DNA of 44,017 nucleotides from positions 1 to 44,017 of the forward strand of contig JADFHF010000030.1 in assembly GCA_022567305.1 (NCBI GenBank), read 5' to 3'. Positions 1-44,017 of this stretch are shown in pieces (position 1 is the stretch's first letter; each line of letters starts with the position of its first letter). This DNA is from Bacteroidota bacterium (lineage in GTDB: Bacteria > Bacteroidota > Rhodothermia > Rhodothermales > UBA10348). Under the pieces are notes generated by a model. It searched no databases and was not told the DNA's origin. It saw only the letters and a program-made list of their open reading frames with translations. The translations under genes and the position numbers were made by a program.

Positions 1-1
1 G

Positions 2-2053
2 CTGACGTCGGAAAATATTGTTTTTCGTGAAACGGGACGCTACGCCGGTGCTGATTTCTTCGAAATGTTTTCCTGGGGACTTCTCGAAGGTTCGCCAGAA
101 TCCGTTCTTGCACTACCGAATGCCATCGTACTCTCGGAGAATCTGGCGGAGAAATACTACGGCCTCGATTGGCAATCCAAGAACATCGTCGGGTCCATCT
201 TGACCATGGACAACGAGGTTGATCTGGTCGTCTCAGGCGTGTTCTCGAACGTACCCGCTAATTCCACATATACCTTCGAGTTTATCATCAATGTCGAGGA
301 ATTCATTCGTACCAACTCCTGGGTTCATCATTGGGGAAATTCGGGGCTCCGGATGTTCGTGCGTCTTCAAGAAGGTGTCGACGCTACCGTTGTTTCGGAG
401 AAGATCAAGAATGTAGTCGTCGACAATCACCCTACGGCCGCCACAGAACTCTTTCTTCAATCCTATGCCGATATGCATCTCCTTTCTGAGTACGAGGACG
501 GGAAGTTGGCGGGCGGAAGAATCGAATATGTAAGAATATTCTCGATTGTCGGCCTTTTTCTACTGCTGATTGGGTCGATCAATTTTATGAATCTGGCTAC
601 GGCTCGGAGCACTCAACGCGCTCGCGAGATTGGTGTTAGAAAGGCGATGGGTGGAAACAGGAGTAGTATTGTTCAGCAATTCCTGAGCGAATCGGTTCTG
701 ATGGCACTCATGGCCTTTGCAGCGGCGATTGCAGCGGTCATTCTCTTGCTCCCAGTATTCAATACACTTACGGGGAAAGAGATTGAGATTTTGACTCAGC
801 CGGCATCCATCTGGTTGGCCTTTTTGGCGATTGCGGCGATCACGGGGCTCCTCGCCGGATCTTATCCCGCCTTTTATCTATCCGCTTTTAACGTGATCGG
901 CGTCTTGAGGGGCGAACATATGCGGAAGATTGGTGGCAACCGTCTTCGAAAGGGTCTTGTCGTTTTTCAGTTCGCGCTGTCAATTGTACTGATCGCCGCA
1001 ACAATCACCGTGTATCGACAGGTTCAATATATCATGTCGAAGGACCTCGGAATGGACAAGTCCAATCTTGTTCAGATACCTTTTGAAGGAAATGTCAAAT
1101 CGCAGTTCGAGAGCTTTAAAAACGAATTGCTATCAAAACCGGGTGTCGCTCAGGTAACGTCGGCGAGTCAACTTGCATTCAATATCGGTACCTGGACCAG
1201 CGATCCAGAGTGGGAAGGAAAGGACCCCGACGACAATACTTCATTTATGATTATCAATGGTCAGGCTGACTATGCAGAGATCATGGGTTTCGAGCTTGTT
1301 GCTGGGCGATTTTTCTCCGAGTCCTTCGGCGCAGACTCCATGAATTATCTGGTGAACGAAGCTGCCGTCGACGTGATGGGATTTGATGACCCGCTCGGCC
1401 AAACTCTTTCGTTCTGGAGTGATGAAGGTCAGATCATCGGCGTGATGAAAAACTTTCACGGGCAGTCGCTTTACGAGCCCATCCGCCCGGCAATCGTTCG
1501 ATATGACCCCGAAAACACCTTTCTTCTCTTCGTCCGGTTGATACCCGGACAGACTTCTAACGGCATTGCTTCTTTGGAAGCCACGTTTAAGCAATACAAT
1601 CCAGAGTTTCCATTCCAGTTTACGTTCGCGGACGACGACTACGCCGCAAACTACCAGAGCGAAATCACGTTTGGAAAACTTGCGAATATTTTTGCTGTAT
1701 TGGCCCTCTTCATTGCCTGTCTTGGTTTATTCGGACTTGCATCCTACACCGCCGAGCGACGGACAAAAGAGATCGGAATTCGAAAGGTGTTGGGGGCGAC
1801 GATTTCGAACATCGTCATGATGCTATCGAAAGAGTTCGTACTGCTCGTTGTTCTCGCATTGGCCATTGCGGTTCCGATTGCACAACGCCTTTCATCCAAT
1901 TGGCTCAGCCAATTCGCATTCCATGTAGAATCAGGATACGGAGTCTTTCTTATTGCGAGTGCTGCCATTCTTATGGTAACGTTCCTAACGGTCGGTTTTC
2001 AGTCGATTCGTGCTGCGCTATTGAATCCGGCAGAGTCGTTGAAGGACGAATAA
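2..2053 (+). CDS. FtsX/MacB-type ABC transporter permease (5'-truncated by window edge)
   Basis: The frame is open from base 2, so the N-terminus lies outside the window; the internal ATG at 65 is not the true start because the residues before it (ending GADFFEMF) continue a MacB-like periplasmic domain. What remains is the end of periplasmic domain 1, a first FtsX block (membrane segment around 'GLFLLLIGSINFMNLATARS', then REIGVRKAMGG), a second periplasmic domain, and a second FtsX block ('LIACLGLFGLASYTAERR', KEIGIRKVLGA). The tail 'NPAESLKDE' matches the end seen in the two other permeases here (16245 and 21178). Such duplicated permeases are known from predicted antimicrobial-peptide or lipoprotein export systems; the substrate is unknown. 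No ATPase gene is visible. Followed by a hairpin at 2074-2097. Confidence 0.9.
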   Translation: MTSENIVFRETGRYAGADFFEMFSWGLLEGSPESVLALPNAIVLSENLAEKYYGLDWQSKNIVGSILTMDNEVDLVVSGVFSNVPANSTYTFEFIINVEEFIRTNSWVHHWGNSGLRMFVRLQEGVDATVVSEKIKNVVVDNHPTAATELFLQSYADMHLLSEYEDGKLAGGRIEYVRIFSIVGLFLLLIGSINFMNLATARSTQRAREIGVRKAMGGNRSSIVQQFLSESVLMALMAFAAAIAAVILLLPVFNTLTGKEIEILTQPASIWLAFLAIAAITGLLAGSYPAFYLSAFNVIGVLRGEHMRKIGGNRLRKGLVVFQFALSIVLIAATITVYRQVQYIMSKDLGMDKSNLVQIPFEGNVKSQFESFKNELLSKPGVAQVTSASQLAFNIGTWTSDPEWEGKDPDDNTSFMIINGQADYAEIMGFELVAGRFFSESFGADSMNYLVNEAAVDVMGFDDPLGQTLSFWSDEGQIIGVMKNFHGQSLYEPIRPAIVRYDPENTFLLFVRLIPGQTSNGIASLEATFKQYNPEFPFQFTFADDDYAANYQSEITFGKLANIFAVLALFIACLGLFGLASYTAERRTKEIGIRKVLGATISNIVMMLSKEFVLLVVLALAIAVPIAQRLSSNWLSQFAFHVESGYGVFLIASAAILMVTFLTVGFQSIRAALLNPAESLKDE

Positions 2054-2066
2054 AAAACTGGACCAG

Positions 2067-2104
2067 AAAAAAACCCGGCCTCCGAGGAGAGACCGGGGCA
2101 GTTT
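2067..2104 (-). terminator. Bidirectional hairpin terminator between convergent genes
   Basis: Arms 2074-2082 (CCCGGCCTC) and 2089-2097 (GAGACCGGG) pair at 8 of 9 positions with a 6-nt loop. Read on the minus strand the hairpin is followed by seven U (bases 2073-2067), a classic intrinsic terminator for the gene at 2130-2609. On the plus strand it is followed by GCAGTTTT, so it may also stop the permease transcript. Confidence 0.7.
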
Positions 2105-2129
2105 TGGAAATCGCTGATCGATAACACGA

Positions 2130-2609
2130 CTACATGTCTGCTTCGGCAGCAGCCGCGACTCTTTCTAACGGAGCATTGTCCCAGAAACCGTATTCGACTA
2201 CACCTTTGCCAGACTCGTGTCGTATGGCCACGTGCACGGGGATCGACAACTCTTCTCCAGTTCCTTTTACCTTTGCATTCCATGTGGCCCACATCAGGCC
2301 CCAGGTCTCTCCTTCGTTCTCCACCTCGCCATAAACAGGATTCACGAAGTTGACGTCTTCGACCAGACTGTAAGCCTCTATGTGCTGTTCAATGTATTGG
2401 TCCATCGTGAGCGGTTCCATCTGATTGGGATAAAACGCCGCCGTATCCGCAAAAGCGGCTCGATAGGCATCCCAGTCTTGGTTGAGGTATGCGGCAACAG
2501 CAGCTTTAACATTGTCTACCACTTCACCCTCGCTGGAATACGTGCCTTGCGCTTGAACGGGGGCCCAAGTACCCACTGCGAGAGCGAGAACAAGAATTAG
2601 TTTTTTCAT
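2130..2609 (-). CDS. Secreted SnoaL/NTF2-like domain protein
   Basis: 159 residues with a clear Sec signal peptide (MKKLILVLALAVGTWAPVQA, cleavage near residue 20-21). The mature part, about 135 residues, has the look of the NTF2/SnoaL cone fold: an N-terminal helix with 'AVAAYLNQDWDAYRAAFADTAAFYPN', then alternating strands rich in Trp and Tyr ('GETWGLMWATWNAKV', 'VVEYGFWDN'). Members of this fold are small ligand-binding or isomerase-like proteins; no catalytic residues can be assigned here, so the function is unknown. It is transcribed away from the PKS operon and shares the 193-bp upstream region 2610-2802 with it. The fold call is by pattern and only moderately certain. Confidence 0.75.
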   Translation of the reverse strand: MKKLILVLALAVGTWAPVQAQGTYSSEGEVVDNVKAAVAAYLNQDWDAYRAAFADTAAFYPNQMEPLTMDQYIEQHIEAYSLVEDVNFVNPVYGEVENEGETWGLMWATWNAKVKGTGEELSIPVHVAIRHESGKGVVEYGFWDNAPLERVAAAAEADM

Positions 2610-2655
2610 TTTGGGATTAGATGATTTGATGGGTGGGAATTTGATTAAAGATGTC

Positions 2656-2743
2656 GAAACGGGGTTGGAATGTCAATTTCAACTTCGAAAAAAGTCAACT
2701 TCCAATGGACTCGAGCGCTAGATCAATATTTTGAAACGGGGTT
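2656..2743. repeat. Pair of 11-bp direct repeats in a divergent promoter region
   Basis: GAAACGGGGTT occurs at 2656-2666 and again at 2733-2743, 77 bp apart, inside the 193-bp gap between the SnoaL-like gene (minus) and the type III PKS operon (plus). The spacing and position would suit a regulator controlling one or both promoters. No family of binding protein is suggested by the motif. Confidence 0.4.
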
Positions 2744-2802
2744 ACAGCAAGAATCACATAGATTGTCGTCCCGTATCATTTGGCTAACACAGAGAAATCC
2801 AA

Positions 2803-3912
2803 GTGTCCGCTATCTACATACATCATATTGACACAGCTGTCCCCGAGATCTCCTATCCTCAGGAGCAGATCGGTTCGGTCATGCTCGAGCAGATCGATCC
2901 AGAGAGTAAGGGCGCCCGGCTCTTGCGTCGCGTGTACAAACATTCTGGCATCGAAAAGAGGCACAGTGTCATTCGTGACTATGTGGACTACGACCACGAT
3001 GGCCTCTTTTTCGACGCAACCTCCGATTCTTACAAGTCCCCCTCAACCAGAGATCGTAATGATCTGTATTCAATAGAAGCACGCAAACTCTTCTTGGAGG
3101 TTAGCCGACGCGTAATCGAAGGATGTCCTGGAATGGACACGAATGATATTACGCACGTCATCACCGTCTCGTGTACCGGATTTTTTGCCCCTGGCCCGGA
3201 CTTCTATATCGTGAAGGACCTGGAGCTCGACCCTTCCACCCAGCGATTTCATCTAGGATTTATGGGGTGTTACGCCGCCTTCCCTGCCCTGAAGATGGCG
3301 GAAGCTTTTTGTATAGCGGATCCGGAAGCGGTCGTGCTAATCGCATGCCTTGAGCTCTGCACATTGCACCTCCATCCTTCCGAAGAAATTGATGGCATCG
3401 TGGCCACATCCGTTTTTGCGGATGGAGCTTCTTCCGCAATCGTGAGTGCTCGCCCGCCTTCAGGCGAGAATACCTCCCTCAAATTCATAAAACTCCTCTC
3501 CACCATTGCCCCGAATAGCGAAGAAGACATGGCATGGAGCATCGGAGATCATGGGTTCGACATGGTTCTTTCAACGTATATACCCCGTATTCTAGAGGCG
3601 AATGTAGGATCGATCGTGACCACATTGCTGAAAGAAGTTGGTTTGGAACGAGCCGATATCGACCGCTGGGCCATTCACCCCGGCGGGAGAGCCATTCTTG
3701 ACAAAACCGCGCAAGCTCTCGATCTGAATGAGGACTCTCTTTCGGAATCCCGCCGTGTGCTTCGAGACTTTGGAAACATGAGCAGCGCGACGATTCTCTT
3801 TGTCCTGAAAGAGATTCTCGAGTCAGAAGCCGCCCAGACAGACGAGAAGATTTTCGCCATGGCATTCGGACCTGGTCTCACCGTTGAGAGCGCCCTTTTT
3901 ACACGAGTGTAA
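2803..3912 (+). CDS. Type III polyketide synthase (chalcone/stilbene synthase-like)
   Basis: 369 residues, normal length for the family. The catalytic triad is visible: Cys156 in 'GFMGCYAAF', His292 in 'WAIHPGGRAILD', Asn325 in 'GNMSSATI'; the C-terminal 'AFGPGLTVE' loop is also typical. These enzymes extend an acyl-CoA starter with malonyl-CoA and cyclise the product to alkylresorcinols, alkylpyrones or phloroglucinols in the cytosol; the starter cannot be read from the sequence, though bacterial members near tailoring genes often use long fatty acyl-CoAs. The start is GTG at 2803, since no ATG lies close by in frame and the protein begins at the expected place. The stop abuts the ATG of the methyltransferase, so the two are co-transcribed and probably translationally coupled. 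Confidence 0.93.
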   Translation: MSAIYIHHIDTAVPEISYPQEQIGSVMLEQIDPESKGARLLRRVYKHSGIEKRHSVIRDYVDYDHDGLFFDATSDSYKSPSTRDRNDLYSIEARKLFLEVSRRVIEGCPGMDTNDITHVITVSCTGFFAPGPDFYIVKDLELDPSTQRFHLGFMGCYAAFPALKMAEAFCIADPEAVVLIACLELCTLHLHPSEEIDGIVATSVFADGASSAIVSARPPSGENTSLKFIKLLSTIAPNSEEDMAWSIGDHGFDMVLSTYIPRILEANVGSIVTTLLKEVGLERADIDRWAIHPGGRAILDKTAQALDLNEDSLSESRRVLRDFGNMSSATILFVLKEILESEAAQTDEKIFAMAFGPGLTVESALFTRV

Positions 3913-4602
3913 ATGGTCACGCATTTCCTTCGACATCGGGATCCGTCCCTCACAGAAAAGATGGAGGACCCAAATTGTGACGAGGCCAAACTTTTCAATA
4001 CGTACAGGCAGTTTACTTACGTGAATCGAGCGATCGCTGGTTGGCGCAGGGTCTATAGGAAGTGGTTGCTACCCAAGCTGTATGGAAACTCCCCCACCCT
4101 CTTGGATATTGGATGTGGAGGAGGCGACCTGGTGTCGATGATCGCAAAATGGGCGCGAACCGATGGATTGCCGCTAGATATCACGGCCATCGAACCCGAC
4201 GAACGCGCAATTAAGTATTTACGGACGCAAGAGCTTCCGGAGAACATCTCGTTTCGACGGGCCACATCAAGCGATCTCGTTTCGGAAGGACGCAACTTTG
4301 ACGTCGTCATTTCGAATCATCTGATTCACCATTTGTCGAGGGCGGAGCTAGGAGAGTTGCTGAACGATTCCACGATACTCGCATCAAAACTGGCGATTCA
4401 TAATGATATCCGTCGAGATGACCTTGCGTACGTCGGGTTCGCTCCGACGAGACTCGTATTCAGGAAATCGTTTATCACCGAAGACGGACTGACTTCGATT
4501 CGAAGATCTTACCTTCCGGACGAGCTTCGGCAATTGATCCCCCCCGAATGGCGTGTGATACCGATGGCAATATTCAGAAATCTACTTGTCTGGGAGCCAT
4601 GA
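3913..4602 (+). CDS. Class I SAM-dependent methyltransferase, tailoring enzyme of the PKS operon
   Basis: 229 residues. The SAM-binding motif I, 'LLDIGCGGGDLV', is at about residues 63-74, with an acidic 'AIEPDERA' end of strand 2 and 'DVVISNHLIHHL' as motif IV. The N-terminal stretch with 'MEDPNCDEAKLFNTYRQF' is kept because the family that accompanies bacterial type III PKSs has a similar leader; hence the start directly after the PKS stop codon rather than the ATG at 3961. It overlaps the next gene by the ATGA at 4599-4602. The likely job is O- or C-methylation of the PKS product. It could act on another metabolite, but the gapless operon argues for a role in the same pathway. Confidence 0.88.
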   Translation: MVTHFLRHRDPSLTEKMEDPNCDEAKLFNTYRQFTYVNRAIAGWRRVYRKWLLPKLYGNSPTLLDIGCGGGDLVSMIAKWARTDGLPLDITAIEPDERAIKYLRTQELPENISFRRATSSDLVSEGRNFDVVISNHLIHHLSRAELGELLNDSTILASKLAIHNDIRRDDLAYVGFAPTRLVFRKSFITEDGLTSIRRSYLPDELRQLIPPEWRVIPMAIFRNLLVWEP

Positions 4603-5726
4603 CAGAAGTCGATGTGGTCGTAGTCGGAGGGGGACCGGTGGGCCTATTTCTGGGATGTCTCCTCGTTCAAAGGGGGATCTCGTGTCGCGTGATCGAGAAG
4701 CGAACGGAACCCACAGCCCACTCTCGATCAATCGGCATCCATCCCCCGGCCCTCGAACGGTTAGCGGATGTGGGTGTCGCGGACGAGCTAATTGATAGAA
4801 GCGTCGTCGTACCCGAAGGTGTAGCATTTGCCAATTCTAAGGAGATCGGCCGGCTGACCTTTGAGTCCTGTCCCCCTCCCTTTCGGTTCATTCTTGCCAT
4901 CCCGCAGTCCTTCACGGAAGAAGTCTTGTCTAAGCAGCTATCTGTGTCGGATGACTCTGCATTGATCAGCGGAGCAGAGGTACGCGATCTGAATGAGGAC
5001 GATAATGGTGTCACTACGGAGACGAACGCCGGTGAATTTCAATCACGTTTTGTGGTTGGGTGCGACGGTCAGGACAGTTTTGTTCGAGAAAGCCTGAGCA
5101 TTGGATTTCCTGGGGGGGAATACGATGACGTTTTCGTGATGGGCGACTTTACCGATCAGACAAGCCTCGGAAAGCGAGCAGGTATTTACTTGACTGACGG
5201 GGGTGTTGTAGAGTCTTTTCCACTCCCAGAAGGCATCCGGCGTTGGGTTGTAAAAACAGACGAATTCCTGTCAGATCCCCAGCCGTTTCAACTCAGTAAA
5301 CTGGTCCTCGAGCGAACGGGCGAGATCATTCCCACAGAAACATGCTCAATGATTAGCGCTTTTTCCACCAGCCATCATCTTGCTGAAAAAATGGCCCTCG
5401 GCCGAGTTCTTCTGGCCGGAGATGCAGCCCACGTGGTTAGTCCAATTGGAGGACAGGGAATGAATCTAGGATGGTTGGATGCCTGGGATGCTGCCCATGT
5501 GATTCAAGATGCTCTGGCTGCGCCCAATAGGCGAGAGCAACTAATTCTCAAATACGCTTCGCGGCGACGCAGGGCTGCAATTCGTGCTAATAAGCGAGCG
5601 GATTTCAACATGTGGATGGGGCGATCTTCCGGCTCTCAAAAGCTGAAATATGCTTGTGTAAAGACGGTGTTGAATACACCGCTGAAAAACTACTTCGCGA
5701 GTCGATTTACAATGCGTGGGCTGTGA
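4599..5726 (+). CDS. FAD-dependent aromatic hydroxylase/monooxygenase
   Basis: 375 residues from the ATG at 4599, which overlaps the methyltransferase stop (ATGA). An earlier in-frame start at 4548 would add 17 residues inside the methyltransferase and is less likely. Features of the PHBH/UbiH class: N-terminal dinucleotide fold 'VVVVGGGPVGLFLGCLL' followed by 'VIEKR', the central 'FVVGCDGQDSFVR' (DG motif), and C-terminal 'LLAGDAAHVVSPIGGQGMNLG' (GD motif binding FAD ribityl). These enzymes hydroxylate phenolic rings with NAD(P)H and O2. With the PKS and methyltransferase it forms a set like the Streptomyces srsABC logic (alkylresorcinol made, methylated, oxidised to a quinone), although the methyltransferase here is a class I enzyme and the product is not known. 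Confidence 0.9.
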   Translation: MTEVDVVVVGGGPVGLFLGCLLVQRGISCRVIEKRTEPTAHSRSIGIHPPALERLADVGVADELIDRSVVVPEGVAFANSKEIGRLTFESCPPPFRFILAIPQSFTEEVLSKQLSVSDDSALISGAEVRDLNEDDNGVTTETNAGEFQSRFVVGCDGQDSFVRESLSIGFPGGEYDDVFVMGDFTDQTSLGKRAGIYLTDGGVVESFPLPEGIRRWVVKTDEFLSDPQPFQLSKLVLERTGEIIPTETCSMISAFSTSHHLAEKMALGRVLLAGDAAHVVSPIGGQGMNLGWLDAWDAAHVIQDALAAPNRREQLILKYASRRRRAAIRANKRADFNMWMGRSSGSQKLKYACVKTVLNTPLKNYFASRFTMRGL

Positions 5727-5918
5727 TCATGATCTTCGGTCGCGTGAAGTCGAATAAAAGGGGTTCTGAGGAGAATCGCAACGAATCTCCGATTTCAGCC
5801 GCGTTGAAGCGCTACAATCAGATCGATAGGCTTAAATATTACCCCTCATTGCCGATACAACCTGCGTGAGTTGCACCTATTCTGCGCGACCGTCCCACTT
5901 CTCATTCCGCTGAAGACT

Positions 5919-6308
5919 ATGCCACAGTCAATGCTTGCGTTTCTCGCTATGACCATCGTGATGATGATCACGTTGAGCCAGCGTAGGACGGATATCAGAT
6001 CCCACGAGTCTCTGGTAGAGAACGAGTTCGAAATAATGGCCAACGCGCTAGCCATCGAACAAATGGAAATCGTAATCGGAAGCACGGCATGGGAAGACCT
6101 TGAAAATTGGGACGACAGCGTCTCTACGAAAAATTTTACATTCACCGGATTTCAGGAGTCCTTCCAGATAGGCGTGTCCATTCAATTCGTAGACGGTTTT
6201 GGCAATCCGTCGATCGTGCCTACAACCATAAAGGAGGTTGCCATTAGCGCAATGAACGACCGATATGTACTACCTCTGGTCACGCACGCTCGTTTAGTTT
6301 CCGAATAG
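5919..6308 (+). CDS. Small membrane-anchored pilin-like protein (first of four)
   Basis: 129 residues from the ATG at 5919; an upstream TTG at 5871 would add an unlikely hydrophobic leader. The first about 19 residues (MPQSMLAFLAMTIVMMITL) form one hydrophobic segment right at the N-terminus, followed by a charged helical stretch ('RSHESLVENEFEIMANALAIEQMEIV') and a small beta-rich domain with 'IGVSIQFVDGFGNPS' and 'KEVAISAMNDRY'. That layout, TM then amphipathic helix then globular head, is pilin/pseudopilin-like, but no prepilin peptidase site of the usual GFTLxE kind is present. It lies 3 bp before the next gene and faces the same way as three similar proteins. Exact function not recognised. 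Confidence 0.75.
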   Translation: MPQSMLAFLAMTIVMMITLSQRRTDIRSHESLVENEFEIMANALAIEQMEIVIGSTAWEDLENWDDSVSTKNFTFTGFQESFQIGVSIQFVDGFGNPSIVPTTIKEVAISAMNDRYVLPLVTHARLVSE

Positions 6309-6311
6309 ACC

Positions 6312-6875
6312 ATGCAATTCATTCTTGACAACATATCGGCAACTCTCATTTTTTCGGCTGTAGCTATGGCTGTCGTCGTTACACAGTTCAATTCCTCACA
6401 GTCGACCATCGAGTCAACCGTCTCCTATATGTCAAAAAAGCAAACGCTGGAACTAGGAGCTACGCTCGAGCTAGAGCTGAAATTGATCGGACAAGGAACG
6501 ACCAATAAAATCGATGAGGCCGTCCAGAATGCAGATGGACAAACAACGAGTTTCATCTTCTGGCGAAACAACGGAATTGAGGATATCAAAGTTGAGTATC
6601 GACTTATTCCTACGGACAGCATATTCATAAATGGCGTTGAAGTGCAGAGATACCGAATGGACCGGTTCGAAAACGACGTTTACAGAGGTGGGAGTGCTCC
6701 TACGCTACGAGATTTCGTGATTGAGCCCCTTGACGCTTTCGGAAACGTCGTTGCACCGGCAGCCGCTGTACTAGTTCGAGCCAAGATCAGAGACACCTAT
6801 CCCCTGGTAGACCCTGATGATATGCATATCGGTCACTCTTTTTGGGGGATGACGGTTCGCCCGGAAAATCTCTAA
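6312..6875 (+). CDS. Membrane-anchored pilin-like protein (second of four)
   Basis: 187 residues, starting 3 bp after the stop of the previous gene. The N-terminus (about residues 5-25) is a single membrane helix, 'NISATLIFSAVAMAVVVTQF', then a Ser/Thr-rich helix ('SSQSTIESTVSYMSKKQTLELGATLELELKLIG'). The C-terminal part has a beta domain with 'DIKVEYRLIPTDSIFINGVEVQRYRMDRFENDVY' spread over several strands. The helix-plus-head organisation mirrors the 5919 gene, so the pair probably assembles together. No cysteine or enzymatic motif is seen. Family not recognised; a minor pilin or a surface scaffold subunit are the obvious options. Confidence 0.78.
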   Translation: MQFILDNISATLIFSAVAMAVVVTQFNSSQSTIESTVSYMSKKQTLELGATLELELKLIGQGTTNKIDEAVQNADGQTTSFIFWRNNGIEDIKVEYRLIPTDSIFINGVEVQRYRMDRFENDVYRGGSAPTLRDFVIEPLDAFGNVVAPAAAVLVRAKIRDTYPLVDPDDMHIGHSFWGMTVRPENL

Positions 6876-7176
6876 CTTGCGTCGGTATCGCACGATCAGT
6901 ACGGAAGAGTACCTAAAATGCTCGATTAGTACGGATTAGTACCAATTGGGTAGAATAACTTTGCGGAAAACGATTTCTGCAAAAATGACGCCCCCCGGCA
7001 AGTGTCCTTTAGCCCCGTTACTTGTTGACGATACTTGTTTGTGCGATCAGCGTCGATATTTCAGACTGACGCACGACCCCATCGTTCCCTCGTACAGTTA
7101 CCGTCCGCGCAAAAATGAACGGATTGAGACTGTAAAATTTGTTGAACAGAACAACAACACAGAGAGAGGAACCATC
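6876..7176. promoter_or_regulatory. 301-bp intergenic region with helically phased AGTAC repeats
   Basis: Four AGTAC boxes start at 6898, 6908, 6928 and 6938, spaced 10, 20 and 10 bp, so all lie on one face of the helix. They sit in two 20-mers (6894-6913 and 6924-6943) that match at 17 of 20 positions with a 30-bp period. A small inverted repeat TTGTT-N6-AACAA is at 7139-7154. The region ends in a purine-rich ribosome-binding site (AGAGAGAGGA, 7161-7170) six bases before the ATG at 7177. It is probably the control region of the larger pilin-like gene; no known operator family is recognised. Confidence 0.5.
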
Positions 7177-8355
7177 ATGGGTAAGAGCGCAATTCTTCTT
7201 GCCATTGTAAGCATTTATTCCTGGACGATGACCAGCTCCAGTCAGAACAGTATCCTACTGGAGCTCGAGGACGAACAAGCTTTTTACGAAGAAAAAGTCC
7301 TCGCACGTGAGCAGGCGTTGTCTGGATTCAATATGGTCGTTTCGAACACGAAAAACGACTTTGTGAGCTACCGGATTGATCTCGAGAGCAGCCTATATGG
7401 AGATGGTGAATTCTCCATTTCTGCTGTTACCGGCCCCGATAACACCGTCCAGGTAACGGCGACGGGTAGAGTTGGGCGCGCGCAGTACACGATCGTGGGC
7501 GACATGACGTCTGTCTCAGGAGCAAAATTGGCAGCCCTGAATATTGACGGACCTGTTTCGAACGCACGCGGTATCGGCGGCTCATACCTTATCAACGGAG
7601 TCAACACCAATCCTGATGACAGCGAGCCCGGAGGTCCGAATGCATTCGGTGTCTATTCAACGTTGTGGCAGGCACACGTAGAAATGCAGCAGGGGTTTCG
7701 TGAGGAGCTTGTAACGGGGGGTGAATATGGTGATCCGGGTAGCTTCGCCTATGAAGGTCAAGAAGGCCTTTTTAATGATCCGGACGATGTCCCTGATTTT
7801 GATGCACTCTCATCGAGTATTTTAGGATTATGTGAGGCCGCTGAGCCGAGTGAAGCGGACAACTTCACTCCAAATCCAGCTTGTGACTTTTATTCGGGTA
7901 ACCAGGTCTTTGCCGGAAACGACGTGTTTGGCGATCCATCTCATCCAACGATTTTGATCGTTGACGGGAATGCAACGTTCAGAGGGAATGTTCGTGGTTA
8001 CGGTGTCCTATATGTGAAGGGCAATTTCAAGACGGAAGTTGGCGAACCTCGTTGGGAAGGACTGATTTTCGCCTCCACTCAAGGAGGAACGCACGAACTC
8101 CGCGGCATGCCCCATATATATGGTGCCGTTGTCTTGCGCTCGGAAGATCCGGATCCAGATCTAGATAAGTCGCTTTACGATCCCCTGAGTTTTACAGTTC
8201 GGGGCGAGCCCACTTTCCATTACAGCCAAATGGCACTCGACGAATACGTTGCTGAGCCGTTTAATATTCTGATGGACTTCGTGTCAGCGGGAACAGGAGG
8301 AATTGAACTCCGAAACATTCGGCAGGCTGCCGGCGCTTCCCAGATGAATCATTAA
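7177..8355 (+). CDS. Pilin-like / PilX-type surface protein with C-terminal repeat domain, paralogue 1
   Basis: 392 residues from the ATG at 7177, chosen over an in-frame GTG/TTG-type extension to 6946 because the Shine-Dalgarno is at 7161-7170 and because the protein then starts 'MGKSAILL', exactly as the paralogue at 8573. An N-terminal membrane helix (residues about 3-19) is followed by a charged helix ('EDEQAFYEEKVLAREQALSGFN'). The middle contains 'LNIDGPVSNARGIGGSYLINGVNT'. The C-terminal third is built from short glycine-turn strands: 'ILIVDGNATFRGNVRGYGVLYVKG', 'WEGLIFAST', 'HIYGAVVL', then 'FHYSQMALDEY'. This parallel-strand pattern is known from PilX-like/DUF7305-type proteins of pilus loci. 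Function inferred as a surface or pilus-associated component. Confidence 0.82.
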   Translation: MGKSAILLAIVSIYSWTMTSSSQNSILLELEDEQAFYEEKVLAREQALSGFNMVVSNTKNDFVSYRIDLESSLYGDGEFSISAVTGPDNTVQVTATGRVGRAQYTIVGDMTSVSGAKLAALNIDGPVSNARGIGGSYLINGVNTNPDDSEPGGPNAFGVYSTLWQAHVEMQQGFREELVTGGEYGDPGSFAYEGQEGLFNDPDDVPDFDALSSSILGLCEAAEPSEADNFTPNPACDFYSGNQVFAGNDVFGDPSHPTILIVDGNATFRGNVRGYGVLYVKGNFKTEVGEPRWEGLIFASTQGGTHELRGMPHIYGAVVLRSEDPDPDLDKSLYDPLSFTVRGEPTFHYSQMALDEYVAEPFNILMDFVSAGTGGIELRNIRQAAGASQMNH

Positions 8356-8485
8356 ACCAGCAGCCTCCCCGATGACGACCAGTCAGATTAGGCTTCGTAG
8401 ATACGATTCCAGTCAGGGACAGAGCGTACAGCCGGAGTTTTGAGTGGATCTCTTAAGTCTACGAGGAAAGCGCCGATACAGTGAG

Positions 8486-8515
8486 ATGCACGTTGTATTT
8501 AGTGAACACGTGCAT
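8486..8515. promoter_or_regulatory. Perfect 8-bp inverted repeat upstream of the second large pilin-like gene
   Basis: ATGCACGT (8486-8493) and ACGTGCAT (8508-8515) are perfect reverse complements separated by 14 bp. The site lies 57 bp upstream of the ATG at 8573, within the 217-bp gap after the first paralogue. It could be a dimer-binding operator or, if transcribed, a stem-loop in the leader. It does not look like an intrinsic terminator because no T-run follows. Confidence 0.45.
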
Positions 8516-8572
8516 GTATTCGCCACAGTGGTCTCGGCCACGCAGTAAGTCTTTAGAAGACGGTAAGTCAAC

Positions 8573-9685
8573 ATGGGAAAGAGCGCCATACTTCTCGTCC
8601 TCGTCCTCATCTATAGTTGGTCTCTCAATTCTTCCAGTCAGAGTAGATCATACCTCGAAAGAGAAGACGAACAAGCCTTTTATCAGGAAAAGGTGCTCGC
8701 ACGTGAGCGTGCCATTTCCGGATTTAACGTGGTTGTGACCGACACGGAAAACGACTTCGACAATTTCCGCTTAGAACTTCAGAGTAGATCCTATCGCGAT
8801 GGCAGTTTCTCGATTTCGGCGATCGGTCTGTCCAGCGACACGGTTACAGTGCTTGCAACGGGATCAGTTGGCCGCGCCAGCTACACGATCGTTGGCGATC
8901 TGGTCCAGGATGGGTCCTCTCCCCTCTCGGCGCTGAATATTAACGGACCCGTTTCGACGAGTCTCGGAAACGGGAATTCATTCCTGATTACAGGATATGA
9001 TACGAATCCAGGGGGTGAAGTCGGCTCAGGCGGCGCATACGCAACCTACGGAATTAACACCACGGAATACGGTGCCATGGAGGCTATGCAAAGTGGATTG
9101 GATTACGACCAGGTAACCGGAAAAGGAGGCGACAACAGTTTTTACAATGAATTCGCACTTAAGCTGAGTGATTTGTCATGGGACATCGAAAACCATAAAC
9201 TCTGCGGTGATTATCCGGAGCGGTGCATCGTCTATTCCGACGATCAAAGCTTCACCGGAAACGACACCTTCGGCTCGCCGGCAGAGCCCGTAATTGTGAT
9301 CGTAAATGGCGACTGTGAATTCAAAGGAAACGTGACAGGCTATGGTATACTTCGTGTAAAGGGACAATTTTCCACCGTCACGGGAACACCTCGCTGGGAA
9401 GGACTCATATTTGCCTCCACCGACGGCGGCGTACATGAGCTCAGAGGAAATCCAACGATTTACGGCGCATTGATTCTTGAGTCGATCACGGAGCAAGAAA
9501 AAACGGGCTCACCAATGAGCTTTAACATCAGGGGAAATGCAGGGCTTTACTACAGTTCAATGGCACTCGACCGAATTCCCGTTCTAAATTCAATACAGAC
9601 TAGCGGACCCACGGAAATCCAGTTGTTAAACATCCGACAGGCGTCGGTCGAAGCAACGGATTACGTTGGTCTTCAGTCGCGCTAG
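8573..9685 (+). CDS. Pilin-like / PilX-type surface protein, paralogue 2
   Basis: 370 residues. It is a tandem duplicate of the 7177 gene: both begin 'MGKSAILL', both have 'EDEQAFY(E/Q)EKVLARE(Q/R)A(L/I)SGFN', 'LNI(D/N)GPVS', 'TGNPRWEGLIFAST'-like strands and the closing '(Y/H)YSSMALD' segment followed by '(L)LNIRQA'. One N-terminal membrane helix (residues about 4-17), then a helix, then a beta-rich head with the repeated pattern 'VIVNGDCEFKGNVTGYGILRVKG'. The middle region is the most divergent part, as expected if it forms the exposed surface. No catalytic motif. Transcription is closed by the strong terminator at 9724-9754. Confidence 0.82.
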   Translation: MGKSAILLVLVLIYSWSLNSSSQSRSYLEREDEQAFYQEKVLARERAISGFNVVVTDTENDFDNFRLELQSRSYRDGSFSISAIGLSSDTVTVLATGSVGRASYTIVGDLVQDGSSPLSALNINGPVSTSLGNGNSFLITGYDTNPGGEVGSGGAYATYGINTTEYGAMEAMQSGLDYDQVTGKGGDNSFYNEFALKLSDLSWDIENHKLCGDYPERCIVYSDDQSFTGNDTFGSPAEPVIVIVNGDCEFKGNVTGYGILRVKGQFSTVTGTPRWEGLIFASTDGGVHELRGNPTIYGALILESITEQEKTGSPMSFNIRGNAGLYYSSMALDRIPVLNSIQTSGPTEIQLLNIRQASVEATDYVGLQSR

Positions 9686-9723
9686 TCGAGAAGTAAATAA
9701 AGAAGGCCTGCCAAATTAGAAAG

Positions 9724-9754
9724 GCCCTGAGATTGTTTTCTCAGGGCTTTTTTT
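9724..9754 (+). terminator. Strong intrinsic terminator
   Basis: A perfect 8-bp stem, GCCCTGAG (9724-9731) and CTCAGGGC (9740-9747), with an 8-nt loop, is followed by seven T. It ends the pilin-like gene cluster and separates it from the convergent deacetylase gene. Confidence 0.93.
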
Positions 9755-9810
9755 ATCTCTGCTCCTTTTCGTTTCGGCAGTAATCATGAGGACAGAGTAT
9801 TTCGTCGTGA

Positions 9811-10947
9811 TCAGTTCGCCCTGATCAGATGCGAGTTCAATCGTTCGATGGTCGACCGATTTGCGTCGCGAATGTGCAGGTTCCTATCTGGAGATTCGGG
9901 CGCAGACGATAGATCGTGCCATGAATGCCATCGCGAACTTCGGATATGTTGCCTCCACCTTTTGAGCCAGGCGTGGGGCAAATTTTCCGGAAGATCCTCA
10001 CCAGCAAGCTTGTGAGCGAGCATCGACCAAATCCTGAGCGTGCTGTCAAAGGCATAACCGCCTCCAAGCGTACAGACAATACAACCGCCGGTGATCGATT
10101 CGGCAAGTTCAATAAGTCGATCAAATATCTTGTCGTATGCGTGGGTCGAGAGGCAGAGATGGGCCAACGGATCCATGACATGTGCATCCGCTCCCGATTG
10201 TACGACCAGAATGTCCGGTTCAAACTGCGCCAATACTTCGGGCACCACGGCCTCAAAACACTCCAGATAGCTGTCGTCTGTCGTACCGGGAAAAAGAGGA
10301 ACATTGACGCTCAGCCCCTCGGCTTCACCCTCCCCGATTTCGTCTACAAATCCGGTCCCCGGGAATAAGTACTGCCCCGACTCATGCAAGCTGACGGTCA
10401 GCACGTCCGGATCGGTGTAGAATATTGCCTGCACACCGTCCCCGTGGTGAACGTCTATGTCCACGTACGCTACGCGGCAGCCCTTTGCCCGGAGCCCTGA
10501 GATCATGACCGCAAGATCGTTATAAACGCAAAAACCAGAAGCCCTGTCGCTCATCGCGTGATGCAAGCCTCCACCCAGTTGCAGAACACGTTTTTGACGG
10601 CCGCTTACTGCCAATTCACCCGCGAGCAAGGAACCACCGCAGACCATTTTCGAGGCGTCGTGCATCCCTTTGAAGGTGGGTACATCTCCCGTAGCCAAAC
10701 CCATAAATCCCGCATACGGCACGGTGAGATTCGACGAGGCGTTAATTACCGCTTCTACAAATTCGCCGTCGTGTACTCGGAGAAGGTCGTCGTCCGCACA
10801 CGGCGTCGATTCGACCCATTCGATTTTCAAGTCGAGACTTGAGACCAGATCATGAAGAGCTTCCCACCGGCCTGGCGTGAAAGGATGACCTGGACCGAAA
10901 TCGTACTTCAGGTAATCAGCGCTATAGACGACGAGCAGTGTCGACAT
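9811..10947 (-). CDS. Class II histone deacetylase family / acetoin utilization protein AcuC-like deacetylase
   Basis: 378 residues with the arginase/deacetylase fold. Visible active-site elements: the tandem histidines in 'GGGLHHAM', zinc ligands Asp and His in 'YVDIDVHHGDGVQ', the third ligand Asp in 'SGADAHVMDPLA', and the transition-state Tyr in 'LGGGYAF'. In bacteria this family removes acetyl groups from lysine residues (AcuC acts on acetyl-CoA synthetase) or from acetylated polyamines and similar small amides; the substrate here cannot be told from the sequence. The gene starts 21 bp after the oligopeptidase gene and runs the same way, so the two are probably one transcript. The C-terminal about 60 residues after 'LPENLPHAW' are an extension without recognised motifs. 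Confidence 0.9.
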   Translation of the reverse strand: MSTLLVVYSADYLKYDFGPGHPFTPGRWEALHDLVSSLDLKIEWVESTPCADDDLLRVHDGEFVEAVINASSNLTVPYAGFMGLATGDVPTFKGMHDASKMVCGGSLLAGELAVSGRQKRVLQLGGGLHHAMSDRASGFCVYNDLAVMISGLRAKGCRVAYVDIDVHHGDGVQAIFYTDPDVLTVSLHESGQYLFPGTGFVDEIGEGEAEGLSVNVPLFPGTTDDSYLECFEAVVPEVLAQFEPDILVVQSGADAHVMDPLAHLCLSTHAYDKIFDRLIELAESITGGCIVCTLGGGYAFDSTLRIWSMLAHKLAGEDLPENLPHAWLKRWRQHIRSSRWHSWHDLSSAPESPDRNLHIRDANRSTIERLNSHLIRAN

Positions 10948-10968
10948 GGCTAGATCACACTAGCAAGT

Positions 10969-13149
10969 CTAATCCGTATCCGCATGGATCGAGTGTATTC
11001 CTGCGAGGTCCATAAGAAAGGCATACTCAAAGGCGGTTTCTTTGTGACGTTTGAGCCGACCGGTGGCCCCCCCGTGACCGGCTTCCATATTCGTCTTGAG
11101 AATCAGCCGCTTGTCGTTGGTTCTCAATGCCCGAATTTTGGCTACCCATTTTGCCGGTTCCCAGTACTGAACCTGGGAGTCGTGTAGGCCCGTCGTCACC
11201 AGCATATTCGGATAGTCCTTCGCCTCCACATTATCATACGGTGAGTAGGAGAGCATGTAGTCGTAGTACTCCTTCACGTTCGGATCCCCCCACTCATCGT
11301 ACTCACTTGTTGTAAGGGGTATGCTGTCGTCGAGCATGGTGGTTACTACATCCACCCAGGGAACGTAAGCGAAAACGCCTCTCCACAAGTCAGGCCGCAT
11401 GTTCGTGACAGCGCCCATCAGCAATCCGCCTGCGCTCCCGCCCTCCGCAAAAAGTCGCTCCGGATCGGCATATTTCTCATCGATGAGATGCTCAGCTACG
11501 TCGATAAAGTCTGTGAACGTGTTTTTCTTCTTGAGCAGCTTCCCATCCTCGTACCAATAGCGGCCCATCTCCTGGCCGCCTCGAATATGGGCGATAGCAA
11601 ATACGACTCCACGGTCCAAAAGGCTCAAGCGTGGCGAACTAAACGTGGCCTCCCGACTGGAGCCATAGGAACCGTATCCGTTTAGCAGCAATGGCGACGT
11701 ACCATCAAGCGGTGTTCCTTCCCTATAAACAATTGAAACAGGCACTCTTGCACCGTCCCGGGCTGTTGCAAATATTCGCTCCGTCACATAGTCCGACTTG
11801 TCGAATCCACCCAGGATTTCCTGCTCTTTGAGAAGCGTCTTCTGCCTCGTGACCATGTCATAGTCATACGTAGAATTGGGCGTCGTCATAGACGTATAAC
11901 TATAACGCAGAATCTGCGTGTCGAATTCTGGATTGATACTGATACCCGCCCGGTAGGCGGGTTCACCGAAATCGAGATAATGCTCTGCGCTTCCATCCCA
12001 TGGACGAATCCGAAGCTGACGAAGCCCATCGAAGCGCTCCAATAGGACCAAATGGTCTTTGAAAATCTCAAACCCCTGAAGAAATACGTCGTCGCGGTGC
12101 GGAATCACTTCCTCCCAATGCGTCTTGTCCGTGATCACGATTGGCGCGCGCATGAGGCGAAAATTCGTCGCATTCCAGTTCGTTCGCACATAAAAGTAAT
12201 TCCCGTAATGATCCACCGAGTATTCGTGATTTTCCTCGCGGGGTTGAATGACTTCGAAAGATCCTGTTGGATCCGTGGCATCCAGAAATCGGTATTCGGA
12301 ACTGAGCGTCTGATTCGAGCCGATAATCACGAAGTCCTTTGACTTGGTTTTGAAAACAAATGCAGAGAATGTGTCGTCAGGCTCTTCGTACACAAGAACA
12401 TCCTCAGAGATATCCGTACCCAGCTCGTGCCGAAATATTTTGTTCCAAAGAAGTGTTTCTCCGTCCTGTTTCGTGTAAAAAATGGTTTTGTTATCGTTTG
12501 CCCACGCGACGTTTCCTGTGACATCTGGAATGACATCGTCAAGCAATTTTCCCGTATCCAGATTCTTGAACCGAACGGTGTAGAATCGTCGACCCACCGT
12601 GTCCTGCGAGTAAGCCAGAATGTTGTCGCCTGAGCTCACGTCGATACCACCGATGGAATAGAATTCATGACCTTCCGCCAGCTCATTCGCGTTAATCATG
12701 ATCTCTTCCTGCGCTTCGAGTGAACCGCTCTTTCTCGCGACAATGGGATAGTCATTCCCCTCCTCGTAACGGGTATAGTACCAGTAGGCGCCGTCCTTAT
12801 ACGGCACCGATGAATCGTCTTGCTTAATACGCCCGACGATCTCTGCGAATAGCGTCTCCTGCAGATCGTTCGTATGCGCGGTCATGGCTTCCATGTACTC
12901 GTTCTCCGCCTCGAGATAGGCAATGACTTCCGGGTCTTCGCGCTCCCTCAACCAGAAGTAGTCGTCCGTACGGACATCGCCGTGAATTTCGAGTGTTACG
13001 GGCTCCGTCTTGGCGACGGGCGGTTCCATTGATGCCATGTTTGCAGTGTTAGATCCTGAGCTTTCCGTTGTTGAACCGTCATAGGTTGACTCGCATCCAA
13101 AGAGGGTCAGGCCAACGCCCAGAAGAAGAGAGCTACGCAGAAGACGCAT
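10969..13149 (-). CDS. Oligopeptidase B-like S9A prolyl oligopeptidase family serine peptidase, lipoprotein
   Basis: 726 residues. A lipoprotein signal is present ('LLLGVGLTLFGC', lipid-modified Cys about residue 19), followed by a Ser/Thr-rich linker, then the beta-propeller domain and the C-terminal alpha/beta hydrolase. The triad is Ser572 in 'GGSAGG', Asp657 in 'LHDSQVQYWEP' and His692 in 'EAGHGGATGR'. The N-terminal 'DDYFWLREREDPEVIAYLEAENEY' is typical of oligopeptidase B, which cuts short peptides after basic residues. Lipid anchoring would put it in the periplasm or on the outer membrane, suggesting a role in peptide digestion. A Shine-Dalgarno (AAGGAAA) lies just upstream of the ATG at 13149. 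Confidence 0.93.
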   Translation of the reverse strand: MRLLRSSLLLGVGLTLFGCESTYDGSTTESSGSNTANMASMEPPVAKTEPVTLEIHGDVRTDDYFWLREREDPEVIAYLEAENEYMEAMTAHTNDLQETLFAEIVGRIKQDDSSVPYKDGAYWYYTRYEEGNDYPIVARKSGSLEAQEEIMINANELAEGHEFYSIGGIDVSSGDNILAYSQDTVGRRFYTVRFKNLDTGKLLDDVIPDVTGNVAWANDNKTIFYTKQDGETLLWNKIFRHELGTDISEDVLVYEEPDDTFSAFVFKTKSKDFVIIGSNQTLSSEYRFLDATDPTGSFEVIQPREENHEYSVDHYGNYFYVRTNWNATNFRLMRAPIVITDKTHWEEVIPHRDDVFLQGFEIFKDHLVLLERFDGLRQLRIRPWDGSAEHYLDFGEPAYRAGISINPEFDTQILRYSYTSMTTPNSTYDYDMVTRQKTLLKEQEILGGFDKSDYVTERIFATARDGARVPVSIVYREGTPLDGTSPLLLNGYGSYGSSREATFSSPRLSLLDRGVVFAIAHIRGGQEMGRYWYEDGKLLKKKNTFTDFIDVAEHLIDEKYADPERLFAEGGSAGGLLMGAVTNMRPDLWRGVFAYVPWVDVVTTMLDDSIPLTTSEYDEWGDPNVKEYYDYMLSYSPYDNVEAKDYPNMLVTTGLHDSQVQYWEPAKWVAKIRALRTNDKRLILKTNMEAGHGGATGRLKRHKETAFEYAFLMDLAGIHSIHADTD

Positions 13150-13280
13150 AATATTTTCCTTCAGTGTTTGTCGGCGTATACCACTGTAGTGGTGTGAATG
13201 CTACGATTCGATCCGACGGTTGGTGAATGTCGATACGGGAATTCGACGGGCCAAAGTTAGTGCTGACCAACGAATAAAGC

Positions 13281-14276
13281 CTATTTCCAAACTTGGCGGG
13301 CGACCCGCAACAAGTTCTCGCCAAGAATTCTCCGAATCGTCTCCTCCGGGTAGCCCATTCTCACCATGGACTCCGTGAGAGCAGGCATCGCTTCCGGCGA
13401 CGTCATGGCCATGTCGGAGGCATCGAATGGGAAGATCTCTTTGTCTGCCAAAAAGGTCTTCAATTCTTCTTTGTCGAAAACGTAATCCATACCAAGCGCT
13501 ACATGCTCCGGTCCAACCAAGTTAACCGCATAGTCAATGTGCCGTACTATGTTATCCGGATTTGTATCACCGTTTTCTAAAAACAGGCCATATCCTGTAA
13601 TACCGACTAAACCACCCGTTTCGGCACATGCTTTCATTACAGAGTCCGAGACGTTTCGCGGGTGATCGCAAAGTGATTTTGGATTGGAATGAGAGAGCAA
13701 TACCGGATTGCGAGAATGTTCGAACACGTCCATGCTGGTTTGCTCGCCCGTATGACTACAGCAGATGAGCATTCCGACACGAGCCGCCTCCTCAATCACC
13801 CGCCTTCCAAAATCGGTGAGACCGCTATCGTCATCCATGCATCCGCCGCCTGCCCGATTATTGCGATTGTAGGCGACAAGCATCCAGCGGACGCCAAGAT
13901 CATAATAGGTCTTGACCAGACTAGCCTCTCCATCCAGCGCCTCCATACCCTCGATGTCGAAGTGAACCGCAAGTTTACCGTCCCTTTTAGCACCGAGTAT
14001 GTCTTCAACCGAGACAATGAGAACGTAGTCACCCGGTCTCTCGAGAATCCACCTGCGCATGAAGGCCAGCACTTTAAGGCCATCATGCCATTCGATAAAG
14101 TTATCGAAGTAGACATTCACCGAGGCGACATTCACTCCTGCATCACGAAACCGTTGGAGTTGCGGAAGAAAAGAGTCGTCCGGGCGAAGCGGCATACAGG
14201 TGTGGTTGTCCCAGACAAGCGCCTCATGATGAAGAGACGCAGCTTCAGGGCTAATATTCCAGGTGACCTCTTCCAT
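13281..14276 (-). CDS. Membrane dipeptidase family (M19) metallopeptidase
   Basis: 331 residues, no signal peptide, so probably cytosolic. Recognised by the M19 zinc-site series: 'DNHTCMP' near residue 24 (position of HxD), Glu in 'HFDIEGMEALDG', His in 'LICCSHTGEQ', His in 'LLSHSNPKSLCDHPRNVSD', and Asp in 'ALGMDYVFD'. These enzymes hydrolyse dipeptides, often tolerating a D-residue at the C-terminal side. The first motif is odd: the Asp that normally follows His by two residues is Cys here. Cys can bind zinc, so activity is not excluded. It lies upstream of the oligopeptidase gene in the same direction (131-bp gap) and could complete peptide breakdown to amino acids. Confidence 0.9.
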   Translation of the reverse strand: MEEVTWNISPEAASLHHEALVWDNHTCMPLRPDDSFLPQLQRFRDAGVNVASVNVYFDNFIEWHDGLKVLAFMRRWILERPGDYVLIVSVEDILGAKRDGKLAVHFDIEGMEALDGEASLVKTYYDLGVRWMLVAYNRNNRAGGGCMDDDSGLTDFGRRVIEEAARVGMLICCSHTGEQTSMDVFEHSRNPVLLSHSNPKSLCDHPRNVSDSVMKACAETGGLVGITGYGLFLENGDTNPDNIVRHIDYAVNLVGPEHVALGMDYVFDKEELKTFLADKEIFPFDASDMAMTSPEAMPALTESMVRMGYPEETIRRILGENLLRVARQVWK

Positions 14277-14348
14277 TCGATCCGTGTCTCTTGATGTTTA
14301 CCAGGCGAGAAATAATTGCCTTAAGGAAGATTCACGCTCGACGCTCCC

Positions 14349-15380
14349 TCAGGGATCGATCGTAAAGGCCTGCATGAATCCACTTGAAAATACAGCTACT
14401 TGCACACCGCCACCGGCAACGTAGATGGTATTGTTTATGGTTACCGCTCCCGTACCATGGGCAGGCCGGGGCATCGATTCAACATCGGACCAATGATCAG
14501 CGACTGGATCGTATTGCTGATTGTGTTCATAGACACCACCCTGACCCGTAAAATATTCTCCGCCAATCGCGTATAATTTATCATGCAGAACACCAAGCGC
14601 CAGTGCTCCGCGAGGAAAAGGTAATTCGGCTCGCGAGTACCACGTATCTGAAGCAGGGGAATATGCCTCGACAGTTGCCAGATCCGAGAGGCTTGGGCCG
14701 TCGAGGTGTCTACCGCCAATGACATAGATGAGTGAATCAAGAACAGCAACGGCAAAACTACGTCGGGCCGTTGGCATGCTTGCTCGTGTATCCCAGCTAT
14801 CGGTTGCCGGATCGTAAACCTCGTTCGCGTTGCTGTCCCGTCCAAGATCAAATCGACCTCCGATGAAATAGATTTTCCCTCCGAAGGCAACGGCTAGGTG
14901 TTCACCTCGCGCTGTTGGCATGGACGCCAATTCTGTCCAGACGTTGGTATCAGGATCATATTCATGAAGATAATCTCTCTCCTTCCACTCCGACGAAAAC
15001 TGACCGGTCATACCGCCCGACGCGTAAATTTTACCTCCTGTACTCGCCGTTGCAATATGATGGCGTGCGTTGGGGATGGACGCTACTGCTGTCCATGAAT
15101 CCGTCACGGTATCATAGACTTCCACCGAAGACAATACTTCCATGTCTTGAAAGCTCGTCCCGTTCATTCCGCCTACCACATAAATCTTGGTTCCTAGCTT
15201 GGCCGGTTGAAGCTCCTGGCGTTTACTTGGGGTGGCGGTTTTTTCAATCCAGCACCCGCTGGGTCCAGGCGGAGTGCATTCTTCTTGGGGAAATGGGTCA
15301 GAATCATCAGAGTTCTGACTATCGCAACCGAAGAGTGTGGTGGCGCAGAGTGCGGTAAATAATAATTGACGTAAAAGCAC
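14349..15380 (-). CDS. Kelch-repeat beta-propeller lipoprotein
   Basis: 343 residues starting at GTG 15380. The signal 'QLLFTALCATTLFGC' ends in a lipobox with Cys about residue 19. Six kelch blades follow, each with the double glycine turn: VVGGM, ASGGM, FIGGR, VIGGR, AIGGE, VAGGG, and with the usual 'YDP.TDSW' plus 'MP.AR' spacing. Six or seven blades close a propeller, so it is probably complete. Role unknown; secreted kelch propellers bind carbohydrates or proteins, and some resemble sialic-acid mutarotase or galactose-oxidase propellers, but no catalytic residues are evident. It lies 72 bp upstream of the M19 gene and may head that run of minus-strand genes. Confidence 0.88.
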   Translation of the reverse strand: MLLRQLLFTALCATTLFGCDSQNSDDSDPFPQEECTPPGPSGCWIEKTATPSKRQELQPAKLGTKIYVVGGMNGTSFQDMEVLSSVEVYDTVTDSWTAVASIPNARHHIATASTGGKIYASGGMTGQFSSEWKERDYLHEYDPDTNVWTELASMPTARGEHLAVAFGGKIYFIGGRFDLGRDSNANEVYDPATDSWDTRASMPTARRSFAVAVLDSLIYVIGGRHLDGPSLSDLATVEAYSPASDTWYSRAELPFPRGALALGVLHDKLYAIGGEYFTGQGGVYEHNQQYDPVADHWSDVESMPRPAHGTGAVTINNTIYVAGGGVQVAVFSSGFMQAFTIDP

Positions 15381-15916
15381 GAATGTGTGACTTGATTGAA
15401 TAATCGATCCCCTAACCTACATGGCAGCGCGATACGGATTGAAGGCACAAAGTTGCCCTCTGTTTGGCTGCTTGATTTTTTTTCTGTTCGCAAAATCGTT
15501 CAGCGCGTCGAGCGGGGATATCATGTTTCGTATTAGGGACTTCGCATCGAAAAACGATCGACCATGCTGCCCGCCTGTGTAACGCATTGGGCTCCGGAGC
15601 ATGTCCAAATCTGCACAAAAAGTCCTGGCTGAACGGCTGACTTACTCTGCCTCTTTGGAACTCTATTCACTGGAGGCGAGACCGGCGAGGTATTTGGAGA
15701 TGATGGCGCCGGTCCGAAACTGCGGCGATACATTCACCTTTTTGAGCCTCGCTCCTTTCGGCTGTCCGAATTTATTTTGCCGTCACAATTCCCAGCACGA
15801 TCGAAAACCTCGTCGTTCCGGTCTATCTGACAAATTTTTGTATTTCTTCCGAAACAAATAATATATATGTTCGAATACGGACTTTCATCGGTTTGATTCA
15901 TGAACCACTATTTAAA
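15381..15916. other. 536-bp region without a supportable gene
   Basis: This is the largest gap in the window, between the kelch gene (minus) and the first PadR gene (plus). It should hold both promoters. Several short open frames cross it (for example 15601-15861 plus and 15533-15733 minus), but none has a ribosome-binding site, a recognisable domain or consistent composition. GC-rich blocks such as GGCGAGACCGGCGAGG near 15676 could fold, so a small RNA or the remnant of a decayed gene is possible. I see no repeat, IS end or tRNA in it. Confidence 0.4.
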
Positions 15917-16243
15917 ATGAACCTCATATCTAGAGCGGAAGAACTTCTCTTACTCGCGATTTGGACATTGCAGGACCAGTCCTATGGAGCGATGCTTCGC
16001 GACTATCTCGTCGAAGCCACAAATGAAGATTGGTCCATTGGAGTGGTTTATAACACACTGGATCGATTGGCAAGAAAAGGATTCGTCCGAACCAGTCTGG
16101 GCGATCCAACTCCTGAACGTGGAGGGCGAGCCAAACGCTACTTCCACCTTACTGCTGAAGGGGTCGAGTCACTCGAACGCATTCGTACAGTTCAGAATTC
16201 ACTCTGGTCTGATTTACCGATTTTGAATCTGAGAAACGCCTGA
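15917..16243 (+). CDS. PadR family transcriptional regulator
   Basis: 108 residues from ATG 15917; an in-frame TTG at 15893 is less likely because the paralogue at 20858 starts at the matching Met. Typical PadR winged helix: 'EELLLLAIWTLQDQSYGAMLRDYL' (first helices), 'WSIGVVYNTLDRLARKGFVRT' (recognition helix), wing 'GGRAKRYFHLTAEG', then a short C-terminal dimerisation helix. PadR proteins are dimeric repressors released by a ligand, often an antimicrobial or phenolic compound. It is directly coupled to the permease (one base between stop and ATG), so the pair probably forms an autoregulated response and export unit. Confidence 0.92.
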   Translation: MNLISRAEELLLLAIWTLQDQSYGAMLRDYLVEATNEDWSIGVVYNTLDRLARKGFVRTSLGDPTPERGGRAKRYFHLTAEGVESLERIRTVQNSLWSDLPILNLRNA

Positions 16244-16244
16244 A

Positions 16245-18848
16245 ATGCACCGTCCTCCGCGAATCTGTGAGTTTTTAGTGCGGCTCGTGCTTCACGATGT
16301 CGACCGAGCAGCAGTGCTGGGCGACCTGCACGAAACGTATAGTGCCCTTCGGGAGCATTACGGATGTCGAGAGGCAGCTCGCTGGTACCGCAGCCAGGTA
16401 ATCCGTTCGATCCCGTTCATCTTTCACCGATCCATTTTTTGGGGACTAACGATGCTACACAATTACATCCTGGTCGCGTTACGAACGATTCGCAAGCACA
16501 AAGGATACTCATTCATTAACGTTACGGGGCTTGCCGCCGGACTCTCCTGCTTCCTGTTTATCGCCCTCTTTATCCAGCATGAGCGGTCTTACGATCGATT
16601 TCACTCCGGTTCGGACAGAATTTATCGAGTTGAATTGGATCTTGAGAATCCAATGGGTACGAATGAACTAGCTACATCGCCAGGCGCCCTCTCCCCTCTC
16701 TTAAACCGCTCACTCCCTGAGATCGAGGTGTCTACTCGCCTGTTTCGGCCCTCTCAGATTACGATTGCCACCGAGACTGACACCTACAAAGAAACTAAAA
16801 CCTTCTTCGCCGATCCAGCTCTTGCAGACGTATTCGACCTGGTTGTTCTCCGCGGAGATCTGTCGGGGTTATCCAGACCAAACGGAATGGTACTTACAGA
16901 GGAAGCGGCGACGAAGTACTTCAAAAGTGACGCGGTTGTCGGCCAGACGCTCCTGGTCGCCGATTCCTTGACCGTGGAGGTTACGGGCATCGTCCAATCC
17001 TTCCCTTCGAACAGTCATTTTCAATTTGACGTTCTGATTTCCATGGATACGTGGAAACGGGTAATGCCGGCTACGGACACCCGGTGGTCTCCCCACATGT
17101 TTCATACATACGCTCTAGCCTCACCTGCTGCAAACGTCGAATCTATGAAGGCGACGCTCGACCAACTGATCAGAGAGAACGTCCAGCTCGGCGATGGCTG
17201 GTGGTTCAACTTTCAATTTACGCCTCTTACGGACATCCATTTAACGTCTCATCGCATTGCTGAGCTCGACGTCAATAGAAGCGTCGATTCGTTGTACCTG
17301 TTCGGAATCATCGCGGTATTCATTCTCGCTGTCGCTTGCGTCAATTTCATGAATCTCTCCACCGCGCGGTCATCGATGCGGACAAGAGAAATCGGAATGC
17401 GAAAAGTCTTGGGCGCACGGCGCGCTCAGCTGGTTGGACAGTTCCTCGGAGAAGCTTATCTATTCACGGTGCTGGCCGTACTGGTCTCGGTCGGAATTGT
17501 GATTCTCGGCCTTACATGGTTCAATTCAGTTGCCGGGACCACGATATCCGCAGCTTCTCTTTTGCAGGGTCCGTTCCTTATATCCATTCTCCTAGCCATT
17601 CTTCTTGTCGGCCTATTAGCAGGGGCCTACCCGGCCTTCTTTCTATCCGGGTTCCGACCTATATCGGCTCTCAAAGGGTGGGCAAGTTCTCAGACCGGCC
17701 ATCGTAGTGGATCAACGCTCCGCAAATCACTCGTTGTGTTTCAATTCGCCGTTTCGATCTTTCTGATTGCCGGAACCGGCATTGTACTCGATCAACTTTC
17801 GTTTATGCGGTCCGCCGACAAGGGATTTGAGCCAGAACAGGTGTTTGTCATCAGTAGTCTGAGCGCGCGAGACCACACCGCAGCAAGTGCGTACGCCCAT
17901 CAGATTTCGAATTTGGCATCTGTCGAGAGTACCACGATGTCCAATGCGGTACCCGGACGCGAGACGATCGGGTATTCATTTCGAGTTCCGTCGATGGAAG
18001 AATCGGAATGGCAGGTTATTCCTGTGCTCTTTACCGATGCCGATTTCATGGAAGTGTTCGATGTTGAACTCGCGGCAGGGCGGGATTTTTCTTGGGATTA
18101 TCGAGCGGATTCTAGTGGAAGCATTATGCTCAATGAAGCCGCCGTCGCTTCTATCGGTTGGAAGCCCGCGGAAGCAATCGGAAGAGAGTTTTTCTTGAGA
18201 CGCGGAGGCACCACGATCGTGGGTGTCCTGAAGGACTTTAACTACAGATCACTACACAACGAAGTTGAACCGATGGCGTTTCTGTCGACGCCGATCGCGT
18301 ACGGAAGCGCGCCTTTGTTTCTCTCCATTCGTTTGACTGGAGCAAACATGGCCGAGACGACTTCCGCACTCGAATCTGAATGGAAAAACATGCTCCCCAA
18401 CAAACCGTTCGAATATTTTTTCCTAAACGAAGATTACGATCGACAGTACCGGGAGGACGAACGCCTGGCCAGAATATTCACGGTGTTTGGAGGGCTTGCT
18501 ATTCTGATCGCTTGCCTTGGCCTCTTCGGACTTGCTACACTTGCCGCGGAGCAACGAATGAAGGAGATCGGAATTCGCAAGGCTTTAGGTGCGACCACGT
18601 ACGGAATAGCTGCGATGTTTACCGCCAACTTCATGAAACTCGTGGGTCTTGCTATTCTGCTCGGGATCCCTGTGACATGGTTCGCTGCCAAAGCGTGGCT
18701 TGAAAACTTCGCGTACCGAACGGGTATTGGCCTTGACGTATTCCTTTACTCGGCCGTCATTCTGGCCACGATCGCGGCTGCTACGATTACTATTCAGTCA
18801 ATCCGCGCGGCGCTTTCAAATCCAGTCGATGCGCTCAGGTACGAGTAG
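16245..18848 (+). CDS. Permease-prefix-domain FtsX/MacB-like ABC permease
   Basis: 867 residues. Residues 1 to about 70 form the 'permease prefix' domain ('FLVRLVLHDVDRAAVLGDLHETYSAL...AARWYRSQVIRSIP'), a soluble helical module fused to permeases that sit next to PadR regulators. Then come TM1 ('INVTGLAAGLSCFLFIALF'), a MacB-like periplasmic domain, FtsX block 1 ('VFILAVACVNFMNLSTARS', REIGMRKVLGA), a second periplasmic domain and FtsX block 2 ('LIACLGLFGLATLAAEQR', KEIGIRKALGA), ending 'NPVDALRYE'. MacB-type pumps do not translocate through the membrane but drive partner proteins mechanically. No ATPase gene is adjacent, so it must recruit one encoded elsewhere. Co-transcribed with padR at 15917. 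Confidence 0.92.
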   Translation: MHRPPRICEFLVRLVLHDVDRAAVLGDLHETYSALREHYGCREAARWYRSQVIRSIPFIFHRSIFWGLTMLHNYILVALRTIRKHKGYSFINVTGLAAGLSCFLFIALFIQHERSYDRFHSGSDRIYRVELDLENPMGTNELATSPGALSPLLNRSLPEIEVSTRLFRPSQITIATETDTYKETKTFFADPALADVFDLVVLRGDLSGLSRPNGMVLTEEAATKYFKSDAVVGQTLLVADSLTVEVTGIVQSFPSNSHFQFDVLISMDTWKRVMPATDTRWSPHMFHTYALASPAANVESMKATLDQLIRENVQLGDGWWFNFQFTPLTDIHLTSHRIAELDVNRSVDSLYLFGIIAVFILAVACVNFMNLSTARSSMRTREIGMRKVLGARRAQLVGQFLGEAYLFTVLAVLVSVGIVILGLTWFNSVAGTTISAASLLQGPFLISILLAILLVGLLAGAYPAFFLSGFRPISALKGWASSQTGHRSGSTLRKSLVVFQFAVSIFLIAGTGIVLDQLSFMRSADKGFEPEQVFVISSLSARDHTAASAYAHQISNLASVESTTMSNAVPGRETIGYSFRVPSMEESEWQVIPVLFTDADFMEVFDVELAAGRDFSWDYRADSSGSIMLNEAAVASIGWKPAEAIGREFFLRRGGTTIVGVLKDFNYRSLHNEVEPMAFLSTPIAYGSAPLFLSIRLTGANMAETTSALESEWKNMLPNKPFEYFFLNEDYDRQYREDERLARIFTVFGGLAILIACLGLFGLATLAAEQRMKEIGIRKALGATTYGIAAMFTANFMKLVGLAILLGIPVTWFAAKAWLENFAYRTGIGLDVFLYSAVILATIAAATITIQSIRAALSNPVDALRYE

Positions 18849-18857
18849 GCAACATGG

Positions 18858-19367
18858 TTACGCCGCACGAAGTATCACTCCGTTCTTGAATGCTCGCTCA
18901 CGGTCTGGGTCCTTAATGGAAGCCACTTCGCGGATTTTCGAGATGTAATACTCTGGTAACCTATGCTCATATGCCCCCATGAGCACGTAGTCCAGGTACC
19001 ACTGATACGGAGTTAATGCTGCGTCGTGATGCGACTTTGATGCGATGTAGGTGTGGGCGGTCATCCTCCCTTCTGCGGTGATAATTTCCACCATTTTGCG
19101 ATCGTACCCGCTTCCTACGCCTTCTTCCACATCCAACTGTGTCTTCTCAGCTTCATTCATGAGATACAAAACGCCGAAAACCTGGTGTTCGCTGGATTCG
19201 TTTTTCCAGATCGTGCATTTGCCCGATCCGTCCGCGCCGAGCTTGTGGAAGACGAGTTGATGCCGGGATAGTCGACCGACCGACACCGCCTCGGCGTTGG
19301 GTACGCGCCGCTGAAAGCGCGAAATGCACATATTAGACCCGTACGCGAAATAAAGAAGTGGCCGCAT
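18858..19367 (-). CDS. Gamma-glutamylcyclotransferase-like protein
   Basis: 169 residues from ATG 19367, which puts the diagnostic 'YFAYGSNM' loop at the very N-terminus (residues about 5-12) as in the family; a start at 19439 would add 24 unsupported residues. Other family marks: 'LVFHKLGADGSGKCTIW', 'QVFGVLYLMNEAEKTQLDVEEGVGSGYDR' containing the catalytic Glu, and 'AHTYIASK'. Members open gamma-glutamyl dipeptides or glutathione to 5-oxoproline, or act as gamma-glutamylamine cyclotransferases. It is convergent with the permease (9-bp gap). The reaction is family knowledge; the exact substrate is not known. Confidence 0.9.
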   Translation of the reverse strand: MRPLLYFAYGSNMCISRFQRRVPNAEAVSVGRLSRHQLVFHKLGADGSGKCTIWKNESSEHQVFGVLYLMNEAEKTQLDVEEGVGSGYDRKMVEIITAEGRMTAHTYIASKSHHDAALTPYQWYLDYVLMGAYEHRLPEYYISKIREVASIKDPDRERAFKNGVILRAA

Positions 19368-19536
19368 TCTGGTACGACTTGCGAGACAGGATTGGACCAG
19401 CCTGCCCCTATGTAGAGAGCTGCCTGGCTGAGCGAGCAACCGCTACTAGAGATGAAATAGGCAATACGATCGAGTCGTACTAAGATGATACACCTTCGGG
19501 GAGGCGGTACACCCATTGCCGGAGTCGTTTTTTCTG

Positions 19537-20700
19537 CTATCCGCCCAGGACCAGTCTCAATCCCTGGGCTACTGCATAGCCAATGTAATTCCCGACGGCA
19601 TAGCCAAGCATGGCAATGATAATCCCGGAAAGTACAAGGTGGCGCCAGCCCTTCATCTCGGCTACAGGCAGAACGACTGCAGGTCCCCCTTTCGTGGCAA
19701 CGGACGCAATCGTTAGCACACCCAGATCCATTTTGAACAGCATACCCGTTCCGAACAGAAAGGCAAAGTGGACAACCATTATGATCATCACGTAGAGGAA
19801 GAGAATCGGGGAGAGAATAATGGCCTGATAAAAATTGATGAGCGCACCCACGGCGGCAAAGAAGAGAAAGAATGCGAGATCTCCAATTTCCCACGCTCCC
19901 TTCAGCCGCCGGATGGGCCCAATTTGGGCAAGTATCAGAGCGAGGGTTGTGACGATTAGTATGCTCGGCATCGCTGGAAAATATTGATCAACGATTTCCA
20001 CCTTGATCCAATGGCTTACAGCCATGACGGCAATGGCAAGAAGGAAGAGCGTCACCACATGTAGCGGATCAAGAGTGGGTTTATGCTCTACCTCATTTGC
20101 ACTTTCAAAATCGCTCTTCTTTACTTCCCACTTTTTGGAAACCACCCATTTGCCAGCCAGCGCAGTCGGAACCGCTACCCACAGGGCGTATAGTGGAAAG
20201 AGCGACAGGTTGTCGACGGCATTGGCGGCGGCGAGCAAATCGGGGTTCCCGATTTGCAGACCCTCCCAGAGAGCAAAAAAATTGAGGCTCCCGCCGATAA
20301 AGGTTCCTGTATACGGTCCGGCGAGTTTCCACCCCTCACCCGCAAGGATATCAGCCAGAAACGAGTCCAATGTGAGCGTGGCAATCACAACTCCTAGGAC
20401 AGTTCCAATCGAAGCCAGCACGAACGCCGAGAGCATCGCGCGACCCGCTTTCAAAATTTCTTTCAGGCTAACCGTAAGGAGTATGACGCATACCGCGAAG
20501 GGAACCGTGAAGCCGATAATGGAGCCGTAAAGTGCCGCGTCGGTTGGAATCAGTCCAACATTCGAGAAGATCGCGCTGATGAAAATTACCCAGAGAATCG
20601 TGGACATTCTTTCGGCCCAGACATAGCGCTTGACCATCTTGAGCGAGAGATAAATTGCGAAGAGAAGAACCGCGAGAATGGCCAGTGGCTCCGAAATCAT
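19537..20700 (-). CDS. DUF819 family (YjcL-like) integral membrane protein
   Basis: 387 residues from ATG 20700. The open frame extends to 20841, but those 47 extra residues are Ser/Thr-rich, lie in the intergenic region shared with padR, and the family normally starts at 'MIS.PLAILAVLLFAI' as here. About ten membrane helices. Characteristic stretches: 'LAGPYTGTFIGGSLNFFAL', 'AVDNLSLFPLYALWVAVPTALA', 'FFLFFAAVGALINF' and 'ASVATKGGPAVVLPVAEMKGW'. The two-repeat, glycine-rich layout resembles sodium/anion carriers; the substrate is unknown. It is divergent from the PadR gene at 20858. Confidence 0.88.
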   Translation of the reverse strand: MISEPLAILAVLLFAIYLSLKMVKRYVWAERMSTILWVIFISAIFSNVGLIPTDAALYGSIIGFTVPFAVCVILLTVSLKEILKAGRAMLSAFVLASIGTVLGVVIATLTLDSFLADILAGEGWKLAGPYTGTFIGGSLNFFALWEGLQIGNPDLLAAANAVDNLSLFPLYALWVAVPTALAGKWVVSKKWEVKKSDFESANEVEHKPTLDPLHVVTLFLLAIAVMAVSHWIKVEIVDQYFPAMPSILIVTTLALILAQIGPIRRLKGAWEIGDLAFFLFFAAVGALINFYQAIILSPILFLYVMIIMVVHFAFLFGTGMLFKMDLGVLTIASVATKGGPAVVLPVAEMKGWRHLVLSGIIIAMLGYAVGNYIGYAVAQGLRLVLGG

Positions 20701-20815
20701 CGCACCTGACGTTTGATTTGGGTGCGCGGAGAATAAGCTCGACGATGTCAGAATCAAAGAAGTGACGAGTCGATTTCCAGAAAATGAAACAAATCGAACT
20801 GAAGACGTACACGAG

Positions 20816-20849
20816 TTCCAAATTCTGGAATTCGATTCCAACCATTGGA
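20816..20849. promoter_or_regulatory. Two adjacent inverted repeats, candidate PadR operator
   Basis: TTCCA-AATTC-TGGAA (20816-20830) and TCCAA-CCA-TTGGA (20837-20849) are two small palindromes sharing the TCCA/TGGA core, ending 8 bp before the ATG of padR at 20858. Operators of PadR repressors are usually palindromic and overlap their own promoter, so this is a reasonable autoregulatory site; it may also act on the divergent DUF819 gene. No equivalent pair is seen before the padR at 15917. Confidence 0.45.
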
Positions 20850-20857
20850 CACTATCG

Positions 20858-21181
20858 ATGAAACTTCTTACTCGATCGGAAGAATTTGTACTCCTAGCCG
20901 TGTGGCGATTGCAACAGGATGCCTACACATTGAACATTCGCGAACGAATCTCCGAGATTACCTCAGTAGAGTGGTCTCTCGGGTCCATTTTCACCCCGCT
21001 CGAGAGACTGACCAGACGGCGACTGCTCACGAGCATCCTGAGCGGATCCACACCCGAACGAGGAGGTCGTAAAAAACGGATTTACAGCCTCACTCCTGAC
21101 GGGAAAAAGGCCTTGATTCGGATCCACAGAGTGGAAAAAGCGATGTGGTCCGGTCTTACCGAAATCCTCATCCGGTCATGA
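20858..21181 (+). CDS. PadR family transcriptional regulator (second)
   Basis: 107 residues from ATG 20858; the frame extends upstream to 20762 but the extension crosses the palindromes and has no homology to the first PadR. Winged-helix features: 'EEFVLLAVWRLQQDAYTLNIRERI', 'VEWSLGSIFTPLERLTRRRLLTS', wing 'GGRKKRIYSLTPDG'. About half the positions match the PadR at 15917, including the 'PERGGR.KR' wing. The stop codon overlaps the start of the permease gene (ATGA, 21178-21181), a sign of translational coupling. Confidence 0.92.
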   Translation: MKLLTRSEEFVLLAVWRLQQDAYTLNIRERISEITSVEWSLGSIFTPLERLTRRRLLTSILSGSTPERGGRKKRIYSLTPDGKKALIRIHRVEKAMWSGLTEILIRS

Positions 21182-23829
21182 CCCAATCAGTGAATACGCC
21201 ACCACGGTTCGCGTCGAAACTCCTCTCCTGGTTGCTGAAAGACGATTGGGAAACACCCGCGGGTGACTTCGAGGAATTCTATAATCAGATAGTCGAATCC
21301 GAAGAAGGGAAAATAGCAGATCGGTGGTATCGGCGCCAAGTATTTCTACTTCTCCCCGAACGACTCTTCGAAAAATTACTATGGAGCATGATCATGTTTT
21401 TCAGCCATCTAAAAGTGGCGATTCGGACACTCAGGCGGCACAAATGGTACGCGGCCATCAATATTGGTGGTCTCTCGGTTGGACTGGCTGCCTGTATACT
21501 GATCGTGCTGTTCGTTCAAGATGAGCTTTCGTTTGATCGGTTTCACACGGACTCCGATCGGATCGTCCGCATCCTGGAAGCGCGGTCAACTCCGGATGGT
21601 GGTGAGCAACATTTTGCCTATTCCTTCGCTCCGCTCGGTGCTGTAATGAAGGACGAACTTCCTGGTGTCGAGGAGTCTGTTGTTGGTCTGACGCGATGGA
21701 GCATCGGTCGTCAGACTGTCCAATACGAAGACAATCGATTCTACGAATCCGAATATCTCTATACCGACGGCGCATTTTTCGACATCTTTGATTTCGACTG
21801 GCTGGCTGGAAATCCGGCCGAAGCACTCAACGGACCCTTGCGCGCCGTGCTGACGGTGACCGCCGCGCAGAAGTATTTCGGCGAGCTCGATCCGATCGGG
21901 AAGTCATTGAATATTGAGAGAGATGGTGATTTTACGGTGGTCGGGCTGATTCAGGACCCACCGACTAACTCGCATTTCGATTTCAGTATGATCCTATCTC
22001 TGGATACCTATCGAACCAATGAGCGGTTGGTCGCGCGTATGACGAGCTGGGATTCGTTTGGCTTTTTAACTTATCTCCGTCTGGCGAAAAATGCTGACCT
22101 GGAAGCGGTGTCGTCAGGAATGAGGTCGATTCTGGAAAGGAATCTGAACGAGGATATTTTGCGATCCAGAACTCCTTATCTGCAGCGTCTCGCTGACATT
22201 CACTTCGAATCATCCCATATCGACTTCGATGAAAATCGATCTCAAGCCCAGGCGGCCACCGTTTACATGTTTTCTGCGATTGCTCTGTTCATCCTACTGA
22301 TCGCGAGTATTAACTATACAAATATGGCCACCGCTCGCTCGTTACAGCGGGCTAAAGAGGTGGGGTTGCGAAAAACGGTAGGTGCCCAGAGAGGTCAGCT
22401 CGTTAGACAATTTCTCGCCGAATCGATCGTCACCACGTTCAGTGCTTTGATCTTTGCGCTATTGTTGGCTCGTATGGCATTGCCATTTTTCAACCAGGTT
22501 GTCGGAAAGCAGCTAACGTTTAGCCTGTTCGCGAATCCGTGGATATCCGTCAGTTTGATCGGATTATTGTTTCTAGTCGGTATTCTGTCGGGAAGTTATC
22601 CTGCTCTTCTTCTCTCCCGCTTCCAACCGGCCATTGTCCTCAAAGGAAAAACTATACAAACGTCTGGCGCCAACCGTCTTCGCCAAGGTCTCGTCGTCGC
22701 ACAGTTTACACTGTCGATCGGTCTTATCATCGCGAGCCTGGTTGTAGCCGATCAACTCGATTATGTGCAGGACAAGAAATTGGGATTTAATGAGGATCAA
22801 CTTGTGGTCGTAGACATCAACGACGGCAACGCTCGGTCGAATTTCGTTTCAATGAAAAACGATCTCGCCCGTCATTCTTCGGTACAAGCGGTGTCGGTTT
22901 CCTCCAATGTCCCCGGAGACTGGAAAAATATCACACAGATCGATATTGCTTCGCCTGATCACCATCCAGATCAAGTCATCACATCTCATTTTCTGGGGAT
23001 CGACGCCGACTTTCTCACCACGTTTGAAATTTTATTGCTCGACGGCAGGAATATTTCGGATACATCGCTCACCGATTCGCTGGCTGTTCTTGTGAATGAG
23101 ACCGTGGCGTCTCGGCTTGAAATTGAAGTTGGAGATCGGATACGCATCCCGGGCCCATCTCTCGCTCGGAGGTATCGTGATCAGGTTTTTGAGCCGATGG
23201 TGGTCGGCATAGTAGAAGACTTCCACTTCAAATCGCTTCATGAGGATCTTGGGCCTATGGTGATGGGCTATCATAGCAATCCCGTGGATCTCATTGACTA
23301 TTTCACCATTCGACTCGACGGACAAAACATCGAGACATCTCTGGAGCATCTGACGTCGGTCGGTCAGAAATATGATCCGAGACACCCGTTCGAATACAAC
23401 TTCCTCGACGAGCGTATCGCAGACTTTTATAGGGCGGAAACCCAACTGGGACACGTTTTCAATCTTGCGACTATACTCGCCGTACTTATTGCTTGTCTCG
23501 GTTTGTTCGGACTGACCGCATTCATGACCTCGCAGCGGACCAAAGAGATCGGCGTGAGAAAGGTTCTTGGCGCCTCTGTACACAGCATTATTATTCTACT
23601 TTCGAAGGATATCCTGCTGTTGATCATCATCTCGTTTGCACTCGCCGTCCCGCCCAGCTATTTATTGATGTCCAAATGGCTGGATGGATTTGCGTATAGA
23701 ACCCCTCTTGATATCGGAATTTTCCTGATCACATTAGGGCTCGCCGTCCTTGTTGGTCTGGTGACGGTGAGTTATCAAACCCTTAGAGCGGCGACCGCTG
23801 ATCCCGTCGATAGCTTGAGATACGAATAG
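21178..23829 (+). CDS. Permease-prefix-domain FtsX/MacB-like ABC permease (second)
   Basis: 883 residues from the ATG overlapping the padR stop. N-terminal prefix domain ('PPRFASKLLSWLLKDDWETPAGDFEEFYNQI...ADRWYRRQV', about residues 8-65), TM1 ('IGGLSVGLAACILIVLFV'), periplasmic domain 1, FtsX block 1 ('LFILLIASINYTNMATARS', KEVGLRKTVGA), periplasmic domain 2, FtsX block 2 ('LIACLGLFGLTAFMTSQR', KEIGVRKVLGA), end 'DPVDSLRYE'. Same architecture as the 16245 gene but clearly diverged in the two periplasmic domains, so the two probably serve different partners. No ATPase is encoded next to it. Substrate unknown. Confidence 0.92.
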   Translation: MTQSVNTPPRFASKLLSWLLKDDWETPAGDFEEFYNQIVESEEGKIADRWYRRQVFLLLPERLFEKLLWSMIMFFSHLKVAIRTLRRHKWYAAINIGGLSVGLAACILIVLFVQDELSFDRFHTDSDRIVRILEARSTPDGGEQHFAYSFAPLGAVMKDELPGVEESVVGLTRWSIGRQTVQYEDNRFYESEYLYTDGAFFDIFDFDWLAGNPAEALNGPLRAVLTVTAAQKYFGELDPIGKSLNIERDGDFTVVGLIQDPPTNSHFDFSMILSLDTYRTNERLVARMTSWDSFGFLTYLRLAKNADLEAVSSGMRSILERNLNEDILRSRTPYLQRLADIHFESSHIDFDENRSQAQAATVYMFSAIALFILLIASINYTNMATARSLQRAKEVGLRKTVGAQRGQLVRQFLAESIVTTFSALIFALLLARMALPFFNQVVGKQLTFSLFANPWISVSLIGLLFLVGILSGSYPALLLSRFQPAIVLKGKTIQTSGANRLRQGLVVAQFTLSIGLIIASLVVADQLDYVQDKKLGFNEDQLVVVDINDGNARSNFVSMKNDLARHSSVQAVSVSSNVPGDWKNITQIDIASPDHHPDQVITSHFLGIDADFLTTFEILLLDGRNISDTSLTDSLAVLVNETVASRLEIEVGDRIRIPGPSLARRYRDQVFEPMVVGIVEDFHFKSLHEDLGPMVMGYHSNPVDLIDYFTIRLDGQNIETSLEHLTSVGQKYDPRHPFEYNFLDERIADFYRAETQLGHVFNLATILAVLIACLGLFGLTAFMTSQRTKEIGVRKVLGASVHSIIILLSKDILLLIIISFALAVPPSYLLMSKWLDGFAYRTPLDIGIFLITLGLAVLVGLVTVSYQTLRAATADPVDSLRYE

Positions 23830-23915
23830 GGGACCGCTCGAAACGATCACGCTACCCTATTCCTAGTCGCCTGCGGATTCAGCGTCTATCTGGTGCTAAA
23901 TCTGTTAAATTCCGT

Positions 23916-23936
23916 GCGCCCTTTCTTTTCGGGCGC
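23916..23936. terminator. GC-rich hairpin between convergent genes
   Basis: GCGCCC (23916-23921) and GGGCGC (23931-23936) form a 6-bp stem with a 9-nt loop in the gap between the permease (plus) and a small minus-strand gene. No proper T-run follows on either side, so termination efficiency is doubtful. Confidence 0.4.
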
Positions 23937-23954
23937 CGTCGTTGTCGATTCCGT

Positions 23955-24269
23955 TCAGGACGATTCTCTGACCTCTTTGAGAACCTCGAAATCAGCCCGT
24001 ACACCGGCTGAAACAGTAAATACGTTCTTCACATCGACGAGAAACGACTTGGTCTGACCTCTGACCTCTCCCCCTCGTGTTTTTCGGTACACAATGCCGG
24101 AAAACTGTACCTCGGAATGATTCAAGAGGGATTCTAGGCCAGCTGTGTTCTCAGTTTCACAGATGAAAACACCCTGGTACGTATCATTGATCGAAGTCTG
24201 GATCAAAAAAGCATATCCCATTCCATCGATGTTATTCAGTGAGGCGTCCTTATGAGTATATAGTGCCAT
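23955..24269 (-). CDS. Hypothetical protein, 104 aa
   Basis: Starts at ATG 24269 and reads 'MALYTHKDASLNNIDGMGYAFLIQTSIND', continuing with alternating strands ('YQGVFICETENTAGLESLL', 'VQFSGIVYRKTRGGEVRGQ', 'SFLVDVKNVFTVSAGV'). Composition is normal for a soluble all-beta or alpha/beta domain; there is no signal peptide or membrane segment. No family recognised. It follows another small frame (24299-24499) by 29 bp in the same direction, downstream of neither an obvious terminator nor a promoter I can define. Confidence 0.5.
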   Translation of the reverse strand: MALYTHKDASLNNIDGMGYAFLIQTSINDTYQGVFICETENTAGLESLLNHSEVQFSGIVYRKTRGGEVRGQTKSFLVDVKNVFTVSAGVRADFEVLKEVRESS

Positions 24270-24298
24270 CGTGTTTTGCTATTCTATCGGACGGGTGC

Positions 24299-24499
24299 TC
24301 ATAATGCAGCCGAAAGCGGTATGTAGGAAAGATCGATCGTCATCTCGACAACGGTCAGCGCACCGTAGGAATCGTCTCGTTCGGGACTGAAAATCGTCAA
24401 CTTCAGCGTCCCGCGGTTCTCGATGAGCTTAGTGTATTCGCGCAGTGGATACGGTTTTCTGTCTCGACGGCAATCCGTAACTATGTCAAGAGTACGCAC
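24299..24499 (-). CDS. Hypothetical small protein, 66 aa
   Basis: GTG start at 24499 and no strong ribosome-binding site. The sequence has a basic N-terminal half ('DCRRDRKPYPLREYTKLIENRG') and a strand-rich end ('TLKLTIFSPERD', 'ALTVVEMTIDLSYI'). It may be a real small gene paired with the one at 23955, or the N-terminal part of a single ancestral gene. It lies 122 bp downstream of the thiolase gene, same strand. Uncertain. Confidence 0.35.
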   Translation of the reverse strand: MRTLDIVTDCRRDRKPYPLREYTKLIENRGTLKLTIFSPERDDSYGALTVVEMTIDLSYIPLSAAL

Positions 24500-24621
24500 C
24501 GTTCAATGAATTATATGTGCTAATTATAACTGTGTTTCATCCTGAGGCCTCGAACGCATCGGGTTCTTGACATGCCTGTCTCACGATCGTTCATCAAAAT
24601 GTGTATGCACTACACCCGGTA

Positions 24622-25869
24622 TTAATTCCCGATCCACTCCACGGCGGTCGAAACGCCTTGCCCCACACCAACGCATAGAGTTACGAGACCATAATAAGGG
24701 ACAGTTTCAGTCGGTGATCGTCGATTCATTTCGTGCAATAGCGTCGTAAGAATTCTCGCGCCCGAACAACCCAGCGGATGACCAAGAGCCACGGCCCCGC
24801 CATTGACATTGGTGGTTTCAGAATCCAACTCGAGTTCTCGCATCACACCGATTGCCTGGGCTGCGAATGCTTCGTTCACTTCGACAAGACCGAACTGACG
24901 AATGTCCAGGCCGAGTCGTGCCATGAGCCTTTTGGTTGCCGGAACCGGACCAAAACCCATGACCTTTGGATCTACACCTGCTGTAGAACTACCTATCCAT
25001 CTTGCCATTGGACGAAGTCCGAGTTGCTTCGCCTTCTCGGCCGTCATCAATAGCACCGCCGCCGCACCATCATTCAGCCCGCTGGAATTTCCGGCCGTTA
25101 CGGTCCCATTCTCGCGAAACGCGGGACGCAGCGTAGAAAGTCTCTCAAGGTCCGTATCAAGAATGACTTTGCCGTTTGCGTGACGGAATCTGGGATGTTC
25201 ATCCGTCTCGATGAGCCTATTGCCCATTTTTTTCTCAGAAATCTGGACCGGAACAATTTCGTCCTCAAACCTACCTTCCGCAATCGCAGACACGGCTCGG
25301 CGGTGACTTTCCAGGGCAAATGCATCCTGCTCCGTGCGTGTAATTCCCATCCTTTCAGCAATGATTTCGGCCGTCTCACCGAGCTGCACAGTGACTTTCA
25401 TCGCCTCCAGCTTCGAATTGATCATCCGCCAACCCAATGTTGAGTCGAACATCTCCGGATGGCCGACAGCAAATGCTTGTTCAGATTTTGGGAGGATCCA
25501 CGGCGCCCGGCTCATGCTTTCAACGCCGCTTCCAATGAAGACATCTCCCTCGCCCACGAGAATAGCTTTCGCAGCCTGATTCACGGCTTCTAGTCCCGAG
25601 GCACACAACCGGTTTACCGTAACGCCGGAAACGCTATCAGGATATCCGGCCAGAAGTACGCCCATCCGGGCCACATTTCGATTGTCTTCACCGGCTTGGT
25701 TGGCACAACCTGCAAACACATCGTCGATGATTGCTGGATCAATCTCTGTTCGCTTGACGAGCTCCGAAAGCACAAGGGCTAGCAGGTCGTCTGGACGTAC
25801 GCTAGAAAGCACTCCGCCTAAACGACCAATGGGGGTTCGGACGGCATCAATGATGACAACTTCACGCAT
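24622..25869 (-). CDS. 3-oxoacyl-CoA thiolase (3-oxoadipyl-CoA thiolase / acetyl-CoA acyltransferase)
   Basis: 415 residues from ATG 25869, which has GAGGTG upstream at good spacing; a GTG two codons earlier (25875) is the alternative. Catalytic residues: nucleophile Cys89 in '[11 protein letters not shown]', 'NEAFAAQA', His in '[16 protein letters not shown]', and second Cys in 'LCVGVGQG'. The overall sequence resembles the PcaF group of degradative thiolases, which cleave 3-oxoadipyl-CoA to succinyl-CoA and acetyl-CoA. It is the last gene of the nine-gene minus-strand operon and follows the two CoA-transferase subunits with about 10 bp between, the same order as in catIJ-pcaF type clusters. 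The precise chain length is not certain. Confidence 0.93.
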
Positions 25870-25878
25870 GACCACACC

Positions 25879-26643
25879 TCAGATATAGAGATGATCGGGG
25901 TCCAGTTCTTCCCGAATGATTCGGAGTTCATCTGCCGTAGGCTCCGGGGTTTCAGTGACATCCCCGGCCATCTGTAGATTCCAGCCGATGGTGCTAACTA
26001 CATCGCTTCGCTCGACTCCCGGATGGATCTCAGTCAGGAAGATTTCTCCCGACTCGGAATCAAATTTGAACACACCCAGGTTCGTAATGAGCAGTGTTGG
26101 CCCTCCTCCCGGAAGACCCCAATCCTTTCTCGTTTTACCATTTGCTTTTTGGCCCGGACTCGTAATGAAATCCACGGTTTCGGGAAACGTCTTCAGATTT
26201 TGCGTCGCGATGATAACGACTCTTTTGGCGTGAATCGCCATTTCGCAGGCTCCGCCACTACCGGGAAGTCGCACTTTGGGATTTTTGTAATTACCGATTA
26301 CCGTCGTATTGATATTCCCGTATCGATCCATCTGCGCCGCGCCCAGGAATCCGACGTCGATCTTTTCATTCACCAGGTAATACTGGAAGACATCAAAGAT
26401 CGAACAGACCGCGGCGGCACCCTTTACCAGACACGGATCACCAATCGAAAGCGGAAGTCGATCGGGTACCGATCCGACCGCTCCGGATTCATAGATTAGC
26501 GTTAGATTTGGAGCATGGGTGTGACGAGCCAGATTGCACGCTAGATTGGGAAGCCCGATACCGACAAAAACGACTTCACCATCCAGAAGCTCGCGTGCCG
26601 CTCGGACAACCATCAATTCCGATGTTGAATACGAGGCTGCCAT
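25879..26643 (-). CDS. 3-oxoacid CoA-transferase, subunit B (CatJ/PcaJ-GctB type)
   Basis: 254 residues from ATG 26643; a TTG one codon earlier also exists, directly after the subunit A stop. The active-site glutamate is Glu52 in 'LTLIYESGAVGS', the residue that forms the glutamyl-CoA thioester in this family. Other marks: 'GIGLPNLACNLA', 'FLGAAQMDRYGNINTT', 'LPGSGGACEMA' and the 'IGWNLQMAGDVTETPEPTADELRII' tail, as in the Pseudomonas B13-type 3-oxoadipate CoA-transferase beta chain. It moves CoA from succinyl-CoA to a 3-oxoacid together with subunit A. The gap to its neighbours is essentially nil. Confidence 0.92.
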   Translation of the reverse strand: MAASYSTSELMVVRAARELLDGEVVFVGIGLPNLACNLARHTHAPNLTLIYESGAVGSVPDRLPLSIGDPCLVKGAAAVCSIFDVFQYYLVNEKIDVGFLGAAQMDRYGNINTTVIGNYKNPKVRLPGSGGACEMAIHAKRVVIIATQNLKTFPETVDFITSPGQKANGKTRKDWGLPGGGPTLLITNLGVFKFDSESGEIFLTEIHPGVERSDVVSTIGWNLQMAGDVTETPEPTADELRIIREELDPDHLYI

Positions 26644-26646
26644 CAA

Positions 26647-27558
26647 TCAATATCCATAATTCACAGGCGTCGACAGAACGAGCTCGGCCTTCAGACGGCT
26701 CACCTCATCGGGACCTAACTTTTCGACGTAGTCCGTACGGGATCCTACCCCATATATCCATTCATCCAGATATCGATCAAGAGACGATGGGTCTCTCGAA
26801 ATATCTCCCCAGGCGACATAAAAATCGTTGTCCCGGTCGTAATAACCCTGAACATAGGAAGGATGACAACCGAAAGGTTCCACTACGACCGCATCGACCA
26901 CCATGCCGGGTATCAAGGTTCTATTAGGATCGGATCGAATCACGGTTGAATCCACCAACTCCTCTACCACGACAATAACGTTCTTTGCAGCGAACGCGGT
27001 TTCCTTTTGGATTCCCGTAATACCCCAAACCTGTGCATTGCCGTCTGCGTCAGCTCGCTGAGCGTGAACGATAGCGATGTCAGGATTCAGCGCCGGAACG
27101 GTTGCGATCGACCGTTCCGTATACGGACAGGTCACCGATCGAATTTGGGGATTTACGGTCGGAAGATCGCTTCCGAGATAACTTTGAACGGGATAAAAAG
27201 GTAGGTTTGCGGCTCCTGCTATCAGTCGGGCCGCAAGCCCGAAATGTGAGTATTCCTCGATTTCGAGCGGACTTGGGATCTGCCCCTCAATCGCCCGTCT
27301 GAGGCCAAATAGTGAACCGGCGCCAGGATTTCCGGCCCAACTGAAAATGAGCTTTGACGCACAACCGGCGGCGATCATCTGATCGTAAATCAGGTCCGGA
27401 GTCATTCGGCAGAGTGTAAGATTCCGCTTTCTCTGACGGATGATTTCATGCGCCGCAGCAAAGCAGATGAGGTGAGTGAATCCATCGATTACAATCGTGA
27501 AGCCATCTTCCACAAAGCGAGAAATCGCATCTGCCATGGTCGTGACTTTGCTCTCCAT
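26647..27558 (-). CDS. 3-oxoacid CoA-transferase, subunit A (CatI/PcaI-GctA type)
   Basis: 303 residues from ATG 27558 with GAGGAA at ideal spacing. Family features: 'FVEDGFTIVIDGFTHLICFAAAHEIIRQ', 'LTLCRMTPDLIYDQMIAAGCASKLIFSWAGNPG', 'LEIEEYSHFGLAARL', 'CPYTERSIATVPALNPDIAIVHAQRADADGNAQ'. This is the GctA-like branch that includes the 3-oxoadipate CoA-transferase alpha chain of Pseudomonas B13, rather than the SCOT/AtoD branch. The alternative is glutaconate or another dicarboxylate as acceptor. No ring-cleavage genes (protocatechuate or catechol pathway) lie in the window, so the 3-oxoacid probably arises from the aminotransferase and dehydrogenase genes just upstream. Confidence 0.92.
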   Translation of the reverse strand: MESKVTTMADAISRFVEDGFTIVIDGFTHLICFAAAHEIIRQRKRNLTLCRMTPDLIYDQMIAAGCASKLIFSWAGNPGAGSLFGLRRAIEGQIPSPLEIEEYSHFGLAARLIAGAANLPFYPVQSYLGSDLPTVNPQIRSVTCPYTERSIATVPALNPDIAIVHAQRADADGNAQVWGITGIQKETAFAAKNVIVVVEELVDSTVIRSDPNRTLIPGMVVDAVVVEPFGCHPSYVQGYYDRDNDFYVAWGDISRDPSSLDRYLDEWIYGVGSRTDYVEKLGPDEVSRLKAELVLSTPVNYGY

Positions 27559-27567
27559 TCGCGTTCC

Positions 27568-28872
27568 TCAGGACAGAGATAGCTCGGACAACACGTTCGC
27601 CACTATTTCGAGTGCCTTATCTGCATCGGCTCTTTCGAGAATCATCGGTGGAGCAAATCGTACAGAATTCTCTCCGCAGGTCAGTACGAGAAGTCCCTTT
27701 CCGAAGCAAGAATATTCAAACGAGGCAGCCATCTCTCCAGATGTAAACTCGATCGCAAGCATCAGTCCTTTTCCTCGAACATCAGAAATGAACGGATGTC
27801 TGGATTGCAACTCGGATAGTCCCTCCATGAGGTAGCCGCCGATTTCTATCGCATTGGTCATGAGCCCCTCTTCCACGAGGTTGATCGTCTCCAAAGCAGC
27901 CGCGCAGGCAACCGGATTGCCGCCGAACGTACTTCCATGACTACCCGGAGGCCAGGACATGATCTCATCCCGGGCAATAACGGCACTGATGGGAAGTCCT
28001 GATCCGAGTCCTTTGGCGAGCGTGATAATGTCCGGCACGACGTCCCAATGCTCCATGGCAAAAAACTTTCCGGTTCGACCCATCCCACTCTGGATTTCGT
28101 CGGCAATGAGCAGAATGCCAAACTCGTCACATAGCTTTCTCAGCTGCGGGAAGTATTTTGGAGGCGGGATGATATGCCCTCCTTCTCCCTGAATGGGTTC
28201 GACCACCACGGCCGCAACTTCATCCGGAGAAATCGTTCTCTGGAAAATGGTATCCCTCCAACCATCGACACAGTGCACGTTGCATTCAGGGTACGTCAGA
28301 TGGTACGCACAGGACCTGCAATTCCCGTACGGCATGTGCGTGACTCCGGGTAGCAGCGGACCAAAACCTGCACGCTGCTTGATTTTGCTGGCTGTCAGAC
28401 TGAGGGCTCCGTACGTTCGGCCATGGAATCCCCCATAAAATGAAATAATCTGTTGACGCCCTGTATAATACCGAGCCAGCTTTATGGCGCCTTCAACGGC
28501 CTCTGCGCCGGAATTTCCCAAGTACACCCGCCAGGAGTCGGGCCCGGGCGCGAGGTCCGCGAGCTTCTGACATAGCTCAGTATAGACCGAGTAATAGAAG
28601 TCGGTCCCACAGATGTGTAGCAGTCGATCCACCTGGTCCTTGATTCGACTCACGACTCGGGGATGACAATGTCCGGTCAAAGAAACAGCGATTCCGGACA
28701 TGAAATCAATAAATCGATTGCCATCCACATCCGTAACCACGATGCCCTGTGCATGATCAACGGCGAGCGGATACTCTTTAATGAGTGATCGTGAGGCCAC
28801 GAGCGAGTCGCGTTCAATCAGGGCCCGCGCTTTCGGTCCCGGCAATTCCGTTTTTATCTCGGGATAGTTCAG
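27568..28872 (-). CDS. Class III omega-aminotransferase (acetylornithine/4-aminobutyrate-like) with Cys loop
   Basis: PLP enzyme of the subgroup that includes Pyrococcus PH1423-like omega-aminotransferases/racemases. Numbered from a TTG at 28845, the PLP lysine is Lys278 in 'ITLAKGLGSGLP', with Asp249 in 'LLIADEIQSGMGRTGK'. A loop carries Cys176, Cys179, Cys188 and Cys192 (CxxC-x8-CxxxC), suggesting a bound metal. The start is placed at CTG 28872: the residues gained (LNYPEIKTEL before PGPKARA) match the family leader as I recall it, GGAGG lies 7 bp upstream, and CTG overlaps the stop of the preceding dehydrogenase (CTGA). With standard starts only, TTG 28845 would be used. It probably transaminates the terminal amino group of an omega- or beta-amino acid. 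Confidence 0.9.
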   Translation of the reverse strand: MNYPEIKTELPGPKARALIERDSLVASRSLIKEYPLAVDHAQGIVVTDVDGNRFIDFMSGIAVSLTGHCHPRVVSRIKDQVDRLLHICGTDFYYSVYTELCQKLADLAPGPDSWRVYLGNSGAEAVEGAIKLARYYTGRQQIISFYGGFHGRTYGALSLTASKIKQRAGFGPLLPGVTHMPYGNCRSCAYHLTYPECNVHCVDGWRDTIFQRTISPDEVAAVVVEPIQGEGGHIIPPPKYFPQLRKLCDEFGILLIADEIQSGMGRTGKFFAMEHWDVVPDIITLAKGLGSGLPISAVIARDEIMSWPPGSHGSTFGGNPVACAAALETINLVEEGLMTNAIEIGGYLMEGLSELQSRHPFISDVRGKGLMLAIEFTSGEMAASFEYSCFGKGLLVLTCGENSVRFAPPMILERADADKALEIVANVLSELSLS

Positions 28873-30452
28873 ATCGAAGCCTCCACAACCGTTCGGCTTT
28901 GCTCACGCATGAATTGCTGAACGTAATACGGACCACAACCCCCTTTTCCTGTCGATCCACTTCCCTTCCATCCGCAAAACGCTTGAACACCCGGCCACGC
29001 GCCTGTAGTCGCTCCCGACCTACGATTGGCGTAGCACACGCCTGATTCAATATGGTTGAAGAACCACTCCACCTCGTCGGGATCGCTGCTATAAACACCT
29101 GCGGTCAACCCATACTCTGAACGATTGGACAGGTCCACGGCTTCCTCCAGGGTTTCGACGACCCCCACGGTAACGAAGGGCACAAACAGTTCTTTGTAAA
29201 AGAGTTCGTGGTCCGTGGGTAATCCCGTAACGATCGTCGGCTCAACGAAATATCCTCGATCAAAGGGCGGATCACTAAGAGTATTTCCTCCGCTTAAAAT
29301 CGTACCGTCCCGCCTCGCAACCTCTACGGCCCCCTGATAGGTCTGATAAGCGCTCTCGTTGACCAGGGGTCCCAGGAAGACTCCCCGCTCACTGGGATCA
29401 CCGATCACAACCGCCCTAGTCTTTTCAACGAGACGGTCTAAAAATTCGACCTCAAGGGATGGATGAACGTACACCCGGGAGCAGGCGCTACATTTCTGGC
29501 CGCTAAGCCCGACGACCGATCTCATGACTCCCTCCGCCGCTAGTTCGGCGTCGGCGTTTACGGTAACGATTGCGGGGTTTTTTCCTCCCATTTCGGTCAC
29601 ACACGGCTTCGGATATTCAGGGGAGAACCGGTGATACGCACTCATTCCTACCTCTTTGGAACCCGTAAACACGATGCCGTCAACATCCGGGTTAGTAACC
29701 AATTCTTCCCCAACGACAGAGCCTGGGCCATTGACGTAATTAAAAACTCCGGCAGGAAGTCCGGCTTCCCTGAACACATCGTACAGCAGTAAGCCGGTCC
29801 ACGGAGCATCCGAGGACGGTTTGTAAACGACCGTGTTTCCTGCAACGAGCGCTCCGGCTGACATACCGGCTGAAAGAGCCAGGGGAAAATTAAAGGGGGC
29901 GATGACGGCCCATACTCCGAATGGCCGAAGCACGCTCACCACGTGCTCATCAGGAGAGAGCTGACCCATCCGCTTGAAAAAGCCGTTGGCATCCTCCATC
30001 TGCTGGCAGTAATAACGAATGAGGTCTGCAGCCTCTTCGGTATCACCCATCGCTTCGAGGCGACTTTTGCCGACTTCCAGACACATAACGGCCGCAAAAA
30101 AATACTTCCGTTCGCTGATCAGATCCGCGGCCGCACGAAGAATTCGAACACGCTCGTGCCAGTCCTCCGACCAGGTGCGATAGGCACTCTTCGCCGCTTG
30201 AATGGCGTCACGTGTATCGTCAGCCGTACCGTTTGCAAAGTACCCGAGGATCAGGTTTCTATCCGTCGGAGAAATATCGTCATTATAGGAATTCGCTTCT
30301 CGCGCTTCGTCAGCAATAAAATTAGGATACGTTGCTCCCGCTTTTTGCCTGGCTTCCTCTACACCCGCATCAAAGTCACCGTGAAAGGCGTCGGAATCTC
30401 CCTGTCCCATCGTCGAATAAGTGAATTTGAAGTCCGTCTGTTCCGCTTGCAT
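28869..30452 (-). CDS. Aldehyde dehydrogenase, glutamate-semialdehyde dehydrogenase (P5CDH/RocA)-like
   Basis: 527 residues. NAD(P)+-dependent ALDH fold with catalytic Cys in 'LSGQKCSACSRVYV', Glu in 'VTEMGGKNPAIV', Asn in 'APFNFPLALS' and 'VFTGSKEVG' in the cofactor site. The C-terminal 'TGAWPGVQAFCGWKGSGSTGKGGCGPYYVQQFMREQSRT' region, in pieces, is the hallmark of RocA/PruA-type L-glutamate gamma-semialdehyde dehydrogenases, which also accept related amino-semialdehydes. In this operon it would oxidise the aldehyde formed by one of the two aminotransferases to a carboxylic acid. The N-terminal 40 residues are unusually acidic. Neighbours: aminotransferase 82 bp upstream, aminotransferase overlapping or close downstream. 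Confidence 0.93.
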   Translation of the reverse strand: MQAEQTDFKFTYSTMGQGDSDAFHGDFDAGVEEARQKAGATYPNFIADEAREANSYNDDISPTDRNLILGYFANGTADDTRDAIQAAKSAYRTWSEDWHERVRILRAAADLISERKYFFAAVMCLEVGKSRLEAMGDTEEAADLIRYYCQQMEDANGFFKRMGQLSPDEHVVSVLRPFGVWAVIAPFNFPLALSAGMSAGALVAGNTVVYKPSSDAPWTGLLLYDVFREAGLPAGVFNYVNGPGSVVGEELVTNPDVDGIVFTGSKEVGMSAYHRFSPEYPKPCVTEMGGKNPAIVTVNADAELAAEGVMRSVVGLSGQKCSACSRVYVHPSLEVEFLDRLVEKTRAVVIGDPSERGVFLGPLVNESAYQTYQGAVEVARRDGTILSGGNTLSDPPFDRGYFVEPTIVTGLPTDHELFYKELFVPFVTVGVVETLEEAVDLSNRSEYGLTAGVYSSDPDEVEWFFNHIESGVCYANRRSGATTGAWPGVQAFCGWKGSGSTGKGGCGPYYVQQFMREQSRTVVEASI

Positions 30453-30534
30453 ATCGACCTGACCATAGATCGTGGAATGGTGAAAAAGAAGCTATACGTT
30501 TCCGGCGTCTTTTGCATAACACCTTGAACGCCCA

Positions 30535-31875
30535 TCATAGGTTTTCCTCAATCGTTTCGATCGCAGACTTGAGCCGCTTTACCAATTCGTCCACCTGATC
30601 TTTCGTGATAACGAATGGGGGTCCAAGGACTGAAAGATCCCCATTATTTGAAGGAAGATATCTAGTTGTGGACCATAGGATCAACCGTTCTTCAAACGCT
30701 GCTTTTCGAATCCGTTCCGCGATTTTAAATTCCGGTGGAAACGGCTCTTTTGTGTCTCGATTTTCCACATACTCCACACCTGCAAGTAGACCAATTCCCC
30801 GTACGTCGCCAACTATTTCGCTCGACCTCAACGTTTGAAGCTGCTCGAGAAAGTACACTCCCATTTGCGCAGATCTTGCTACAAGTTCATGATCTTTTAG
30901 ATATTGAATCGTAGATAAGCCAGCGGCAGCGGCCACGGGTGTGTGTGAAAAAGTCTGATTAAAACTGAAAGCTCCACTCTTTTGGGCAATGGTATCGACA
31001 ATCTCATCGCGCACGACCAGCGCACTGAGGGGTGCGTAGCCCCCGCTCAGCCCTTTTCCCAGAGTCAGGATATCGGGCGCTACATCTTCTCGGTCGACCG
31101 CCAGCCATTTCCCCGTTCTCCCCATGCCCGTCAACACTTCGTCCACAATGAAAAGAACATCGTGTCGATCGCAGATCTCACGAATCTTGGCGAAGTAACC
31201 GGGTGGTGATACAACGCCCCCTGCGGATGCGCCGATTACCGGTTCGGCAATGAAGGCCGCAACCAATTCCGGACCCTCCTTCTCGATAGTCGCTTCAAGA
31301 TGAGAAGCGCACTGATCCCCGAATTCTTCGAACGAAAGATCTGTCGGACAACGATACTCCATCGGTGCCGGTACGAAAGAGAAATCCTGCAGAAGGGGTT
31401 CGAATATTTCCCTCGACGAAGGCCGGCCGGAAACGGAGAGGGCAGCCAACGTATTGCCGTGATAACCCGGGGTCCGCGCGATAATTCTATACTTCTGGTC
31501 ACGACCTTTTTCACACCAGTATTGCCTCGCCAGTTTAATAGCTGCTTCGGTTGCTGCCGATCCACTGCTCAGGAAATAAACATGATTCAGCCCCTCCGGA
31601 GTGAATGCGGCAACTTCTCTCGCCAACGCTTCAACGGGCTCATTCGTAAAGTGGAGCCCGTTCACGTACGCGAGTTTATGCGCCTGATTGGCCATCGAGT
31701 TCGCGATCTCGGCGACACCGTGTCCAACGTTAACCACTAATGCGCCACCGGAACCATCGATAAACTCGTTCCCATCCTGATCATAGAGGTAGATCCCCTC
31801 CCCCCGGACGGCCGTCGACATTTCCTCCGTTAAACGTCGATAAAACACGTTGGATGTGGGATACCTGGGGGACAT
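30535..31875 (-). CDS. Class III aminotransferase (aspartate aminotransferase family / beta-transaminase-like)
   Basis: 446 residues. PLP lysine is Lys274 in 'LTLGKGLSGGYAPLSALVV', Asp245 in 'LFIVDEVLTGMGRTGKW', and the phosphate-binding turn is 'LSSGSAATEAAIKLARQYW' (residues about 102-120). It starts with 'YPTSNVFYRRL...RGEGIYLYDQDG', as in the broad set annotated 'aspartate aminotransferase family'; that set includes enzymes acting on beta- and omega-amino acids with pyruvate as acceptor. The ATG overlaps the stop of the symporter by one base, a tight coupling of uptake and deamination. The substrate cannot be fixed from sequence. Confidence 0.92.
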   Translation of the reverse strand: MSPRYPTSNVFYRRLTEEMSTAVRGEGIYLYDQDGNEFIDGSGGALVVNVGHGVAEIANSMANQAHKLAYVNGLHFTNEPVEALAREVAAFTPEGLNHVYFLSSGSAATEAAIKLARQYWCEKGRDQKYRIIARTPGYHGNTLAALSVSGRPSSREIFEPLLQDFSFVPAPMEYRCPTDLSFEEFGDQCASHLEATIEKEGPELVAAFIAEPVIGASAGGVVSPPGYFAKIREICDRHDVLFIVDEVLTGMGRTGKWLAVDREDVAPDILTLGKGLSGGYAPLSALVVRDEIVDTIAQKSGAFSFNQTFSHTPVAAAAGLSTIQYLKDHELVARSAQMGVYFLEQLQTLRSSEIVGDVRGIGLLAGVEYVENRDTKEPFPPEFKIAERIRKAAFEERLILWSTTRYLPSNNGDLSVLGPPFVITKDQVDELVKRLKSAIETIEENL

Positions 31876-33344
31876 CAGTCAGTGGCCTCCGTTCCGAAAG
31901 GACTTAAGTTTCCAAAACGGCCCGCCAGTGCGAGTTCGACACCTTCTGCATTTCGAAGAGGCCGGGGCTCATTTGAGCGCTGAGTGGCGAGGCTTACGAC
32001 GACGAGGGCAATGATCCCCATGGCCAGCCCAAAGAGGTCCGACGGTATAGCAATCGTAAAGAACGGAACGACAATCCAGCAGACGAGACCCACGATCATA
32101 GAAGCTAAAGCGCCAGGAATATTGGCCTTTTTCCACCAGATAGCGGCCGTCAAAGGCACAAAAAGCGAAACCAGGGCTATCGAAAATGCATTGACCAGGA
32201 GGTTATATATGTTTTGGAAATACAGCGCCACCATGAGTGCAAGGATCGTCACGACGGGTACGCTCCACCGAGACCACTTCAGAATATTCGCGTCTGTCGC
32301 ATCCGGCTTGGCAAAAGGAATCAAGTTCTTTCCGATAACGCTCGAGGTTGCCAGAATAGCGCTGTCCGCGCTGCTCATCACGGCTGCAAGAAGTGCGCTG
32401 ACGAAGATGACGACAACGGTCGTCGGCAGATACTCCATTACGAGCATGGGCACAATCAATTCAGCATTTTCGATATCCGGCATCAAAATGGTCCCAATCA
32501 GTCCCATACAAATCGGGATTAAGCCGAACGTCAGATAAACGCCACTTGAAATGTACAATCCGGTTTGAGCCGTCTTCTCATCCTTGGCCGCCAGACAACG
32601 CTGCATCAAGTCCTGTCCCGCAATATTTCCAAGCCCAATCACGATCCAGGCTCGTATGTAGAACAACCAATTCGAAAATCCTCCCTCTTCCGGAGTCATC
32701 GAAAAGCTGCCTTCGGGAAGGCGCGAAAGAATGGCTTCCAGACCACCGGCTTCCTTGATCAGAACCGGAAACGCAATCAACAGGCCCACTACAACCAGAA
32801 TGATTTGCAGGAAGTCCGTCCAGGCAACAGCCCACATCCCCCCGATCATGGTGTAGATGAGTGTGATCGCTGTGCCGATTCCGATCGCCCACTCCGTAGA
32901 AATACCTGTGATCGTTTGAAGAACGAATCCGAACGATACGAGAAGGGCACCTGTCCATCCTACGTAAATGATGATCGTTGCAACGGCGGCAAGGAACCCG
33001 GTTCTCTTGTCATACCGAGAATTAAACACGTCGACCACCGTCATCACGGACATTCGTCGAAGCATCCGAGCGAAGAAGAGGCCCGCCAACAGAAGACAGA
33101 GAGCCGCTCCAAACGGATCCGCAATAACCCCGATAAAACCCTTTTCATAGGCTACGCCAGCGGCCCCTAGAACCGTTCCCCCGCCGAACCATGTCGCAGA
33201 CAGCGTTCCAACAGTCAACCAAAGTGGAAGGCTACGCCCCGCGACAAGAAAGTCAGCCGCATTCGTGACTCGCCGACTCGCGATGTAACCAATGCCCAAC
33301 ATGGCCAGCAAGTAGACCGCGATGCCTATGTAGACCTCAGCCAT
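31875..33344 (-). CDS. Sodium:solute symporter family (SSS) transporter
   Basis: 489 residues, about 13 membrane helices as expected for SSS/LeuT-fold carriers. Family features: 'AADFLVAGRSLPLWLTVGTLSATWFGGGTVLG' near the N-terminus, 'IYTMIGGMWAVAWTDFLQIILVVVG', 'GQDLMQRCLAAKDEKTA' and the Na2-site-like 'ALLAAVMSSADSAILATSS'. The start overlaps the P1 peptidase stop by 8 bp. These carriers import amino acids, peptoid-like compounds, sugars or carboxylates with Na+. Placed between peptidase and aminotransferase, the obvious cargo is the amino acid or small peptide that the operon degrades. Confidence 0.93.
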   Translation of the reverse strand: MAEVYIGIAVYLLAMLGIGYIASRRVTNAADFLVAGRSLPLWLTVGTLSATWFGGGTVLGAAGVAYEKGFIGVIADPFGAALCLLLAGLFFARMLRRMSVMTVVDVFNSRYDKRTGFLAAVATIIIYVGWTGALLVSFGFVLQTITGISTEWAIGIGTAITLIYTMIGGMWAVAWTDFLQIILVVVGLLIAFPVLIKEAGGLEAILSRLPEGSFSMTPEEGGFSNWLFYIRAWIVIGLGNIAGQDLMQRCLAAKDEKTAQTGLYISSGVYLTFGLIPICMGLIGTILMPDIENAELIVPMLVMEYLPTTVVVIFVSALLAAVMSSADSAILATSSVIGKNLIPFAKPDATDANILKWSRWSVPVVTILALMVALYFQNIYNLLVNAFSIALVSLFVPLTAAIWWKKANIPGALASMIVGLVCWIVVPFFTIAIPSDLFGLAMGIIALVVVSLATQRSNEPRPLRNAEGVELALAGRFGNLSPFGTEATD

Positions 33345-34386
33345 TCGCCACCCGTATCAATTTCCCGATCATTTCATCGGACATGGAATGGGCTGTTCTT
33401 CCCCCCGAACCGGTGAGCGTCGTGGCCGCGGAGAGCGCACTGAGAACAGCCTCTGTGGTGGCCTCGCGAGCGCCCTGGCGGAGTTCAGCGTGTGAGACAT
33501 TGGGAGCGAATTCCAGATCGTAGATCCCGGCACGGTTCGGTTCTCGAACGGCAATACCCGTCGAGAATGATACAATTTGGTAGGAGCCGGCAGGCTTCCT
33601 AACGGAGCCGATATCAGCGGCGCCGTATGCGGCGCCAGCGGCCAGGGTGTCGAGTACTGGAGACGGAAGCGCGGCATTTGTCGCGACCACTCCGAGTAAC
33701 GACGGATACAGATTCTCGGGGGGATTCGCTTCAGATTCGTCCAGGAATTCGGCGTATGAACCATAGTTTGCCAGGACCAGCGAACCGACGGTATACGTTT
33801 TTCCTCCCCTTTCTATTACTCGCGACGACGTGCCGATACCCCCTTTAAACCCGAAGGAAACAGCGCCGACACCCGCGCCTACGTTCCCCTCCTCAGCGTT
33901 ATCAGATGAGGCACCGTTGAGTGCTTTCAGCGCGTGGTCTTCGGTCAGTCGGCGAGCTGTCATGTCGTTAAGGACTCGATCGTCGAATCCCATTACGATG
34001 GGCGGCCAGCCGCCACTTGTCGAAAGCCCGCTACTCCTTATGAATCCGTACGTGATGGCGCCATTATATATTCTTCCCACACTAAGTAGATTCGCCATGA
34101 ACACCGGAGAGGCGAGAAGCCCAAAATCGTCCATCACCGAATAGCCCGTCATCTCACCACCGGAACCATCGGTGTATTTTCCATAGAAATAGAGTGCGTT
34201 TTCGTCGGTTACCGCATGTGGGGATACGACTGTGATGCCCGTCTGAATCTCCCCCTCCGAAATCGATTCGTGCCCAACATGAACTCCGCTCACATCCGTA
34301 ATGGAATTGTTCTCGCCGCTCGGAAGCGTTCCGATCACGATGCCGCGCTCGCGAGCCCTCCCAATATGATTTGCCTGGGTGCTCAT
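33337..34386 (-). CDS. P1 family peptidase (DmpA/BapA, aminopeptidase or beta-aminopeptidase), cytosolic
   Basis: 349 residues, no signal peptide. Typical P1 course: 'NSITDVSGVHVGHESI', 'TGITVV', 'GEMTGYSVMDDFGLLASPVFMANLLSVG', 'GNVGAGVGAVSFGFKGGIGTSSRV', then 'YPSLLGVVATNAAL', where Ser229 should be the nucleophile freed by self-cleavage of the proenzyme. The 'GxGT.....KGGIGTSSR' stretch is shared with the second P1 gene. The family removes N-terminal residues from peptides and includes the only known beta-aminopeptidases (BapA). The stop lies inside the start of the symporter. Which residues it prefers is unknown. Confidence 0.93.
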   Translation of the reverse strand: MSTQANHIGRARERGIVIGTLPSGENNSITDVSGVHVGHESISEGEIQTGITVVSPHAVTDENALYFYGKYTDGSGGEMTGYSVMDDFGLLASPVFMANLLSVGRIYNGAITYGFIRSSGLSTSGGWPPIVMGFDDRVLNDMTARRLTEDHALKALNGASSDNAEEGNVGAGVGAVSFGFKGGIGTSSRVIERGGKTYTVGSLVLANYGSYAEFLDESEANPPENLYPSLLGVVATNAALPSPVLDTLAAGAAYGAADIGSVRKPAGSYQIVSFSTGIAVREPNRAGIYDLEFAPNVSHAELRQGAREATTEAVLSALSAATTLTGSGGRTAHSMSDEMIGKLIRVANG

Positions 34387-34393
34387 ACTCCGG

Positions 34394-35593
34394 CTACAGT
34401 CGATTATACTTCTTCATGATCTCAGTGAGTCGGTCGAGTGGCAAGGCATGCCGGATCGAGCCATTCGCGCCATCCATGGTAGGCGCCGCCGTCAGCGCAT
34501 TGAGGATCGCTTCTTCCGTCGCTTCCGAAGCTGCTTCCCAGAGGCTGCTGACTCCGTTATCACCGGTCCATGACACATTTTCATCCGAGCTGCGAGGAAC
34601 AGTCGAAAAGGCGATAAAGACATCACCACTTCCATGCGTCGAGACGGATCCAGTCTTTGCGAGGCCCATTGCGAGACGCTTGCACAACCGATTCAACTGA
34701 ATGGGAAGAAGAGGAGCATCTGTCGCTGCAACGATAATAATCGATTTGGATTTCTCTACCTCGTCTTCCGGATATCGAAGGAGCTCCTCGCCTACGGGTA
34801 CGCCATCAACGCGGAGAAGATGTCGCGATCCGTGGTTGGCATTAACAAGAACCCCCACGGTGTATCCGCCTCGATTCGCAGGTATCCTGCGAGAGGACGT
34901 ACCGATCCCAGATTTAAATCCGTAGGAACGCATTCCCGTACCCCCACCGACTGCGCCCTCTTCCACTGGCCCGTCTGCCGCGCTTGCAATCGCTCTTAAA
35001 ACGTCATCCTCCGAGAGATGTCTTCCCTGAATGTCACCGAGGCTATCCCAACATTCGCCAACAACGGGCACGGGGACTCGCTCCGTGACGCCTATTTCAG
35101 GATGTTCCTGAAGCAAATAGGTAAGTGCAGCATCATAAACGATCCCCACATTCGCCGTCCCGGTTAGAAAGATGGGCGTTTCGAGAAGCCCGCCGTTCAG
35201 CGTGTTGAGCAGGCCCGTCAGCTCTCCGTTGCCATTGAGTATGAAGCCTCCGACTGGCAGCTTCTCTCGATATACATTTCCTGAACGGGGAAGAATGGCC
35301 GTCACTCCAGTTCGGATCGGACCTTCTCCTACGATCAGTCGACCGGAGCCAGAAATATTGGTGGTGTGACCAACCCGAACACCTTCGACGTCGGTGATTG
35401 CATTATGCAGACCGGTCGGTAAACGACCGATGGTGATTCCGAGATCTCTGAGGCGAGTGCGGTTACCCGGATTCGTATTTCTTCGAGAACTGGCTTTCGA
35501 TATCTGAACTCCCAGAGCTGACCAGAGCCCAGACAACGCGCTTCCAAATGTCATCTGGACGAATCCGCGCCTGGAAAAGTGGAATTTCGACAT
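34394..35593 (-). CDS. P1 family peptidase (DmpA/BapA), Tat-exported
   Basis: 399 residues from ATG 35593, preceded by a purine-rich GAGGCGAGG; an earlier frame start at 35632 is not needed. A twin-arginine signal is visible, 'SRRGFVQMTFGSALSGLWSALG', residues about 7-28, so the enzyme is folded before export to the periplasm. Core motifs: 'NAITDVEGVRVGHTTN', 'GFILNGNGELTGL', 'GAVGGGTGMRSYGFKSGIGTSSRR', 'VLVNANHGSRHLL', and 'SKSIIIVAATDAPLLP', where the predicted nucleophile is Ser284. This is the first gene of the long minus-strand operon, 7 bp before the cytosolic paralogue, suggesting cleavage on both sides of the inner membrane. Confidence 0.93.
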   Translation of the reverse strand: MSKFHFSRRGFVQMTFGSALSGLWSALGVQISKASSRRNTNPGNRTRLRDLGITIGRLPTGLHNAITDVEGVRVGHTTNISGSGRLIVGEGPIRTGVTAILPRSGNVYREKLPVGGFILNGNGELTGLLNTLNGGLLETPIFLTGTANVGIVYDAALTYLLQEHPEIGVTERVPVPVVGECWDSLGDIQGRHLSEDDVLRAIASAADGPVEEGAVGGGTGMRSYGFKSGIGTSSRRIPANRGGYTVGVLVNANHGSRHLLRVDGVPVGEELLRYPEDEVEKSKSIIIVAATDAPLLPIQLNRLCKRLAMGLAKTGSVSTHGSGDVFIAFSTVPRSSDENVSWTGDNGVSSLWEAASEATEEAILNALTAAPTMDGANGSIRHALPLDRLTEIMKKYNRL

Positions 35594-35915
35594 GGTCGAG
35601 CCTCGCCTCACCCTAAATTGCTTGGCAACCATGCCAAGGTCCGGACCAATCTAGGACATAAGGATGAAGAAAATGTGGTCGCAATCGTGGTCGTGACGTT
35701 ACGAGATCGTTGAGAATAAAGCTTGGCAGTTGCTTGATCGATGAACCGCTTCAAATCGACAGATTACCTTGTCCGTAGACCGGATCCCCCAAGACCCTAC
35801 TCATAACCTAGTGTCTTGACGGGGTTTGCCACGGCAGCCTTAACCGATTGCGACTCGATTGAAAATCTGTTAGACTTCGATCACTCATTCAGCTCGCACG
35901 ACCAGCACCTCACGA
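35594..35915. promoter_or_regulatory. 322-bp divergent intergenic region, promoter of the P1/aminotransferase/thiolase operon
   Basis: No open frame of merit. It separates the operon's first gene (minus) from the ltrA pseudogene (plus) and must contain the operon promoter. I cannot point to a strong palindrome or a regulator gene next to it; the operon therefore seems to be controlled from elsewhere. Confidence 0.5.
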
Positions 35916-37062
35916 ATGCCAAACTCAAGCATCGTTTCTCCGGAAGATCAGACGGTAACATTCGTCGAACTTTTCTTTGATCTGGTATTCGTCTTCTCGG
36001 TTACACAGGTTGTTTCGTTCTTCCATCATGGAGTTTCCTGGAGTACAGCAGGCAGTGCAGTCCTCGTTTTCTGGTTGGTGTGGTGGGCCTGGACTCAGTT
36101 TACGTGGGCCCTGAATGCTGCAAATACGGATCATCAGCATATCCAGATTGCTATGCTCTTGGCGACGGCCATCGCATTTTTTATGGCCATCGCTGTTCCA
36201 GACGCCTTCGGTAATAAAGCGCTGTGGTTCGCGATCCCATATGTGATGGTTCGTCTGGTCGGGCTCCACGTCTATACAAAGGTCACGGTAACCAACGAAA
36301 AACAACACGAAGGGTGTTCGCTTGTTTGCTTTGGCTTCAATTGGTGGACTCATCGCGGTCGTGATGGGCGCCGTCATGGGCGGCCCGACTCAATACTGGC
36401 TCTGGGGACTCGCTATTCTTTTAGATGCGCTCGCTGCACAGGTAGCGGGAAAATCTGATAGCTGGAATCTGCATCCAGAACATTTTGTCGAGAGACACGG
36501 ACTCATCGTGATCATCGCCCTCGGAGAATCCTTGATTGTCGCCGCTGCGGGTCTAGTAGGTTCCGATCTCACCCTCACTCTTCTGACGGTCGGGCTCTTG
36601 GCAGTGATGATCACGTGCGCACTCTGGTGGAGCTACTTTCCCTACGTAAAACCACTTTTGGAGAGCGGGCTGATCCGGACTGAGGCATCGGACGAAGGCC
36701 CGATGGCGAGAGACGCGTTTAGTTTTGGCCATTTCCCGCTTCTCTGCGGGATTATTGCCATCTCATCAGCCATAGAAGTGGCGGTATTGGATCCGACTGC
36801 ACCCCTGCCACTCGAGGTGCGAGTTGCGATGGCGAGCGGCCTTTTTCTTTTTACGGTTGCCGCTGCGTACGCTCAGTGGCGAACCGTAGGTATTCTGCCG
36901 AGAATGCGCCTCTTCGTTATTGTCGTCACGGGAGCGGCCATTGTTCTAGTAGCCGGCACGCTCCCGTGGGTAACACTCCTGATTGCATTCGTAGGGGTGA
37001 CTGGGGTGGTGATCGTCGAATACGTAAAATGTAGACCGATGGTCGAGCACATGATCGGTTAG
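35916..37062 (+). pseudogene. ltrA: Low-temperature-requirement protein A (LtrA)-like membrane protein, frameshifted
   Basis: Two overlapping frames together make one LtrA-like protein of about 380 residues. The first (35916 onward) has 'TFVELFFDLVFVFSVTQVV', 'WLVWWAWTQFTWALNAANTDHQ', 'LLATAIAFFMAIAVPDAFG'. After 'YTKVTVTNE' it runs into nonsense and would stop at 36458. The second (open to 37062) continues with 'LFALASIGGLIAVVMGAVMGG', 'HFVERHGLIVIIALGESLIVAAAGL' and the remaining membrane helices. The join falls at 36298-36302, a run of five A; removing one A restores one reading frame. This could be a true frameshift or a homopolymer error. A -1 slip would give the wrong frame. The family is membrane-bound, with unknown biochemical role. 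Confidence 0.82.
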
Positions 37063-37246
37063 AACCTACACCCTGCAAATCGCGATTTCGGATTTTTTCT
37101 ACGTATTCACTCCTGAAAAACAGGCACAATCCTTGCTGTTCCAAGGAATAAATCCATCGAACCTCCCCCAATAAGGGGAAAACAGGCTGCACGACCGAAA
37201 TCAAACGATTTCTCTTCAACAGGTTCCTTCGCGAAAGCGAGTCCAA

Positions 37247-37840
37247 ATGAAAACCCTCTTCAACAAGCAAATCAGACTCGGAGTCCTGCTTACTGCGGTA
37301 TTTCTTCTCGTGGCGGCCATGGTCGGATTTACAGAAAGCACGTCTGGCACGACCCAGAGCGAATACTGGGACGATTCAACCATTGAGTGGGATGATGAGG
37401 CTGATGATACGTGGCGCAATGATATCCACGGAATAGAATCCATCAGAGTTCAAGTCTCCTCAGAAGTGATCGGGAAACAGGTGAAATCGGTGACGGAGGT
37501 TGAAAAACTGAATCCGTCCAGAGATTTACAAACGACAAACGGCCTTGCCTTGGAGCTCCGACGCATTGTGCGCGCAGGTCGCTCGATGGAAACCCTCCGA
37601 AACAGTCCCATTCAGGTTCTTAAGCGTCGATGCTATGACGGTATGCAGAGGCTTCAAGCAGAAGTCATCGCCATCAAAGCACGTCGAAAAAACCTCGCAG
37701 TCGCGACACAATCGCTTTCTCTGGGTAAAGTATTCAGCAACGTCATGAAGTGCGTTTCCTGCGGAGGAGATGCCAAAAAGGCCTGTGATCTTGCTCGGAA
37801 AGACCTTAACGTGATCGTTCGTAGCCTCAGCATGGATTAA
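37247..37840 (+). CDS. Membrane-anchored protein of an unrecognised Cys-motif family, paralogue 1
   Basis: 197 residues. One N-terminal membrane segment (about residues 10-28, 'LGVLLTAVFLLVAAMVGFT'), an acidic low-complexity stretch ('YWDDSTIEWDDEADDTW'), then a conserved C-terminal domain of about 90 residues shared with the gene at 38181: 'LRRIVRAGRSMETLRNS', 'KRRCYDGMQRLQ' and 'KCVSCGGDAKKACDLARKDL'. The four cysteines (one, then CxxC, then one) are conserved in the paralogue and may form disulphides or bind metal outside the inner membrane. Family not recognised; function unknown. No ribosome-binding site of note. Confidence 0.8.
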   Translation: MKTLFNKQIRLGVLLTAVFLLVAAMVGFTESTSGTTQSEYWDDSTIEWDDEADDTWRNDIHGIESIRVQVSSEVIGKQVKSVTEVEKLNPSRDLQTTNGLALELRRIVRAGRSMETLRNSPIQVLKRRCYDGMQRLQAEVIAIKARRKNLAVATQSLSLGKVFSNVMKCVSCGGDAKKACDLARKDLNVIVRSLSMD

Positions 37841-38053
37841 CCCATCTGACGACGGGCAACGCGAAGATGATTTTGTCGAGCCCACATGCTTTGGTCAATC
37901 TGCCACCTTTCTAAGGTCGTCTCGAATTCTCGAGGCTGATTTCTATTCGGAATAGAGAAGAGCGAGGAAAACTCGTTCAAATGTTGGTTGCGATAAGTAA
38001 TTCGGGCTTCGGAAAATTTATTGTAAACGAAGCATTCATAATATTTTACACGT

Positions 38054-38069
38054 AGTGATCTGTATCACA
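38054..38069. promoter_or_regulatory. CRP/FNR-like palindrome
   Basis: AGTGA-TCTGTA-TCACA (38054-38069) fits the CRP consensus TGTGA-N6-TCACA at nine of ten half-site positions. It is 112 bp upstream of the ATG at 38181. A CRP/FNR-family regulator is a plausible binder. Confidence 0.5.
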
Positions 38070-38071
38070 AT

Positions 38072-38087
38072 TACGTAGAACTACGTA
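38072..38087. promoter_or_regulatory. Perfect inverted repeat TACGTAG-AA-CTACGTA
   Basis: Two perfect 7-bp arms with a 2-bp centre, two bases downstream of the CRP-like site. It looks like a second operator in the same promoter, about 94 bp before the ATG at 38181. No known regulator family is suggested. The remaining parts of the 340-bp gap 37841-38180 show nothing further. Confidence 0.5.
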
Positions 38088-38180
38088 TATACGAATCAAT
38101 GTCTGACGCGATACTCACCATACGGACAGGGATCGACGCATTTTTGAGTATTCCACCCACTAATCGACCATTTGGTCTCA

Positions 38181-38777
38181 ATGACAGAAAAAAACGACTT
38201 CTGGAGTAAAGAAACCAAGATTGCTCTTGTAATCCTGGTCCTCTTTTCGGGCTTAATGGCCTATTTCGTACTGGGTGACAACGTGTCGTCAGATCAAACG
38301 CCGTATGTATCAGCGGCAGATTCCCCTTCGCCGACAGAATACATCGAAGAACCGGTTCAAGATCGCTACTCCATTGATTCAGAATACGTTTCAGCCGCAG
38401 GCAGTTCGGTGTCGAAAGCAGCCCACTCGAATCCGGGTGTCGCTCGTCTGAGCACGGACTCGGAAGAAGTCACTGTTCAATGGTTGATTATGGGACTCAG
38501 GCGCATCATTCGGGCGGGTCGATCCATGGAGATGCTTCGAAACAGTCGTAACTTAACGCTGACTCGCCGATGCCAGAATGGCATGCAAAAGCTCCAGGAA
38601 CAATTGAGATCCATCATGTCCAAGGGGCGTTCTCTGCCTCTCCCCACGGAGCGACCATCGATCAATGCAGTTCTCAGCAAAATCAAGGTCTGTATTTCGT
38701 GTGGCGGCTCCGCGCGAAAATCATGCACCGAAGCTGACAGAGAACTCACACGGATCGCGCAGGGCGTCACGGACTAG
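38181..38777 (+). CDS. Membrane-anchored protein of an unrecognised Cys-motif family, paralogue 2
   Basis: 198 residues from ATG 38181; a TTG three codons earlier is possible. N-terminal membrane helix at about residues 13-31 ('IALVILVLFSGLMAYFVLG'), a variable Ser/Glu/Pro-rich linker with 'SAADSP' and 'EEPVQDRYSIDSEYVSAAGSS', then the same C-terminal domain as the gene at 37247: 'GLRRIIRAGRSMEMLRNS', 'TRRCQNGMQKLQ', 'KVCISCGGSARKSCTEADREL'. The linkers do not align, so only anchor and domain are conserved. Two operator-like palindromes precede it. Function unknown. Confidence 0.8.
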   Translation: MTEKNDFWSKETKIALVILVLFSGLMAYFVLGDNVSSDQTPYVSAADSPSPTEYIEEPVQDRYSIDSEYVSAAGSSVSKAAHSNPGVARLSTDSEEVTVQWLIMGLRRIIRAGRSMEMLRNSRNLTLTRRCQNGMQKLQEQLRSIMSKGRSLPLPTERPSINAVLSKIKVCISCGGSARKSCTEADRELTRIAQGVTD

Positions 38778-38885
38778 TCCAGTGCCGGATCACGCTGACC
38801 GTAGGCCCACGCAATTCAAACGGTCTATACAGGACGACATCATCTGCCGATACTAACCGTTGAGTAAGCGTTTGACGACGAAAAA

Positions 38886-39410
38886 ATGACACGATTCGTA
38901 GCAGCCATATTGCTTGTTTTCGGGTGCACCGCCTGTGATTCACTCAGTCCAGTCGAATCGGCCGACCAACAAGAGCAAGAAGAGCCAGCCAGTCCATCTG
39001 AACTGTATTTGGTCTCTCTGGTCAACGTGGCACGCACCATTGCGCGATCCTGCGGTGCCTCGCAACACGCAGCCACATCGCCTGTCAGCTGGAACAGCAA
39101 ACTTGAAACGGCAGCACAGTCTCATTCCGAAGACATGGCCTTCGAGGATTTCTTCAGCCACACAGGTTCTGATGGCTCAACAGTAGCCAATCGAGTCACC
39201 GCGACAGCCTATAGCTGGCGAACGGTCGGAGAAAATATTTATGCAGGTTTTACCGAAGCCGAGCGCGCAATGACAGCGTGGCTTGATAGCCCCGGACACT
39301 GCCGAAATATTATGGATCCTGACTTTAAGGAAGTGGGTATGGCTGTCGTTGTCAGCAGCACATCGACCTATCAGGCCTATTGGACGCAAGTGTTCGGCGC
39401 CCAACGATAG
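38886..39410 (+). CDS. CAP/SCP-domain (YkwD-like) lipoprotein
   Basis: 174 residues. Lipoprotein signal 'FVAAILLVFGCTAC', lipid Cys at about residue 14 or 17, then a Glu/Ser-rich linker and a CAP domain: 'LVNVARTIARSCG', 'WNSKLETAAQSHSEDMAFEDFFSHTGSDGST', 'GENIYAGFTEAERAMTAWLDSPGHCRNIMDPDFKEVGMAV', 'YWTQVFG'. The two His and two Glu of the CAP cavity are present (SHSED, SHTG, GENIYAG and the PGHCRNIM element). Bacterial members are secreted and often bind cell-envelope ligands. It stands alone, followed by 260 bp of non-coding sequence. Confidence 0.92.
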   Translation: MTRFVAAILLVFGCTACDSLSPVESADQQEQEEPASPSELYLVSLVNVARTIARSCGASQHAATSPVSWNSKLETAAQSHSEDMAFEDFFSHTGSDGSTVANRVTATAYSWRTVGENIYAGFTEAERAMTAWLDSPGHCRNIMDPDFKEVGMAVVVSSTSTYQAYWTQVFGAQR

Positions 39411-39670
39411 CGCTCAGCACGCTTCCCGATACGGCTACCGCAGTACAACTCGACGTGAACACATCGAAAGGGCTGGGCGATTTCCTGACACTCTTTATCC
39501 TGAATAACGCTCTGGCGGATGTCTTGACACGAGTGAAAGAGTCGACGGGTTGATTTTTGAATTTGGTCAGAGTACGTTTCACGAACCCCAAAAAGGACAC
39601 CCTGGCCCGTCAGCGTACTCGTCTTTTATGTAAGATTGAATCACTGTAGAAACTCAAAACGAATAGAAAG

Positions 39671-40462
39671 ATGTCAAATTCGAGCTTGACGACAGCCGCG
39701 TCAATCGACGCAAGCGAATTAGAACGGAAAGTAAAGGACATGTATCGCGATGTTGCCCTCGATCCCCATGGTGAATACCACTTCGAGATGGGTCGCCAGC
39801 TTGCCGAGCGATTGGGATATTCTCCCGACGATCTCGACCGCATTCCTGCCGAATCGATCGAGTCTTTCGCGGGCGTCGGATGCTATTTCGACGTCGCCAA
39901 GATATGCGAAGGCGAACGTGTCATCGACTTTGGAAGCGGATCCGGAATGGACACATTCGTCGCCGGCCTAAAAGTAGGTGCAGAAGGAACCGTAGTCGGT
40001 ATTGACATGACGGACGAGCAACTTGCCAAGTCGAGGCGACTTGCAGAGGAGACTGGTGTTTCAAACGTATCGTATCTGAAGGCCTACCTTGAGGACGTTC
40101 CATGTAGTGACGAATCGTTCGATGTTGTCATCAGCAACGGAGTTTTTAATCTTGCCGCCGATAAGCCAAAAGTATTTCAAGAAGTCGCCCGAGTTCTAAA
40201 GCAAGGTGGAAGACTCGCGCTTTCCGACATCGTTTCTGAGCAACAACTGCCCGAGGGCATTACCTGTAATACAACGTATTGGGCAGCCTGTATTGGTGGC
40301 GCCATGCAGATCGATGATTATCGCGCTGCGATTGAGTCGGCTGGGCTCCGCGTAGTCACACTCGAAGACAATCCTCAATATCAGTTCATTTCCGCTGACG
40401 CACAGGGAGCAACCAAGCAGTACGGCGTTAAAAGTGTGACGGTCGTTGCAGAAAAAGTATAA
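39671..40462 (+). CDS. ArsM-like SAM-dependent methyltransferase
   Basis: 263 residues. SAM motif I is 'VIDFGSGSGMDTFVA', motif II 'VVGIDMTDEQLAKSR', motif IV 'FDVVISNGVFNLAADKP', and the post-motif 'RVLKQGGRLALSDIV'. The layout, with an N-terminal 'LGYSPDDLDRIPAESIESFAGVGC' and a C-terminal 'WAACIGGAM', is that of arsenite methyltransferase. However, of the three arsenic-binding Cys of ArsM, the one in the 'SNCVINL' motif is Gly here ('SNGVFNL'); the other two (GVGC and AACIGG) remain. The enzyme may thus methylate something else. No ars genes lie nearby. Name is given by family only. Confidence 0.85.
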   Translation: MSNSSLTTAASIDASELERKVKDMYRDVALDPHGEYHFEMGRQLAERLGYSPDDLDRIPAESIESFAGVGCYFDVAKICEGERVIDFGSGSGMDTFVAGLKVGAEGTVVGIDMTDEQLAKSRRLAEETGVSNVSYLKAYLEDVPCSDESFDVVISNGVFNLAADKPKVFQEVARVLKQGGRLALSDIVSEQQLPEGITCNTTYWAACIGGAMQIDDYRAAIESAGLRVVTLEDNPQYQFISADAQGATKQYGVKSVTVVAEKV

Positions 40463-40558
40463 TTCTTCAGGCTAACTATGAGAATCATTCAGGAGTATCT
40501 TGAAACTCGATCGCTGAGTAGCCCTAAAAACGTAGTATATCTAAGAAATTTGTGAGCA

Positions 40559-40966
40559 ATGATGGATCTCACGGTCGGCCAAAAAGCAACCCGCTCAATC
40601 ACCCTTACGGCTAATCACGTAGAGCAATTCGCCGAGATGAGCGGAGACCGAAATCCTCTTCACTTCGACGAAGAATTTGCGGCTAAAACCCGGTTCGGCA
40701 AGTTGGTTGTCCAGGGCGGACTGACAACCGGTTTGCTACACGCCCTTGTGGCCATGGATATGCCCGGTCCCGGCACCGTTTTTCTGAGTCAAAATTGGAA
40801 GTTCACCGCTCCCGTTTTCATTGGAGATACAATTACCGCCGAGGCGGTGGTCGAAAGCGTTCACGAGAGTAAGCCCGTATCCCAGCTCAAATTTGATGTC
40901 CGACGACAGGATGGCGAAATCGTGTTAAAAGGTGAAGCGTGGTGCTACACTTTCTCTGGAGACTGA
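40559..40966 (+). CDS. MaoC-like hotdog-fold enoyl-CoA hydratase
   Basis: 135 residues, one hotdog domain as in the short (R)-specific enoyl-CoA hydratases. The catalytic pair is Asp30 and His35 in 'SGDRNPLHFDEEFA', followed by 'TRFGKLVVQGGLTTGLL' and 'PGTVFLSQNWKFTAPVFIGDTITAEAVV'. It hydrates trans-2-enoyl-CoA, linking beta-oxidation to other pathways, including storage polyester. It converges on the malic enzyme gene (6-bp gap). Start ATG 40559, with a second ATG one codon later. Confidence 0.9.
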   Translation: MMDLTVGQKATRSITLTANHVEQFAEMSGDRNPLHFDEEFAAKTRFGKLVVQGGLTTGLLHALVAMDMPGPGTVFLSQNWKFTAPVFIGDTITAEAVVESVHESKPVSQLKFDVRRQDGEIVLKGEAWCYTFSGD

Positions 40967-40972
40967 TTGTTC

Positions 40973-42592
40973 TCAGTACGACGGATCATACATCAACCCT
41001 GAGATATACTCTTCGAGATTCTCAGGTATAACCTCCGTCGCTAACTCCTCCTTCTGAACGACTTCGACAACCGCTTTTGCAATCTGTAAAGAGACCCCTC
41101 GAATGTCTTTTAGTGGAGGGTATAAGGATCCAACCGTCAGATCATCATCTGAGACTTGCGCTGCAAGCGTTTTTGCAGCCGCCATGAACATAGTATCAGT
41201 GACTCGGCTCGCTCCGGCAGCAACCACTCCGAGCCCAACGCCCGGAAATATATATGCGTTGTTGCCTTGGCCAGGCCGGAATGTCTTCCCGCCGTATTCA
41301 ACCGACGAGAACGGACTTCCGCTCGCAAATATGGCTCGCCCCTCACTCCATTCATACGCTTGCTCGGCCGTGCACTCAGACTTAGATGTCGGATTGGAGA
41401 GTGCAAAAATGGTCGGGCGTTCGTGTGAGGCGGCCATCATTTGAATGACTTCTCTTGTAAACGCACCGCCACGACCTGAAACACCTATAAGTACGTGTGG
41501 AACAACAGATTGTATCGCTTCAATAAAGTTTAACTCTTGGTATTCATGGGCAAACGGAATCTTGTGCTCCGCCAGATTTTCGCGGTTCGCAACCACAAGT
41601 CCTTGTGAATCGACAAACCAGATGTGCTTGCGAGCATCCTTCTGTTCCAGTCCCTCCTCGACCAAGGCGGACACAATCAATTCTCCAATGCCTGTCGCGG
41701 CAGAGCCTGCTCCTACGAACATGATTCGCTGGTCCGTCAATTTCACGCCCGAGATCCGGCTGGCTGCAAAAAGGCCGGCGAGCGCCACCGCCGCCGTTCC
41801 CTGGATATCATCGTTGAAACAGAGAACAAGATCCCGATAATGATCGAGAAGGCTGATCGCTCTGGGTGTGAGAAAGTCTTCAAACTGAATGAGTGCCTTC
41901 GGAAATTTGTCCTGAACCGCTGTAATAAATTCATCCACAAGATCCATATACGCTTGCCCATCAATCCTTGTGTGTGGATATCCCAGGTACAAGGGATCTT
42001 CCCGTAATTCATCGTTATTCGTACCCACGTCAAGCATCACCGGAAAACAGTAGTGGGGCTGTATGCCCGCACAAGCCACATATAGCGCCAGCTTGCCGAT
42101 CGGGATTCCCATTCCATTAGCCCCAAGGTCACCTAGGCCAAGAATGCGTTCTCCGTCTGTCACGACTATCACTCGGATGTCGTCCTGTGGCCAATTGTCT
42201 AACATCGAACGAATCTCTCCTCGGTCGTCAGGAGTGATATAGAATCCGGTCGCCCGACGGAATATGTGGGAAAATTCTTTGCACGCCTGGCCGACCGTAG
42301 GCGTGTAGAGAAGTGGCATCACCTCTTCGATATGGGAAATGACTGTTTTGTAAAACAGTCGTTCGTTTCGATCCTGGAGTGCGCAGAGAAAAATGTAACG
42401 CTCGATATCTGATTCTTTCCGACGAAGATTCTCCATGACACGAATCTGCTGTCCCTCTTGTGGGAAGACACGGTGCGGAAGCAATCCTTTAAGTCCGTAA
42501 CGCGTGCGCTCATCGGCCGTAAACGCGGTAGACTTGTTCAGTCGGTTATCGCGAAGAAAGTCATATCCACGGGGTTCGTGGTCGAAGTTCAT
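40973..42592 (-). CDS. NAD-dependent malic enzyme (malate dehydrogenase, decarboxylating)
   Basis: 539 residues, the long form of the family (like E. coli MaeA). Marks: 'MPLLYTPTVGQACKEFS' with the catalytic Tyr, 'RVIVVTDGERILGLGDLGANGMGIPIGKL', 'LIQFEDF' and 'FNDDIQGTAAVALAGL' (metal-binding Asp and Glu), and the NAD fold 'IMFVGAGSAATGIGELI'. It converts malate to pyruvate and CO2 in the cytosol. The N-terminal 'RGYDFLRDNRLNKSTAFTADER...YGLKGLLP' is typical too. It follows the outer-membrane protein gene by 32 bp on the same strand, but a functional link is not obvious. Confidence 0.95.
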   Translation of the reverse strand: MNFDHEPRGYDFLRDNRLNKSTAFTADERTRYGLKGLLPHRVFPQEGQQIRVMENLRRKESDIERYIFLCALQDRNERLFYKTVISHIEEVMPLLYTPTVGQACKEFSHIFRRATGFYITPDDRGEIRSMLDNWPQDDIRVIVVTDGERILGLGDLGANGMGIPIGKLALYVACAGIQPHYCFPVMLDVGTNNDELREDPLYLGYPHTRIDGQAYMDLVDEFITAVQDKFPKALIQFEDFLTPRAISLLDHYRDLVLCFNDDIQGTAAVALAGLFAASRISGVKLTDQRIMFVGAGSAATGIGELIVSALVEEGLEQKDARKHIWFVDSQGLVVANRENLAEHKIPFAHEYQELNFIEAIQSVVPHVLIGVSGRGGAFTREVIQMMAASHERPTIFALSNPTSKSECTAEQAYEWSEGRAIFASGSPFSSVEYGGKTFRPGQGNNAYIFPGVGLGVVAAGASRVTDTMFMAAAKTLAAQVSDDDLTVGSLYPPLKDIRGVSLQIAKAVVEVVQKEELATEVIPENLEEYISGLMYDPSY

Positions 42593-42624
42593 GTTGATGT
42601 CTTAGTCTTAACGAGAGCAACCGC

Positions 42625-43791
42625 TTACAGCTGGACGGCAAGGCCCGCACCAGCCTCAATTCCGGAAATCGTGCCCGTAGTGAAAATGAATCTCGTCACG
42701 AGGGTCGTTTCGTGCGACAGCCGATACGTGGGCAAGACACCGATATCAAACACCTTGCGCGCCTGATATACAGGGGTTTCGTCAAAAAAATGACTCTCTG
42801 CAAGTATCGTGGCCCTTAATCTGGTATTAATCCGCATTCGATATGACACCTGCAATAAGAGCTCATTCGCGATGGTCTGAATGGCACTCGTTGCGAGTGC
42901 TCCGCCTCCTAGTCTGCTCGTCTTGGCTCTAGCTCGATAAAGTCCCAGCATTCGCCATTCGTTAAAGCCTCGAACATGACGAATGAGCGTCGTTATTGTA
43001 ATCTTGCTTCCGGCATCGAAGATCTCATCATCTCCGAGTTGGTCCGCGGCGTAGCGTGTATAGGTTGCGTCGATGGACAGCGACGTATCCTGCCCAAGAA
43101 GTGAATCGAGTCCGGTCGTTAGGAGAAGCTCGTTACCGGGAGTATAGTCGATCTCCATTCCCTCAATCGGCTTAAACCCACCCCTCACACGGTACGATGC
43201 TCCAAGTCCCAGAACAAGATCTGACGAGACCGGGAGTGCAAGCGTAACAGCTGGAGATGCTCCAAATCCCTGACCCAGACTCGGTACACGGAAATCGAAC
43301 GCCGTCTGGCTGATGAGAACCAGCGTCTGGAACTCGTCACTTGATAATTCTCGCTTCCCGCTTGGAAGATTGAGTCCTAGACTGAAGATCAAACTGCTGT
43401 TGCCGATAGATCGCGCGTACCCCAGTGAGACTTGCGTATCACTCAAGCCGGCTAAGGACTCGAGGCTATCTCCCGAGGCAGTCGCATGACGTGCACTTAC
43501 TGTCAGGTTCATACTCGGTCCGAGAGGAGCAACAATCGATAGAGGGAAACTGATCTGGTCGACACTTAGTCCATCCTCTTCGTAGTTCTGATAGAGGGCC
43601 ATCATGGATATCTGCACCCCCTGCTGGCGACTCGTCAAATTCACCGGAGTCTGGCGGGCAAGCGTTGGTGGAGCGACAACGATGCTGAGTAAAAAGAGCG
43701 TGCCGGCCATCGCCATTGCGACGCACGGCGGAAGGGAATCCTTTGATCTATGATGCTGAGCCTCAGTATGATATGTGAAAGTCGACTGCAT
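42625..43791 (-). CDS. Predicted outer-membrane beta-barrel protein
   Basis: 388 residues. The signal peptide is unusually long if ATG 43791 is right ('MAMAGTLFLLSIVVAPPTLA' is the hydrophobic core and starts at residue 26); a start at 43716 would give a standard signal but has no ribosome-binding site. The mature part consists of alternating strands with aromatic girdles and turns of Asp/Gly/Ser ('SLGYARSIGNSSLIFSLGLNLPSGKRELS', 'LGASYRVRGGFKPIEG', 'LSIDATYTRYAADQL', 'ATILAESHFF'), ending in 'GIEAGAGLAVQL', a typical C-terminal strand. About 12-16 strands. Family not pinned down; the fatty-acid/toluene channel type and DUF-barrel families are options. It starts 2 bp after the T9SS cargo gene. 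Confidence 0.8.
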   Translation of the reverse strand: MQSTFTYHTEAQHHRSKDSLPPCVAMAMAGTLFLLSIVVAPPTLARQTPVNLTSRQQGVQISMMALYQNYEEDGLSVDQISFPLSIVAPLGPSMNLTVSARHATASGDSLESLAGLSDTQVSLGYARSIGNSSLIFSLGLNLPSGKRELSSDEFQTLVLISQTAFDFRVPSLGQGFGASPAVTLALPVSSDLVLGLGASYRVRGGFKPIEGMEIDYTPGNELLLTTGLDSLLGQDTSLSIDATYTRYAADQLGDDEIFDAGSKITITTLIRHVRGFNEWRMLGLYRARAKTSRLGGGALATSAIQTIANELLLQVSYRMRINTRLRATILAESHFFDETPVYQARKVFDIGVLPTYRLSHETTLVTRFIFTTGTISGIEAGAGLAVQL

Positions 43792-43793
43792 AA

Positions 43794-44017
43794 TTATCGC
43801 AACAAAATCATGGGTCTCGAAAGCGACACGTCTCCCGCCCGAAGCCGATAAAAATAGATCCCGCTTGCTGCGGACTGGCCTGTTTCGTCACGGCCATCCC
43901 ACTTGATCTCATACCATCCGACATCCTGGTTCGAATCGACGAGGGTTTGAGTTCGCTGCCCGAGAGCGTTGAAAACCTTAATCACGACATGAGAAGGCTC
44001 GCTGAGCTGATAACGAA
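43794..44017 (-). CDS. C-terminal part of a T9SS-sorted secreted protein (FlgD-like Ig sorting domain), continues beyond the window
   Basis: The frame is open to the right edge, so only about 74 C-terminal residues are present. They read '(R)YQLSEPSHVVIKVFNALGQ...' through 'GWYEIKWDGRDETGQSAASG' and 'IYFYRLRAGDVSLSRPMILLR'. This is the standard type A C-terminal domain/FlgD-like module (S.VxIxVxxxxGQ.V.TL, WDGxxxxGxxxxSGIYxYRL, MxLLR) that directs proteins through the type IX secretion system to the outer membrane. The internal GTG at 43985 is not a start. Its cargo domain lies outside the window. It is the upstream neighbour of the outer-membrane barrel gene. Confidence 0.88.
   Translation of the reverse strand, partial: RYQLSEPSHVVIKVFNALGQRTQTLVDSNQDVGWYEIKWDGRDETGQSAASGIYFYRLRAGDVSLSRPMILLR

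What the first reader, a model, noticed from the sequence alone, without database searches (positions are those of the whole stretch)
24622..35593. Nine-gene operon that reads as a complete beta-peptide / beta-amino acid catabolic pathway
Seen: a near-gapless minus-strand run of P1 peptidase (Tat), P1 peptidase (cytosolic), SSS symporter, class III aminotransferase, semialdehyde dehydrogenase, class III aminotransferase, CoA-transferase A and B, thiolase. Known: P1/DmpA peptidases include the beta-aminopeptidases; class III aminotransferases include beta- and omega-transaminases; a beta-amino acid loses its amino group to give a 3-oxoacid, which is exactly the substrate class of CatIJ/PcaIJ CoA-transferase and of thiolase. 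Inferred: peptide cleavage, uptake, deamination, activation and thiolysis are encoded in order. I am not aware of a described operon that joins beta-aminopeptidases to 3-oxoacid cleavage.
Basis: partly seen in the sequence, partly recalled or inferred. Interest (0 to 1): 0.82.

Follow-up and report, generated by a model that had tools for sequence, protein, structure and literature searches.

The report
Predicted beta-lysine breakdown operon
A nine-gene bacterial operon looks like a so far undescribed route for eating beta-lysine, turning it through 3-oxoadipate into two central metabolites, with peptide-cutting and uptake genes attached at the front in this one genome.

Summary
The nine genes are there, co-directional and nearly gapless. 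The interpretation changes. What is conserved is a core: aminotransferase AT1, a P5C-dehydrogenase-like ALDH, aminotransferase AT2 and a CoA-transferase pair, found in unrelated phyla. The peptidases and symporter are in 0 of 29 related loci. Two findings point to the substrate. In some relatives a lysine 2,3-aminomutase-like gene closes the operon or adjoins AT2. The CoA-transferase/thiolase genes have the order and about 50% identity of the 3-oxoadipate cassette of protocatechuate clusters. Prediction: beta-lysine -> 3-aminoadipate semialdehyde (cyclising to a P5C homologue) -> 3-aminoadipate -> 3-oxoadipate -> succinyl-CoA + acetyl-CoA. This genome has no KamA-family gene; an exported beta-aminopeptidase-like enzyme and a symporter would feed the path from outside. 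The second 'peptidase' lacks key active-site residues. No description of the route was found in the open papers searched. All functions are predictions; nothing was assayed.

The parts
34394..35632 (-). P1a: S58/P1 (DmpA/BapA-type) peptidase with a Tat-like signal, proposed to release beta-lysine from outside amides
   Evidence: Pfam PF03576, 351 bits; best PDB sequence hits 2drh and the beta-peptidyl aminopeptidase 3n2w; nucleophile Ser, amino-group Glu and S-G-D motif present by alignment (roles recalled); SRRGFVQ read directly
33337..34386 (-). P1b: divergent S58-family protein, no Tat-like start; probably not a normal beta-aminopeptidase
   Evidence: Pfam 215 bits; Gly at the BapA E133 position and G-S-Y in the columns of S-G-D/E; its own nucleophile Ser is kept, but the G103 relative has Ala there
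31875..33344 (-). SSS family Na+/solute symporter, proposed importer
   Evidence: PF00474 180 bits; TIGR00813 over cut-off, no specific equivalog reached
30535..31875 (-). AT1: class III aminotransferase, proposed 3-aminoadipate (beta) transaminase
   Evidence: just upstream of ALDH on the same strand in 14 of 29 loci and in 22 of 30 loci of a second set
28869..30452 (-). ALDH: P5C-dehydrogenase-like aldehyde dehydrogenase, proposed 3-aminoadipate semialdehyde dehydrogenase
   Evidence: best NCBIfam and PDB hits are P5C dehydrogenases, below the NCBIfam cut-offs
27568..28845 (-). AT2: class III aminotransferase, proposed beta-lysine 6-aminotransferase
   Evidence: PRK05769 over cut-off; best PDB hit 7vno; next to a KamA-like gene on the same strand in 4 of 5 KamA-clade genomes of one phylum sample
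26647..27558 (-). CoA-transferase subunit A (CatI/GctA type)
   Evidence: best PDB hit glutaconate CoA-transferase 1poi_A; 48.8-54.9% to subunit A of the five clusters (identities)
25879..26646 (-). CoA-transferase subunit B (CatJ/GctB type), YESG motif present
   Evidence: best PDB hit 1poi_B; 52% to the P. veronii beta subunit beside pcaF
24622..25875 (-). PcaF-like 3-oxoadipyl-CoA thiolase
   Evidence: PRK09050 511 bits and pcaF TIGR02430 504 bits are the top hits, both below cut-off; 50% to annotated P. veronii PcaF

Best explanation
The six-gene core (24622-31875, minus strand) is a catabolic pathway for beta-lysine (3,6-diaminohexanoate). AT2 removes the 6-amino group, giving 3-amino-6-oxohexanoate, which should cyclise to a one-carbon-longer homologue of P5C. 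The P5C-dehydrogenase-like ALDH oxidises it to 3-aminoadipate. AT1 removes the 3-amino group to give 3-oxoadipate. The CatIJ-type CoA-transferase and the PcaF-like thiolase turn that into succinyl-CoA and acetyl-CoA. In some relatives the beta-lysine would be made from lysine by a KamA-type 2,3-aminomutase. This genome has no such gene; its operon instead begins with a Tat-type beta-aminopeptidase-like enzyme, a peptidase-like partner and a symporter, which would release and import beta-lysine from outside sources. Shown by sequence: gene content, conservation of the core, KamA linkage in some relatives, the cassette order, KamA absence here. Inferred: all substrates, the order of the two deaminations, and the peptidase source.
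For: (1) Core conserved: AT1 just upstream of ALDH in 14 of 29 loci, AT2 just downstream in 15, ctA downstream in 21, ctB in 18, all same strand; AT1-ALDH-AT2-ctA on one strand in 10 of 29 (my count). (2) A KamA-like gene starts 8 nt after the ctB stop in L016 and lies next to AT2 on the same strand in 4 of 5 KamA-clade genomes of one phylum sample. All 5 KamA-clade genomes are among the 31 of 249 with the ALDH; hypergeometric P 2e-5, kinship not corrected. (3) Equivalents of LAM R134, D293 and D330, the FeS cysteines and a lysine at the PLP position are invariant in 14 aligned KamA-like proteins (roles, and the lysine's mapping, recalled). (4) A differently built Rhizobium plasmid cluster has KamA 2.5 kb from this ALDH subfamily, on the opposite strand, with an aminotransferase nearby. 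(5) A-B-thiolase order in 5 of 7 ctA regions opened (not 61, 81). (6) The ALDH's nearest relatives are P5C dehydrogenases, as a P5C-homologue substrate predicts. (7) No KamA in this genome nor in G006 and G103.
Against: No enzyme was assayed. KamA-like proteins score far below the lysine 2,3-aminomutase cut-off (182 and 175 vs 525 bits); thiolase, ALDH and CoA-transferase are below their equivalog or pca cut-offs. KamA of this clade lies within the fetched flanks in only 2 of 29 loci. 26 of the 31 ALDH-positive genomes of the phylum sample lack the clade; six of the 31 have a distant ALDH (46-50%), and the five of those with loci show no linked aminotransferase. Four operon genomes without the clade (G470, G471, G474, G475) have other KamA-family genes of unsettled kind. 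Nine Anaerolineae-type loci keep ALDH-ctA without either aminotransferase and three loci keep ALDH alone. Of six annotated plasmid regions around the ALDH subfamily only one lists KamA (the gene tables are incomplete). The peptidase link rests on this genome and one with P1a-P1b-AT2-symporter only.
Confidence: 0.6

Rival explanations
1. Beta-lysine is degraded by the GABA-type route: the 3-amino group leaves first, 6-amino-3-oxohexanoate is activated and thiolysed to 4-aminobutyryl-CoA and acetyl-CoA, and GABA then goes through the second aminotransferase and the ALDH to succinate.
For: Uses the same number of enzymes; AT2 also matches GABA transaminase models, below their cut-offs; a related acetylated route in a Pseudomonas is recalled from the 1981 literature.
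Against: ALDH is P5C-dehydrogenase-like rather than succinate-semialdehyde-dehydrogenase-like; the CoA-transferase/thiolase match the dicarboxylate 3-oxoadipate cassette; AT1 pairs with ALDH and AT2 with KamA, though AT2 also adjoins ALDH; no acetyltransferase or deacylase among the nine genes.
Confidence: 0.13
2. One reading: a general beta-peptide/beta-amino acid pathway (beta-alanyl and similar peptides cut by two peptidases, deaminated to 3-oxoacids, cleaved by the thiolase).
For: P1a is close to BapA/DmpA in sequence with active-site residues kept; the operon is continuous.
Against: Leaves the ALDH and one aminotransferase without a role; the cassette is of the 3-oxoadipate type; P1b lacks key residues; peptidases are not part of the conserved unit; some relatives link the core to a KamA-like enzyme instead.
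Confidence: 0.1
3. Nylon-type 6-aminohexanoate pathway: S58 hydrolase (as NylC), omega-aminotransferase, semialdehyde dehydrogenase, CoA activation of adipate, beta-oxidation ending at 3-oxoadipyl-CoA thiolase.
For: NylC is an S58-family hydrolase (recalled); caprolactam is degraded by an omega-aminotransferase and 6-oxohexanoate dehydrogenase to adipate (PMC6061476, passages read); AT1 matches solved omega-aminotransferases.
Against: No acyl-CoA dehydrogenase, hydratase or 3-hydroxyacyl-CoA dehydrogenase among the nine genes; two aminotransferases where one suffices; the only PDB sequence hits of P1a and P1b at E 0.001 are five DmpA/BapA/D-aminopeptidase-type chains; the KamA linkage has no role.
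Confidence: 0.05
4. The KamA-like enzyme makes a shorter beta-diamino acid (for example beta-ornithine) and the path runs through beta-glutamate and 3-oxoglutarate.
For: Same chemistry one carbon shorter; the KamA clade's specificity is untested.
Against: The tail matches the C6 3-oxoadipate cassette; thiolysis of 3-oxoglutaryl-CoA would be unusual (general knowledge).
Confidence: 0.06

Closest known systems
Clostridial lysine fermentation (KamA, KamDE, Kdd, Kce, Kal or Kat)
   Different: There beta-lysine goes on to 3,5-diaminohexanoate and 3-keto-5-aminohexanoate, giving acetoacetate and 3-aminobutyryl-CoA; none of those later enzymes is among the nine genes here
Aerobic beta-lysine degradation by acetylation in a Pseudomonas (recalled; not found)
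   Same: Transamination at C3, CoA activation and thiolysis (recalled)
   Different: Uses an acetylated intermediate and ends at 4-aminobutyrate (recalled); no acetyltransferase among the nine genes
Beta-ketoadipate pathway tail (CatIJ/PcaIJ and PcaF)
   Same: Same A-B-thiolase gene order, about 50% identity to annotated members
   Different: Joined to amino-acid-processing genes instead of protocatechuate or catechol genes
Ornithine aminotransferase plus P5C dehydrogenase
   Same: AT2's best PDB hit is 7vno (recalled to be an archaeal ornithine aminotransferase) and the ALDH's best are P5C dehydrogenases
   Different: Proposed substrate is one carbon longer with the amino group at C3; below the ornithine aminotransferase and P5C dehydrogenase cut-offs
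DmpA/BapA beta-aminopeptidases (P1/S58)
   Same: P1a keeps the family profile and active-site residues
   Different: Placed here in a catabolic operon; P1b is a divergent copy

Membership tests
P1/S58 beta-aminopeptidase (P1a) | S58 profile and close relation to BapA/DmpA | tested here: met
   PF03576 351 bits; 3n2w E 1.2e-70, 1b65 4.9e-67
P1/S58 beta-aminopeptidase (P1a) | Nucleophile Ser, Glu for the free amino group, S-G-D/E motif (roles recalled) | tested here: met
   KSKSIII, GECWD and GSGD in the alignment (BapA columns)
P1/S58 beta-aminopeptidase (P1b) | Same residues | tested here: not met
   Ser kept, but Gly at E133 and G-S-Y in the S-G-D/E columns; the relative in G103 has Ala at the nucleophile
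P1/S58 beta-aminopeptidase | Hydrolysis of beta-lysyl or other beta-aminoacyl amides | not testable with these tools
   needs purified enzyme
3-oxoadipate CoA-transferase and thiolase cassette | A-B-thiolase order as in annotated beta-ketoadipate clusters | tested here: met
   5 of 7 opened ctA regions (not 61, 81), out of 147 records with ctA hits
3-oxoadipate CoA-transferase and thiolase cassette | NCBIfam cut-offs | tested here: not met
   pcaF 504 vs 597; pcaJ family 52 vs 244; pcaI family 39 vs 129 bits
P5C dehydrogenase | NCBIfam cut-offs | tested here: not met
   402 vs 648 and 386 vs 660 bits: a related but separate subfamily
Lysine 2,3-aminomutase (linked gene in relatives) | TIGR03820 cut-off | tested here: not met
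   182 vs 525 bits for L016, 175 for L020
Lysine 2,3-aminomutase (linked gene in relatives) | FeS cysteines, PLP lysine, R134, D293, D330 | tested here: met
   invariant in 14 KamA-like proteins (mapping to 2a5h, which ends before the lysine; roles recalled)
Clostridial lysine fermentation | KamDE, Kdd, Kce present | tested here: not met
   none among the nine genes; the rest of the genome was not searched for them
Nylon/6-aminohexanoate pathway | NylC-type hydrolase and beta-oxidation genes in the operon | tested here: not met
   the genome elsewhere was not searched for them

The most novel reading that the evidence does not exclude
A so far undescribed aerobic lysine/beta-lysine pathway through 3-aminoadipate joins amino acid breakdown to the beta-ketoadipate tail across several phyla. 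It has interchangeable front ends: lysine 2,3-aminomutase in some bacteria, and in this one an exported beta-aminopeptidase plus Na+ symporter that scavenges beta-lysyl compounds, which would give P1 peptidases a physiological role.
Probability: 0.45. Interest if true: 0.8.

Novelty: new variant of a known kind. Interest (0 to 1): 0.62.

Why it matters
It would add a lysine-degradation route with specific, testable enzymes. A 2020 paper on making adipic acid from lysine states in its abstract that enzymes deaminating beta-lysine, lysine or 2-aminoadipate are not known (PMC7241714; abstract and passages read). That paper seeks ammonia lyases, but AT2, ALDH and AT1 would be natural enzymes that act on beta-lysine and lead to C6 dicarboxylates. 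It would also offer a natural setting for a P1 beta-aminopeptidase; the four papers listed by my search on their natural role do not, by title and abstract, settle it (listing only).

Tried and rejected
Considered and rejected or lowered: beta-alanine degradation (no role for CoA-transferase and thiolase); alpha-lysine through 2-aminoadipate (KamA linkage and 3-oxoadipate cassette do not fit); nylon/caprolactam route (see rivals); EF-P beta-lysylation as a source in this genome (no KamA-family gene; EF-P genes were not searched).

Led nowhere: promoter/terminator scan; an unclassified ~850-residue neighbour protein; the KamA neighbourhoods L075-L080 showed none of the nine window genes by tblastn apart from a thiolase piece in L077. 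Structure prediction, fold search, Rfam and RNA-model tools were not used. Paper searches gave no description of this route: 0 papers; 4; 2; 1; 11; 40 of 146 listed; 5; one search was too loose to be useful (10,980 papers, 15 listed, none with acetyl-beta-lysine). These are listings only, except PMC3149608, PMC6061476 and PMC7241714, where passages were read. The library lacks most subscription journals, so this is weak evidence of novelty. Many of the 29 loci are cut by contig ends. One of the 31 ALDH-positive genomes had no locus and was not in the adjacency count (30 examined). Of 11 plasmid records with the ALDH I opened 7, one of them unannotated.

Full report
What is there. Nine co-directional minus-strand genes lie at 24622-35632. 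Pfam assigns two S58 peptidases, an SSF symporter, two class III aminotransferases, an aldehyde dehydrogenase, two CoA-transferase subunits and a thiolase. Distances between neighbours run from -8 to 82 nt.

What is conserved. I aligned the ALDH with its ortholog in the same-family genome G006 and scanned the genome collection, which returned 29 loci. Their titles name Gemmatimonadales/Gemmatimonadaceae/Gemmatimonadetes, Elusimicrobia, Deltaproteobacteria, Acidobacteria, Anaerolineae and other Chloroflexi, Gammaproteobacteria, one Bacteroidetes (the G006 contig itself) and two simply 'bacterium'. By tblastn, AT1 lies just upstream of the ALDH on the same strand in 14 of 29, AT2 just downstream in 15 of 29, ctA downstream in 21 of 29 and ctB in 18 of 29. 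AT1-ALDH-AT2-ctA on one strand is seen in 10 of 29 (counted; Gemmatimonadota, Elusimicrobia, the G006 contig and the two untitled bacteria). A linked same-strand thiolase is seen in 2 of 29 (L011, L028), an opposite-strand one nearby in 3. The peptidases and the symporter give no hit at E 1e-8 in any of the 29. Many loci are cut by contig ends, so these are lower bounds. Nine Anaerolineae-type loci have ALDH and ctA without the aminotransferases, and L019 (Acidobacteria), L030 and L032 have the ALDH alone; these do not support the full pathway. Within the window's own group the core is rare: the ctA query matched 3 of 148 genomes, counting G000 itself (one, G127, is only 49% identical), and the ALDH at E 1e-130 matched 1 of 394 phylum genomes, the window's own.

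The substrate clue from relatives. In L016 (Elusimicrobia) a KamA-family radical SAM gene starts 8 nt after the ctB stop, completing AT1-ALDH-AT2-ctA-ctB-KamA; in L020 (Gemmatimonadetes) KamA is next to AT2. These are the only 2 of the 29 loci with this KamA in the flanks. In the whole genomes, a full-length relative at 62% or more is present in 6 of the 31 handles searched (the query's own included), and end-of-contig pieces at 62% in two more. Any KamA relative at E 1e-10 is present in 25 of 31, but KamA is common in bacteria (9 of 14 controls), so only the clade is informative (G006 and G464 are one genome). In a 249-genome sample of the L020 phylum this clade (E 1e-100) occurs in 5 genomes and the ALDH (E 1e-140) in 31; all 5 are among the 31 (hypergeometric 2e-5, or 2e-4 without the query genome; kinship not corrected). 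Six of the 31 have a distant ALDH at 46-50%; the five with loci have no linked aminotransferase. KamA and AT2 are neighbours on one strand in 4 of the 5 KamA-clade genomes; in three of these the pair is on another contig than the ALDH. The fifth, G465, has AT2 in the operon and KamA elsewhere. The KamA-like proteins score below the lysine 2,3-aminomutase cut-off but keep the residues that bind the iron-sulphur cluster, PLP, the carboxylate (R134) and the side-chain amino group (D293, D330) of Clostridium subterminale lysine 2,3-aminomutase (roles recalled). A Rhizobium plasmid that holds the best plasmid match to the ALDH carries a different KamA-family gene 2.5 kb away on the other strand, an aminotransferase and an FAD oxidoreductase. 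The five other annotated plasmid regions around this ALDH subfamily that I opened list no KamA; one more record was unannotated; four of the 11 were not opened.

The tail clue. The CoA-transferase is closest in the PDB to glutaconate CoA-transferase. Of 147 plasmid records with ctA matches I opened seven. In five the order is A-B-thiolase, the thiolase named pcaF in four, beside protocatechuate, catechol or 4-hydroxybenzoate genes (P. veronii; Azospirillum ramasamyi; A. oryzae; Pararhizobium qamdonense; Rubrobacter). Two haloarchaeal regions are not of this kind. The window thiolase and B subunit are 50% and 52% identical to the P. veronii proteins. So the tail most likely takes 3-oxoadipate. 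The NCBIfam cut-offs for these names are not reached.

How it would work. A compound that needs two transaminations and one aldehyde oxidation to become 3-oxoadipate is 3,6-diaminohexanoate, beta-lysine, the product of KamA acting on lysine. AT2, the KamA neighbour and a relative of ornithine/GABA aminotransferases, would remove the 6-amino group. The product can cyclise to a P5C homologue, and the ALDH is a P5C-dehydrogenase relative that keeps the C-terminal S-G-x3-K-x-G-(x)-G-P-x-Y stretch of those enzymes with one extra residue. AT1, the usual partner of the ALDH, would then deaminate C3. The opposite order of deaminations is not excluded.

This genome. It has no KamA-family gene at E 0.001, nor have G006 and G103 (assemblies incomplete, 78% and 89%). 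Its operon instead begins with P1a, P1b and the symporter; in G006 the contig ends inside AT1, so its front end is unknown. G103 of the same order has P1a-P1b-AT2-symporter, with AT2 68% identical and a distant symporter (27%), without the ALDH and without ctA. So the peptidases associate with AT2 as KamA does elsewhere, which suggests, on one genome, that both supply the same amino acid. P1a is a DmpA/BapA relative with intact active-site residues and a Tat-like start. P1b has Gly for the amino-binding Glu and G-S-Y for the S-G-D/E motif, and its G103 relative lacks the nucleophile, so P1b may be a partner or have another activity. P1a-like genes also occur in 13 of 17 handles checked, G000 included and G006 counted twice, so their mere presence proves nothing.

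Verdict. The core as beta-lysine catabolism through 3-oxoadipate: about 0.6. The peptidase feed: about 0.45. Nothing was assayed.

Noticed in passing
window 35916-37062: Two overlapping plus-strand ORFs (35916-36458 and 36322-37062) look like one membrane protein split by a frame change; sequencing error or real break not tested.
   Followed up: no
L012, L017, L020, L021, L022, L037, L039: A conserved roughly 850-residue protein with a YYFREMYLPQ-type motif near its start lies near the core in 7 of 29 loci; never classified.
   Followed up: partly
L120 (Rhizobium sp. CB3171 plasmid pCB3171_2): An alternative cluster with KamA, the ALDH subfamily, FAD oxidoreductase, an aminotransferase, a histone-deacetylase-family protein and a GNAT acetyltransferase: perhaps an amine-oxidase version of the route or one acting on acetylated beta-lysine.
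   Followed up: partly
L026, L027, L029, L031, L033-L036, L038: Anaerolineae-type loci keep ALDH-ctA (ctB too in 8 of 9) but no linked AT1 or AT2; how the amino groups are removed there is unknown.
   Followed up: no
L081 7735-8682: P1b relative with Ala at the position of the catalytic Ser, next to an intact P1a: a possible pseudo-peptidase partner.
   Followed up: partly
L012 8149-9564: An amino acid antiporter of the GadC kind (below cut-off) follows ctB in a relative, so importers attached to the core may differ between genomes.
   Followed up: no
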